A stretch of DNA of 64,000 bases, taken from contig NC_003280.10 in assembly GCF_000002985.6 (NCBI RefSeq), positions 8,180,501 through 8,244,500 on the forward strand. Direction: 5' to 3'. A program made the translations under genes and the position numbers. Of this stretch, positions 1 to 64,000 are shown one piece after another. This stretch comes from Caenorhabditis elegans. Its lineage: Eukaryota; Nematoda; Chromadorea; Rhabditida; Rhabditidae. A model generated the notes under the pieces. It did no database searches. It saw nothing but the letters and a program-made list of their open reading frames with translations, and was not told where the DNA came from. Within the stretch, counting starts at the first letter, position 1. The number at the start of each line of letters is the position of its first letter.

Positions 1-1317
1 TATTTTTCCTATAACTCACTGCTCTACTTTGAAAGCTCATATCTCGATTGTCTTTCGATATATCAAAAATTGACTATGAAAATATAGAAAAATATGTGAT
101 ACCTTTTTGCTGTTAAATATCTTTTGACAAAATCAAAGATAACCGGCATGAGAGCTGTCAAAGTAGAGCAAACAGGATACAAGACTAATAAAAGAAATAT
201 AATAAAGGTGCATACATAAAGCATTCACTATAAAATAACTATGTTTTCCAATTTGTTTTCAAGAAGTTGCACAAAGCCATTTTAAATTAATTTTCATTGT
301 TATAATTGAATATGAAGTTAAATTTTTCCATTCCAGAATTTACAGGAAATCTAATTAAATAGTTTGAATGGAAACAGAAAGAAACGTTCCACAAACCTTG
401 ATCAAGAGTCTGTAGACATTATTGAGGTGCGCATATTACAAAAAGATTTATTGAATGATAGATATAAGAGGGATAAGTGTTAATGACCGGCTCATCTACA
501 AACAATTAAAGGATGAGAGAAAGTGTTTGTGATGAGAAAGGCAAACTTGCCATGACGGACCGGAAATACTTTTTGTCTATTGGACTGATGATGACTTTTT
601 GGATATTAGAGGAACTTCAAAGGTGAAGGTTTTTTTCAGTAAATGTTTTGGTCACTTGCTACATTTCCAAAACTGTGCATTTTCTGAGTAATTCGCATCA
701 CATTTAAGTAAACATTTAAGAGTTAATGAAATTTCAAATTATGAGGAAATCATAGTAGGAAGCAGAACATTTTCCGTAAATCACTGATGGCAAGCTAATC
801 AGTCAGCTTTCCCCCCACTATTCCTTCGAACCGTATTTCCGTCTTCCACCACCCACCTTTGTTAGCTCAACCGACCCCTGCAAACATGTCAATTTCGGAT
901 ACGGAACGCCATCAACATTACACAATTTCTGTGTGTCCGGTGCTCCAAACTGGTGCACTTTTAGTGTAAAATCTGGTACAGAGCCGCGGAAACAAAACAA
1001 AAACTTAACAACACATTTTATAATAAAATTAATTTTTTCGCTCCCGGTCGGAGATGCTGTGCCCACACCTTTTTGCATTTAAAAACAATGTTTCGTGTCG
1101 AGACCAGGTACCGTGTTTTTGGCACAAAAAGCGCAAAATTTTCGGGTCTAATTGTAAGTAATATTTTGAATTGGCACTAAACACTTCGCCTTCAGAGCGT
1201 GTTCTAATTACACGCACTGTTAAAAAAATTTATACCAGATTCTAATATATATATCAAATTTAGAAAACAAATGTTTATCGCATAACTTTAATTATTTCAT
1301 TCATTCCTTGTTTCAAA
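1..1317. other. Left-edge region, no gene model supported
   Basis: No complete gene could be built here. Two short open stretches, about 364-428 and 512-624, have splice-like edges (AG before, GTGCGC or GTGAAG after), but their reading phases do not join, so they may be remnants or untranslated sequence. A 12-bp motif at 1094-1105, the reverse complement of GGTCTCGACACG, recurs elsewhere in the window and marks dispersed repeat DNA. An open frame on the minus strand at 818-1078 overlaps this repeat and has no recognisable domain. Confidence 0.4.
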
Positions 1318-1809
1318 ATGACAGGTTAGTTTTCTTTGTCACATTATGCAACATCATTTGAAATTTTAGACACTTCTACAACTTCTTCTGTAGCAAAGCG
1401 GCAAATTGAATCAAAAAACGCTCAGCTTTTGAGACAATTGATTGAAAAGAAAAATAAGAAACTCAAAAAGAAAGTCTATTCAAATGCCGAAGAACAAGAA
1501 ATTGATTTAATTATTCAAAAATCATTTGATTCAATAATTGGTAAAACTCCATATTCTCCATTCAAAATGTCTGATTGGATGAGCAAGATGATCCAAACAA
1601 TTTCGGATAATTTAGTGAAGCTCAATGGAAGCAAAAAGTTTTTGGTTCATTGTACTATTTCTGCAAAAACCGATAATCTTGCAATTTGCACGGCCAACAT
1701 GTGCTCCTGGGATACTACGAAGGATACTGCATACTACTCGGAATGGATGTCTAAAACTATCTTCGGTGCTGTCCAAGTCTTCTTCATCACACATCGTTTT
1801 TCGAAGTGA
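1318..1809 (+). CDS. dylt-3: Tctex-type dynein light chain
   Basis: Two exons, 1318-1324 and 1370-1809, encode about 148 residues. The first exon holds only Met-Thr plus one base; the 45-nt intron (GTTAGT to TTTTAG) returns to frame at DTSTTSSVAK. The C-terminal half looks like a Tctex-1/LC7-family light chain: a helical region, then beta strands with KFLVHCTISAK, a CSWD motif (the family has C-x-W-D) and a terminal VQVFFITH strand. Such subunits dimerise and link cargo to the cytoplasmic dynein intermediate chain. An AATAAA signal lies at 1923-1928, close to the convergent mig-5 end. The symbol rests on remembered synteny beside mig-5; family assignment is firmer than the exact paralogue. 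Confidence 0.75.
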
Positions 1810-1977
1810 ACATCGTCATGAAGAAATTTAAAATAATTCATAAATAGACTCAAAATTACATGAATGAATGAAAACGTTAGTCTTACTGAAATACATGAAA
1901 ACAGGGCATAGTTTTAAATATTAATAAAGCATGTGGGAATTAAGGCGAGAATCGGTAAAGGCAATGAGTTTTAAATT

Positions 1978-4508
1978 TTAAGTCCGTAAAATACGCGTTC
2001 TGCTGTTGCTACTGTTCTCCCCGTCGAAATCGTGGTTGACTGCGTTCTGCGACTGAATCGGAGAAGCTGCTAGAACCATAGTACTGGATAGAGGAGTCGG
2101 CGGAGGGCCTCCTAAGCCACCACTTCCTGGAATTTGTAACTAATTTGGTTGGGGAAATACTGTTATGTGAAAAGTCATTTGGATACAAAGGGTACAGTAG
2201 TCAAGAAACAGCAAATACTATATCAATTGAAATGAATATTTGCTTCAAATTTAACTCCTGCACCCTATAGAAACGATTAATTTTCTCACCGTTTGTCAAG
2301 CTTGAGGATGTCACTTGAGAAGGTGCCGGTACCTGACGGTGATTATTTTTCGTCCCAAAAACATGATAATTTCCGACTGGATTCATTCCAATTTGGCTTT
2401 CTCCGACCATCGATGCGTAATCATTTGTCATAGGACTCTCACAATCTCGACGTCTTCGAAGCCATGTTTGGTCATGAGCAACTGGGCTTAGAGTAGTGGT
2501 TTCTAATCGATGAGGAATATTTCTTCCAACTCGTGCTGCCAGAGCATGTGGTGCTGGTGAGCCAACATACGTCACTTCAGTAGTTGCTTCAACTCGCATT
2601 GTAGTTCCACTCGTACCAGTGGTGTCCGTGGAATTACGATCATTGCCAAGAATTCCATCACCGAATACATAGTAGCACTTTTCTGTGAATGTCAACTTGC
2701 TGACGACATGTCTGATAAGACCAGCAGCTAACAATCTCGCAGCATAGATTCTAGCTTTCTTCCGATTATGAATATCAGCCATGTGATCAACGAGCCAATC
2801 GACTAGATCTCGGCCTAAACGTTGATTGTTTGGATCCTAATACTTGAATGTTCAGTACTCACCAATAAAAGACATTGGAACCAAAATTTTCAGCCATTTT
2901 CGATTTTTGACAGCTAATCCTGAATCCGGACGAGCCATAGAACGAACAACAATAATGGGATCAATCATTTCTGTGAGTTGCTCTATTTTTTCATTTTGCT
3001 CATTTTCTCGTTTTCTTTCTGCTTCTTCAATCAAAGCTCTTGGAATTCCATTTCTACGTTGATCGTAAAGCATTCGCTCCTCATCATCAGAAGCTGTCGA
3101 TGTAAATGGAAGAGTTCCGTCATCAATTGTAGTTGCCGTTTGCTCCTGTGGATCCAAACCCAGAGCTTTCATTTTTTCAGTGTTCTGCCTGTAAGTATCA
3201 AATTAAGAAAATAAATCTTGCGAGGTACCCTTACACAGCGGTTTCTACCCAAACTCCAACGTCGAGGGGCATCGTTTCAGACGCCATGGACGCGAGTGGA
3301 TCATCATATTCACTTGGGGCACCTCTTGCAAACTTACTGATATAAAGAGTAATTGGTCTAAAAATTAAAAAAAATTAATGCTAATGCGTAGAAAAATACC
3401 TTTTGGAGGATGCAGCTTCTCTGAGCGAACGAACTGCTTGAGGCCCACTGAGTTCTTCAAAGGATACTCTATTAACTTGAAGAATCTGATCACCAACGTT
3501 CACACGTCCATCTTTTTCAACGGCACCTTCTGGTGCAATTTCGGAAACGAATATATGACCATCAATTGTGCACACGCTCAGTCCCAGATATGGAACATTT
3601 TTCATTGGTAGATAAATTTCCAGAATTCGAGGGAGGCCGCTGTTAACACTTGATTCCGTCGCTGAGCTAATAGTACTTGGAACATACGGTCTTCTGAATC
3701 TTTCTTTCTTTTGTTTTTTCCTTCTTCTATCGTCATCGTATATCTTATTCATATCACGAGCAGCGAGAGGTTCGTAGAGCGAAGAATCATCTCCTGTTCG
3801 ACGTGTATGCTCGTCATATTGATACGGATCCTCTGAATTTGAAGTGTATAATTCTGCCAGATGCTCTCCTGCTCTTCCTGAAAAACGTTCATACAGGTTT
3901 TTAAGAGTACATAAATAGCAAAAACTCACTGCTAACAATGGTGCTCGGAGCAAGACTAGCATCAGAGTACGGAGTCGCGTCAAAGTCTGCACTTCGTCGG
4001 CGGCGCTTAAAATATCAGTTTTTTTTGAAAATAACAGAAATCGAACCTTATCTAGAGCAGTTCTCTGTGGTCGCGTCATTGTTCCACTGTTTCGAGGAAG
4101 AGTTCCATATCCTGGAGTGCTAACGAGAAAAATCTCATAAAATCCATTCTGGGATTTGCGCAGCCGATCCGAATCAGTTGTTAATTCGACTTTAACTTCT
4201 CTGAACATTTTTCAGTACAGAATAATTACAAAAATTAAAAAAGCCAAAACTCACCGTTGAATATCCGGGTCAAGTTCCTTCGCATAATACTTATATCCAC
4301 GCTTGGTGAATGAATTTTTGAAATTTCCAAGCGTCGCTACTCCTTCTCTGGCTTCAATAACAGAAACATAGGGAGTCGTTTCATCGTCGAGATAGTAGAA
4401 GACCTGGAAGAAAATTATTTCTGTTTAATCACTGGCTTAATAAAAAACAATTCTGATCAAAATTCTTACTTTTATCTGGCTGCAGTCTGATGTGCATGGC
4501 GGCTCCAT
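1978..4508 (-). CDS. mig-5: Dishevelled Wnt signalling scaffold MIG-5
   Basis: Nine exons (4470-4508, 4255-4403, 4047-4200, 3930-4005, 3400-3877, 3235-3357, 2863-3188, 2290-2814, 1978-2126) join in phase to a 672-residue protein. Domain order is that of Dishevelled. An N-terminal DIX domain (from about residue 10, with VFYYLDDETTPYVS) drives polymerisation. A central PDZ domain (about 222-308, with LGLSVCTIDGHIFVSEI) binds Frizzled-type partners. A DEP domain (about 425-510, FIGRDLVDWL to EKCYYVFGD) aids membrane recruitment. The linker before PDZ is basic and Ser/Arg-rich; the tail is Pro/Ser-rich. In the worm, MIG-5 acts with other Dishevelled proteins in Wnt/beta-catenin asymmetry and cell migration. 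A TTCAG acceptor just upstream of the ATG suggests trans-splicing. The start is supported because the DIX domain begins within ten residues. Confidence 0.93.
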
Positions 4509-4945
4509 AAATGTTAGAAATCTGAATTCAATATTTTAAATTATAGACCAATAAAATATTTATAAAAATTACAAGAGGAAACAAAAAAAACAAATTTGTT
4601 TGCAAAGGACTAGCGGAAACAATTTTATTTTTAATTTATCGGCAATAAATCGCGGGTGGGAACAATGTTGCAAATACGCCCTAGTGACAGCTGGTGTTGG
4701 GTCTCGGCACGATTACCCTTCTAGCATGCATGAAGTACGATGCGCTCTGAGAATATTCTACAAGAATTTTAATTTTGATTCAGAATTCAAGGGATCCCCG
4801 ATTTTCTGGAAGCATTTTTATTTTTACTGAAATATTTTCATTTTTACGTATATTTTTATTTTTGAGTGCTTATTCAAAGCCCCTTTTTGACTCAATATCG
4901 AATGTCCTACTCTATTGCTAAGTTAATACGGTTGTGTTTCAGGTA
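4509..4945. promoter_or_regulatory. Divergent mig-5/cct-1 intergenic region
   Basis: About 440 bp separate the divergent starts of mig-5 (-) and cct-1 (+), so both promoters should lie here. A dispersed-repeat motif (GGTCTCGGCACG, 4700-4711) sits in the middle. The right end finishes with GTGTTTCAG at 4942, three bases before the cct-1 ATG, a likely trans-splice acceptor. No TATA box or specific factor site could be called with confidence. Confidence 0.5.
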
Positions 4946-6886
4946 ATGGCATCAGCTGGAGATTCCATTCTTGCCCTCACCGGTAAAAGAACTACTGGAC
5001 AAGGCATCAGATCTCAGAATGGTAACACCGAAAGCTCAATATAAGTATACATTAATTAATTGCAGTCACCGCGGCAGTTGCGATCGCCAATATTGTGAAG
5101 TCATCTCTTGGCCCTGTCGGACTTGATAAAATGCTTGTCGATGATGTTGGAGATGTCATTGTCACAAATGACGGAGCCACAATTCTGAAACAACTCGAGG
5201 TTGAGCATCCGGCTGGAAAAGTGCTTGTAGAACTTGCACAGCTGCAAGACGAGGAGGTCGGAGATGGAACTACTTCTGTCGTTATTGTGGCGGCTGAGCT
5301 CTTGAAGAGAGCCGATGAGCTTGTGAAACAAAAAGTTCATCCGACGACTATTATCAATGGTTACCGTCTCGCGTGCAAGGAAGCCGTCAAGTACATTAGT
5401 GAAAACATCTCATTCACTTCCGACTCGATTGGTAGACAATCAGTTGTCAACGCTGCCAAAACTTCCATGAGCAGTAAGATTATCGGACCGTGAGTTTGGT
5501 GTTGTCTATGCTTCAAGAAAATTGATTTTTCAGAGACGCCGATTTCTTCGGAGAGCTGGTTGTTGATGCCGCGGAAGCTGTTCGTGTGGAAAATAACGGG
5601 AAAGTCACTTATCCTATCAATGCAGTCAATGTTCTGAAGGCCCACGGAAAGAGCGCTCGCGAATCAGTTTTGGTGAAAGGATATGCACTCAATTGCACAG
5701 TTGCCAGTCAGGCCATGCCACTTCGTGTTCAAAATGCCAAGATCGCATGTCTCGATTTCTCTTTGATGAAGGCTAAGATGCACCTCGGTATTTCAGTCGT
5801 TGTTGAAGATCCAGCCAAGCTTGAGGCTATTCGCAGAGAGTGAGTTGAAACTATTCGTTTCTTTTTAAGCTATGGAATTTTCAGAGAATTCGATATTACC
5901 AAACGCCGCATTGATAAAATTTTGAAAGCCGGAGCCAACGTTGTTCTTACAACTGGAGGTATCGATGATTTGTGCTTGAAGCAATTTGTCGAATCTGGAG
6001 CTATGGCTGTTCGTCGATGCAAGAAATCAGACTTGAAGAGAATTGCCAAAGCTACTGGAGCCACATTGACTGTTTCCTTGGCTACTTTGGAAGGAGATGA
6101 AGCTTTCGATGCCTCGCTTCTTGGACATGCCGATGAAATTGTTCAAGAAAGAATTAGTGACGACGAGCTCATTCTCATCAAGGGACCGAAATCTCGTACT
6201 GCCAGCAGCATTATCCTCCGTGGAGCGAACGATGTGATGCTCGATGAAATGGAGAGATCGGTTCACGACTCACTCTGTGTTGTTCGTAGAGTTCTGGAAA
6301 GCAAGAAACTTGTGGCTGGAGGAGGTGCTGTTGAGACTTCTCTCAGTCTTTTCCTTGAAACTTATGCACAAACCTTGTCTTCTCGCGAGCAGCTTGCTGT
6401 TGCTGAATTCGCTTCAGCGCTTCTCATCATTCCGAAGGTTTTGGCAAGCAATGCTGCAAGAGATTCTACTGATTTAGTGACAAAACTCCGCGCGTACCAC
6501 TCCAAAGCTCAATTGATCCCACAACTTCAACACCTCAAGTGGTAAGTGAAAATGTTTTTTTTAAAGAGTAGGTTATTACATGTTAGCTTAATGTAATAAA
6601 ATTAAAATAATTTATTTCAAAAAATTTCGTTTTGTGCTTAGAAAAAGCGTCTAATTCATGTTTTCTGAATTTGAGTCAGTTTATTCACTCTTTTTTTAGG
6701 GCTGGTTTGGATCTCGAAGAAGGCACGATCCGCGATAACAAGGAGGCTGGAATTTTGGAGCCAGCTCTTAGTAAGGTCAAGTCTCTGAAGTTCGCCACTG
6801 AGGCAGCCATTACGATATTGCGTATTGATGACCTCATCAAACTTGACAAGCAAGAGCCACTTGGAGGAGATGATTGCCACGCTTAA
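4946..6886 (+). CDS. cct-1: Chaperonin CCT/TRiC subunit alpha (TCP-1)
   Basis: Five exons (4946-5021, 5066-5489, 5534-5839, 5885-6541, 6700-6886) give 549 residues, the expected length for this subunit. It is one of eight subunits of the cytosolic double-ring CCT chaperonin, which folds actin, tubulin and other proteins using ATP. Visible group II chaperonin signatures: [11 protein letters not shown] and [12 protein letters not shown] near the N-terminus, the ATP-site GDGTTS, the apical-domain segments, and the C-terminal [10 protein letters not shown] region. The start follows a TTTCAG trans-splice acceptor at 4942. Subunit alpha is chosen over the other seven from the N-terminal LTGKRTTGQ stretch and overall remembered similarity. 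Codon use is biased as in highly expressed worm genes. It converges on the ankyrin gene at 7113. Confidence 0.95.
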
Positions 6887-7112
6887 ATTTTCCCGTTTAC
6901 CCCGTTTATATATCCCTGTTTTCCGCGTGCTTCTCACATAATTCCGATCTGCTGCTCCTTATCCCAAATTCTCATGTTCAGCTTTTGTTTTCTTCTTTTG
7001 ATGATACTTTATTGAACGAAATGTTGTAAGTTTTAATGTTTTGATTTCAAAGTTGTTTGTATTCGTTTTTCATTATTCAAACAATGAAGAAGCTTTGCCA
7101 CATTTAGTTGTA

Positions 7113-10028
7113 TTACTCATCGCCGCCCAGTGATGTGAAATCGCGATTTTTCGGATCACTGTTAGTACGACGGCGTAGGCTCAGTGGAGGGAGACGGACA
7201 CCATTAGCAGTGCTGACAGTACTGGTCATCGGTTTATCCTTTGATGACCATCGGAACAATCCACTATTCGATGGACCTTCAGATGGTGGCGATTCCGATG
7301 ATGATGAGTGTTGTGGAAGTCTCAAGTGATCCTCCTATAAAGAAAGAACCAATATTTTCTTTCAAATTGATCATAAATCTAGGTTTACCTCATTTGAATT
7401 TCCACTGGTTTGATATGACAATGGTTTGTTGGAAATTGATGAAGATCTGACAGCTGGTGCTGCAATTCGATCCGTTTGAACAACGGAAAGACTTTTCGTA
7501 TGAAGTGGAGGCTGAAACGTTTTAAAACTGTAATAATGTTATCCTGACGTGCAATTTTGTGATCATTGCGCTGAAATTACGGTACCCGGTCTCGACACGA
7601 AATTGTTTTCTTTGATACAAACGGGTGTGCGCCTTTAAAGAGTACTGTACTCTAACTTGAAAATTTCGGTTTCCATGGATTTTTAATCGATTATTAGAAA
7701 GTTATGTATTTTAATTGTTTTTTCGTAGTTTTTTTATTCATAAAAAATATTTTTTAACGAACAACCATAAACACCCGATGAAAATTCCGCAGAAACTATC
7801 GTTTGAAATTACAGTACTCATTAAAGGTGCATATTGGGCGCGAAGCTCACAAAATTTCGCGTGTGTAATAAATAATAAATTATTTTGCGGAAAAATACCT
7901 TCTTTCCGAAAATATTTCTAATTTTCTCCCCAACACTCGAAAAAACTCCATGATCAGCTGGCGGAGATGTCAATTGTGGAGTTGATGGCTCAGATGAGTC
8001 AATTGATCCGGATTCCACAGAGAATGTACGTTGAGACATTAATCTTGAGTGAGCAGATGATGACCTTTTCACCATTTTAAGATATTCTCGTCCTTGGACT
8101 GCAGCTACATTGCCCTTCGCCAAACTATTCGAGATTTTCTCTCGGCTCAGCTTTTTAGTTGCAACTGCATGCCCAGAAGCCGATTCTGATTGTCGCACGA
8201 GCTGGAATAATTTTCTGATAAAGTAGCAGTTTCTGGGAAAATAATGTGCTATTTAGACTATAATTTATTCGCGAATTCTGATTTAACAATTTTCAATGAA
8301 GTAGGCTCACAAGAAGTCTGTTAAGATAACATGAATAAAAAACAATCGGCTTTTGAATTACTAAATATGTTCAGATTACTCACCTCTTTAACATAATTGT
8401 CATCAAAGGTATCTGCAGTTTTTGGGCCCAATGAAATAGTAACATCTTCCTCTGTTGTTGGCATTGAATCAAACTTTTTTTCCACTTCTGAACGTGGCTG
8501 AAATTCAGAGAAAAATATTGAGGAAGTATACTATTATTGTATATTATGTATCAGATATATAACTGAATAAAAACAACCCACTCGATGCTTTGCGTATTCC
8601 CTGGCAACTTTAGTAATTAACATTGCACACGTCTCACTTCCTGCACGAACAGCCATATCAACACAATTCAGACGTTCGTTGTTCCGCATGTCAATTACCT
8701 TAAATAACATGTAAACTATTTAATTGGAAACAAAAAATTGTTCATTTTTAAGTATAGCTTAGCTGAATTATTCAACTGTACTTTCTAATATGGTAAATGT
8801 TTTTGGAAGAAATTGATTAGTTCAAGTTTTGGAACGGAAATTTTTGGATATGTTGTTTTTCCGCGTACATTTAATAATATTTTACACATGGTCAGTCTTT
8901 AAGTCACGCTTGGAAAAACCAAAATTTAAGACATACATTTTTATGATGACGTTGAAGGTAAGAAGATAATTGAAGTTTTTCATTTTTATAAGTTAAAATC
9001 TATGCGTAAATGCGTTTTGCTATAAGTTGTTTTAAAAACTGTTTTCGATCTAGTCGAAATTTGACTGCACTTTCATTATTTTTAGTAATAACCATTTTTG
9101 GATAACTTGTATTCTGCTCTTCTAGACTTCTATCTTCTAGACACTCTGCTCTTCTAGACGTCGGTCGAAAATATTTCGCTTTTTAAACATCTCTCAGTTT
9201 GCTGAATAAAGACAACATTTCACAACAGAGAGAGACGTATCTTTCTCATTTTACTACTAAACGTATTGATACCCTGTATACTCTCAGGGAATAATCATTC
9301 CCAGCAAAAAATTATATCAAATAACATATTTTCTGTTCTGAAACCAAGTTTCCCATATTTTTTGAACATTCTCACCTGCCACAAAGTGCCATTATTGATA
9401 GCCATCGTGAGAATTCCCTTGACTTGTTGGACACGATTCTCAGCAGCCGCCATCATTAATGCAGAATTTCCATTATCATCTTGGAACATTATATCCATGA
9501 ATGCCTATGTAATTTTTTGAAGGTAGATTATGTGAAAATCAAGAGAATATGGTTTAAGTGTTTTAAAAGTTAATCTGTAAGATCAATTGTGATACTAATT
9601 ATACTCTGGGGATTCAAAAAAAATCTACAAATAATTGTTACACTACAAAATGTTCTAAATCTTTCGAACAGAATTTTAGTACTATTCGACTAGTTTTCAA
9701 TTCAAAAAATTGAGCTCTTGAGGAACTGAAGAGATCACCAATTTCTTTTTTCTCCATTTTTGGTTTTTATTGAAAATTGGAAACCCAATCAAAGCAATAT
9801 CCCTCACTAGTGAAACACTTTGAACAGCTTGAGGTATTAAAATTATTTCCGAGAAAGTTTTTGACATGCTCGGAAACATTCAATTTTCTGTTAATGAGCT
9901 GTCTCTAGTTAATTCAGACATACCGTAGTACATAAAGACGGATCATCAAACGGATCATCAAGATTGAAATCAATTCCAGAGTTTTTAATTTCTTCCCCAA
10001 TTCGAGTAATCATCTCGTTGTGCTGCAT
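7113..10028 (-). CDS. Ankyrin-type repeat protein with Ser-rich tail
   Basis: Seven exons (9924-10028, 9376-9504, 8582-8698, 8384-8497, 7899-8201, 7389-7511, 7113-7334) join in phase to 370 residues. Near residues 40-115 there are one or two degenerate ankyrin-like units (DDNGNSALMMAAAENRVQQV; NNERLNCVDMAVRAGSETC), usually protein-binding surfaces. The rest is low-complexity: Ser/Thr/Pro-rich with basic clusters (RSSSAHSRLMSQRTFSVESG, LRRRTNSDPKNRD) that look like phosphorylation targets. There is no signal peptide or TM segment, so it is probably cytosolic or nuclear. The start was chosen because a TTTCAG acceptor lies 16 nt upstream of the ATG. I do not recognise the gene; exon structure is firmer than the domain call. 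Confidence 0.75.
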
Positions 10029-10044
10029 GCTGCTTCTTTTTTTA

Positions 10045-11272
10045 CTGAAACTGATAAATTGTTGTGAGATTCTATATTTTTCTATTAACGTCATCATAGA
10101 AAACTATACAATTGACGATAACAACGGGAGAATAAATGAAAAAATAAAAAATAATTGAAAACAAGATACATGTATATTAAATAAATGTACGATGAATACA
10201 ATTGAAAGGAAGTTTGATATGATCATAGATACTTGTTAATGTATCCATAGCAACACGTTAAAAGAGACATAGAAACGGGCGGTGCGCTTGGTTTGATTTG
10301 GTTAGCTTGAATGATGAAAATAACATTGAAAAAAATGAAATGAGAGGGAGAGAGAGTGAAGAGAAATTGGAAAAAAAGAATAACGAAAAGCATATTAGGT
10401 TGAAACACATGGACAAGAGTGGGGCGGTGATTTTTATAAAAACTGGATTAAAATATTTGAGCTTGAATAATAAAGAAGGAAATTCCAGGAAACAATAACA
10501 TTTTCAGGTGTTGAAGTTTGGTGGAGGTTTTAGACTTATTGAAGCCTTATTGCAGATTTATTGATGGAGATCTGCTTAAAATTAAAGAAATATTACTTCA
10601 AAACTGGATTGGGACAATTTAATATATGATTTGTTGGTTTTAAAAGTGTGTTTTTGGAGGTCCGTATTCAATAAAACTTCTCTAAAAAGGAAAAAGTCTA
10701 TCTCTAATCATTCAAACCTTGAAAAGTAACATGTTTCCACCACAACAATTGTAGCAGAGAATCTCAACTGAAAACTCGGGTTGAAAATTTGAAGTATAGA
10801 TGGACTCTTCCCTATAAGTATAATATCTTTGTAACAGAAAAAGCCATCGCGAGGCCCAATAAAGAAAAATCTTCATTCAAAGTAACATTGGAAAATTCTC
10901 AAATTTTCATTTGTGAATTCTTAAGAGTACCACTAGCCAGTTTTCATGGGATACTGCAAATGTCTGAATATGAAATCAGCCACAGAATTTTTGGCTAAAA
11001 ACGTGATGTTCTTCATGAGAAACAGGTGCATGGCAGCTGATAGGAAAATTCTTAAAAATGAGATTTTTCCTTTTAGAACGGTGACTAATCTCACTAATCC
11101 TTTTAGAAGTTTTCATATTCAGGTTAGAAAATAAACCTGGAAATTCCCAAATCTCTTTGAACTTTGGATTTACTGCCATATAAAAATCAGTTTCAGAAAA
11201 TAATCCACTTATGCTAGAGAAAAAAGGAAATGGAATTGGACTAGACTCAATGAACTCAACATCAACAATTAT
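10045..11272. other. Intergenic region, nothing recognised
   Basis: About 1.2 kb between the ankyrin gene start and the end of the tetraspanin-like gene. The sequence is AT-rich with several short open frames on both strands that lack start context, splice support or recognisable motifs. It includes the likely promoter of the ankyrin gene. No RNA gene or element was found. Confidence 0.5.
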
Positions 11273-12718
11273 TCATTCTTTATTGAATTCGTTTTCTTTT
11301 GCTTCAGATTCTTGATTGACTATTAGAACAAAAAATCCGTCGAGTCCAATTGAAATGAGGGATAGAATTGCTAAACAGAAAATTTAAATATTTGAATTAT
11401 AAAATCGAAAACTTACCAAAAATAGAACTAATGATAACAAGTTGAAATGGGACCTCACCTAATATAGATTTAGCCGGAGATTCACAAACATTATCATATA
11501 CACTACGTCTTCCATCTTCATTTTTTCTCGAGTTTCTCTTCAAAACTTAATGTTTAAACGATTTTCACAATATCTAGATAACAAACCAATCTGTGTTGTA
11601 TTTCCACCAGTTCGTCAATAATCACGTCTTTGCTTGATGGTTTAATAGAAACCCTAAAATATATATTTAGTGGAGGTAGTTGAAGTTGAAGACTTTTAAA
11701 AACACAAAAAATCATTTAGAGAAAATGGAAACCTTTCAAAAGCCAAATGCTCACAATCCAGAGTTCTATCTGAGCAACACGACCAGGGCAAAGTGAATAA
11801 TCGTCTGGAAAAATGAAGGGATTTATTCGATTTTGAAAATATATGCATTAATTGAAAATTGGAGCAAATGGAGTGTCAACTCATTGTTTTCAGTATAAAG
11901 ATTTTGCATTTAAAAGGCTGTACACCAATGAACTATACTAAAATTCACTTTGTATGAAAAACAAACCTAGTTTCATCGATATACTCATCACCAAGAAGCG
12001 TGTAGTAAAACCAAGAAGTCCAAGGGCTTGATGGAGTTATTGAAGATTGATTCCAACCAGTACTTGTCGGCAATGGAACTCCACAGCACTCTGTTATTTT
12101 TTGAAATTTGTGAAGCGTCTGAAAAACAATAAATTAATTGAAGACAATTTCCAACATTTAAGTGATCGTTTGTGTTGAGTATCATAATGAAACACGAACT
12201 TTTGCGACACTCGGTCTTTAACAATAAGTCTCAAACAAAATATTACCCGCATTCCCTTTTCCGACTTTTGCTCCAAAACCTTTAAAAACTCCTGCTGAAA
12301 ACTTTCTTCACTCGTACTTCCAATAGACTGATACACTGCAATGGTGAAACCAATTACTGTAACCAAACTGATAACTGATATTCCAAGTGTGACAGTCATA
12401 GCAAGACGATATTCTTAAAAAATACTGGGTACATAAAGTCGATGAAAGAAACAACAAACTTGTTTTGATGATAACATTACTCAACAATGAGCACAAAACA
12501 GTGAAACCAGAGGAAAATGGTAAAGCGATTGCAAGTATACGAGTTGAACCAAGAAGAAGCCTAAAATTTAATGATTCTAAAACTTTAAAAAAATGTTTTG
12601 GCGAAACTTACCGAGTCCTAAAAACAGGATAAAGTATTGCACATAGCATGGTTACACTGATTATTTGTAGAAATATGAGAACATTCCTGGAGTGTCTATT
12701 GATTTTCAAATAATTCAT
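11273..12718 (-). CDS. Tetraspanin-like four-TM membrane protein
   Basis: Eight exons (12612-12718, 12460-12560, 12247-12413, 11967-12118, 11733-11804, 11587-11653, 11417-11537, 11273-11370) join in phase to 294 residues. There are four hydrophobic segments: VLIFLQIISVTMLCAILY (TM1), ILAIALPFSSGFTVLC (TM2), TVTLGISVISLVTVIGFTIA (TM3) and FQLVIISSIFGAILSLISIG (TM4). Between TM3 and TM4 is a large loop with ECCG (about 135-138) and PWSCC (about 182-186), the CCG and PxSCC hallmarks of the tetraspanin large extracellular loop. Tetraspanins organise membrane microdomains and partner proteins. A TTTCAG acceptor lies 8 nt upstream of the ATG. Acceptor choice at 11537 was settled by phase. I do not know its tsp number. 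Confidence 0.8.
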
Positions 12719-15700
12719 TCTGCTAACTGAAATTAGAATAAAAACAGTTGGGAAGAAAACTGAAAAGAAACTTACTTTGGTTTTAAATTTGTGAATCTTT
12801 TGATGATTTGTGAGAAAAACATAAGCAATGATGGAAATGAGAAATTAAAAAAAAAACTAGTATCAATTTATATATTCAAAAACTGACGAATACGTTGTTA
12901 GTAAAGAAAAACGCCTTCACGCTTTCAAATCATTTTTCTTGACAAATTTGAGTTTTTATTTTAATCGAAATTTCTGAAAACTTCCCTTCCGTTTCTGGAC
13001 AAATTCAAAAGTTGTCCAAAACTTATATCTTTCAAAACTTCAAAGGGTTTTCTGGAAACTTCCGATAGTTTTGGAAACATTCTAAAATCCGGTAGTTGTT
13101 TAGACAACTCAGACATTTCCGAGCTCTCGAGGCATTGGAACGGAAATACCGCCGTTTCTTTTACGTATTACTTATCACAATGTGCAGCTGCCTCTACAGC
13201 TGCATCTACGGGCTGTAAAAGAGTACCTCTGGCTGTAATCCCAGAAAAAACACAGTTAAATATATTTTTAGTGAATCCCCGTTGTCTCTATGTTTGTTGC
13301 ACCGGGGGATTGTTGGTCAATTGCATAACTTACTAACTAACTTATAGAGACTGTTATTATTATCGAGCTTACTATTGTTCTCCTAGTAATTTTATATTTT
13401 CTGCTCCGAAATCACAAGAGCTTTTTCTGAAGTGACCAACAGTACCATTCCTCCTTTTTTGGAAGAATAACTATTGCTTTGTTCCTTTCACCCTTTCCGG
13501 TTGTTCCTAGAGAAGATATCTGATCGTTGAGATGGCTTTCAATGGAAACTCTCAGGGGTTTATTTATCCTGTCGTACAATGTCTCTCTTTTCTTCATCAT
13601 TGTCGTTAATTCGATGACGGTGAAAAAGTAAAAAGACGACGTCAAATGTCTCTCCGGATGAAAATAGGAGTGAACAAGAGACACAAAGTGGGTTAAATAG
13701 GTCGTCAAGTTGACAACTGTTTGGCTTGCGCTTTTTACCTGTCGCACCTGTGTGCATGTATCTTAGACATACATAAACCAGATTTACTTTCTTTTCAACC
13801 ACACCCGACTTTGGTTTTTTTGTTTTTCGGTTTTTGTTGCTATTGATACCATTATCATCTTATTCCACATTTGATGGCCTAGCCGCTAAGGGTACTGTAC
13901 TTTGAAACTTTTCCAGAGTTCAGTAAATATATTTACTTACTTAACTAGAACATGAATTTCTTGCAACCACTGTTAAAGGCGGGGTCAGTAGAACAATTGT
14001 TTGAAACCGCTCCCATAGTTCTAAATACCCAATTATCACGATAAAACGTTATTTTTGTTTTATTTTATTTTTTTTTAAAATTAATTTTTGTAGTGACTCG
14101 ACCAAAAAAGTCTAGGACATTTCAACAAATCTGAAAATGTTTTGGAATATTTTACTAATCTTAAGATATTTGGTCATTTCGGACTATTCGTCCATCTTGA
14201 ACTATTCAACTGAACGACGATTACCTTTATACCTTTTTGACGTCACAAAAGTTATCCTACAGAAATTTCAGTCTGAAGCGCTTCTGTGCTTCTCACATTT
14301 TTCAGAACAACGTGAGTTTTCAAAAGTCAAACGAAAAGGGGTACGCTGATTACCCATGTACCGAAACATGCATTCTTTTCTCGTCTAGTTTTTAACTCGG
14401 CGAAAAAAGGTTATCTTCTCAATTTTCCTGAAAAGTTCTGTGAACTTATCATATCCATTGGCCATCTGATCACCGAAAACCATGTGTGAGTAGAAATAAA
14501 TGAAATAGAAATTAGAAAGTATGTCACGAAGATTTCTTCAAGTAGAATGAATCTCTCTTCAGTTTCCCGGCAATCACATTTGTCCTCGTTTTGTCTAATT
14601 TTTGACCCCGTTACAATTGTGTTTCTTTACATGTTTCTTACAATGTTTCTTCCTGAAAATGTTGCGTGACATTTCAACCAAAAAGATAATCGTCCCGTTG
14701 ACATGTACTTTGAAAAGGTTTTAAATGTGTTGAATAGGCATGACCATCGGATTACGGCGAGATTATCTTCTGGTTATGTCAGAATCTTTAGAAACGATGG
14801 AACAGGCGTTCCTCCTTGTGTCAAGGATTGTATAAAACTTCTTGCAATAACATTTCATGACTATGTTCTATTTTAAAATTAGATTTTTTTGTCTTTTCTT
14901 AACACATTATTGTTGATTCAATTGCTTATTATACAAATGTTGATATGGTTCAAATAAAAGTTTTTTTTCTGAATTTACTCCTATGACGAAATGTTTTGGT
15001 TATCTAACTGAAACTGCTATGTTTTGAATTCCTAAAAAAAATGCAATTTGCTTAAGAACATTTTCAACCGTTTAACTTTTTCGATTCCTCTTTTCCTCAC
15101 TACGGTGTTTTATTTGATCATTGTTGTGTGTGTTGTCCCAATCCTCATCATTGTCCGTTTTAATATCGGTTCTCAATTGCTACATCTACCCATCCCGACG
15201 ACAAATCTACATAAAACATCATCAGCTTCCGTTCATTTTCCTTTTCTTCTCTCGTTGTTCTTTTTCTTCAGATTGATTGATTTAAAAGATTTACACCTTA
15301 TTATTAATATTCACCATTATTTCAATATTAGCTTTTCAAGACACGTGTTTCAAAATGTTTCATGTAGTTTTTAGGTACTTTTTTACAAAAAAGTTCATTG
15401 ATTGTTTTGATAACAATTCTTTACATTTTGTATGCCCAATTTTTGTCATTCTCGATAACTTTCGTGGTTATTTAACTTTAAGAAACTTATCGTACTCCAT
15501 TCTCGAAATTCAGAACTGTGTTAATCATTCTGCAATTTTTTATTGATATCTTATAATGTTTGATGTTTTCCGCCAGCTTCTTCTTCTCTTTTTTCGGCAG
15601 TTTGTTTCAATCGTCCGGTTGTTACGGTCCATTATTCATCTCACAATCCGTTTAGTTCGTTTTCACATCCGTGTACTATTAACAAAAAAGGCGTCGCCTG

Positions 15701-18302
15701 TTCTCGACATTGGCGCCGAGGGAAAAGTACAGAGATGAAAATCGTCTCGTTTTCCGCTTCTTCTTCTTTTTACTTCACCAGTTGTTCTCACCCAATCTAG
15801 TTATTCAAGGGACATGTATGACTGACAATTGACCGGAGAAAAGAGAAAGGCAGAAAATGAGAGTACAGTCTTTTTTACTTGAAAAAAAACGAAGTTCTTT
15901 CGGAAAAACGAACTTTCCGAAAATGCAGAAGCAGATTCAAATGGATAAAGACTGGCCGGTTTCCATTTCAATTTCATTTCATATGAGAATATTTAAATGC
16001 CAATTGTAATTGAAAATTTCCAATTATTTAAATTTTCCCTTTTTGCTTTTTGCAAAATTTTCAGTCAAAGTTTCGGTAAATTGCCGAATTTTCAAAAAAA
16101 AAATGTTGAACTGAATTCATGTTATTTCGAGTTTCTGCAAAATCGAGCTCCTAGAATACAAACATTGAAAAAAAAATTGAAATACAAAAATCGTAGAGAA
16201 CTTTTTAAAATTTAGGCCCACTTCCAAAATAATAGTGAGAGCTGAGGTTCCACCAATGTTTGACTGTAATTTAAAAAATTTTTATTTAGAAAATGTTTAA
16301 ATATACTTTTGCACTACACGGAGGGTTTTATGCAATTTCTCTACTGATGAGACTTCACATTAAGTTTATTTTCAATTTACTCAAAAGCTCGGAAATCTTG
16401 AATAAATAAGAAAAACATGAAGCTTTCAACTTTCCGCTCAAATAGTTATTACACAAAGGAGTTTTCTGAAACCCAGCATTTTTATGTATCTTATGTTATT
16501 CCCAATCAGAACAAACTCTCTTTAAACATGTTAACTCTTGAAACAAGTTTCCCTCAACATCCATGTTTGTCTGTCCCCCTATCATTAGGTTTTTGGTTCT
16601 TTTAGAATATATCGCTGATCGGTTATCTTTTGTCTTCTCTTCCATTAATGTCAGTATCAAAAAGAATTCAGCTTTTCCTTTTTTACTTCTTCATCTCGAT
16701 GCGCGCATTCAACGTATCCCGTCGCTTTTCTGACCATCATAAACACGTCAAAATAATGGTTATGGATTATAAAAATGTACGATGATCACGATTTTAATAG
16801 AGTCATCATTTCTGAAGAAGGAGACGCATTTTTTGTGGAGAAGAAGAAACTTGAACAGAGCAAAGAATTCCTGTTTTTTGTTTAATGATGAGTCAGTCGG
16901 ATGAGTTAAGCGTTTTATCCAGTTTTGTTATCAAATTCCAATTTATTTATTTAACATGAAAACAAAAAAAGGAATTTGATTTATTGGTTTTAGGTATGTT
17001 GATTTAGTGATATCATACAGCTTCGGTGATAATGCAAGCTATTCAGAAATTCCTTTTAAAAATTTTAATTTTTGATTTCATCGAGGCTGATTCAGGTAGA
17101 AAATGAATATGAAACATCTAGACGACTCTCTGACAATTAAACAACTTTTTGGCTAGATCTCTAAGTTGTGACTAAAAAATTCTGTGAATAAAAATATTTT
17201 AAAAAATTCAAAATTTCTGATTTAATCCTTAAAAAACCTTATAAATTTAGCAAGTGTGATTTCCGCATCGAAAAAAAAATAATCTGGAAAAATCTGGATA
17301 CTATTCAAAGTTGTCTTTTATAAATGTCTAATTATAAATAACGACATTTTTGGGTCATTTTCGCAAAATGTGAGACATGGTAAACATAAAAGTAATTTCA
17401 TGCCGATATTCTAAACACAGGCGGTAGGCAGGTAGGAATATGTGTCTGCCTACCGTGGATACTATAGATATTTAGCATGCACTCCTCGTCAAAGAAAATA
17501 ATCAGTGCAAAGTTATCAAATTGCTACTTGGGCTGACGTTAGTGAACAAACTAGCACATCTCTATGAATCATGAAGGTTTCGAAACTAGACACCTGTCGA
17601 ATTAAAAACCACTGAACACTCAGGAAGCGTAATGTTTTTTAATGTAATCCAAATCATCTGGATGTCTACAATGTCCATTTTGAATTTCTAAACTTTTGCA
17701 GGGAAGTACTCTTATCCACACACTTGTTGTCAAGTACCTTCTTATTCCCGAGACATGCATACCGTCTATTCAATCCGTCTTCCTCTCTTCTTCTCAATTC
17801 GAACATGTTCTTCTTTTCTTCTGTATGTTATAAACTGGATAAGCTTGTCCCTCCCGAAGCTAGCGAGAGATGGCTTCTTGTCTCTTTTCGTCGGGGCGTC
17901 ACCCATTTTATCACACTGACCACTTTCCGTTTTGTTCCAAAAGCCCCCGCGCTCACTAATTTTTTCGGTTCCATTTATCTGTCTGACTCTTTTTGATGAT
18001 CTTATGTTCATATTTTGCTTTTTGTTTAAATATTCCATGTTTGGCATGCTTGTTGTAATGTCATTCTTTTCTTTAATTTTTTGAATATTTTTCATATTGG
18101 TTCTTATTTCCCTTTTGACTATTTCTAAAATATTTATCATACTTCCGAACTCATTCCCAGTTAAAAAAAAATTTTTTCATCAACTCACCCAATTTTTATT
18201 TTTTTAATGCTTTAGTTTCTATCGTTTTTTAATTATACTGTGATTTTTCCACTTATTTTGTCTCATACGAAGTGATCCTATCATGCTTAACCTATATTTA
18301 AG
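12719..18302. other. 5.6-kb intergenic region upstream of qua-1
   Basis: No gene could be supported. The region contains AT-rich sequence, many short open frames without splice context, and T-rich tracts. A 10-bp inverted repeat (CGGTAGGCAG at 17422-17431 and its complement at 17446-17455, 14-nt loop) belongs to the GTAGGCAGG-type dispersed repeats seen again near 22.8, 59.3 and 63.5 kb. The region probably holds the control sequences of the epidermal-type gene qua-1 and the promoter of the divergent tetraspanin-like gene. Its length is well above the usual intergenic distance in this window. Confidence 0.5.
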
Positions 18303-21300
18303 ATGCGGCGGCTATCTGCCATCCTGCCAATTCTCCTGCTTTCAAATTTTTGGCCGACAGTCGAAAGTTTAAATTATAAATGCCACAATGATCAGGTATA
18401 TCCAAAATTTATTGTTTCAAAATGTTTTTTGTTGGAAGTTTTTGTTCCTTAATCTTTATATGATCATCTACTTCATAAACAATTGGAAAATTCTATGATC
18501 GAAACCTTTTTAAACATTAGTATTTATTTTATTTAATAGCTGTTAAAGCCTGAAATTGATTTTATTAAATTGAGGCTTCCTCAATTTTTATAAACTGAAA
18601 TAACTTTAAAATTATGATACACCCATTTCCACTATTTTTGAACTACTCAATAGAAAACTTGGTGACCAATGGTTTCTAAAACAATTTTCCAGATTTTGGT
18701 AGTCCAATCATTTGGAAATGATACAATTCGAATGCATTGTCAACGACTTGATCTTTGTGGATATCAAAAGTTGAAGTGTGATTATGATGAACTTCAACCA
18801 CAATGTGGCGGCAAACTCAACTTCGTATCACATGTTAATCAAAAGGGATCTACTGCACCGTTAGTTATTGATTTAAAGTTGATGGTTTTAACTGTTCAAG
18901 ATTTCAGAGTAGAGCACACTTGTTGTAATTTGTTCAATCCGAGATCTCATCATTCCATCCCAACTCATATTGGAAATGATTGCTTCATTTATGAGCTACC
19001 GGATGGTTCATCAAATGGAAAGAAGGTTGATCCAGCACCAGCTGATGATGCCCCGTATGCAGTATTGAAGGTAAGAATGTTTGAATTCTGAAGCATTGAA
19101 AAGTTAGGAAAATTGCGCAATACAGTTATAACCTTCAGAAATTGAAAGTGGAATGTTATATTTGAAGTTAAACATATTTCTGTAATACTAAAAAGATCAA
19201 TAATATTATTTATTAAATAAAAATACTTTAGTTTCCGTAAATTTGAATCGAATTATAAATGTCGAAACCATATGTAATGGGTGATTCCCACCAGTCTTTT
19301 GAACTTAACCTGTTCGTAATGTATCAAATGCAAATTGTAGAACCCAGCTGAGATACCCGAACAGTTTGACGGAGTGACAGGCTATCGTCTTCGACTTTTC
19401 CTTCTCAAAAATAAATCGCCACCCACTCTTCTCGTCAAAGGAATTGAACGCCGCCTGTAAGTGTCATTTCCTCTCGTTTTCTCCTTTTTCTCTTCCCCTT
19501 GTCACTTTCATTGGAATGTTGCAGAGACGGATACCGGGTGACCATCTGTCGTCCAAGATGCACTTCATACGATAAGGTCGTCAACGATAATGAGGTAAAT
19601 TTACATTGCTTTCGGTTTTAAACTGAACTTGGTTTTTAGGGCGCCGAAGATGGAGAATGGAAAGCTATTTCATGGAGCTCGTGGAGCTCATCGTCATGGA
19701 GCACATGGGCTCGCCACGCTTTCAATAAGGCTGCTGCTGAAGGTGGCGAGGCTGCTGAACGAATCAGAACAAGAATGCCAATTGGTGAAAAAACTGTAGC
19801 GGGAGCTGCTGGAGCAACTGGAGCTGCAGGTAAGAAAGGATTGGAATTTTTCACAGAATCTTTCGCGAAAAGTTTATTGTAGAAATCCTAATCTGTGATT
19901 TACAGGAAGCGATAAAAGTAACATCAATATCCACGTTGAATCTAATGGAAACAATAATAATTCTTTCGAAGGAGGAAGAAGTTCATCGGAGAAGTCTGAT
20001 GGACAGTTGAATAGAGAAATCTCTGGATCATCTGAAGCTGGAGCTGGTGGAAAGGGTGGAGCTGGTGCTGATGGAGCTGCTGGATCTGGAGCTGGAGCAG
20101 GTGCTGGAGCCGGAACAAATGGAAATATCAACATTACTGTTCATACTGATGGAAAGAGCGGAGGAAATGCAGTTGCAGTTGCAAACGCCAATGTAACTGT
20201 AAACGGTGCTGGAGGCGTCTCTACTACTGGCACTGGAGCTCAGACTGGCAATGAATCAGGACTCGGAGGTAGTGCAGGAACCGATAAAGCCGGAGGAAAG
20301 AAGGGAGGTCACGGAGATTCTGGAGATTCTGGAAATAACAAAAACAAGGATAATGGAAAAGGAAAAGGAAAAGGAAAGAACGATGAAGAGGATGAAGAAG
20401 ACAACGGAGATGAGGATGGCAATGGAAAAGGTGGAAATGGAGGAAATCCGAAGGGAGAATGGGATGATGGAGATGGTGATGAAGATGATGATGGTACTGA
20501 TGGAGGATCCAAGGAATCTGGAAATAATGGAAAAGGAAAAGGGAAAGGCTCAGGAGACGGAGATGGAAACAGAAACGGAAATGGAGACGGAAACGGAAGG
20601 CCAAAAGGAGATGGAAATATTAAAATTAACATCCATTCCCCAGACGACAATGATCTTCTAGAAAAGGATGAAAACGGGCCAAATGGAAAAGGAGGAGCTG
20701 GAAACGGAAACGGAGATGGTGATAAGGATAACAATGGAAAAGGAAATGGTACCGGAGATGGTGACGGAGACGGCAATGGTAATGGAAATGGATTGACTGG
20801 AGATGGAAATGGAACAGGCGATGGAGACAATAATGAATCCGGCAACGGTAATGGTGATGGATCTGACAAGAACTCTGGAGCTGGAGCTGGTACTAAACCA
20901 GAAAATCGTGAAGGAGGAGATGGAAACGGCAATGGTACAGGCGATGGGAATGGAGATGGGAACGACAACGGCAATGGCTCCAAGGGACTAGGAACAGGAT
21001 CTGGGGATGGAAAGGGTGAAGGAAATAAATCAGGAACACCAGGAAAAAGTGATGGTAAAGAGGACGGAGCTGGATCAAACGGATCCGGAAATGGGAAAGA
21101 AGGTGACGGCAACAAATCCGGCGGATCAGGCAAAGGCGGAGCAGGAAACGGAAAGAGTGGAGATGGATCCGGAGATGGAAAGAACAATGGAAATGGAGGA
21201 ACTGGCGATGGAAAGGATAAGAATGGAAAAGGATCAGGAAGCGGAGACAATGACAAGTCAGGAACTCGAGCTGCAGGAAAAGGAAACGCAGAGGGTAATG

Positions 21301-23161
21301 GAAAAGGCAATGGAAATGATGGGAAAGGTTCGGGATCCGGAGACGGATCCGGAGCTGGAGGAAAAGGTGATAAGTCGGATTCCGAGTCTGGTAATGAAGC
21401 GGATGGAAAGGATGGAAAGAAAAATGAGGGAGCGGGAGGTGAAGCTGCTGCTGGATCTGGTGGAGCTAACAAAGGAGGGTCTGATGGGTAAGAATCAGGT
21501 TTATTTAATTCTGCAATTGTATGATATTACAGTGATGATGATGATGTCGATGTTACTGATGTCGAGGTTGGAACGAAACCATTGACAGGAACGAAACTCG
21601 AAGAGCTTCTGGCCAAGCTTCCAAATGAGACAGCTGACGGAAATGCAACAGGGTGAGTCTTTCTAGCTCCCAAGAATTTTTATTTCACGTTTTCAGTATT
21701 GTGAACATTTGAACATTTATTTTTTCAGAGATGGAAATGAGTTTGGGACAGTCCAAACAGGAGCTAAACATAATGCAGAATCATCTGCTAGTGGAATACC
21801 TTTAGTACAAGCTCGGAGTAACACAGTAAACGGTGGAGCGCCTGTTCCTCCAGCTCCTGGATCTGGAGCAACTGGATCTGGAACTTCTGGATCTGGAACT
21901 TCTGAGTCTGTAACAAATGGATCTGGAGCAACGGAATCTGGATCAACTGGATCTGGAACAACTGGAACTGGAACTTCTGGAACTGGATCGTCTGGAACCG
22001 GAGCTAGTGCTGCTAGAACATCTTCAATTGCAGGTGACGCTCCACAAGCAGCTGTTCTTGCTGATACTCCTGGAGCTGCGGGAGCAGCCGGTGGCGGTAG
22101 ATCAAATTGCTTCTCAGCTGACAGTCTGGTTACTACAGTAACCGGTCAGAAAAGAATGGATGAACTGCAAATTGGAGATTATGTACTGGTACCATCATCT
22201 GGAAACGTCTTGAAATACGAAAAAGTCGAAATGTTCTATCACAGAGAACCAAAGACTAGAACCAACTTTGTTGTACTTTATACGAAGAGTGGAAGAAAGC
22301 TCTCTCTGACTGGAAGACATTTGCTCCCAGTTGCAGAATGTAGTCAAGTTGAACAATACACAATGAATCCAGATGGAATTGATGTAGCTATGAGAGAATC
22401 GAAATATGCTGAAAAAGCAAGAAAGGGAGAATGTGTACTTTCTATTGATGAGTCAGGTGAAGTCATTGCTGATGAAATTGTTAGGGTAAGATAATTCTGC
22501 ATTCATATTCAATTCCAATTAAATTATTTTTCAGGTAGGAAGAATGACCAATGTTGGAATTTATTCTCCAATGACAGTTGAAGGAAGCTTAATTGTTGAT
22601 GGTGTACTTTCATCTTGTTTCTCACATTTGGAATCCCATTCTGCTCACAAGCTCATTTTCGATTTCATTTACTATGTCTACAATGCGTTTGGACTATTAA
22701 ACAGTAAGTTTTGAGAAGAGGATCAGAAAATGCTAATTTTCAAAAACCCAGTTCAGTTTCAACGAGTAATTTTGCTTGAGAACAACTTCGAACAAAAAAC
22801 TCTTAATTATAATTTCATGAAGGAGCCAAAGGGCCTGCCTACCTTCAAGCCCACCGAGCTCTCCGTCCGCCAAAGTACACAAAACATGTTTTTTTGTTTT
22901 TTAATCGAGCGTTCAACAGATTAATTGAATTAAAATGTTAGAAAACACCAAAAACCAGGTTAGCTTAGCTTAGTTCGCTAAGTGGGTCGACAGGCTTGAG
23001 GTAGAAACGACGCGCATGTCTATAATGCTCCTCTAAACACAAAATTACCTTCGCTCTTCGACTGTTATTTATTTTCAGCAAACCACGTGGATCTTCAACC
23101 AATCCCAACATTCGTCAGTTTTGCTCAATATCTATCAAAAACCGTCTTGCCATTCTCATAG
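18303..23161 (+). CDS. qua-1: Quahog hedgehog-related protein with Hog domain
   Basis: Ten exons (18303-18395, 18693-19070, 19341-19456, 19525-19594, 19640-19829, 19906-21487, 21533-21652, 21729-22485, 22535-22703, 23079-23161) close in frame at 1185 residues. A signal peptide (RRLSAILPILLLSNF) is followed by a Cys-containing N-terminal domain with a CCNLF motif, typical of nematode hedgehog-related proteins. A huge Gly-rich region (from about residue 290) has Gly at nearly every second position, alternating with Asn, Asp, Lys and Ser, then a GSGTSGSG-type region. The C-terminal Hog/Hint domain starts at Cys977 (SNCFSADS) and has the TGRH (TxxH) motif at about 1044-1047 and the SPMTVEGSLIVDGVLSSC strand. 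By family knowledge, Hint self-cleaves before this Cys and may attach a sterol to the N-terminal fragment. It is secreted and probably epidermal or cuticle-related. Confidence 0.92.
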
Positions 23162-23780
23162 TTTATCCCATTTTAATTTATTATTATTTATTTTTCTATT
23201 ATTTTCCCATAATAAGTATAATTTCTAATATTGATGAGTCTCACTAACTTAGTAATTTAAGGAGGTCTTTCAAGGTTCAGCGGGTACAACAATCAATTGT
23301 CATCCCCCAAGAAACCTAATTTCTGACATAATAAGTAATCACTAATTCATTTCCCCCAGTGAATTTCAACAAATCCCGAAAAAATGTGTTCCATTTCCAC
23401 ATACGTGTTTTTCTCTCAATTGCCTGTTTTTTCTATTACTATTAGGATATTCTATTGTTTATTTGTTTATTTCCTTTTTCTCGAATAAATTAATTGCCCA
23501 GTGTATTAGGATGTATGCGACATCTTATCAGAAATGAATATCAGATCGAGTAATAGGTCATATGAAATCTGGACGGCGCACTTCCTCCAAGGACATCGGA
23601 GATATGCATATTCCTGCAAATGAAACTATACAACAACCTTTTATAATAATTCGTGTATTCAACCAATTTATAAATTAATTATTTTTTAACTTTTAGATTT
23701 AATGTATCGACTTTTTTGCATTATTTAAGTGATATTATTGACTAACATAAGCGTTGTTTTTTTTTCAATAAAAAACTTCA
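23162..23780. other. qua-1 3' region and collagen promoter
   Basis: About 620 bp, AT-rich, between the qua-1 stop and the trans-splice acceptor of the collagen gene. It ends with a T-rich tract and CTTCAG at 23776-23781. No other gene or clear element was recognised. Confidence 0.5.
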
Positions 23781-23784
23781 GAAA

Positions 23785-26700
23785 ATGATTTTATACAATT
23801 ATGATCATACTATTAATTATCTGAAACATATAATTTATAGGATGCTAGTTCCTCATTCTCCGCAATCGATATTGGTCGTGTCGACTGTAATTTCAACTTT
23901 CACATTTTTGGCGACCATCACGCTTCTTCCACTTTTCTACATGAAAGTTCAAAGAATAAATTCTCAAATGCTCACTGATTTGAGAAATTGTCATGTAAGA
24001 AATATCAATGTTAGGTTTTTTGTAAATCTGAGTTTTTCAGCAAGATAGTACCGATATTTGGAAGCAACTTTCCCAGGAAAATGTCAGAGGAAAAAGGTCT
24101 TATGGTCGTGATGCGCCTTCAATTCCAATGGGCAAATGTAAGCAATTAGTTTTCAGTTTTTATTATTGTGACTGATTTGAACTTTCATAATAATTACGTA
24201 ATGAAATCCTTCAACTAATTGCTTAATGTTAATTTTGGTATTTCCAGGCTGTAGTTGCCAACAAGGAAAACCTGGGCCTACTGGACCAAAGGGTCCTGAC
24301 GGGGGACCTGGCCAACCGGGACTTATTGGACTTAATGGAAGAAACGGAAGAAATGGAAAATACGTAGCTTCAGAAGCTCACAATGAGCCAGCATGTCAAA
24401 AATGTCCGGTTGCACCGCCAGGACCACCTGGACATCCGGGACGTAAGGGTCCAAGAGGTACTGCAGGAAATGCTGGAACAGCTGGAAAGAATGGAATTCC
24501 TGGTCGAATGGGACCACCAGGACCGGCAGGAGTAAGAGGGCCACCAGGAGAACTTGGAATGCGGGGACCACAAGGAGATCCAGGAAAGGTGTTGAATGGA
24601 GCACCACAAGGACAACCTGGACGACCAGGAAAAGTTGGTTCTAGAGGAAAAGCAGGTCATACTGGAAGGTTTGTATTTACTGTATTTTGAAAACACATTT
24701 AACATTTCTTCCTTTTCATACAAAAAATTAAATTTCCACGGTATCGAATTTCAATGTGCATTGGTTTTCCTGGGCACACATACACATTTCTTTGATTTCA
24801 CCATTTTAATTTCATTTTAGATGCGTTTCGTAAAATATCTAAATAGTACCAATTTCGTAACACCAAAAACTAAGTATCAACTTCCATGAAACATCTGAAA
24901 GTTTTGAAATGTTGCTTTTTGTTGAGGCATTTCGTTGAAATATGATAGTCAAAACTCTTTGTCTACCAGGAGAATTTTTTCAAGAATTATCAGCCAAACT
25001 ATGATACAACACGAAAAATTGTGACCAACATCTTTCTCCCACTCTACTCCGTTCATCGTCAAATGTTTGTTTTTGCAAAGTCCATTTTCTTTGTTTTCTC
25101 CCCCGCCAGTGAGCCGGTTTGTATCGAAGGAAAGAGTGCAGAGACTCAGAGAGAATACCTTTGTTCGTTTTTGTCTGAGCCATTTTGTCATAATATCATC
25201 ATCAGCCTCCACCTTCTATCTTTTTGTCCGTTTTTCCGATTGAAAAGTTAATGGTTTAGTTGCCACCGCGGAGTGTGCGCTTAGAAGTATGTATAGTTGA
25301 TTTTTGGTGTTTGAAGAAAAAGTTTCGGCGATAACAATATTGATTTAGATGATTTTTAACTCTTTTTTTATCTTTTCCGTGTCAAATTGTTTTTGAATTT
25401 TTTAATTTCTTGACCACAATAATTAAGTAATGATTCGAATATTTAAGAAGAGATGTTCTTTCTACATTTCCATTACTTACTTCTAGAAATGTCTCTAATT
25501 TTTTAATTTTAAGATAATTTTAATGATGATTTAAACTAAATAGTTTGTTTTCAGAGACGGACGTCCAGGTCTAGAAGGAACTCCAGGTACAAGAGGTGTT
25601 CAAGGAGAACGTGGTTCTCGTGGAGCTCGTGGACCACCAGGACCTCCAGGGCCAGCAGGATCTGACGGTCGTAAAGGATCTTGCGCTCATTGCCAGTCAG
25701 ACGATAAACTAAGTCAAGGAGGAGCAAACAGAAGACCGGAAGAAACTGATCCGGAAGGAGAGTTCTCTAATCAACAGCCTGCTTCCTACGAAGAGCAACC
25801 TCCCGTAATCACCACTACCACTACGGAGACTGCACCAGTTTATACTAATCCACCAGCTCATCAGCCAGTGCATCGGTCTTTCCCTTCAGCTGAACCACGG
25901 CAATCTCATAAAAATTCCCCTTCGGTCCCAGTGCCACAAGAACAATACAACTCTGCAAATTCTGGTTAGTTTCATTTTTGTTTTTTTTTTCAAAATTTAA
26001 AGGTGTTCTATTCAGAAGTAATTCCCAAGACAATCAACTACCCTGACACCATAAATCACCAATCCTATAAACATGATGGTGATGTAAGTGTCGCCGGAAC
26101 TACTGATGATAGTGAAGACGTTAACGTCATCCCAGCTGGACAATATTCTAGCCGACAGTACGCTTCAAAGACGAACAAAATTGGAAAAGCCGTTCATTTC
26201 GGTTATTCCAATGATCAACTCTCCTCTTTTGTCCCAATGGGAGCCACCAGTGAGGAAGATGAAAATTATGGAAAACCAAGAGCCTTCCAAACAAATAAGG
26301 TAAGTTTTAAATTTTGCAGATGTTAGAAGTTGAAATCATAAATTAGAGTGTAATATGTTCAATAAGCAGGTTTTGTTATAGTATACAATGGGACAATGGA
26401 GATTTTATCAAATTCATGTAGTTGAATGGGTTAAACAACAAAACAAATTAACCCAGAAGTTCAAATTCTCATGTTAATAATTTTATAGTTCCGAATTATT
26501 CATTGAGTATTTATACTTTGATAAAAAACACTAGCAAGTGTATCATCAGTTGAAAATTGCTCTGAACCACTTCCACTCAGTCAAAATATATTCACAAAAA
26601 ACAATTTTTAACTTAAAATATTCTTGTGTAGCAATATTCTGCATTGCAAAAAGTATTTCAATATCAAAAAGAAAATCTCTAAATTTCTAAGATTTGAGTG

Positions 26701-26864
26701 ATTGAGTGATAATAAACAATTATTTTCAGGGCTACAATGTCCAAATCATGGGGTCCGGACCAACATATAATGCAGCTCCAGTCGGTAATGCATGGAAACA
26801 ACCAGAAAACCATAAAGTCCGACAATACACTCCCCAATATCTCCCACCACCAGCCTATGCGTGA
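23785..26864 (+). CDS. Cuticle-type collagen with long C-terminal tail
   Basis: Six exons (23785-23994, 24041-24137, 24248-24668, 25555-25964, 26016-26299, 26730-26864) give 518 residues. Near the N-terminus a hydrophobic segment (ILVVSTVISTFTFLATITLL) probably anchors the precursor. A basic cleavage site RGKR at about 86-89 matches the furin/subtilisin-like processing site of nematode collagens. CCSC then precedes Gly-X-Y blocks (GKPGPTGPKGPDGGPG onward), interrupted by a CQKC-containing segment and ended by SCAHCQ. The remaining roughly 240 residues are not collagenous: Glu/Gln/Pro/Tyr-rich with a Thr run. This tail is much longer than in most worm collagens. The ATG lies three bases after a CTTCAG trans-splice acceptor, so it is preferred over the internal Met20. 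AATAAA is at 26972-26977. Exact col/bli name unknown. Confidence 0.88.
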
Positions 26865-27519
26865 ATCTAACTTCCCAATTGCAATTGGGATTTCGTTATG
26901 GTTTTCAGCTGTATTTAATTTTTTGTACGTTTTGAATTTTATCACTGGTAAAGTGGTTATTTATGAGGATTAATAAATATATTCTAAACAACTAACTTTT
27001 ATGAGTTTTTTGAGAAAAAAGAAAAAAAAACATTTTTTGAATACTAAAAATTCAATTAATAAAAAAATATATATTGCAATCGTATTTTCCATTATATTAT
27101 AACTGTTTAAATGTCTTCAAATCCTTGCCAACGTTTGGTTTGTCAACTTTTCAATCAAATAACTCGAACACAGACAACTTTGATTTTTGAACTGTCACAA
27201 CAGTTACAAACAATTCGAAATGTTTACAAGTGTTCTCTAGTTGTTCGTACTTTAGTTTGTTCTCCCTTAATATTTTTGTGCACACGAAAAAGTTTCGTTT
27301 AAAACAAAGAAGTGAATCTATTGAAATTCTATTGCGGAAAATATTATTTGTACCGTATCAGTTTTGAACATAAATTAATCAATGAAAAGTAAATAATAAG
27401 GCGATGAGGAAAAATGTCAAGAAAAAATTAAAGATATACATTTAAATTTTTGATTGTTTTTGTGACATACCATGTAGAATTTTGAACACAACTCGAGCAT
27501 CCCGTGCAAATAATTTATT
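26865..27519. other. Convergent 3' region between collagen and 91-aa gene
   Basis: Contains the collagen 3' UTR and the AATAAA signals of both convergent genes (26972-26977 on +, 27514-27519 on -). A perfect 18-bp palindrome (TCCCAATTGCAATTGGGA) lies eight bases after the collagen stop. No gene is supported. Confidence 0.45.
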
Positions 27520-27849
27520 TCATACAGCAGTCGGCGGAGGCTGTAAGAACTGTCGATGCAACGTGTCTCCACACATTTCTTCATCAAAATCATCACATTG
27601 AGAATGACTAAACACTGAATGACGAGCCCAGTTTACTGAATGCCGAGTTCTCTGAAAAATATTTTCTTGGGTTTTTCAAAAATATTAAATTATTCATTGT
27701 TTTACCTCGAGTACTGCGTGCGGTAAATTATGAAGTGATTCAACTTTACAGCAATGAAATACTATGACGACTGCAATTGAGAAAAGGAGCAGAAGGGAAC
27801 ACATTGCAATTGCCAATACGACAAGTAACGTTTCAGGGGATAAAGTCAT
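27520..27849 (-). CDS. Small one-TM protein, 91 residues, unrecognised
   Basis: Two exons (27706-27849 and 27520-27651) join in phase to 91 residues. Residues 7-33 (TLLVVLAIAMCSLLLLFSIA and onward) form one hydrophobic segment, followed by HCC and a polar tail with His/Ser/Asp/Glu and a PPPTAV terminus. The topology suggests a type III or signal-anchored membrane protein with a cytosolic tail. The ATG follows a TTTTTACAG trans-splice acceptor by one base, which decides the start. The stop codon overlaps the AATAAA context (TGAAATAAA). I do not recognise the family. Confidence 0.7.
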
Positions 27850-30161
27850 TCTGTAAAAATGCAACTTTTGGCTCAAGAGCATCAAAAATGTTTGAAAATT
27901 GCTGAATTTGAACTACCACACGAATGACTTCATGTGTTTAAAATTTAGAGTATTTTCGGTAATTCAAAAGTTTCAAGAACTTTCAAGCTCCCGTTTTTGC
28001 ACTGCTTACAAATGGTTACCGTATTTTTCTTCTTTGTACACTAAAGGGGTAAAACTTGAACTTGAATTTCTACTAAAAATCTAAAAATTTCACACATTAT
28101 TTGGAAAAAAATGTCGAGCTTGTCTTCCTCGATTTAGAGAGGGCCAAGGAATTTTATAAATGTCAAAACCAGAACATTATGCGTCATTTTCAGAAATTTA
28201 AAAAATTCGAGTTTTTAAAAACCAACATTTTTTGTTCAGAAAATAATGGTAAAAATATTTCGGAACAAAAATAACTGAAATCAAGAGTAAAATTTTACTT
28301 TAAGCATGTTGGCTGAAAGAGAAAATAATTTGGCATTTTTTGCTTTGGCATTTTTGTTTTTTTGCTTTGAGTGTTTTCAAGTTCCGCTTTCAGAACGTTT
28401 TTTTTTTTCAAAATTGGCTTTGTTTGTGAAATTTTTGATAAACTGTTCTTCACGAAGGGAAAGGCTCATTTCATGTCTCGGCAGTAATCTGTTAACTATT
28501 ATTTTTTAACTTAGGATATGTTCAGTTGCGAGACTTAAAAATATATTTGAAAAGAATAAATCCAAATGGTAAAATTTAACTTGATCTAGAAAACTTATAT
28601 CCGCTTAATTTATTACCCAAAATATTTTGAAAATATGAAAAAAAAACTCTTGGAGATTTCGGAAGGAAAGAAAAAAATTAAACATAATTTTATGTAATTG
28701 AGAAATTGGGAGCTTTCAATCTGCAAAACATTTTCGAATTTTGCAAAAGCTCGATAGAATTGCTTTACAACATTATTTAAAACAATCGTCGAGTTTATTT
28801 TTCCGTATATTCTAAAATAGTTTAGGGATTGAAAAAACGTTGTTTAAAGCAACCAAAAAACAACTTACGTAAAGAAACAATATTTCTCAACGGCTGGCTC
28901 TCTGGAAACGGCAAGCATAAAGAGGGGCGGAAGTCTGAAAACTTTTAGATGAGAAAATAGGAAAAAGGTTTTTGGTAAAAGAAAGGGAAATACTATGTTC
29001 ATATGTTGGTTGAGGGCGGGTGGATTTCACGCTCTAATACCCACATCATCTGAATTTTAGTGGAAGGAGGAGGTTTTTGAGAATGTTACTACCATTATTA
29101 TATATAAAAAAGAATAGGAGCCAGTCTAAGAAAACAATGGGCAGTAGAAAAAATATAAGTTATGTGTGTGTTTTCTACCAGTGAAACAATAAAATAAAAT
29201 TGTTTATTGTGTTTTGTTTTCAAATAGTCCAGAGGTTAACGATTGCGCTAAGAAATTAATAATTGAATTTTGCAAACTATGATAATGCACATAACGCATT
29301 TGAAATTGAAGTTAAATTGCTTTCTGTGAAGTTCCCCAGAAATATCTATTTTAAACATTTGGTTTTTTGAATTTAAAAGTGAAGAAGTGTAAATGGGGAT
29401 GGGGAGAGTAGGAGCCCGTACGAATAAGGCAGATCTTGAAAGAAACTATCATTGTGCACAATTCTTACTCGGAGAAGATACCATTTGAATTTTCCTGGGA
29501 TAATCTCACAAAATGGGTTTTTAAATGGGTTTAAATGGTTACAATGGGTTTCAGGGTTTTTTAAAAGAACTTTTATAAGAAAATCATATAAACATTTTTG
29601 AGTTCACTTGATTAAACTTTGGAAACTCTGTTTGACTTTCATGTATTCTCACAACAAAAACACATGTTCGTGCTTTAAAATGTCCACTTGGAAGAACACA
29701 TTTTGTGGAACACGAAAAAATGTGCAAAAGAATGAAATTGAAAAAAAATTGGTTCCACTTCCCAAAAATATGAATGAAAAAATTCGATTTAACGGTGGGA
29801 AAACTTAATTTTCGTCTTCATATTCTTTTGGTGTACCATGAAGACGTCTGGACCGACATTTTTAAACAATAGAAACGGCTCTGTCGGGCCGTTTCCATTT
29901 TACCATTTATTCATATCCTGCTTTCTCAAGAAAGCCCTCTTTTTGTCTCTATTTGTGTGTTATGAATAAATAAATATAAATACAAATATATAAGGCAGTC
30001 ACTGATTTTGGAGCCAATGAATATTTAACTTCAGACTGGCATGTTCTCATTTCGCAACGCCACGATTTTTTAATCTTTCGAGCTTGTCATGGTAAAATAT
30101 TCATATCCAAAAAATTATATTCTTCAATAATGGATCTTCGAAATATAAAATTAAAAAATGA
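27850..30161. other. Intergenic region, nothing recognised
   Basis: About 2.3 kb of AT-rich DNA between the 91-aa gene and the end of twk-2. A short hairpin GAAACGGC / GCCGTTTC (8-bp arms, 8-nt loop) lies near 29.87-29.90 kb. Several short open frames have no start or splice support. No RNA gene was found. Confidence 0.5.
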
Positions 30162-32251
30162 TTAGGACAAAAAAAGATTTCTCGCAGAGTTTTCTGCTGA
30201 TCGTCGACTCCTCCGGCTATAAATGGATAGAGTATCCATGAATTCTAGTCCATCCATAACATCGGGAGAAAATGCAATAATCCCGTCTTCTTGCTGAAAT
30301 TTTAAGTTTTTAAATCAGAAACGACTTTATAAATTTAAATTCAATACATATCAAAACTAACAGTTTTGTCGACTTCCTCTCTGCCAACCAACATTCCAAA
30401 TCTTGCCAATGCATGCAATTGTCCGACTCCTGACACCAATCCCTGCTTCATATTTAATGATTGAGCCAATTGGAACATTTTTCCAGCTAATTCTTTAGCT
30501 TTTCCAACATGCCGACCCATGTAATGTACTCTATCAATCATTTCAGCAGCTACAATGTCGAGAGTAATTGTTACAAGAATTACGCCAACAGCCAGAAATA
30601 AAACCATATGGATTACGTTCATGTCAGGCTGAAACTTTGTTTTATTCACCTTTTAAAAAATAATCGTGTTCTATAAATGTTTGAAGGTTTCCTAGTTTAA
30701 CACTGAAAAGATATGAAAGTAACTTACTGTCAAATCTCCAAACCCTATTGTAAAAATTGACGTCAATGAAAAATAAACAGAATCCAAGTATGTGATATTA
30801 GAAGTTGAACATAAAATAAATCCGACAACAAGTGGATAAGCAAAGAGAAGACAAACGAATATAGCTGCAGGAATTGCCATATTATTCTGAAAAAAAATGA
30901 TGAGAAATGATAAAATTAAAATAATGATTACTCACATCTCCAAACCAACGTGTTACCAATTGGGCAGCAAACTTGCCAGTATCAGCCATAGTAACAAGAG
31001 TCAGTGGAATTCCGAGTAGAGCATATGCAATTAGACACATTCGACCATATGCTGATACGGGAAAAATATATCCATACCCTGGAATAGGCATGGTGAAAGA
31101 CGGGAAACATATAATTTTTAAAGATTATAAGTAATTTTTGTACAAATTTTAAGTTAAATAATATGTAGGCTACATAGACTAGTTTTTAAAAAAATATTTT
31201 TGGACATTTTCAGTTCAATTTTTGGTTCAGCTACTTCCAGTCTAAATGATTAAAACATAACGTAAATTTTTTGCCGACTTCCAAAATTAAACTTTATAGA
31301 TATAGTTGATTATAGGTAAATGCCACTGTTTGTCAAATAAATAGAAAGTTTCAAAAATACAGTCAAAATGGCAATTTCTCAATTTTTGCATAACTTTGCA
31401 AGTCGACAAAAAGCGCTCTACGGCTTTCACATTTTAGAATGCTATAAATTACTCAAAAACGCCCAATATTTTGAAGACTTTTTTCCACACTGAAAAAATA
31501 CCGAATTGTTTGAAAAAATGAAAGTAGTGGTCAAAACTTAAAATTTTGATAGCTTGGAAAAAAACTTTTTTTCAAAACTTGAAATAAGCTTACCAACAGG
31601 TATTACTGTAGTTGTGGTAAACACCAACGCTGACGAGAAAGTCCACATATCTTTTGGTATTTCGTGATTTAGAAAAAAGTATTCAAATGCATGAGCATTA
31701 TGAGCATCTTCCAACATTAAAATTAACTTCTTCGTATATATTTCTATACTTTGTTCCGAATTTTCTATTCCAGAAGTAATATTTCCCATAAATTGTTGCT
31801 TGAGATCTTGAAATTCTCGAATTGCCTTTTCACGTCTTTTGAGCTCTTCTGGATGCTCAATTGATAAGAATAAATATGCTCCACCCAGTGCATAAGTTAC
31901 GCAGCTTAAAACTAGGCCCGTATGCAGGGCAAGAGGTCCAAGGTGCTGAAAATGTTATAATTTAGAAGGGTGTGTGTTTTTATTTTCCAAATTATTTTTT
32001 TAGTAACTTCAAAAGTGAACTGAATTGTGACTGAATTTCAGAGTGCGTGACATACCAGATTTTTGTCTTCCAATAAAATTCTCAACTTGGAACAATGCAA
32101 ATTTACACTGTTGAATTGCAAAATGTGAATACTGAATATTTCAAAAACTTACATATTTATTCAAAAGACTTCTATCAGTCGCAACTTTCTTATCTTTACT
32201 TGTAGCTGATAACATCTGAATCTTAGAATTCTCTTCCATTGAAACCGTCAT
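30162..32251 (-). CDS. twk-2: Two-pore-domain potassium channel TWK-2
   Basis: Six exons (32153-32251, 31594-31945, 30936-31078, 30728-30886, 30362-30649, 30162-30293) encode 390 residues with the TWK layout of two pore loops and four TM segments. TM1 is LALHTGLVLSCVTYALGGAY. The first pore is FTTTTVIPVGYGYIFP and the second FSLTSIFTIGFGDLT. TM4 is VIHMVLFLAVGVILVTITLD. Long extracellular sequence separates TM1 and pore 1, as in K2P channels. Such channels carry background K+ current that sets resting potential of nerve or muscle. In the first filter, Pro occupies the position that is Thr in the usual T-x-G-Y-G. The twk-2 name comes from remembered gene order beside the ifg-1/dab-1 cluster. 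Confidence 0.88.
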
Positions 32252-33673
32252 TTTTAAGAAGAACAAGGAAAAAGTTGAAGAATGAATGTAAGGGAAGAAT
32301 AAGGACCAAAAAGAAAAGGGTGGTTTTTATATATTAAAATATTCAAAAGATCTCATAAAATTGTGAGGGCGCAGACATAAAATACTAATTGGATGGCGTA
32401 TAGGCAAGAGTCTCTTGAATTTTTGAAGATGGGGTCACTAATTACACGTCTTGCAATTCTTTTAGAATGTTCAAAATGGATCAAAGCGATGTATCACTTG
32501 TGGGATTTTTATCTTTTTTTTTACATATTTAGTCATATTAGTGAAGCAATATAATACATAGAGTATATGAAATTAGTACAAAATAATATCACTAGACATT
32601 TTGAGAACAATCCAAATGCTTAAAGTAAGTTTAGGCAAGCACAAAAAGAAAACTACCAAACCGATATAATTTCTAAATAGTATTTCCTTTTAACTTGGTC
32701 TTCTTACGTTTTACACCGAGAATTCCAAATTTGCAATTGAGACAACTGGCTGAGTTGTCGCTCGCTAAGATTTCAATAAGAAATGTTAACCTAGTTCATA
32801 AAGTGAGCTAAAAAACCCAATAGAACAATGAAATAGAATATCCATTTCTTTTCCCAACCAGCACGAAACTTTTTCGAGGTCCCCTTAAATTGTTTCTTAT
32901 ATCTCTTCGTCTTGTGCACTCTCTCGGCTTCATCAGAAATGCAACGTCTCACCTTGTTTCCGTCATTCAACTTTATTATTTTTGGGTATTTTATTATTCG
33001 GAATAGTGCTTTTACATGTAAAAATGTACAGGGATACAATTATAATTCTGCAAAAAAATAGTTACATTGTCTGACAAAATGTAGAAAACCATTCTATGTG
33101 TATTTTATCACTTGGAAATATGAAAATGAAAAAATAGGAAAATATTTAGCTGACTCAAATCATTATCCGAGTTAATTCACCTGTTACTTCAGAATGAAAT
33201 ATGTAAGATAAAGTGATTTATTTTTTGGTCTAGTTTTTCCAATTTTAGACAAATTAGACAGAAATGCTAACGTTTTGTCTGAGGTCTCCAAACGACCAAA
33301 ACTTCTGCATTTTATGGAATTTGACGTTTTAAAAAATTAATGTGTAGTTTTTGCATTAAGAAAACCGAGCAAACAACAGAAAATAGGAGAAAAATGCGAA
33401 GAAATTGTGAGTACGGTAGCTTTGAAGTTTCGGTCGTGTCGGGACCTAGAACAGTAGTTTTTGTACCAAAATTCAATAAATTCTGGAACCAAGAGTGAAA
33501 ATTGCAAAGACTAGATTAAGTTGTGTGTTGTTTCAAAAATATAAAAATACGAATTATTATTTCAATCCACGTTTATTCATGACTATGCTTTTGAAGATAT
33601 TTAAGAGATCACAATAAAATTTGAACAAAGAAAACAAGATATTTCAACAGAAAAAGATCATCCATTAAATGAG
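32252..33673. other. Intergenic region containing one doubtful ORF
   Basis: This stretch holds the twk-2 promoter and the 3' flank of the 97-aa gene. It contains the doubtful tail-anchored open frame described separately. The reverse-strand AATAAA context near 33574-33579 may serve the 97-aa gene. A dispersed-repeat variant (CGTGTCGGGACC) is at 33435-33446. Confidence 0.4.
32791..33039 (-). CDS. Doubtful ORF with C-terminal TM segment
   Basis: An open frame of about 80 codons on the minus strand has a basic, hydrophilic body (HKTKRYKKQFKGTSKKFR) followed by a single hydrophobic C-terminal segment (WIFYFIVLLGFLAHFMN), the arrangement of a small tail-anchored ER protein. No ATG begins the frame. 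A GCAG acceptor at about 33048-33051 could bring in a first exon from upstream, but no matching exon was found. An internal AACAAG/GTGAGA site could also end it early. It may be part of an unresolved gene or chance. Confidence 0.25.
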   Translation of the reverse strand: MYPCTFLHVKALFRIIKYPKIIKLNDGNKVRRCISDEAERVHKTKRYKKQFKGTSKKFRAGWEKKWIFYFIVLLGFLAHFMN

Positions 33674-33967
33674 TCAATTCGATTTCTTGACTTTTTGTTC
33701 CATGAGCTTGATGGCTTCTTTGATAACTTCATCATCTTCTTCATTTTCATCCATTTTCGTCTTTCCTCCATTCAACTTTTTGAGAAGTTTGTCTCTTCGA
33801 CTTTGAATCAATTTTTGTTTTTTCATTGATTGTTTGACTCTCCAATTGAACATGAAAACCACTAAAATTAATGGAATTGTAAGAGCCAACACCGATTCGA
33901 CCGTATAGAATGGGTGATCCAAAATCATCCAATACAACTTTTGAAACTGATTTCGTATATTATTCAT
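33674..33967 (-). CDS. Small one-TM protein, 97 residues, second gene of operon
   Basis: A single-exon frame of 97 residues. A hydrophobic segment (VESVLALTIPLILVVFMFNW) at about 24-43 follows a short N-terminus. A strongly basic, then acidic, likely coiled tail follows (KKQKLIQSRRDKLLKKLNGG; ENEEDDEVIKEA). A TTTTTGTAG acceptor ends directly before the ATG. The poly(A) signal of the upstream RING-CH gene (34090-34095) lies about 120 nt before it, the classic spacing for an SL2 trans-spliced downstream operon gene. The family is not recognised; the charged tail resembles small organelle-membrane proteins, but that is only an impression. Confidence 0.65.
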   Translation of the reverse strand: MNNIRNQFQKLYWMILDHPFYTVESVLALTIPLILVVFMFNWRVKQSMKKQKLIQSRRDKLLKKLNGGKTKMDENEEDDEVIKEAIKLMEQKVKKSN

Positions 33968-34296
33968 CTACAAAAATTGAGAGATAAAAAAAAGTAACTT
34001 AAGAAAAATTAAAATGAAGTAGACAGAGTCTTTACACTGAAAAAGTCTTTACTATTCATAAAATGGATACTGAAGTTATAAATTAAAACTTTATTGATAA
34101 GTACAAATTTGTCGTTTTATTGGTACAACGAAGCTGAAATCACAGAAAATACAGAAAAAACACTGAGATGATAGAGACAAGAGTGTGAGAGAAAGAAAAC
34201 GGAAAACCAGGTCAGTTGTTGGGAGGATAAAGCAAATAAGAGGAGGAGCGACACTTGAGCACTTCAGCAACCCGTATGGAGGACAAGTGAACTGTA

Positions 34297-35926
34297 CTAG
34301 TTGAGAACAGACGATTGGCTGATTTCTTCCCAGTGCATATCGGTTGGAAGTCGTGCCTTGATTTCTCGTCTGAAATTGGCACAATTTGAATATGAAACAG
34401 ATATTCGTAAAATACGTTTTTTGTGACAATTAACTTTAAAGGCACACGTCACTTTTCTGAGCGGGTCTCGCCACAATCACAGCAGTAGTTTAAAAATTTG
34501 TAGAATTTAATAGTAGCCAATTTTATATAGAAAATTAAATTATGAAATTACATATTAAGGGAACAATAAATCATGAGAATGCGTACTTGGTGCATTTTAT
34601 TTGACGCGCGATATCTCTTAGCGAAAAATACAGTAAGAACTCAAATAACAATAGATATTTAAGCTCTTACTGTAGTTTTCGCTAAGAGATATAGCGCGTC
34701 AAATAAAATGCACTAAGTACACATTCTCATGATTTATTGTTCCCGTAATATATTAAGCTGTTCAGAAATTTCCTGAATTTACCTCAAAACGGTATGATTA
34801 TATATTTTTTAATTGGGCTCTAGCAAAAATGTGACCGAAGAGAAACAAATCTATAAATATTGGATACGTACCTTTCTTCATAGTCATCAATACTAACTCG
34901 GAAAATCGAAGAAGCAAGTCTTAGTCCGAGATTTCCGTAGTAGCAAAACCTCCTTCCAGATGCTACAAAACATTTCCACATGGTGCATAGAATTATCTCT
35001 CGGAAAATTCCCCTGAAACAATTACGACGATTTATGGATGTTATTTTCGAGAAGTTTGATTCTATTTCGCTGTTTGAATTGGAGAAAGATAATTTTAAAT
35101 ATTTGGAAACTTCGAATTCATTTAATCAATTATTTCAGTTTCATTTTATGAACATTTCTGGATTTTGTTACAGTTGTATTTTCTATTCCCATCTAATAAT
35201 ACGAGAGGAGAAAAATAAAACAATGTTCAAATTTGTAAAACCCCATGATAGTTTTTTTTTCAGATATTCTTACTTTGTTCCGTTCATCATTCCAACGAAA
35301 CCGGATACAGTTCTCCATGTTATCCATAAATCAACAGTAATTTCCAGCAAGCCAAACTTATCGATTCCAAAGCGAGGAATTGTCCAGGATTTCCATGATT
35401 TGAGTGTTAATTGTTTTTGATATCGTGTTCTGGAAATTGGAATATTCAGAAATTTTCTTCAATAAACTTTAATTAACGTACTGGCACTGAATACACATAA
35501 CTTGTTGTACAGCATTCGCTTTCGAAAACCACATGGCCAGGCATTGATGATGAACCCACTGAAAAAAAAGTTGGAGTGAAAAACTAGAATTATTCGCGAA
35601 AATCGAACAGTTTCTCAAGGTTATAACAAAAATTTTTCAAGGTTCCTGAACTTTCCTAGTTAATTTTAATATCAATTTTCGCAATATTTATTTTGATTCG
35701 ATAAGCATATTGATTCATGTATCTCTTTTTTAATTTAACACTCATAAATTTAATTTTTCTATTCAATAAGCATAAAAAACATTTTTCGAATATGAAATCT
35801 CACGTGAATAGATCCTCGACATCGACACGGATGAACGAAGCTTAACGCATTATCACTTTCCGTTCCGAAGCAGAATTTACAATATTTCTCGGTTTCCTGC
35901 TCATTTCCGTCGATTTCTAACGCCAT
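34297..35926 (-). CDS. RING-CH (MARCH-type) E3 ubiquitin ligase
   Basis: Five exons (35804-35926, 35482-35558, 35274-35429, 34872-35012, 34297-34369) join in phase to 189 residues. The N-terminal RING-CH domain (about 16-68) has the C4HC3 pattern: CKFC, CRCRG, then WVHHQCLAMWF and CIQC. In MARCH-family proteins this domain recruits an E2 to ubiquitinate membrane substrates. After the RING the protein has TRYQKQLTLKSW and amphipathic, mildly hydrophobic stretches (LLEITVDLWITWRTVSGFVG) instead of four clear TM helices as in MARCH5. It is the upstream gene of a likely two-gene operon. Its fourth intron carries a palindromic repeat element. The start was chosen because the RING follows within 16 residues and the frame upstream has no acceptor. 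Confidence 0.82.
34552..34751. repeat. Palindromic repeat element in RING-CH intron
   Basis: Two inverted arms of about 80-85 bp (34552-34641 and about 34663-34751) share GGGAACAATAAATCATGAGA, then a TTTATTTGACGCGC region and TCTCTTAGCGAAAA, with a few mismatches. A loop of roughly 25 nt separates them. Transcribed, it would fold into a long hairpin inside an intron. It resembles a common palindromic repeat family in the C. elegans genome, by memory. Target duplication is unclear. Confidence 0.8.
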
Positions 35927-36730
35927 CTTCCGTAACGGTTTGTTTATTTGTTTTTTTTTAATATAAAATCTGATTTCCAAAGAGGAAACCGGATTTCTTT
36001 GGTAGATACTTGAAAAGCGATGTGATGAGGGAGAAATAGCGTGCAAAGAGAGGAGAGTTGTGTCGATTTACGCGAGTTGGAACTATGGCAGGCAACTTGT
36101 CGCTACGAGACCCATTGTCTCTTGGCTCAGCCTAAATTTATATCGATTTTTCGGAAAAAAACAAACGTTTTGTTGTTTTTTAAACTTGATTTTTGTTTCA
36201 TAGGTTCAAAATTTTAAATTTCGATCAATATTTATTTCTTCAATGTTTTGAAATCAGGCATTTCGAAATTTATTGATTTCCGGTTGCGAAATTGGTTAAG
36301 ACTTTGTTTACTTTCTGTTCTGACTGGCGATATCTTTGGAATTTACTCATAATTTTTGTTAAGTTCTTACAGATTCACACGGACTAAACGTAAAACCACT
36401 TCTATGCGATTGTATTTTATAGTTTTCATCGATCCATGTAATTTCTCTCGGTGTGCACGTTCTTTAAATTCTGTCGATACATGCACATCTTCTGCTCTTG
36501 AGTATGAAGGAGACGATGTGCAGTCATTTTTTATTGTTGACATCACCAGTTTAAATAATCGATATTCTAAACGCTGCGTTCTGCACTTTTTCTGTTCTTG
36601 CTATCTGTAGAGAAAACACTTTTACCTTCACTCTGCTCTTATTTTGAAAAATAACGTTATTCCTCCTCCCTCAATTTCCCCTTCTCTAATTATTCTCTAT
36701 CGTTTTTTATTTTATTAAAACTCTTTTCAG
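35927..36730. promoter_or_regulatory. Divergent RING-CH operon / ifg-1 intergenic region
   Basis: About 800 bp between the divergent starts of the RING-CH gene and ifg-1. The ifg-1 side ends with CTCTTTTCAG at 36730, a trans-splice acceptor about 23 nt before its ATG. No open frame here has gene support, and no specific factor site could be named. Confidence 0.45.
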
Positions 36731-36753
36731 TGACTTCCTCAAACTGAAAGATT

Positions 36754-39700
36754 ATGTCAAACGCTGTTAGTAGGGGGCCTGGGAGAGGGAAGCCGAATCA
36801 AGGTAAGTGCTCACGGTTTTTGTCAGTTTTCTAATTCCTTCAAGGTTTTCATTCAGATCACAATGCAGTTCCTATGCAGGATTCATCCCAACAATTCGTG
36901 ATGCCATTTGTTAACACATCTGGCCCAGTGAACTCAAAGTAAGAAGTTGAAAATATTTTCCATGGCTAAAGTTCTTTTTCAGCTATCAAAGAATGCCAAT
37001 GAACCAGTCGGCGTATCCACAATATGGCCAACAACAATACAACCAACCACAAACAAATCACTATTATCCGCCACAAGCACCACAGCACCAGCAACAATAG
37101 TAAGTTTTTTTTTAAATATTAAATATATTTAGCTTATCATTTCCAAAATTTTACTCACACTGAAAAATAAATTTTCTTAAAAATATGAGTATCCCAAACG
37201 CTTACTTCTGTTACCTACCAGTTTTTCATGAATATCATTTTCAGTGGTGGATATCAGCGACCGGACTATGGTCATCAACCACAGATGTACAATCAACAGT
37301 ACCAAGGCTACCAAGCTCCTCAGCAATACCACCCAGAAATGCCATATCAACCAGCTCAGCCAGCACAACAACAGATGACTCATACAGCTCCACAAGAACC
37401 TAAACGGCAAAGGAAAGCACTGGAAATTGTCGATCCAACTACGAAAAAGGCAATTGAAGTGACGCCTCATCTTGCACCAGCTGCACCAGCGCCAGCGGCT
37501 CCAGCAGCCCCGATTGCCCCAGAGGAAGAAAAGAAAAAACAAAACATTACTTTAGAATTCTTGAATCAGGTCAAAAATGAACTACATCATGAAGACAGAC
37601 GACATGATAATCCTCCTGCGGTCCCAGCTGCGGTCCCAGCTGCGGTGCAAGCTGCTGTACTTCCCAATTTTAGCGTACCACCGCCAGCCCTGGGACAGAC
37701 ACCTCCAGCAGCATCCATAGCTCCACAAGTTGTACCGTCCGTTCCGAAAACTCCAGAAGCACCAGCAAAGGCTGATTACGAAGTAAAACAAGCAGAAACC
37801 CTTGTGACGCCTGTTTCATCTCCCCATGCATCAGACACAACCACCACTACGCCCGCCAGTGGAACTGCAGAATCAGCATCTACTGTAGCTGATGTCAGAG
37901 TTACTCCAACACTGACAAAGGAAGAATCAAAAGAGGAAACTGATGATGATAAATTTGAGGAGAATGATGAAAGAGAAAGTACGCCAGACGTTGCTGACTC
38001 TTCTACAGAAAAGACTCCTGAGGAGCTGGAAATCGAAAAAGCACAGAAAGAAGCCGAAGAGATTGAAAAGAAAAAACTTCGCGAGGAAGCTTTAGAGAAA
38101 AGAATCGAGGAGCTTATCCTGGCCGGAAGTGCTGTCATCTCGGATGGAACTTTTGGAAGAGATTTCATGGTTACTATTCGCGAAATTGAAAAAGTTTTCT
38201 CTCGGACCCCATGTCCACTGTCACCAGCTCAGCTAGCTGATTTCGGATTGGATATCAAAACGATGCGAGTTTCTGATAATAAGAAGCCTAATTTCACACC
38301 AAACTGGGCAAACAAAGGAGGAAACCGCCAGCAGGTTGTAAGTTATCATTATTTAATAAAAGCCATAATTCAAACAATATTGTATTTTCAGCCATACCGT
38401 GGAAGAACAACCACAGATGGAACCGGGCGTGGCGGTCAGCAGCAAAGAGATCGTATGCACAACAAGCGACCACCAGTTGTTAGACCTTCGATTGAACGAG
38501 TTCAGAGAGTTACACTTCCATCATCGAAAGATGCATGGAAGCCAGACCGTCAAAAAACCGCGGAAGCTGTTGCAAGCGAGGAAGCTGCGGTTATTGTAAG
38601 TTATTCGTGATTAATCAAAACTATAAACTGTTAAACCAAATTTCAGGAAGTTTGTAAGAAGGTTCGGTCTCTTATGAACAAGGTGACGCCTACATCACAA
38701 CGTCCTCTCACCGAAGAATTCATTTCCTACAATGTATCCTCCAACGATGCGCAGCTCGCTCAAGTTGTCGAAATCGTCTTTGACAAGGCAGTTGAAGAGC
38801 CAAAGTTCTGTGCTTTGTACGCTGAAATGTGTAAGGCTCAGGCGAATCATGAACTATCCCAGACCGGCGGAAAGTCAGCCTTCAGAAATAAGGTTTTGAC
38901 TCGGACGCAGATGACATTCCAGGATAAAAAAGACATTGATGCAGACAAACTGGCAATCATCGAAAAAGAAGAAGATCCAGTGAAAAAGGAATTGATGCTT
39001 GCAGAGGAGAAACAGAAATTTAGACGGAGAAAGTTCGGAGTTATGACGTTTATGGGTTATCTGTATAGAAATCAACTTTTATCCACAAAAATCGTCCAAA
39101 CGTGTACATTCGAATTGTTCAATTCGATCAAGGACCAAGATATTAAAAAAGAGGATGTCGACGAGGAATCTATTCACTGTGGTCTTCAACTCATCGAGAC
39201 TGTAGGCGTGATGTTGGATAAATCAAAAGATTCCACGACCGTATTCCTTGATCAATGGTTCCAGAAGTTGGAAGCTGCCAAACCTTACTGCTCAAACAAA
39301 ATCCGTTTCATGATCATGAATCTTATGGAGCTTCGCAAAGACAAATGGATTCCAAGAAAATCTACCGAGTCTGGACCGAAAAAAATCGATGAAATTCACA
39401 AAGATATTCGTCAAGAGAAGATTGAAAATGAGAAAGCTCGTGATCAATATGATCGGGATCGTGATCGTCGTCATGGAGGTGTCAGACCAAACAGCAACTC
39501 TCTCAGAAAATCAGTTCCAGTCTCCAGGAATTCATTGGATAGGAACCGAGGAATGCAACACCCTGAACAAAAAAGAGCCGCTGCTGCAGCTAACACAAAA
39601 CTTGCCTCATCGAGTAAGTATTTTCAGACAAATATTTCTTCAATATTAATTAATTGCAATTTCCAGGTGTTCAACCCAAAAACATCTCGCTCTCTTCGAT

Positions 39701-40742
39701 GGATAATAATACTCTTGGGAAGAGCAAAAAAGAGTGGCATTCTGGTGCTTCTGGTGGAGGAAACACTTCTTCCGAATCTGCCGTTCCAGTCAAATCAGCT
39801 TGGGGGCGACGTGATTCCAATGATCAACGCAAAAAGTCGACTGTTGACGAGAAACAGGCCGCTTTAGCTGCTGCAAAGGAAATCAGTGCAATGTCAATTT
39901 CTTCGCGGCGATCCACATCACAAAATTCGAATACTGACAAGACCGACGATGAGCTGACTGAAGAAGAGAAAGCTGTCAGAGCCAAGATTATGAATACCGT
40001 TAAATCCGATCTTCTAGAAATGTCTAGTGGTGAGCTCTCCCAAAAGGAATTGGTTGACTCTATCACCGATTATGTTGGAAAAGAAAAATACGGTTCGCCG
40101 TCATTGACAGTAGTCTATGAGATGATTATCCGAGCTGTGATCGAAAAAGGTTTGAAGGATGATGATCGAAAGAAGTTGGCTATTGCTCTGCGGATGTCAT
40201 TGGTCAGCAAGACTGAGAAGCAAGCTTTTATAGAGGGGTAAGGCAAGAGTTTATGATTTATTGAGCTTTACAAATTATTTCAGAGCTACCCGTTTCTGCA
40301 AATTCGCTAATGATGTTGAGCTCCAGCAAGATTATCCCAAATTGTGGACCGTTACTGGTGAAGTTCTCGTGAACACAAGTCATGCTCCACATGACGAAAT
40401 TGGAGAAGTTGAATCTTTCTCATTAGCGGACATGAAGCCAATTTTCTCAGCTGCCAAAGGAGAAGGAAATAAGAAATTTGACCTTCTTGTTCAAGTTTTG
40501 AAGCAATTGGTGAGTTATTGCAAATTTTAGTGCTCAGATTCAGTACATTGCGTTTATTTTTTTAATTTAATTTTTTTCAGATCGAGCTTGAGCTTGAAGT
40601 GACTGGCGCTGCAGAAGGAATCTCGTGGGAGTTTTCGGACATGAAGTTAAAGACTGAGATGGAAGAAGGACTTTCAGCAGAAATGGAAGCAGTGACGTTT
40701 AAAAATGGAAAAACGTTGTCGAGCTATTTGACGGGCAACTAA
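36754..40742 (+). CDS. ifg-1: Translation initiation factor eIF4G
   Basis: Nine exons (36754-36802, 36857-36938, 36983-37099, 37245-38337, 38392-38595, 38647-39613, 39667-40237, 40284-40509, 40581-40742) encode 1156 residues, the length I recall for the long p170 isoform. The N-terminus is Gln/Asn/Pro/Tyr-rich (poly(A)-binding-protein side), followed by an Ala/Pro-rich and Glu/Lys-rich region. TFGRDFMVTIREI at about 385-397 aligns with the eIF4E-binding site of eIF4G (YxxxxL-type), with Phe386 at the Tyr position. From about residue 516 (EVCKKVRSLMNKV) comes the MIF4G HEAT domain that binds eIF4A, and an MA3-like HEAT region follows in the last third. It scaffolds eIF4E, eIF4A and eIF3 in cap-dependent translation. 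A shorter p130 isoform lacking the N-terminus is known from literature. Confidence 0.95.
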
Positions 40743-43700
40743 TTTATCGTATTTTTGGATTTTCAAACTCCACAGTAGATTTATAGAGAACTTTTTTGTG
40801 TGCTAAAACCCATTTTAATTATCTATATAAGAACGAGTTGTTGATAATACGGTCTAAACATGTCAAGTTTTTCGTTTTTTCGCCGCGCGTCCATCCCTAC
40901 CGATTTTATGTCTTATTGGGTATCCCATTAATGGTTTTCGATATTATTGCTTGTTTTTCTTTTGTTAGAGGTTTGCAAGAAAAGTTTCAAAATGAATAAC
41001 TGATTATCATGATTTAGCTGAAGTAAATCAATTTTCAGACATTCAGATCATTTTTCCTGCAAACTTCCGCTCATTCTACAACTCGTCTCGAAACGTGAAG
41101 ATTCTCTTCATTTTTCGTTTCGAGACGCAGAAATCAACTCGTTATAGCCCCTTTCCCACCCACCTTACCCTTTTCTTCTGATGATCACTAAAAATATCAC
41201 GTTTTCCTCCAAATCATTAAATATTTATATCCTCATTTGGATTCCCGTTTCGTTTATTTGCTCCCAGTTCCCATTTCTTTCATTCGTTTTTCTATTTGAA
41301 TAACCCTTTCATAGTCTCCTTGTTTATTGTTTCTAAATTAGCTGTTGGTTTTTTATTGGTTTCTCCCTTCATATTTCCATACCAGTTGGTCCCGAGAACA
41401 TTTCTTGCTATGCTTGTTTTCGTGCTTAAAGGGTCTTTTCTAAGAGACGGTCGAAAAGTCGCTGAATTTTTTCGGAGTGCTGGAATTTCGTTGAATTGCA
41501 TCGAATTTATCGTAAAACGAAGACTTTTGACTAGCTCTTAGCTTCATTTCTTTTCCAAATTTCCTAATTGTGTGTAAGTCAGTGCCTTCGGTCTGATTCC
41601 TGGATCTTCTAGAAATTGTGACAATTGGTTAATTTTAATATCCTCTCATCAGCCCATCTTAAATTTTCCACTTCCTTGAATTCTACGTTTTTCCTGTTTT
41701 AACTAATTGTCCTTCCGTTATTATCATCATCACCACCTCCACCACAAATAAAAATGGGCATCAAAATTGTTTTTTTTTTTTTTCATCATAGTTCTTGTTG
41801 GGGTTGTTCCCCATTTATATAGCTTGCTCTGTTTTCTCATCAAATGCTCACAGTTTTACGTTGACTCGATTTTGAATAAATATTTAGGAAATCGTGTCAC
41901 TGGCGAATGTAAATGAAATCTAATATGAGAAGGAATAATATAAACAGTAATCGAGAGAATTTCGCCGTTTCGCAGGTTTGTTTGAATTTATTTAAAATTT
42001 AGACCTATAAAATTAAATAGTTTTTGAAAAAATTTGCTACAGTAACCTTTGATCTACCCGCGCAAATCTCAATTCTTTTTTCGTTAGAAACTTCATTCAT
42101 CTTTCCTTGAGACAGGTTTTCAATTTTTGTCATTTTTCTTTACATTATAAAATTTTAAACTTTATTCTCGATCTGCGTAGTAATGGTGATGCTTGTCGAG
42201 GTTTGCGACAATGAATAGAAGAATAGGCAACTGATTTCTTTCAATTTTATTCGCTTCTCTCTCTCGTCTTCGCCTCAAAACTATTCTCTCAGTCTAAGAC
42301 AAAAAACTGGTCTGGACACAGTGACTGTATGCAGAGTGTTTTTAACCCTTTTCTACCTCTCGTGTGCGCGCACGCTCACATACACACGCGGAGGATGTCC
42401 GTGAAGAAAAGAAAAGTAGAAGAGGATGAGAGACGTAGACATGTCCAGCATGCAGCATTAGTAGGGGTCCCTCTTCAGTCGATATTTGTCTCAATTTGAG
42501 TGGAGGCAAAGGAAAGCCGGCTTTTTTGGTGATCTGATCCTGTCAGTTTTATTTATGCATGATAAAATTAGTGGTTTCTGAGGCGTCCTTTTTTAAGAAA
42601 ACTCGAATATCTTAATTATAAAATTATAAAATATCATTCAATATCCCTAGTAATGAAATTTTCTACCTTTTTATCTGAGTTTTTAGACGAAACGATGCGG
42701 GTTTTAAAAGAGTTTTGGAGATAAATACATTCTGTTTCCAAAAAAATTAACGCTTCGTACTGAACCATATTGTTGACATGGTGCATAGTGACATGGTTTC
42801 CCGTTTCAATAGAGCTTAGTATAGTAGTAGTTAATTAATCTACATCTTCTCTGTATGCTTTGTAGTAAATAAACATTATTTTACTTTCTATTTTAGAGAA
42901 CTACCATTGGTACTCACAAGTTTCGTTTTCTTGTCTCTATTATTTAGTTTCCATGATCTTCACAATTTTGGTTTGAAACCATTGTCCATGTTTTTTTTTC
43001 TGCGCAGTTTCGGGTAATTATCCTGTCCCGCCGTTCGTCCCCACCCAATCCTCCCGTCAACACCAAAAAGCGTTCGTTCCGCTTCAATTACTTGAATCGA
43101 TAGATGTTATTCGTCAATCCTCGTGGTCTCGGCACGAAAAGTCCCTCGCTTTATTCACCGTCCCTCCCACTCATGCTTTTGTTTAGATGAGTCACTATTG
43201 TTTCTTTCCGCCTACTACTACTGACTCGGCTGCAATTTTGACCTCAACTCCAATTACTTACGTGTTCGATCGATTTGGTTAGTGTGTCCTTCAGATGGTA
43301 TTGTTGTGTGTTGAAGAAGTATAACACATTTCTTATTTCGCATCTTTTATTGTGTGTTCATATTGGAATTATAATCCCTTCGTAGTACGGTCTCTTTCCA
43401 ATAATTGTTTTGATGCTTTTGAGAATTTTGGGTGTTTCTCTTCTCGATTTTTTGTTTTCAATAACAACAACAAAAAGAAATAAAATTCATTTTTTCGAAG
43501 TTACTTTTTGTGTTTTCAACGGTCACCTTCAATTTCCGCTCCGAAAAAGAACCTGATTTTCATAAAACGTCCGCCGCCGCTTCGTCGTCGTCATCAACAG
43601 AATTTTATCATCGCATCAGACTTGAATAGAAGCGAAAACGAAAAAAAAGACATCATTATATTAATAGTAATTTTCTAATGATGGCCATGATCACAAGTGT

Positions 43701-45829
43701 GTTGAGATTTCTCCGATTAGTAGATGTAGGAGACGTTGATGATGATGGTGCTGACGAAGTATTCAGTTAGATGAACGTTATTCTGCTTCTTTTCATTCTC
43801 ATTCTTGACGCCTGCTTGTTTTCCGTTTCTCCGGTTTTTGGTTTGCCTCATTTGAATATATGCTACAGTACTCGACATGAGTGTAAATACTTAGGTTTCC
43901 GTATCTGACAGCTAAGCTTATTACGATTCCCGACGGATTTGACATTAATAGACCTAGCTGCATTAATGTTGTTCCTTTATTTTTGTCCTTATAATAATGC
44001 TGAATAAGAATGATATTTTAATTATTTTTGAACCGAACAAAAAATTTGCGTAATGTGCAGTACCCTAAAACGATTTCAAATTATCCCTATCGATTTGAAA
44101 GTTTTTGAAATATTTTGGTAAATTACGCTGGTTAGGATATAATTATTATGTTGCTATTCACTGTTTCCCAAGTTTTCAATTCGATACTAACCCATATAAA
44201 AGAGAAACAAGATTTTTCTTGCCTTCGTGTCTAACATCTTCTTCCAATATTTCGATTTTCTTGCCCATTTTCCCATCCACTGTCCAGGTGACGCATTAAT
44301 TCAACGCAGCAAAATGTGAAATCAAGATGTTACGTAACGGGGGATCCTAGCCTAGGAATCATCAAGATCAGAGAGGTAAAAGGACATCAGATAGAGGCAG
44401 ATAAATTCACAAGAGACTGACTGCAGCTGTCTTTCTTTTACGTCATGTTTGCAAAATGACTGGCGGCATCCCCGAAGGTGTGTGTGTCCTGTAAATCTAG
44501 TAGTCAAGCACACATTGAGTTTTGGAGGAAAAGGAGGAGTGTTCCGGCGAGTTTCCGCGCGGAAGAAGAGAGTGTGAGAGCAACTTGATCGTCTGGTTGC
44601 TGAGCAAAGCTACGCACACCTTTTGGCCATGTTTCCGTCGTTCTGGCTATTGTTCCATATTTGTATTGATTTTCCCTATTTGGTTTAGTCATGAAATGTT
44701 TCTCTGCAAAACTTGACGACATTACCTGATTGTTGGTCAACAAATCTTCTTTATTTTTGTCGTTTTTGTTACACATAAGAGTTTTGGGATCGCCCAAACG
44801 ATTTCCGATAGTTTTATGGCTGATTTCTCTTGATTTCGTAATAATTCAGATCCTCACAGTTGTCGTATTCTCCAGTCAACACAGTAGTGACTCACTTCGG
44901 TTTGGATGACTAACAATGTCAATCTGTTTTCGTTTTCTTTCTTCTACTGTGATTTAGTGTTCTATTATGCATTGACTATTACAATAATTAAGTTACAGTC
45001 CTGATCTCGATTTTATGAAACTAACTACATCACACACTACGTACTCCCATTCCTGTCAAGATTGTAATCAGCTGATGTAAAAGAATGTCCCCTGACCGCA
45101 AAATAAATGAAGAACAGTCTATTTTTCTTAGTTCAAGGTTGACTGTAATAAAATAAAAAAGATTGAATTGAATATTTGTAAAAAATCAATTTCTCGGCTT
45201 CATAGAATTTTTCGCCAGATCTTACGCGCTCGGTCTCGCCACGCGGACAACGGGTTACTGTAACTCGTATCAACTTTAGATTACGTCTACGTAATGATCT
45301 CGCGTTTTTTGAAATATTATTCTGAATCATGTCATAAATTAATTAGAATATATCGTCGCTCAAATTGGAAAGGTGTGTCTTCAAAATATTTGTCAGTATG
45401 AAATAACTTTATTTACCTAAGAATTATTTTCAAGATTGCATAGTGCTTTTGAAAAGTATTGCTATTTGAATCCGACATTTTTTCTTATTTCCATTTCGAA
45501 AGTAATAACAAGTACATATCCAGTGTCAACTTGTCACCTTGAAGTATGAAAAATGACTACTGCACTTTTTCACGGTCGTCTTCATTTTTTTGTATTCTTT
45601 TATTCCGATATGGAGATGAAAACCGGTCGATCATGTGCCCCCAAGGGGGCTGATCATGATTTCACCCTCCTTTCACACTCTATCCCCCACCACCACCTCA
45701 CAATTCTTTTTGGTCTCACTTTCGTTCCAAAAAGCTTTGTTATACTCTTAGTTTTCTTTTACTGTAATTTTTAAATTCTATTTTTTTTTCGTTGTAATAA
45801 ATCTTATTTCTAAAGGTTCTCTCGAAACA
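40743..45829. other. 5-kb intergenic region upstream of dab-1
   Basis: No gene could be supported in this region. It is T- and C-rich in places, with an alternating purine-pyrimidine GTGTGCGCGCACG tract near 42.36 kb. Dispersed-repeat motifs GGTCTCGGCACG (43125-43136) and GGTCTCGCCACG (45232-45243) occur. It probably holds the regulatory sequence of dab-1. Short open frames on either strand lack motifs and splice support. Confidence 0.5.
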
Positions 45830-48125
45830 ATGGCTCAAAAGTCGGATATATCAGTGGAAACGGCAAATGCAACATCTGGAAAACCAAATCCACCATCACC
45901 AAAGTCCCGACTTGCAATGCTGAAGAGAACCAAGAAAGGTGAGAACATAGCTGAGTTCCGAAAAAATGATTTCTCAATTTTTGAGAGTATCCAATTGTGA
46001 ATGTAGAGATATCAATTTGATAATTTAACGAGAAGATAGCCTTTTTGCCAATTTTCAACAGATAGATAATGTTATCTTTTTGTTATCTATAACATTTTCA
46101 GGAAAGAGTTCAAAGTTTATTGGTTCACTCTTTCTTTTCCCCCAAAAACTTGTGACAATGATCTGCCAAGCAGAAAGTTTGCTCCTTTCTTCTCTGCGTC
46201 TCACTTCGTTTTCTTATCTCTTTACGCTCTCTAGCGCCCGCTCTATGTGATTTCTATATCGATTTCTAACGAGTGTTTGTATACTTTTAAACTCATTAAT
46301 AGATTTTGCAAATTTCATTTTAAGTGAATACCTAATTATCATGAAAAAGACGCAATTAGGGCGTTCGTTTTCCAAATCATTCAAGCAGAAAAAGGCGCGG
46401 GGTATGATTTACTCTATAATTATCAATCTAAAATTTAAACTTTTTAGCATCAAATGCATCATCGGATCCGTTTCGCTTTCAAAACAATGGAATTTCCTAC
46501 AAGGTGAGTTTTTTTTAATGATTCATGTAGTAGTTTTTGTAAAATTGTTATTTCAGGGAAAGCTGATCGGAGAACAAGATGTGGACAAGGCTCGAGGAGA
46601 TGCAATGTGTGCTGAAGCAATGCGAACTGCCAAGAGTATTATCAAGGCTGCTGGAGCTCACAAAACACGTATTACTCTTCAAATCAACATTGATGGAATC
46701 AAAGTTCTTGATGAAAAGAGCGGCGCTGTTCTTCATAATTTCCCAGTATCAAGAATCTCTTTCATCGCTCGTGATTCTTCTGATGCTCGAGCTTTTGGAC
46801 TTGTTTACGGTGAACCTGGAGGCAAGTACAAGTTCTATGGAATCAAAACAGCACAGGCAGCTGATCAAGCAGTTCTTGCTATCAGAGACATGTTCCAAGT
46901 TGTTTTTGAAATGAAGAAAAAACAGATTGAGCAAGTTAAGCAACAACAGATTCAAGATGGTGGAGCTGAAATTAGTGTGAGTTTTTAGAATAATTCCAAA
47001 GATCCAATGCATTTTTAAATTATAAAAGTCCATTGTTATGACTTTATAAAAGTTCCAGAGCAAGAAGGAAGGTGGAGTCGCCGTCGCTGATCTTCTCGAC
47101 TTGGAATCCGAACTTCAGCAAATTGAACGAGGAGTTCAACAACTTTCAACTGTCCCGACAAACTGTGATGCCTTCGGAGCATCACCATTTGGAGATCCTT
47201 TCGTAGACAGCTTCAACAGTACAGCCACGTCAAATGGAACTGCAAATATGTCTGGAACTCAAGTGCCATTTGGAGGACTTCAACTTCCACAAGTTCAACA
47301 AATGCAGATGCCAATGGTTCAAATTCCTCAACAATCTCATCAGAATTGGCCAACATCCGGAGCTGGATCATTTGACGCTTGGGGACAACAACAACAGCAG
47401 CAACAAATGCACCATGCTCATAGTACACCTGCTTTCGGAACAAACGGATTCTCGGATACTAATCCATTTGCGTCGGCTTTCAATACTCAAGCTCCGCCAC
47501 CACCACTTCCAACTGTTGCTCCAACACAATACCGTGATCCATTCTCTGTACATTCCTCTGCTATTCCAAATTCAAATATTGATTGGACTGGAACTGGGAC
47601 TACGAAAGAGAATATGGCACCATCTACTAATATCCAACAACAGCAGTCATCATTGCATCACGCCAGCACTTTTGCCAACTTTGGAGATAATAAGTGAGTG
47701 ATATTCTAAAACCTAAATTAATAATAATCAAAAACAAGATTCAGGGCCGAAACCTGGAGTGAAAAGAAGGTGACGTCGCTTGAAGAAGCTTTCACGAAAT
47801 TGGTTGATATGGACGCATTGGTTGGTGGACAGGGTATCAAGGAGACAAAAAAGAATCCATTTGAGCATATCTTAAACCCACCAAAGGTACAATTTAATCT
47901 ATTTTACTAGCTTTTTAGTTTTTATCTTTGAAAATTGAAAAAATTAGTGGAGTAGGAACTTGTGAAATTGTCCGTAAACTAATTGCAGTATTTTCATTTT
48001 TAAATATTTTTCAGGCTTCTCTGAACTCCATGTCGACAACATGTTCTGCTGCTCAAATGGCTGCCACTCAACAGCATACGACTTCATCTCATGCTGATCC
48101 ATTTGGTGATGATTTCTTCCGATAA
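45830..48125 (+). CDS. dab-1: Disabled-family endocytic adaptor DAB-1
   Basis: Six exons (45830-45938, 46448-46503, 46557-46976, 47059-47693, 47745-47886, 48015-48125) give a 490-residue form. The 420-nt third exon encodes most of the PTB domain (about 56-195: [20 protein letters not shown] through [19 protein letters not shown]). This domain binds FxNPxY signals in LDL-receptor-type tails and phosphoinositides. The rest is Gln/Pro/Asn-rich with AP-2 and EH-domain motifs: DPF in SSDPF, FGDPF, RDPF and ADPF, and NPF in TNPF and KNPF. In the worm it is needed for lipoprotein receptor and EGL-17 trafficking (family knowledge). A second first exon at 46341 splices in the same phase and gives a 474-residue form. 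Confidence 0.94.
46341..46401 (+). CDS. dab-1: Alternative first exon of dab-1
   Basis: ATG at 46341 opens a 61-nt exon encoding the basic peptide [20 protein letters not shown] and ending at a GTATG donor in phase 1. This matches the acceptor at 46448, exactly like the upstream exon 45830-45938. A TTTTAAG acceptor about 18 nt upstream could receive a spliced leader. This form would replace an acidic/neutral 36-residue N-terminus by a short highly basic one, so membrane or phosphoinositide contact could differ between isoforms. Confidence 0.65.
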
Positions 48126-48869
48126 ATTGTGCCAAACATCGTTCTATTCAATGACCTCATGTGCCATGCAACAACAGCACTCTATCGTTTCTTTGTGTGT
48201 AAATTGTAAAATTTTTTTTAATTCTTCATAGTCCCTTTTGTATTTCACTTGTTTTAATTCAGTTTCTATCGCATACACTTTAGACCGGTGATCATCATTT
48301 CACACACCCACCCAAAACATTTCCTGTTCTTTTTTATTTTTGAAATTTCCAAAAATTCATATTCATAGCAATGCTAACAAAAATCCTTGTTTTCCTACTT
48401 TTTAACCATCATTGATTTGTTTAGCGTTTTAGGGAAATGTTTTTTTGTATTATTATTATTTTATATATTGCATTCAATGGACCACCATCAACCCCCCCCC
48501 CCCCCCCAACCATCTCTGTGATATTCTATCGCTATTCTATAGGGCCGTTTTCCAACCAACTTGTCAATCTCTCACCTCCCTTATATTCGCCTAATTTTAT
48601 ATTATCGGTTTGCTCTTCCGCCTTGCGAAATGAAATGCTTTCTGTCAAAATTTGTTAATAAGTTTATAGGAACACTGATTGTTTTAAGGAGGGAAGTAAA
48701 AACAAAAAAAAACCGAAAACGAATATATTCACAAATGTTCGATAATGTTCAAACGTTTTCAAAAGTCGATGAAAATTCTGCAACAACACAAGTTTGAAAC
48801 TACAGTACTCTTCAAAGGCGCACACCCTTTTGTATTCTCTGTGCACGGAAGAATTTTATTTTTTTACTT
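48126..48869. other. dab-1 3' flank and repeat-rich spacer
   Basis: AT-rich DNA after dab-1 with a run of 15 C residues near 48.49-48.51 kb. A dispersed-repeat segment (TACAGTACTC then AAAGGCGCACACCC, about 48.80-48.83 kb) is also seen in reverse near 7.63 kb. No gene is supported. Confidence 0.45.
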
Positions 48870-48877
48870 CATTTTCC

Positions 48878-49162
48878 GAGACCCGAAGAACTCGGGGGAT
48901 GTCCAATTGGGGGGATTACCAACTCGGGGGATTGGCCCCGCCCACAGAACCGTGGCTTGCAATACGCCCATTTCTGCAACTGCCGCACGGTTTTAAAACT
49001 GTATTTTTCTCAATAGAGCGAGAAATAACAAGAAAAAATAATTTTAAAACCGTGCGGCAGTTGCAGAAATGGGCGTATTGCAAGCCACGGTTCTGTGGGC
49101 GGGGCCAATCCCCCGAGTTGGTAATCCCCCCAATTGGACATCCCCCGAGTTCTTCGGGTCTC
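48878..49162. mobile_element. Perfect fold-back element with 8-bp target duplication
   Basis: Two arms of 121 bp (48878-48998 and 49042-49162) are perfect reverse complements as read by eye, around a 43-nt AT-rich loop. The arms start GAGACCCGAAGAACTCGGGG and are GC-rich compared with flanks. The element is bordered on both sides by CATTTTCC (48870-48877 and 49163-49170), a perfect 8-bp direct repeat. It has no coding capacity. The 8-bp duplication fits a hAT-like or similar transposase acting in trans. Identity of the arms suggests recent insertion or gene conversion between arms. Confidence 0.92.
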
Positions 49163-49339
49163 CATTTTCCACATCAAATAATAATTTGTGAAACTTGGGA
49201 CTTCAAGCGACTACTATTATTGAGATCGTAGCGAGATTCACTCAGAAAAAACCAGCGTGCGCCTTTAAACTGAAGTTATGATACTTCTTTTAAATTTGAA
49301 ATCAATTGTGATGGCGCGAGCAGAGAGACGAAAATCAAA

Positions 49340-50335
49340 TTGAATTCGACGCAAGCCGAATTTTTGTTTGGGCACTTTAACAGCCTGGGAGTGAAATTGT
49401 ATGTATCGACCCCTAAGGCGGAAACAGAAAACAACTTACAGGCTGCTCTAGACGCTGTAGTGGATTGGACAAGGGGAGCAAAACTCACCCTAAGCCAATC
49501 TAAGACAGTTCACGTCACAGTAGGGAGATGTAGAAAAGATTTTAAATACCACCTTGACGGTTACCCTATAGAGCGAAAAACAATTACCAGAGACCTTGGA
49601 TTTCTAATATCAGAAAAACTGGATTTCTCGGAGTATTGGAAGAAATCTATCAATCTGGCGAAATTTCAGCTGGCCAACATTTTTAACCAGTACAGTACCT
49701 CCAATAAAAAACTAATGATTCTTTTATACAAAACTTTCATTCGTCCTCGTCTAGAATATGGAACAGTAGTGTCTTCTCCGACGAAAAAATCGGATGAGAA
49801 AGCAATAGAGTCTGTGCAAAACGCGTTCACTAGGCGCCTTTATAGTAGAATCAAAAAAAGGTATATTAATCCAACTGATAAAGATTACAAAACAGCCATG
49901 GAACGTAACGAACTATTCAACCTCCAAACCTTAAGCACGAGACGTAAAATAATTGACAGAATCCAAGTAATCAGAATGAATACTGGTAAAGTAGACTTAA
50001 AAACATCTGAGTTTTTTGAGCAACAAGCGACCCACACTCGTTCTAAAAAGAAATATGTCTGGCGCACAGGAAAAACTAAACTTAGGAGACACTTTTTTGT
50101 TAACAGAACGCTTTCTACTATGAAACAACACTGATCTGATATTATTCTTAATTTGTCCTCTTCCCTTCCACGTCTTGATCTCTCCTTTGAATATTCCCGA
50201 TTTGCATTTCCTTTTGATTTTTTTCTCTATTGTGTTCTGTCTGTATTTTTTCTATTATTATTTTTTGCCTGTTGTGCATATTATTTTCACGACTAAAAAT
50301 CGTAATAAATTAAATTAAATTAAATTAAATAATTT
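49340..50335 (+). mobile_element. 5'-truncated LINE, reverse transcriptase C-terminal part
   Basis: An open frame at 49340-50134 encodes about 264 residues matching the thumb and C-terminal part of a non-LTR reverse transcriptase. It begins just at VKLYVSTPKAETENNLQ, then has LTLSQSKTVHVTVG, LGFLISEKLDFSEYWKK and IRPRLEYGTVV, ending with a basic tail. The catalytic YADD block is missing, so the copy starts inside the polymerase domain and cannot be autonomous. The 3' end, near 50306-50332, is a run of TAAAT repeats, typical of CR1/Jockey-like LINEs that end in short tandem repeats. The frame is still open, which suggests a young insertion. Confidence 0.82.
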
Positions 50336-50817
50336 CCCCAGTTGCGACACTTCACCTTTTATTTCTCAACAAAGCATACACTTTGCCAATTCTTTGCAGT
50401 TTTCAATCGACTGTGGCATTTTCAGAAATATCATCCTTCAAGGTTGCTAACAGTTTTCAAGTTGCTCTAATAAATCCAAGAATAGTATTGTGAAAACTGC
50501 ACTTTCTTACTCCCTTTTTCACAGAGTTTCTGATTCAAATAATTCGCAAAAAAAAAAACAAAAGGTTTGTAACAATCGGGGAGGATAACATGATGTTTGC
50601 TTGCCCACCACCACTTGCACCGCCACAGACACTTTTCACACATCTACAGTCCGGCTTCTCTTCTTGTTGTTTTCCTTTGTTTCTGGTCAATTGTTTGTAC
50701 AGCGCCACGACTCCGCCCTATTTGTGAGAAAGAGCTGTCTTGCCCATCTCTGGACAATTAGTCTTCCTGAATCACACCTGTCATCCGGTGTTCACTAATA
50801 ATATATTTTCTGTTGGT
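50336..50817. other. Spacer between LINE and secreted-protein gene
   Basis: About 480 bp of moderate AT content. An open frame at 50601-50798 has no start or splice context that supports it. The region should contain the promoter of the downstream secreted-protein gene. Confidence 0.4.
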
Positions 50818-52092
50818 ATGATCAAAAATATTGCCATTGTCAGTGTTGTCTTTTGTGCATTTGTCAGCACACAAAGAGCTCCGTCAACGGAAGTTATTGA
50901 TGTAAGAAGACCTAAAATGTTTTGAAATATTATAAGTATTATCACATAAAGTTATTTCCGAATTCTTGTTTAGGAAGAATTTGATATTATTTCCCAGATC
51001 TAAATAATATTTGATTACTGTGTCACCTAAAAAACAAGATTTTCAGAAAATCCTCGGTAGTGCAGAAACAAAGACAATAGAGCAGATCAACAAAGAAATT
51101 GACAAGGTAAGTAACTAGAATCGGAAAGTGTTTAATTGACAAAATTGAAACTTAATTGAAACTAATCTAAACTTAACCTAAACTATATATTGTTCTGCTT
51201 CAATCGGCAAATCACATGCTATGGAATTTTCACTCACTACATCTAGACTTTTTTGACTACGAAAGTAATAATTTTAAACCTAACGAAAGCATTATGTTCT
51301 ACGATTGTTCTATGAAAAAATTCCAATTTCACGGCGCTATGCGAACGTTATAAATTATTATTTCATTTTAAGAGATAATTACTGGATTTTCAAATTGTTA
51401 TCCAATTTGGAACCTACTTACAATTAGTTCTAAGTTCACCGAAATTACTCAAAAAGTCCGTTTTTTTGGAAAATCTGGCAATTTATTAACTGCACATTTT
51501 GAAACACCTAACAAATTTTTGGAGTATTATTATGATATTCGGCCACGTTCGACGATGATAAGTTTAATTAACTTACAGCGCCAAACTTCCAAAAAAAAAA
51601 ATTATAATAGCTGTCACAAATTCCATATACACTAGAATGGGAAATCTTACTTTTCTTCTCTAGCTGCTACACGCAAATTCAAAATTATTTTCTTTAATAG
51701 TATTTATCGGCTGCTTGTTTCACTATCATAGTTAAAAGAATAGAAACATTTTCAGTTAGTAGAAAAATTGGATGAAAAAACGAAACAGGAGCACAAGGCT
51801 TGGAAGTTGAGAGTGGAAAAAGATGAAAGAGAACGAAAATCTAGAATATTTGTGAGTTTTCAATTTTTATCTTAAAAAACTTATTTGAAAATTTCAGAAA
51901 GTTTTACCAAAACTATCGACACGAACACAACAAAAACTCATCCGAATAGTGATGACACAACAGAATCAAACACTTTCTGTTGGTGAAAAAGAACGAATTC
52001 TGAGGCATATTTCGACTTCAATGGATAATAATACTAAAAATGAGTTGGCAAGATTTCTCTCCGACAAGGATTTGTTTTCGTTAATTTACTGA
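50818..52092 (+). CDS. Small secreted helical protein, 144 residues
   Basis: Four exons (50818-50901, 51047-51106, 51756-51851, 51898-52092) join in phase to 144 residues. An N-terminal signal peptide (IKNIAIVSVVFCAFVSTQRA) is followed by a charged helical region (TIEQINKEIDKLVEKLDEKT, then KDERERKSRIF) and a second helical part (LSTRTQQKLIRIVMTQQNQT). It contains no Cys in the mature part. The overall pattern, secreted and helical with a VL-P-LS-Q-L motif, recalls nematode SXP/RAL-2 (DUF148) proteins, but I cannot confirm this. AATAAA at 52183-52188 follows the stop. No clear trans-splice acceptor was found, and an in-frame upstream ATG at 50740 exists but would bury the signal peptide. Confidence 0.75.
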
Positions 52093-52337
52093 TTTATTGT
52101 ATCATTGAATCAACTATTAAAAACGTTTTGTACATTTTTATTGAATTTGCCTATTTATTTTATTATATTTTGCCTGAATTTAAATAAACAAGCTCTAATT
52201 AATTGGCTTGTCAAATTGTGTACACGTAATTTTTATCCCGCCACGGTATTCAACAAAAAAGTTTTCTTCAATTTGGAGACTCAATTTATTTCCGAATAGT
52301 TCTCGAGAAGAAATAGGATATTTCGCATTTTTCCGAA

Positions 52338-55300
52338 ATGTTACATTACCTGTTGTCGGTATTACTTTTAATATTTGAAAACGTAAGTGCCTAGACTTCT
52401 AAATTTAATAAAAGATAAGTATATTCCAGATATTAGAATTATGTATGTGTATTACATTGGTGATACTTATCTATTACTTCTGGCCTAGTAAACAACTCGA
52501 AGATGCTACTTTGCAATGTATGAATAGCCTTCGTGTAGCTTAACTTATTATGTTTTGTTCAGATTTCCCTGACACTACTCAAAATAGCTCGGAAGTGTTC
52601 ATTGATCCGCCGGAGCGAAATCCAATATTCTATCCAATCAGTCCATTAAGACACAAGAAAAGGTAAAATAAGTTTTATAATCTACAGGGTTTGAGCGATT
52701 CTAGCTGCAATTGAGAACTCCCAATGGTTTTGACTAGCTGGATTCAAGTTACACGAACCCCTTAATATATGTCAGAACTATTCCTCAAAAAATCCAGCAT
52801 ATTGCAAATGTAATCTTCAAAGTATTGTAAAACTACAGATCAAGCAAGGAGGAGATGACACCAGATAAGAAACGAGACTCTAGTGAAAAGATTTCAAAGC
52901 AGCCTCCCAGAGAACTTTTCGAGCCAAACGAGCAAGAACAAGTACCATCACACATCAAACCGGAAATATTCTTCGTTTTGAAAGCATTAGAAGGCCTTGA
53001 ATTACCCACAACATGGCAATTAGACCCGAAAGATGTTGAAACATTGTCAATTGATACAGGAAGTGTAGTGTTGTCTCCTGGACGTGCTAATGATGTAATA
53101 GTGGTTGTGATTTCTGGAGAATTGGGTATTTTTACAAATGTTAGTTTGGTAAGTGAATAGATCCAATAAATAATGTTTTCAATATATCATTTAGGGTGAC
53201 AAGCGTTACGACTGCAATATTAAAACACTTAGAAGTGGTGAATCATATTTCTCACAAACTTCCATCATCGAAATTTTGATGGTAATTTCAGTCGTTGGAC
53301 TCGTGATTTGTGAAAATTGAATAACTTATAGAATGAGAAACCAAATAATAAGTACATCCATCTGAAAGCTTTGACAAGTTGCCGAGTTGCTACTTATCAC
53401 CTTACTTCATTTCATACTTCATTCATCGCGAATCCTCAGCAATGGATTCGTACAATTCAAGTCGTGATGACACGTTTACAGCAATGTACACTTATTACAT
53501 GTAACATGTATTTGGGAATTGGTGGAAAGTGTTTGAATGCGGTAAGTTTCATGAAACAGGTCAAGGTTTATGCATGATTGCACATTTCGGGCTCTGTAGT
53601 TCAAAAAAAGTTCAAAACGCTCTGGTTTAGAAGCGAAAACTTCCTGATTCTGGAAAATTCAAAGACTTCAATAAACTCACTGAAGCTGAACAATTGAACA
53701 AAGGCGTTGAAGCAATAGCTCAAGCAATGGGAATACCGGATCAATCTGATAAGCTTCGAGAAAAAGTAATTATCGATTCAGAAAATTCGTTCTTAGTTTT
53801 CAAAATTTTAGGTGAGAAAATACGAATGCCAAGCAGGAACTGTGGTTACTGAAGAGAATTCATTTGAAATTGATATGATATTTGTGGTCTTCGGAAAACT
53901 GCGACTGAAAAGAGTAGGATAACTGGAAAAGATTCCCATTGGGGTGGTTTTTGTAGGGTGATCTGGAACATGATGATACTGGAACATCGCTGACATTTGA
54001 TGTTTATCCTGGAGACATGCTTCCATCCATGCAAATACTGACGAATGAACCAGCAATGTGCAGTGCAAAAGCTTTGGAAAAAACGATTTATTTCAAAATT
54101 TGTAGAGATGAATACATTCAGTGAGTTGAATTTCTCACAATTTACCAATTGGATCAATATTTCAGATTCCTTTTTGCACATCCTGTTATATATCTCCGAT
54201 TAGCATTTCATGCACTTCAATTTATTTCTCCATTTGCTCGAGTCTTCGATATGGCTGTTCATTGGCATCGAATTGAAACTGGACAAGCATTGTTTAGGTT
54301 GGTTTTTGCATTGAATTGTTTGAATGAGATTAAAACATTTCAGGCAAGGTGATAAATCAGATTCGATGCATATTGTGATGGGTGGACGTCTTCGAGCTGT
54401 TGACTCTACGAAAATAATTGAGGAGTATGGTAGATTGGATCTAATCGGAATCACTGATATGGCTGAGAAACGACCAAGAAGGAACACGGTGATGGCTGTC
54501 AGATTCTCTCATATTGTGTGCATTCCCGAGAATTTGCTGAGTTTTGTCAAGATTCGTTATCCACAGGTGAATTCTGCTCGGTGGTCGAGACGTGATTTTA
54601 CGGAATTTTCAGGTGGGAAACAAGCTTCTCAAATTGATAAGTAAATGCTGGAAAGCCCCTACACCGGAAACAATGAGCCACGTGGAGACTACAAGAAATC
54701 AAAATCTTCGAACAATTGCTATAGTTCCAGCATCAAGACGTGTCCCGTTGACAGAATTTACTTGTGAACTGTACAATCAACTGTCGAAGCATGTCAAAAC
54801 ACTTCGACTGAGTAGTTCCGTTGTTGAGAACTATTTTGAGTCAGAAGTAATTACAAAGAAAGCAGATTATGGATTGATGCATTGGTTGAATGTTCAAGAA
54901 ATTGCATATTCGTTGGTACTTTATCAATGTGACTTCCATAAAACGAATTGGACGAGGCGGTGCTTAAGAATGGCTGACGCAATTTTGATGGTGGCACTTG
55001 GAACAGAAAGTAAAGAAGAACAAGTTTTGGTGCACAACCATTGATCAATAGTAATTCTAAAATATTTTGTTTTCAGGCTGAAGCACTATTGTCATGCAAT
55101 GAAAAGGGGGTCCGTCAATCAAAAGAGCTTGTATTTTTATGGCCAATCGATACACCAACACCAAGTGGTACAGCTGCTTGGATTAAAGAATCATATTATT
55201 CTGGATATCATCATCTACGAGCTCCAAATAGACTTTTCAGTTTTCCTTTGAAAACTCGAGAGAAAAAGGTATTTAGATATATCTCAATTTCAGAAATTAA

Positions 55301-56702
55301 TTTACAACTTTAGATCGTTGAATACTATGAAACAACGGTGTATGGTGAAATCAGCTATCAGTCCGACTTTTCAAGACTTGCTCGAATTCTGACTGGAAAT
55401 GCAATTGGCATTGTATTTGGTGGTGGTGGAGCTCGTGGAGCTGCTCATGCAGGTGCTCTTCGTGCATTGATTGAGAAGAAAGTTCAAATTGATATGGTTG
55501 GAGGAACATCAATTGGAGCACTCTTTGGATCACTCTATGCAACTACTCCAGATATTCGTGCAGTCGGGAGAATGAAGGACTTTTTCACCGTTTGTTTTGT
55601 TTTCAATTATTAACATTTGTTTTTATTTTTGAAGGATCGATTGAGGAATAATATTCTTGATGTCGTTCGAGATTTAACATGGCCATACTGTGGAATTCTG
55701 ACGGGTCATCGATTCAACTTGTAAGAATCATAACATTTTTACATATTAGCATTATGAATTATTTGAGGTGTGTTCAACGAATGTTGAATGACGTTAATAT
55801 TGAAGATTGTTGGGTTTCATTCTTTTGTATTACAACCGATCTAACGTGAGTTATCCAGTGTTAATAGTAAATAATAACTTAATAATTTTGAAGATCTTCA
55901 TCTATGAGAATCCATCGAAATGGTATTATGTGGCCTGTTGTTCGTAGTTCCATGTCTATTGCTGGTTATGTACCGCCCATTTGTGATCCACAGGATGGTC
56001 ACTTGTTATTAGATGGAGCATATGTCAACAATTTACCAGCAGATATTATGAGGTAATTTTGTAAAAATTAAAATTGTAAAGGTTAAACTTTCAGGTCTCT
56101 TGGTGCTAATGTAGTGATTGCAATTGATGTTGGAATGTCAGATGATAACACTAATTTGAGAAATTATGGATTTTCAATAAGTGGTTAGACAGTGGACTCT
56201 AGAATATATGTTGTCCTAATCAATATTATTTTTAGGAACGTGGTGTTTATTCAAACGTTGGTGGCCATTTGGAGAAGAACTTCGCGTTTTGAATATGAAC
56301 GAAGTACAGAATCGTCTCGCGTACGTTTGCTGTGTCAATCAGATGGAAATTGTCAAAAATGCTCAATATTGTTATTATGTCAAACTTCCGATTGAAAGCT
56401 TTGGTATCTTCGATTTCTCAAAATTCGACCAGGCAGCTGTGAGTCTTGATACTTTCATTCAACACATCAGCTAAAACTAGAATTTTAAGTTTTAATCAAA
56501 TATTTTTCAGCAAATTGGATATGACATCACTAAGCAAAAGATGGAAGAATTCTTTGAGGACTCAGTGGCCACCAGAAGAAAGTTGCTTGGATGTGCAAGA
56601 AACGTCCGACAAACTCCTCAAAAATCGAAAAATGATAACATTTTGTCATTTGTCAATATGCCTGTTCTTCCAAAACCACCCAGCGATATCAAATCAGATT
56701 GA
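52338..56702 (+). CDS. Neuropathy target esterase-type patatin phospholipase
   Basis: Twenty exons, the first at 52338-52382 and the last at 56511-56702, join in phase to 1093 residues. The N-terminus has hydrophobic segments ([26 protein letters not shown]) that should anchor it in the ER. Regions around 150-250, 290-380 and 420-530 look like cyclic-nucleotide-binding domains ([26 protein letters not shown]-like [27 protein letters not shown]). The C-terminal patatin domain has the oxyanion loop [12 protein letters not shown], nucleophile Ser in GGTSIGAL (about residue 799) and Asp in LLLDGAY (about 920), so the Ser-Asp dyad is intact. Family members deacylate phosphatidylcholine and lysophospholipids and affect membrane lipid homeostasis and axons. 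I remember this locus as M110.7. Confidence 0.9.
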
Positions 56703-56813
56703 ATTGAGATGAATTATTGAGAATATACAAGATAAAACATTTTCTGATTCAATTTTGTGTCCTTCTTTGGTATTTAGGCTTGTTTTCACAACCTTGCATA
56801 GTGGTTTTGAAAA

Positions 56814-57335
56814 ATGCTGACCAGCTTCCAACAGTTTTTCATGAACCTAAATCATTTCTATTTTCGGGAGATCGAGCACGCAAGAAACTATGACGATGCA
56901 GAATCTTGTCTATTTCTGATAGACTTGAGAATTATTTTGCATGACTTCATTAGTATACTTCCAAAACTTCCTTCTGTTAGATCATTCCTCTTTTGCAAAA
57001 TTATAAACCACAGAGTTACCTCTGAGGACAAATGTATTTTTACACTTTTCATACTTGAAAAATTTGTTTCAAAAAGAGGAATTAATCACTATCATAGTCT
57101 GCTTAAAGTAATATCATTTACTTTTGAACGTCATTTCATATTTCGTTATACTAAAATACACTTTATTATATCAATTTCTCAGTCTAGATTCATGAATTCT
57201 TCGAAGGAGGAACCAAAAAGAAGCCGGAAATTTATGGGCAAATTTTTGGTGATTACTAGCAGTGAAGCCCTCGAAATTTCAAATCCGCCCTCACATTTCA
57301 ATATTTTCTCTGACGTTTTCGTTTTGATTCAGTGA
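56814..57335 (+). CDS. Possible small gene, 173-codon ORF
   Basis: An uninterrupted frame starts 112 bp after the phospholipase stop. Its first part (REIEHARNYDDAESCLFLID through SEDKCIFTLFILEKFVSKRG) is mixed and helical in character, faintly like a cyclin-box half, but this is weak. An in-frame candidate intron at 57108-57182 (GTAATATC to TTTCTCAG) would remove 25 codons, so the spliced product is uncertain. The frame is long for chance in this AT content, and codon use is unremarkable. It may be a real lowly expressed gene on the same strand as its neighbour. Confidence 0.4.
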   Translation: MLTSFQQFFMNLNHFYFREIEHARNYDDAESCLFLIDLRIILHDFISILPKLPSVRSFLFCKIINHRVTSEDKCIFTLFILEKFVSKRGINHYHSLLKVISFTFERHFIFRYTKIHFIISISQSRFMNSSKEEPKRSRKFMGKFLVITSSEALEISNPPSHFNIFSDVFVLIQ

Positions 57336-59884
57336 ATAAAATCTCAAAATCTTCTCACTTTTCATTTCATTTTGATCGTTTTCTGTTCGATGTTGACATG
57401 ACAAATTGGTGTAATTTCCTGAGATATATCCGACGAATTCTTGTATTTTTCTGCAAATTGTGCATGATTCATTAGTTGGAAGACCAAATTCCAACGCAGC
57501 GTTTTCCTAATTTTCAGTGATTTTGAATTATGTTTCTGAGCGGTGCAGTTTGATATATTTAAGGTTTTAATAAAGAAACATGTACTACCGTTTTGATACT
57601 AGAATAGTTATTCTTGATAATTTTACAGCTTGTTCGTTAAAACCAAAGATTGTGCTCAACAGAAATTATGAAACCCCCTTTAGATATAACTTTTTGTGTT
57701 CTCTACAAAATATTTTTACCGTGAACAAAGTTTAGATTCAAACAGAACATTTGATACCGTAAAGAATGTGTTCGCTTGAGCAGAAATTCCAATTTTCTCT
57801 TTACTGTTGTTATCGGATTCTCAGAAATCTTCACAAAAAAACAATAGGCGGGGCCGAAAAGGTTCACGATGGTTGTAAATTATAAAATACTTCCACTTTA
57901 TATATTTAGTAACTCAAAATTATTATTGAAAACCTTTCTAATAACATTTCAGGGTGAAGATGGGAGTTTTAGGGTTTGTTCCGGAATCGCGTAAGTTTTT
58001 AAACATTCGAATACAATAAGACTTTTCCTACATAAGTATATTTAATTTAATTTTAAAAACCTGCATGGTGGACTAATTTTTGATTTTTCCGTAGAATTTC
58101 GAGACCAATAGTGAATGTTAATTTGTAAATAACCCAAGATTTCGAAACAGACGAGAGTTTTGCTCTCATAATTTTGCAGAAAAATACTCAAATGAAACAC
58201 AAAAAAAGAAAAGAAATCCAGACGGTTCCACTATATACATTCTGAACATTGATATATATCTATCATTCAAGAACACATTCAATTGTATCATCTATTCATT
58301 CAACCAACTTTTCTTATCGCAACCTCAAAGGTGACGTTGAAAACTGATGAATAACTGACTAAAATCTTTGAAAAAAAACAAAGATAAGTGATATTTGTCT
58401 TTTGAATTTTTTGCCAAGAAATTGAATAAAAGAGCCAAATAGGCCAAAAATATATAATGAATTGAAGATGAAAAGATGGAGATTATAGGACGATGCGTAC
58501 GCAAATCTTTGCATTTTTCGAAGAAAACTCACGAGAGTACGTAGATTTCAATTTGGCTTTGTCATTTCGAGGCGCTTCGTTTTTCTTTTCGTTTCACTCG
58601 ATTTCAAATTATTTTGAAAAGGTGCACGATTTATCTATTTAGGTCCGTCTTCTATTTACGGATGTAAGTAGATCACATCATTGAGTTGTTTTTGTTCCGG
58701 CTTTCCTTATTTTATGAATTTCTGCATTCAAAACGTTTTTAAACTTGCCGAATTTGAGTTACCTTTCGTAAAGACTCTAAATTGATTTTCACATTGCATT
58801 ATACAAACCTGAGAAAATAATTTTGAAAGAATGATAATTCAACGATTAATGCGTCAGCTCAATGTACCAGACTGTCTGCGTCATATTATGTTTTGTTGAT
58901 TATCAGTGAGTAAAGGAAATTTATAAATATCTGAAGAATATAACAATAATTGTTGTAATAGTTAATTGTTGTTCTGTACTTTTTCTATCGAATGGTTGAC
59001 TTCTCTATAACATTTCAAGAGTTACCAATTTAAAAAAGGGAGGCAGATATTCTCCTAAATAGGTTTTCTTTAGATGAAAAATTGTATTTTTTCTAAATTT
59101 ATTTTTTTATTTTAATAACATTGAAAACCTCTGTTTGATGCAGTTGAAAATGAAAATTTTAATTATTTTTTTTTGGAAATAAACGAAGGTTTCTGTAGAA
59201 GGCAAACGAGTTTCCAGGCTTGCCTAGCGTCTGTTTTCTGCCTTTTGCAGTAAACTCAAATGCAAGTCTTATTTTCCAATTTCAATTAGTTTTTTGCAAG
59301 TTCAGTTAAGACATGAAAAAATTGTATAGTGTATTTCACTGTAGGTAAGTGGCATGCTTTGGTAGGCTTGAAGGCAGGCATTTGCCTTCGTGGGAAAATT
59401 AATTTAATAGATAAAGGATTACATAGTATGATTTGTGTATTTAACCGGATAAGGTAAGAAGTACTTAAATTTTTCAAAAATTTGCGAAAACAAAAAATTG
59501 GTTGAAAACTAGCAAAAAATCCGAATAAGCGTTTTCTTTTAAAATTTTACCAAAACAAAAACCGCCAGTCGTCATGATTTGCTAATCTCTGGAACACTAT
59601 TAAAATATTAAACTAATCATTTTCTTATTTTTAAACAAATTTATGTGTTTTATAGCCGTAGAATAACTAATTTTTTGGAGAGAAAAGTTCCACTAATTCG
59701 AAATAATCTGATTTGAGTGATTTTATGCTTGCAGAGAACATTTGAAACAAGAAGAAACAATATGTGGTAACTTCAGAATTTTAAAAGGAAAAAATCACAA
59801 AAATCATAAAACATTCTGCAGATATTACATCTTCTAAAATTCTCAATACTGAGAATGTTGTTTTGTTCCATGTTTTTCAATTTC
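57336..59884. other. Repeat-rich intergenic region
   Basis: No gene is supported. An exon-like piece at 57960-57990 (TTTCAG acceptor 8 bases before ATG, GTAAGT donor after) has no partner exon. Around 59.2-59.4 kb GC-richer patches carry GGCTTGCCTAG and GGCAGGCATTTGCC motifs of a dispersed C. elegans repeat type. The remainder is AT-rich. Confidence 0.45.
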
Positions 59885-59922
59885 GGTCTTCCGAGAACAT
59901 ATACTAAAATTGGACCAATAGA
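59885..59922 (+). pseudogene. U6 snRNA-like sequence, 5' part (interrupted)
   Basis: Thirty-eight bases match the 5' part of U6 snRNA: CTTCCGAGAACATATACTAA, then AATTGGACCAATAGA. Relative to the worm U6 sequence as I remember it there are three substitutions (second base, one in GGAACA, one in ATACAG). The copy stops exactly where the 1.7-kb element begins and resumes at 61641. No proximal sequence element or TATA box of a U6 promoter is evident upstream, so this is probably a pseudogene even before interruption. Confidence 0.88.
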
Positions 59923-61634
59923 CACGGCCTCTCTCAATTTCATTTATTTCAAAATTCCTCTTTTTCTCTCACACTCTCTCACGTGAGATTGAAAATTGAA
60001 TAATATATGTGTTTTTAAATTAAATTCAAAATATTGACGAAGAAACAACTTTGGTATAAATACTGATTTGTTAGGACCGATACCAAATGGTAATTTTCGG
60101 ACATATTTGATCTCGTAGACAACGGCTCACTATTTCAGTGATCTTTAAAGTAATAAAAAATTCTTCAAAGTTTGGTACAGAGAAACTGAAGTAGTTACAT
60201 TTGTAGAAACTTACATAACTTATAAACCTACCGTATTCCTATCGTACCCAATTACCGTATTTCCTCTATTAGTCTTGAATGCAAGACTAATTTTCAATTG
60301 ACCCGTAGGGGTGCAAGACTAATAGAGTCCGCATGACTGATTTTCGATTGGTCCGTAGGGGTGCAATACTAATAGGGGTGCAAGACTAATAGAGGAAATA
60401 CGGTATATTTTTTGTCGTACACTGATGGAAAACTGATGAGACTTTCCCGGCATGGTTCACAACCTGAGTTATTCATTGGTGGCCTCGGTTTCAGTCGGTT
60501 GCCGACTGTAAAGACGGGATCCCGTACGGGAAAAACAAAAAGTGACATATGAAAAAGGTATCAGACGGTATTAATCCAGACTTTGTTATTTTTTGCTTCT
60601 TTGAGTTGATTGTGCAAACGGATAATTTCGAATACCTTCGTGGTATCTCTATCAAAGTTTTTCAAAGCATTGAATCTTTACATAGCTTAAACTATGTATT
60701 TTGTGAGAATAGCCAAGTATTATGAACATAGAAAATGTTTCTTGTGTTATCAAGATTATTTTTGTAGTTCAAAGTTTCTTGATAGCTTTTCTGGTTACCG
60801 AGTTATATGTTTTCAAAAGCGTTCACATCAACTATTATGCTTGCGGTTGTCCAAAAATTACAATCGCATTGTCTTAAAACTGAAGTTACTCAATCAGTTT
60901 TTGATCAAATCAGGTGATTGACATCTTAATCTCTTCCTTAGAGAATTTTGCAACTTTTGGTGAGGTTGAATTTTTGATTATGTCTTGGTGCGTCTCGTAA
61001 AATTAGGAAAACCCACCAAAAATTGTCGTTTTTTAACGATTTTTGGAGTTTTCAGGCCTAATTCTTGTTTTGAAGATGCCGACGTCAATTTTCATCAAAA
61101 AACCTTCATCAAAAACAGAAAATAATCAGAAAAAAATTATCTACAAAATGGTGGCCTTCAATTTTCAAATTTCTCTTTTCAAGGATCACTAGAGGTCCCG
61201 AAAAAATCCATTTTTCGAGGTAGCCTTTTGTTTTTCCGTCTGCCGGCGTCGTGAACATCACTAACCTAGATATTTCCATAAAATAGATACACTTAGTCTT
61301 AATTGACAATATATTAATAAAAAATTTAAAGATTTATCAGCGAATCGCCGGCTTTAAACAGTTTTGTCTGGAAAATCACTAATTTTAAACTTTCACATGT
61401 GGGCGTATTCATAGGTGATTTACAATTTTGCCCTTTTTTCATATAATTTCTATGTGTTTGATCAGGCAGTTAGTAAATTTTTATTAGATTTTGTTCACTA
61501 TCAGCCGTTTCCGGCCTATTTTACCGTTTTCAGTACAAATTCGGCTCAAAAAGCTCACTCTCTCGCCCATGAGAGACGCAGAGAAAGTTCATCACGTCAA
61601 TTTGATTTATTTTTTGAAATGAAGAGAGGCCGTG
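59923..61634. mobile_element. 1.7-kb inverted-repeat element inserted in U6 copy
   Basis: The ends are inverted: CACGGCCTCTCT at 59923-59934 and its perfect complement at 61623-61634, with further looser AT-rich similarity inward (ATTTCA, ATAAAT-type). The six bases AATAGA flank it at 59917-59922 and 61635-61640. Removing the element and one copy of AATAGA restores a U6 colinear with the consensus length, which fixes the insertion point exactly. No transposase-like frame is present (longest about 75 codons), so it is non-autonomous. A second palindromic element is nested inside. Confidence 0.88.
60253..60405. repeat. Nested 153-bp palindromic repeat
   Basis: The ends are perfect 25-bp inverted repeats (TACCGTATTTCCTCTATTAG onward at 60253-60277; complement at 60381-60405). 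The inside has related tandem segments (CCGTAGGGGTGCAA and CAAGACTAATAGAG repeated). The terminal TA on both sides fits a Tc/mariner-type target duplication. It lies inside the U6-inserted element, so it is either a later insertion or part of that element's sequence. Confidence 0.82.
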
Positions 61635-61640
61635 AATAGA

Positions 61641-61703
61641 GAGAAGATTAGCATGAACCCTGCGCAAGGATGACACGCAAATTCATAAAGCGTTCCAAAT
61701 TTT
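61641..61703 (+). pseudogene. U6 snRNA-like sequence, 3' part (interrupted)
   Basis: Sixty-three bases continue the U6 sequence from where it broke at 59922: GAGAAGATTAGCATG, CTGCGCAAGGATGACACGCA, and CGTTCCAAATTTT. About four substitutions versus remembered worm U6 lie in GGCCCC (AACCC here) and CGTGAAG (CATAAAG here). Together the two parts equal the full U6 length. The T run at the end has four T's. Confidence 0.9.
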
Positions 61704-62027
61704 ATATCAACGGTTGATGTCCGAGTGGTAAACGCTTGAAATTATTTTCAGCCTCTTCCTTGTACTATTTTAATCCTACTTAAGACTAAAAACCAGCTTC
61801 TCCCAAATACCCTTCAATTGACTTTTTGAATATAACCCTGACCCACACAAATTTATGTTCCCACGCCTTCTGAATAGGTCAGAATAAGCCACGAGGCGGA
61901 CGGAAGACGCCTACTTTTATATTATTCTGAGGTTTTCTACCTCTCTAATCTGATCGTCATTTACTCACAAAAATAATCCCCTCATCATTATATTTTCAGG
62001 TATATTCAACAGAAAATCAACATTAGA

Positions 62028-63190
62028 ATGCTAAAAATGTTGATGAAAATTATGGTCTTGATGGGAATTGCCAATATTGCAGCATCTTTTGTGGTTTGTT
62101 TCTTGTGCAATGTTAATTTCAAAATTAAAGTATCCAGGTTTCCTCGGTCAGATTCCAATCAGCTCCGATGCGCGCGTTGATAGAAATTAACCGAGGTTTG
62201 TGCTGTTTCATTTTGACTTTAAGATGTTTATGAAAAATAAATAAAGTATCCATAAAAGTCAATAACGATGTGTTTTATAAAAGTAGACTATTTCTCGACT
62301 GTGTTTTGAATAAAAAATCAAAGAAACATATGGAACCACTTAACAGATATTCCAGAATTTTTTGGAAACCATTACTTTTTTATTTTCAATTTGAAAAATA
62401 TCTGCAAATGACTCAAGATATGCATAGAAGTATGCATGCGTCCATGTGGAATGAATTTAAAATCTGATATAATAAAATAGTTTGGTCGCATATGAAATTG
62501 TTATAGTGTTCTATTTCAATTCCAGAACTTGCAAAACGATCAGTCTCACAACTGAATCAGTACGCCGGTTTTGACACTCTTGGAGGAATGGGTCTCGGAA
62601 AGCGAAGTGAACCAGATCAAGCAGGAGAGAAAAGAGCATTGAGCACTTTTGATTCACTTGGAGGTAGGTGTATGTAACACGTTTCTTGTTGAAAAAATAT
62701 GAAAAATGATTCATAGTTTGATCCTGCTACTCTGAGACTCTGAGACCAAATTCCAACAAAATCAAAATTTTGAAACTTCGTCTATAAGTTCGTCAATTGT
62801 GCGAAGCTAATCTGAAATTAGTCATATAAAATAATGAAAATTGTTAAATAATCAGGGGGTAAGTTTTTCAAAATATTAAACTGCGTTCACTTGATCTTTC
62901 GATTTTTGGAACATCTTTAGCAACTGCAAACTTCAATGTTCTTAATCACATCATTCAAGTTGTAAGATTATAAATAGATTGTCGAGATATTCATAGACCA
63001 CTACACTAATCCTTCAATTGTTCTTTTTTTCTACAATTGGTCTAATCATTGATACATCAATAAAGTTTTAGGAATGGGACTCGGTAAACGATCATCATCA
63101 TCTTCGAGAGTTTTTGTGTATGACAAGCGTGCCCTCCAGCACTTTAGCTCATTGGATACTCTTGGTGGAATGGGATTCGGAAGAAAGTGA
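62028..63190 (+). CDS. nlp-5: Neuropeptide-like protein precursor NLP-5
   Basis: Four exons (62028-62093, 62138-62195, 62526-62663, 63072-63190) give 126 residues. A signal peptide (MLMKIMVLMGIANIAASF) is followed by a spacer and three related peptides cut out at dibasic sites: SVSQLNQYAGFDTLGGMGLG before KR, ALSTFDSLGGMGLG before KR, and ALQHFSSLDTLGGMGFG before RK at the end. The shared GFDTLGGMGLG / SLGGMG core identifies the family. Gly before each KR/RK permits C-terminal amidation. The peptides act as secreted neural signals. A TTTTCAG acceptor about 28 nt upstream of the ATG marks a likely trans-splice site. The second peptide is split by the intron after exon 3, in phase. Confidence 0.95.
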
Positions 63191-63765
63191 TGATTGAAAT
63201 TAATTTACCAGTTTATTGTATTGTCTCATAAAATTGAATTGACCAAATGAAGATGCTTCTTGTTTGAATGTTACATTTAAAGGTTATCTACCTCATATTT
63301 TATGTTTAGATCTTACCACACAAACGAGTGTTTTTGAGAACGGAACGAATATATGGTGAAATGTATTAGAAAAACCGGATTCTTCTGGAGAAATATTTTA
63401 TTAAAACATTTTTGAACGTTTGAAACTCGGCGCTTACAGGACCAAATTCGGAAATTGTTTCTTCCAGAGTTTCAAATAGAACACACAGAAGAAAAGTAGA
63501 CACGAGGTAGGCATGATGCAGTCACATAGGCAAGTAGGAACGGTGAGTAGTAAGGCAAGAATATGTTAGATGGTTGAGACGCAGGCCCTTACAAACATGA
63601 TTCAGAATTCAGGCCGGTATAATTTATGCACGAGGTAGGCACTTATACATGAAGAATTACCTGCCTATTGCTAATTTTACAATCAAACATAAGATAAGCC
63701 AAACGTAAGATTTTTTGTTAGTAAAAAAGTTCCTGACAAAACTTTATTTATAAATCTAGCGAGTT
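63191..63765. other. nlp-5 3' region with GTAGGCA-type repeats
   Basis: Convergent spacer between nlp-5 and the right-edge gene. It contains GAGGTAGGCATGATGCAG (near 63.50 kb) and GAGGTAGGCACTTATAC (near 63.63 kb), GTAGGCA-type dispersed repeats. The reverse-strand AATAAA at 63743-63748 belongs to the right-edge gene. Confidence 0.5.
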
Positions 63766-64000
63766 CTATTTTCCGGATGGCTTCTTCTTAGTGATAAATC
63801 CACTCTTCGGTCCCTTTCCAACAATTGACTTTTGTGGCTTCGGCTTCTCTCCAATCGCTGCATCGTGTACAACACCAGTTGTGACAGCAAACCTAAAAAA
63901 TTTTCAAATTCCGAAAAACTGAAAAAGGATGTTGAAAACTCACTTCATGAGCATTTCACAAGCAGTCGAGTATGGCCCAACAGTACGGAAACATCCGAAT
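63766..64000 (-). CDS. 3' end of unrecognised gene (partial)
   Basis: Two exons are visible (from beyond 64000 to 63944, and 63766-63892), joined in phase to end at a TAG. The visible C-terminal part has about 60 residues: FGCFRTVGPYSTACEMLMKF, then a segment VTTGVVHDAAIG, then a Lys/Pro/Ser-rich basic tail (KPKPQKSIVGKGPKSG, ending KKKPSGK). No TM segment is seen. The basic tail could bind nucleic acid or act in sorting; I do not recognise it. A poly(A) signal (63743-63748, minus strand) follows by about 20 nt. The 5' part lies outside the window. Confidence 0.7.

Follow-up and report, generated by a model that had tools for sequence, protein, structure and literature searches.

A putative non-autonomous Chapaev-like element in a decayed U6 copy of Caenorhabditis elegans, and the 5-6 bp target site duplications of its family

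Near the right end of the window, as we call the whole 64,000-nucleotide stretch of Caenorhabditis elegans DNA analyzed here, which lies at C2:8180501-8244500, a U6-like sequence is interrupted after base 38 by an element of 1,712 bp. The 5' part of this pseudogene (59885..59922, forward strand; 38 nt, placed by aligning the joined flanks without gaps to the intact U6 gene L011) ends in AATAGA, the left target site duplicate (59917..59922, forward strand), and is followed by a non-autonomous DNA transposon (59923..61634, forward strand), the right AATAGA (61635..61640, forward strand) and the 63-nt 3' part of the pseudogene (61641..61703, forward strand). The transposon opens with the 12-bp terminal inverted repeat CACGGCCTCTCT (59923..59934, forward strand) and closes with the exact reverse complement of this repeat (61623..61634, reverse strand). 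Joined with a single AATAGA, the flanks align to L011 of the same genome over 98 bp with 0 gaps and 6 mismatches, and the U6 copy as a whole differs from L011 at 7 of 101 bases, counting a mismatch at position 2 that was added by eye. The first-pass annotation had described two colinear U6 parts of 38 and 63 nt belonging to one copy split by 1.7 kb, an insert with inverted ends and AATAGA at both borders, and a U6 of exact length once the element and one AATAGA are removed; coordinates and alignment agree with each of these statements, the insertion is resolved to the base, and the possibility that the two parts come from separate intact U6 copies was not borne out. It had further held that a known RNA as target makes the pre-insertion sequence certain; that sequence is indeed known, but what gives it is the AATAGA duplicate together with the gap-free join rather than U6 proper, where AATACA stands at this place.

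In the Rfam analysis, U6 was recognized at 63.2 bits, above the cut-off, with a match made up of the 3' part plus the end of the element as a false 5' part, and was the sole match at gathering in the whole 64-kb window. Directly downstream of the U6 copy, positions 61713-61737 resemble by eye the consensus of a leucine or serine tRNA in its 5' part, and this stretch was absent from the Rfam matches at E up to 1. The element itself harbors a nested palindromic repeat of 149 bp (60255..60403, no strand assigned, borders set by eye) with TA on each side (60253-60254 and 60404-60405); the palindrome is without counterpart in the diverged family copy L018, which reads as an empty site with one TA, and fragments akin to it are scattered over many further sites of the genome.

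A search of the genome (100,286,401 bases, 7 contigs) revealed that the 12-mer occurs 29 times per strand vs. 6 times per strand for the reversed-pattern control, while the 20-base end, with as many as 3 mismatches allowed, was counted 35 times on one strand and 37 on the other vs. 2 and 1 for its reversed control. A DNA search with window positions 59925-61635 as the query, in which 40 of 422 candidates were scored and copy counts are accordingly lower bounds, yielded at least 81 matches, with at least 16 (window included) near the full query at 95% or more. We read 23 copies at both ends, comprising the window copy, 19 more 1.7-kb copies (including the diverged L018) and the relatives L032, L044 and L027. 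Excluded from the duplication counts were the one-ended or chance 12-mer sites (L013, L014, L016, L020, L022, L026, L028, L029, L041 and L043), L021, the pair L067/L068, whose second end was uncaptured, and the single end L071. The CAC...GTG termini of Chapaev type are present at the ends of the window element and of the listed copies, and since the flanks are unlike between copies, these represent separate insertions and not segmental duplicates. These copies support the earlier reading of a mobile inverted-repeat element lodged in a single U6-like copy and flanked by a 6-bp duplication, and the different ends that would have spoken against it were not seen, as the other copies share the same ends.

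Exact duplications flank most of these copies, 6 bp in length in 14/23 and 5 bp in 7/23, with none in 2/23 (L015 and L031), as compared with 506 mismatched pairs of left and right flanks that gave none in 480, 3 bp in 20 and 4 or 5 bp in 3 each, with no pair reaching 6 bp. A genome search for copies with 6-bp flanking duplications, as proposed in the first-pass annotation, thus does find them, but the length is not fixed. By the same token, its view that ends and duplication size can be assigned without other copies is right for the ends of the window element and their 6 bp, but the full picture, with its 5-bp cases, needs the other copies. Two local arrangements are recorded here. L024 (C2:10847986-10849686) and L025 (C2:10853417-10855117) lie in opposite orientation 3.7 kb apart and are 99.94% identical with different flanking duplications, which would reflect two insertions of recent date or else gene conversion. 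At L043 (C5:20560295-20569295), two ends of a related element point the same way at a distance of 4.9 kb, with an identical left flank, an arrangement that looks like tandem duplication.

Both AATAGA duplicates carry G where L011 has C; as this off-consensus base is common to the two duplicates, the change predates the insertion and the U6 copy was already decayed when it was hit. Divergence points the same way, with 7/101 bases changed in the U6 copy vs. 11/1,711 in the element relative to the majority of 20 aligned copies, 4 of these changes being private (Fisher p 2.6e-5). In the 70 bases upstream, the U6 copy matches L011 at 16/70 positions (shuffles: mean 18.6, sd 3.5); L011 and L012 have 63/70 in common over the same interval. 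The U6 copy was therefore decayed and without a U6-type promoter before the insertion, and its start at the first base of the RNA in the absence of such a promoter would fit an RNA-derived pseudogene.

We considered whether a working U6 gene was destroyed by the insertion, or whether U6 is a preferred target of this family. Given 23 random insertions and 29 U6-like stretches, the expected overlap is just 0.0007, which is rare if counted post hoc; however, any recognizable target would draw notice, so this post-hoc probability is not a fair test. We regard both versions as very unlikely as evidenced by: 1) the absence of a U6-type promoter upstream, where similarity to L011 does not exceed the shuffle mean; 2) the seven changes in the U6 copy, one of them present in both duplicates; 3) the joined flanks (300 bp per side) of the 23 copies, which when searched for U6 show it at the window copy alone and at none of the other 22, so that U6 is not the target of this element. 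The insertion of a transposon into a dead U6 copy is real and well resolved, yet ordinary as an event; the split copy is a clean, base-resolved insertion with no functional consequence evident.

The combination of a 6-bp duplication and a U6 target also calls to mind Dada, a superfamily of transposons that target multicopy RNA genes, U6 included, and make 6-7 bp duplications, both of which appear in the cited passages of PMC8869645. The duplication length fits, being exactly 6 bp in the 14 copies noted above and five in another seven. Insertion in multicopy RNA genes does not, as U6 is found at the window copy only; an ARAGORN search for tRNA gave none in the 23 joined flank pairs and likewise none in 20 of the other loci, and Rfam at gathering gave no match in the same 20. 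In addition, Dada-U6 is reported in those passages to target CTTGCGCAG, another place in U6 (PMC8869645). We have rejected Dada based on the target site within U6 and the flanks of the other copies, with the CAC...GTG ends and the DUF1280 domain of a linked element, described below, as further differences, and the chance that the element belongs to this superfamily seems to us the most remote of the readings weighed.

What might have moved the element is better sought among its longer relatives. The longest stop-to-stop frame overlapping the window element is 76 aa, and a comparison of the element with the L027, L046 and L050 proteins gave no match at E up to 10. L027 (C2:14147193-14151186, 3,994 bp) has the same 12-bp ends as the window element; the 20 bases of the left end of the window element are present at both ends of L027, and the right end of the window element differs from them at 2. 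Its similarity to the window element amounts to 66% over element positions 810-1712 and 1-163 (911 and 181 aligned columns). Two frames of L027, 263 and 545 aa in length, match DUF1280 (E 1.9e-27 and 9.1e-24), and L027 further has candidate D1 and D2 residues, CxxC, H(4)H and the glutamate of RSSEQ, residues that we assigned ourselves. Its C(2)C and H(4)H are separated by a PHD-like insert that scores below threshold as a PHD finger (17.4 bits vs. a cut-off of 24). The transposase motifs sought for clade membership were found in L027, L046, L048, L050, L051 and L052; L027, and not the window copy, is the helper candidate.

Two shorter relatives add to this link. L044 (517 bp, 6-bp duplication) matches L027 at 98% over 459 bp and retains a 102-aa transposase remnant that is 93% identical; it is a deletion derivative of L027. 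L032 (1,565 bp) likewise has a 6-bp duplication and contains coding remnants at 72% and 43%, 58 aa each. Together, L044 and L032 tie 6-bp duplications to coding sequence of DUF1280 elements within the same ends. These data bear on whether the element may belong instead to another superfamily with a 6-bp variant (e.g. hAT6 or Mutator-like), with its CACGG ends having converged on those of DUF1280 elements. In the cited passage of PMC12730594, hAT families are credited with duplications of 5, 6 and 7 bp, and the window copy encodes nothing. Convergence at the ends would hardly explain, however, a match to L027 that reaches far past them in both aligned blocks, nor the direct tie between 6-bp duplications and DUF1280-element coding remnants in L044 and L032, and we deem this placement unlikely, though less so than a Dada origin or a preference for U6.

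Other DUF1280 elements were found in the same genome. L046 and L047 are 4,753-bp elements, 100% identical, with ends CACGGT...ACCGTG and 4-bp duplications. L048 has a 6-bp duplication and imperfect ends (10/14); since its scan also gave an 8-bp match sharing only CAC at the first bases, which shows the noise of such scans, L048 gives weak support. Scans of L051, L052, L083 and L084 for CAC...GTG ends with duplications gave none that were convincing. A profile of four DUF1280 proteins against PDB sequences, at E up to 5, gave 9 matches, none of them RAG1 or Transib; one was a designed knot protein and eight were chromatin proteins, aligned in the PHD-like region. L021 (C2:2266130-2270967), with 4 kb between its 12-mers, was tried as an autonomous partner and rejected, its flanks being without duplication and its match to the window element limited to two stretches close to one end, 123 and 126 bp long. 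L021 has a weak DUF1258/Mirage match; here a window-family end (123 bp at 88%) lies beside a DUF1258 (Mirage-type) frame, and near-equal DUF1258 matches occur at six other places.

The ends, the copies, the duplications, the sequence link to a DUF1280-carrying element, the motifs and the earlier decay of U6 are all seen in the data. We consider it highly probable that the 1.7-kb elements form a non-autonomous cut-and-paste family moved in trans by a DUF1280 (Chapaev/CMC-like) transposase, and that a decayed, promoterless U6 copy was hit by chance. A DUF1280-type DDE transposase from a relative of the 4-kb L027 would be supplied in trans, would bind the matching ends and cut at their CAC...GTG termini; the ends would then be joined to the target strands at a spacing of 6 bp (at times 5 bp), with the AATAGA repeats left on either side once the gaps are repaired. 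Both the cut-and-paste chemistry and the cross-mobilization of the 1.7-kb family, by an L027-type transposase or by a lost closer relative, are what we infer. As no transposase remnant was detected in the window copy and identity to L027 is only ~66%, the element's own helper could be some other element, or one since lost. The window element is thus probably a variant that is Chapaev-like and non-autonomous, with duplications of unusual length.

The duplication length merits closer attention. Because the 5-bp cases occur in differing registers, most of them cannot stem from 6-bp duplications by a single point mutation, although L024, which falls in a T run, could; one-base loss from 6-bp duplications could also have produced the 5-bp cases. 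The two classes differ in composition, with G+C at 2/35 bases of the 5-bp duplications vs. 30/84 in the 6-bp class (per base, Fisher p 0.0005; per site, Mann-Whitney p 0.014). Among the 14 empty sites with a 6-bp duplication, T is never found just to the left and A never just to the right (0/14 each), a weak symmetric preference seen on viewing 26 positions, uncorrected. In the L046 group, duplications are 4 bp in 5/7, 6 bp in 1/7 and none in 1/7, vs. 5 bp in 5/9, 6 bp in 1/9 and none in 3/9 for the L050 group (L065 being 6 if one mismatch is allowed). Among exact calls, 4 bp rather than 5 bp or more is found in 5/6 of the L046 group vs. 0/27 of the other two groups (Fisher p 2.5e-5); for 5 vs. 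6 bp, the L050 group does not differ significantly from the window group (p 0.06). The 6-bp case in the L046 group is L078/L077 (C1:2639789-2642500), an exact GGGCGC contrary to the trend of its lineage.

In the protein alignment, the PHD-like insert is present in L027, L048 and L050 and is a gap in L046, L051 and L052; for short copies, we assumed the insert state of the coding element of their group. An unrooted tree of the six DUF1280 proteins of this genome, some with joined frames, sets L046, L051 and L052 apart from the other three, and as this split matches that of the insert, insert and ancestry are confounded. We tentatively propose, as a possibility that we rate somewhat short of probable, that relatives of the Chapaev transposase set the stagger by lineage, mostly 4 bp without the PHD-like zinc insert and 5 or 6 bp with it, with a one-base wobble within a family. 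If true, duplication length, a widely used superfamily label, would be an evolvable trait of a RAG-related transposase group, exceeding the reported 2-5 bp. With a 6/5-bp family beside mostly-4-bp DUF1280 relatives in one genome, the cause of the stagger is testable in an easy laboratory animal, and this in a transposase group with ties to the source of V(D)J recombination. What deserves following is the duplication of 5-6 bp within a Chapaev-like group, which may already stand in repeat databases.

Transib ends are of the CAC...GTG type, and Transib duplicates 5 bp. The window element is like Transib and RAG in its ends; it is unlike Transib in that its duplication is 6 bp rather than 5, and the profile search of PDB sequences was without RAG1 or Transib match. 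With Dada-U6 it has in common the 6-bp duplication and a U6 sequence as target, differing in the U6 site, in the location of the other copies examined outside RNA genes, in its CAC...GTG ends and in the DUF1280 link. Among the matches listed in our literature searches (including those with the 9-mer CACGGCCTC, Chapaev and duplication length), the window family is nowhere described, and further papers may describe it. In the parts of the literature cited here, DUF1280 is equated with Chapaev transposases and grouped with RAG1 (PMC3985635), and Transib and Chapaev are grouped together (PMC4411706). C. elegans Chapaev-1 and Chapaev-2 are known, with Chapaev-2 silenced by small RNAs (PMC7917558, PMC5554785, PMC6873666); Chapaev-2 is given as a piRNA target (PMC7917558) and Chapaev-1 as expressed in early embryos (PMC6873666). 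The CMCT clade is credited in the cited passage with 2-5 bp duplications and with the motifs C(2)C and H(3-4)H (PMC12730594), both of them present in L027; the window family, with a mode of 6, departs from that range, while its 5-bp cases (7/23) fit. Chapaev elements generally show, by the cited account, 3-4 bp duplications and CAC/GTG ends (PMC4079192). The window element resembles them in its CAC...GTG ends and through the linked 4-kb L027, with its DUF1280 domain, DDE candidates, C(2)C and H(4)H. It differs in being a non-autonomous copy whose family duplicates 5-6 bp rather than the 3-4 bp of that account, and in that L027 has a PHD-like insert separating C(2)C from H(4)H. Given that it departs from Chapaev in the 3-4 bp duplication, we name the element Chapaev-like rather than file it as Chapaev.
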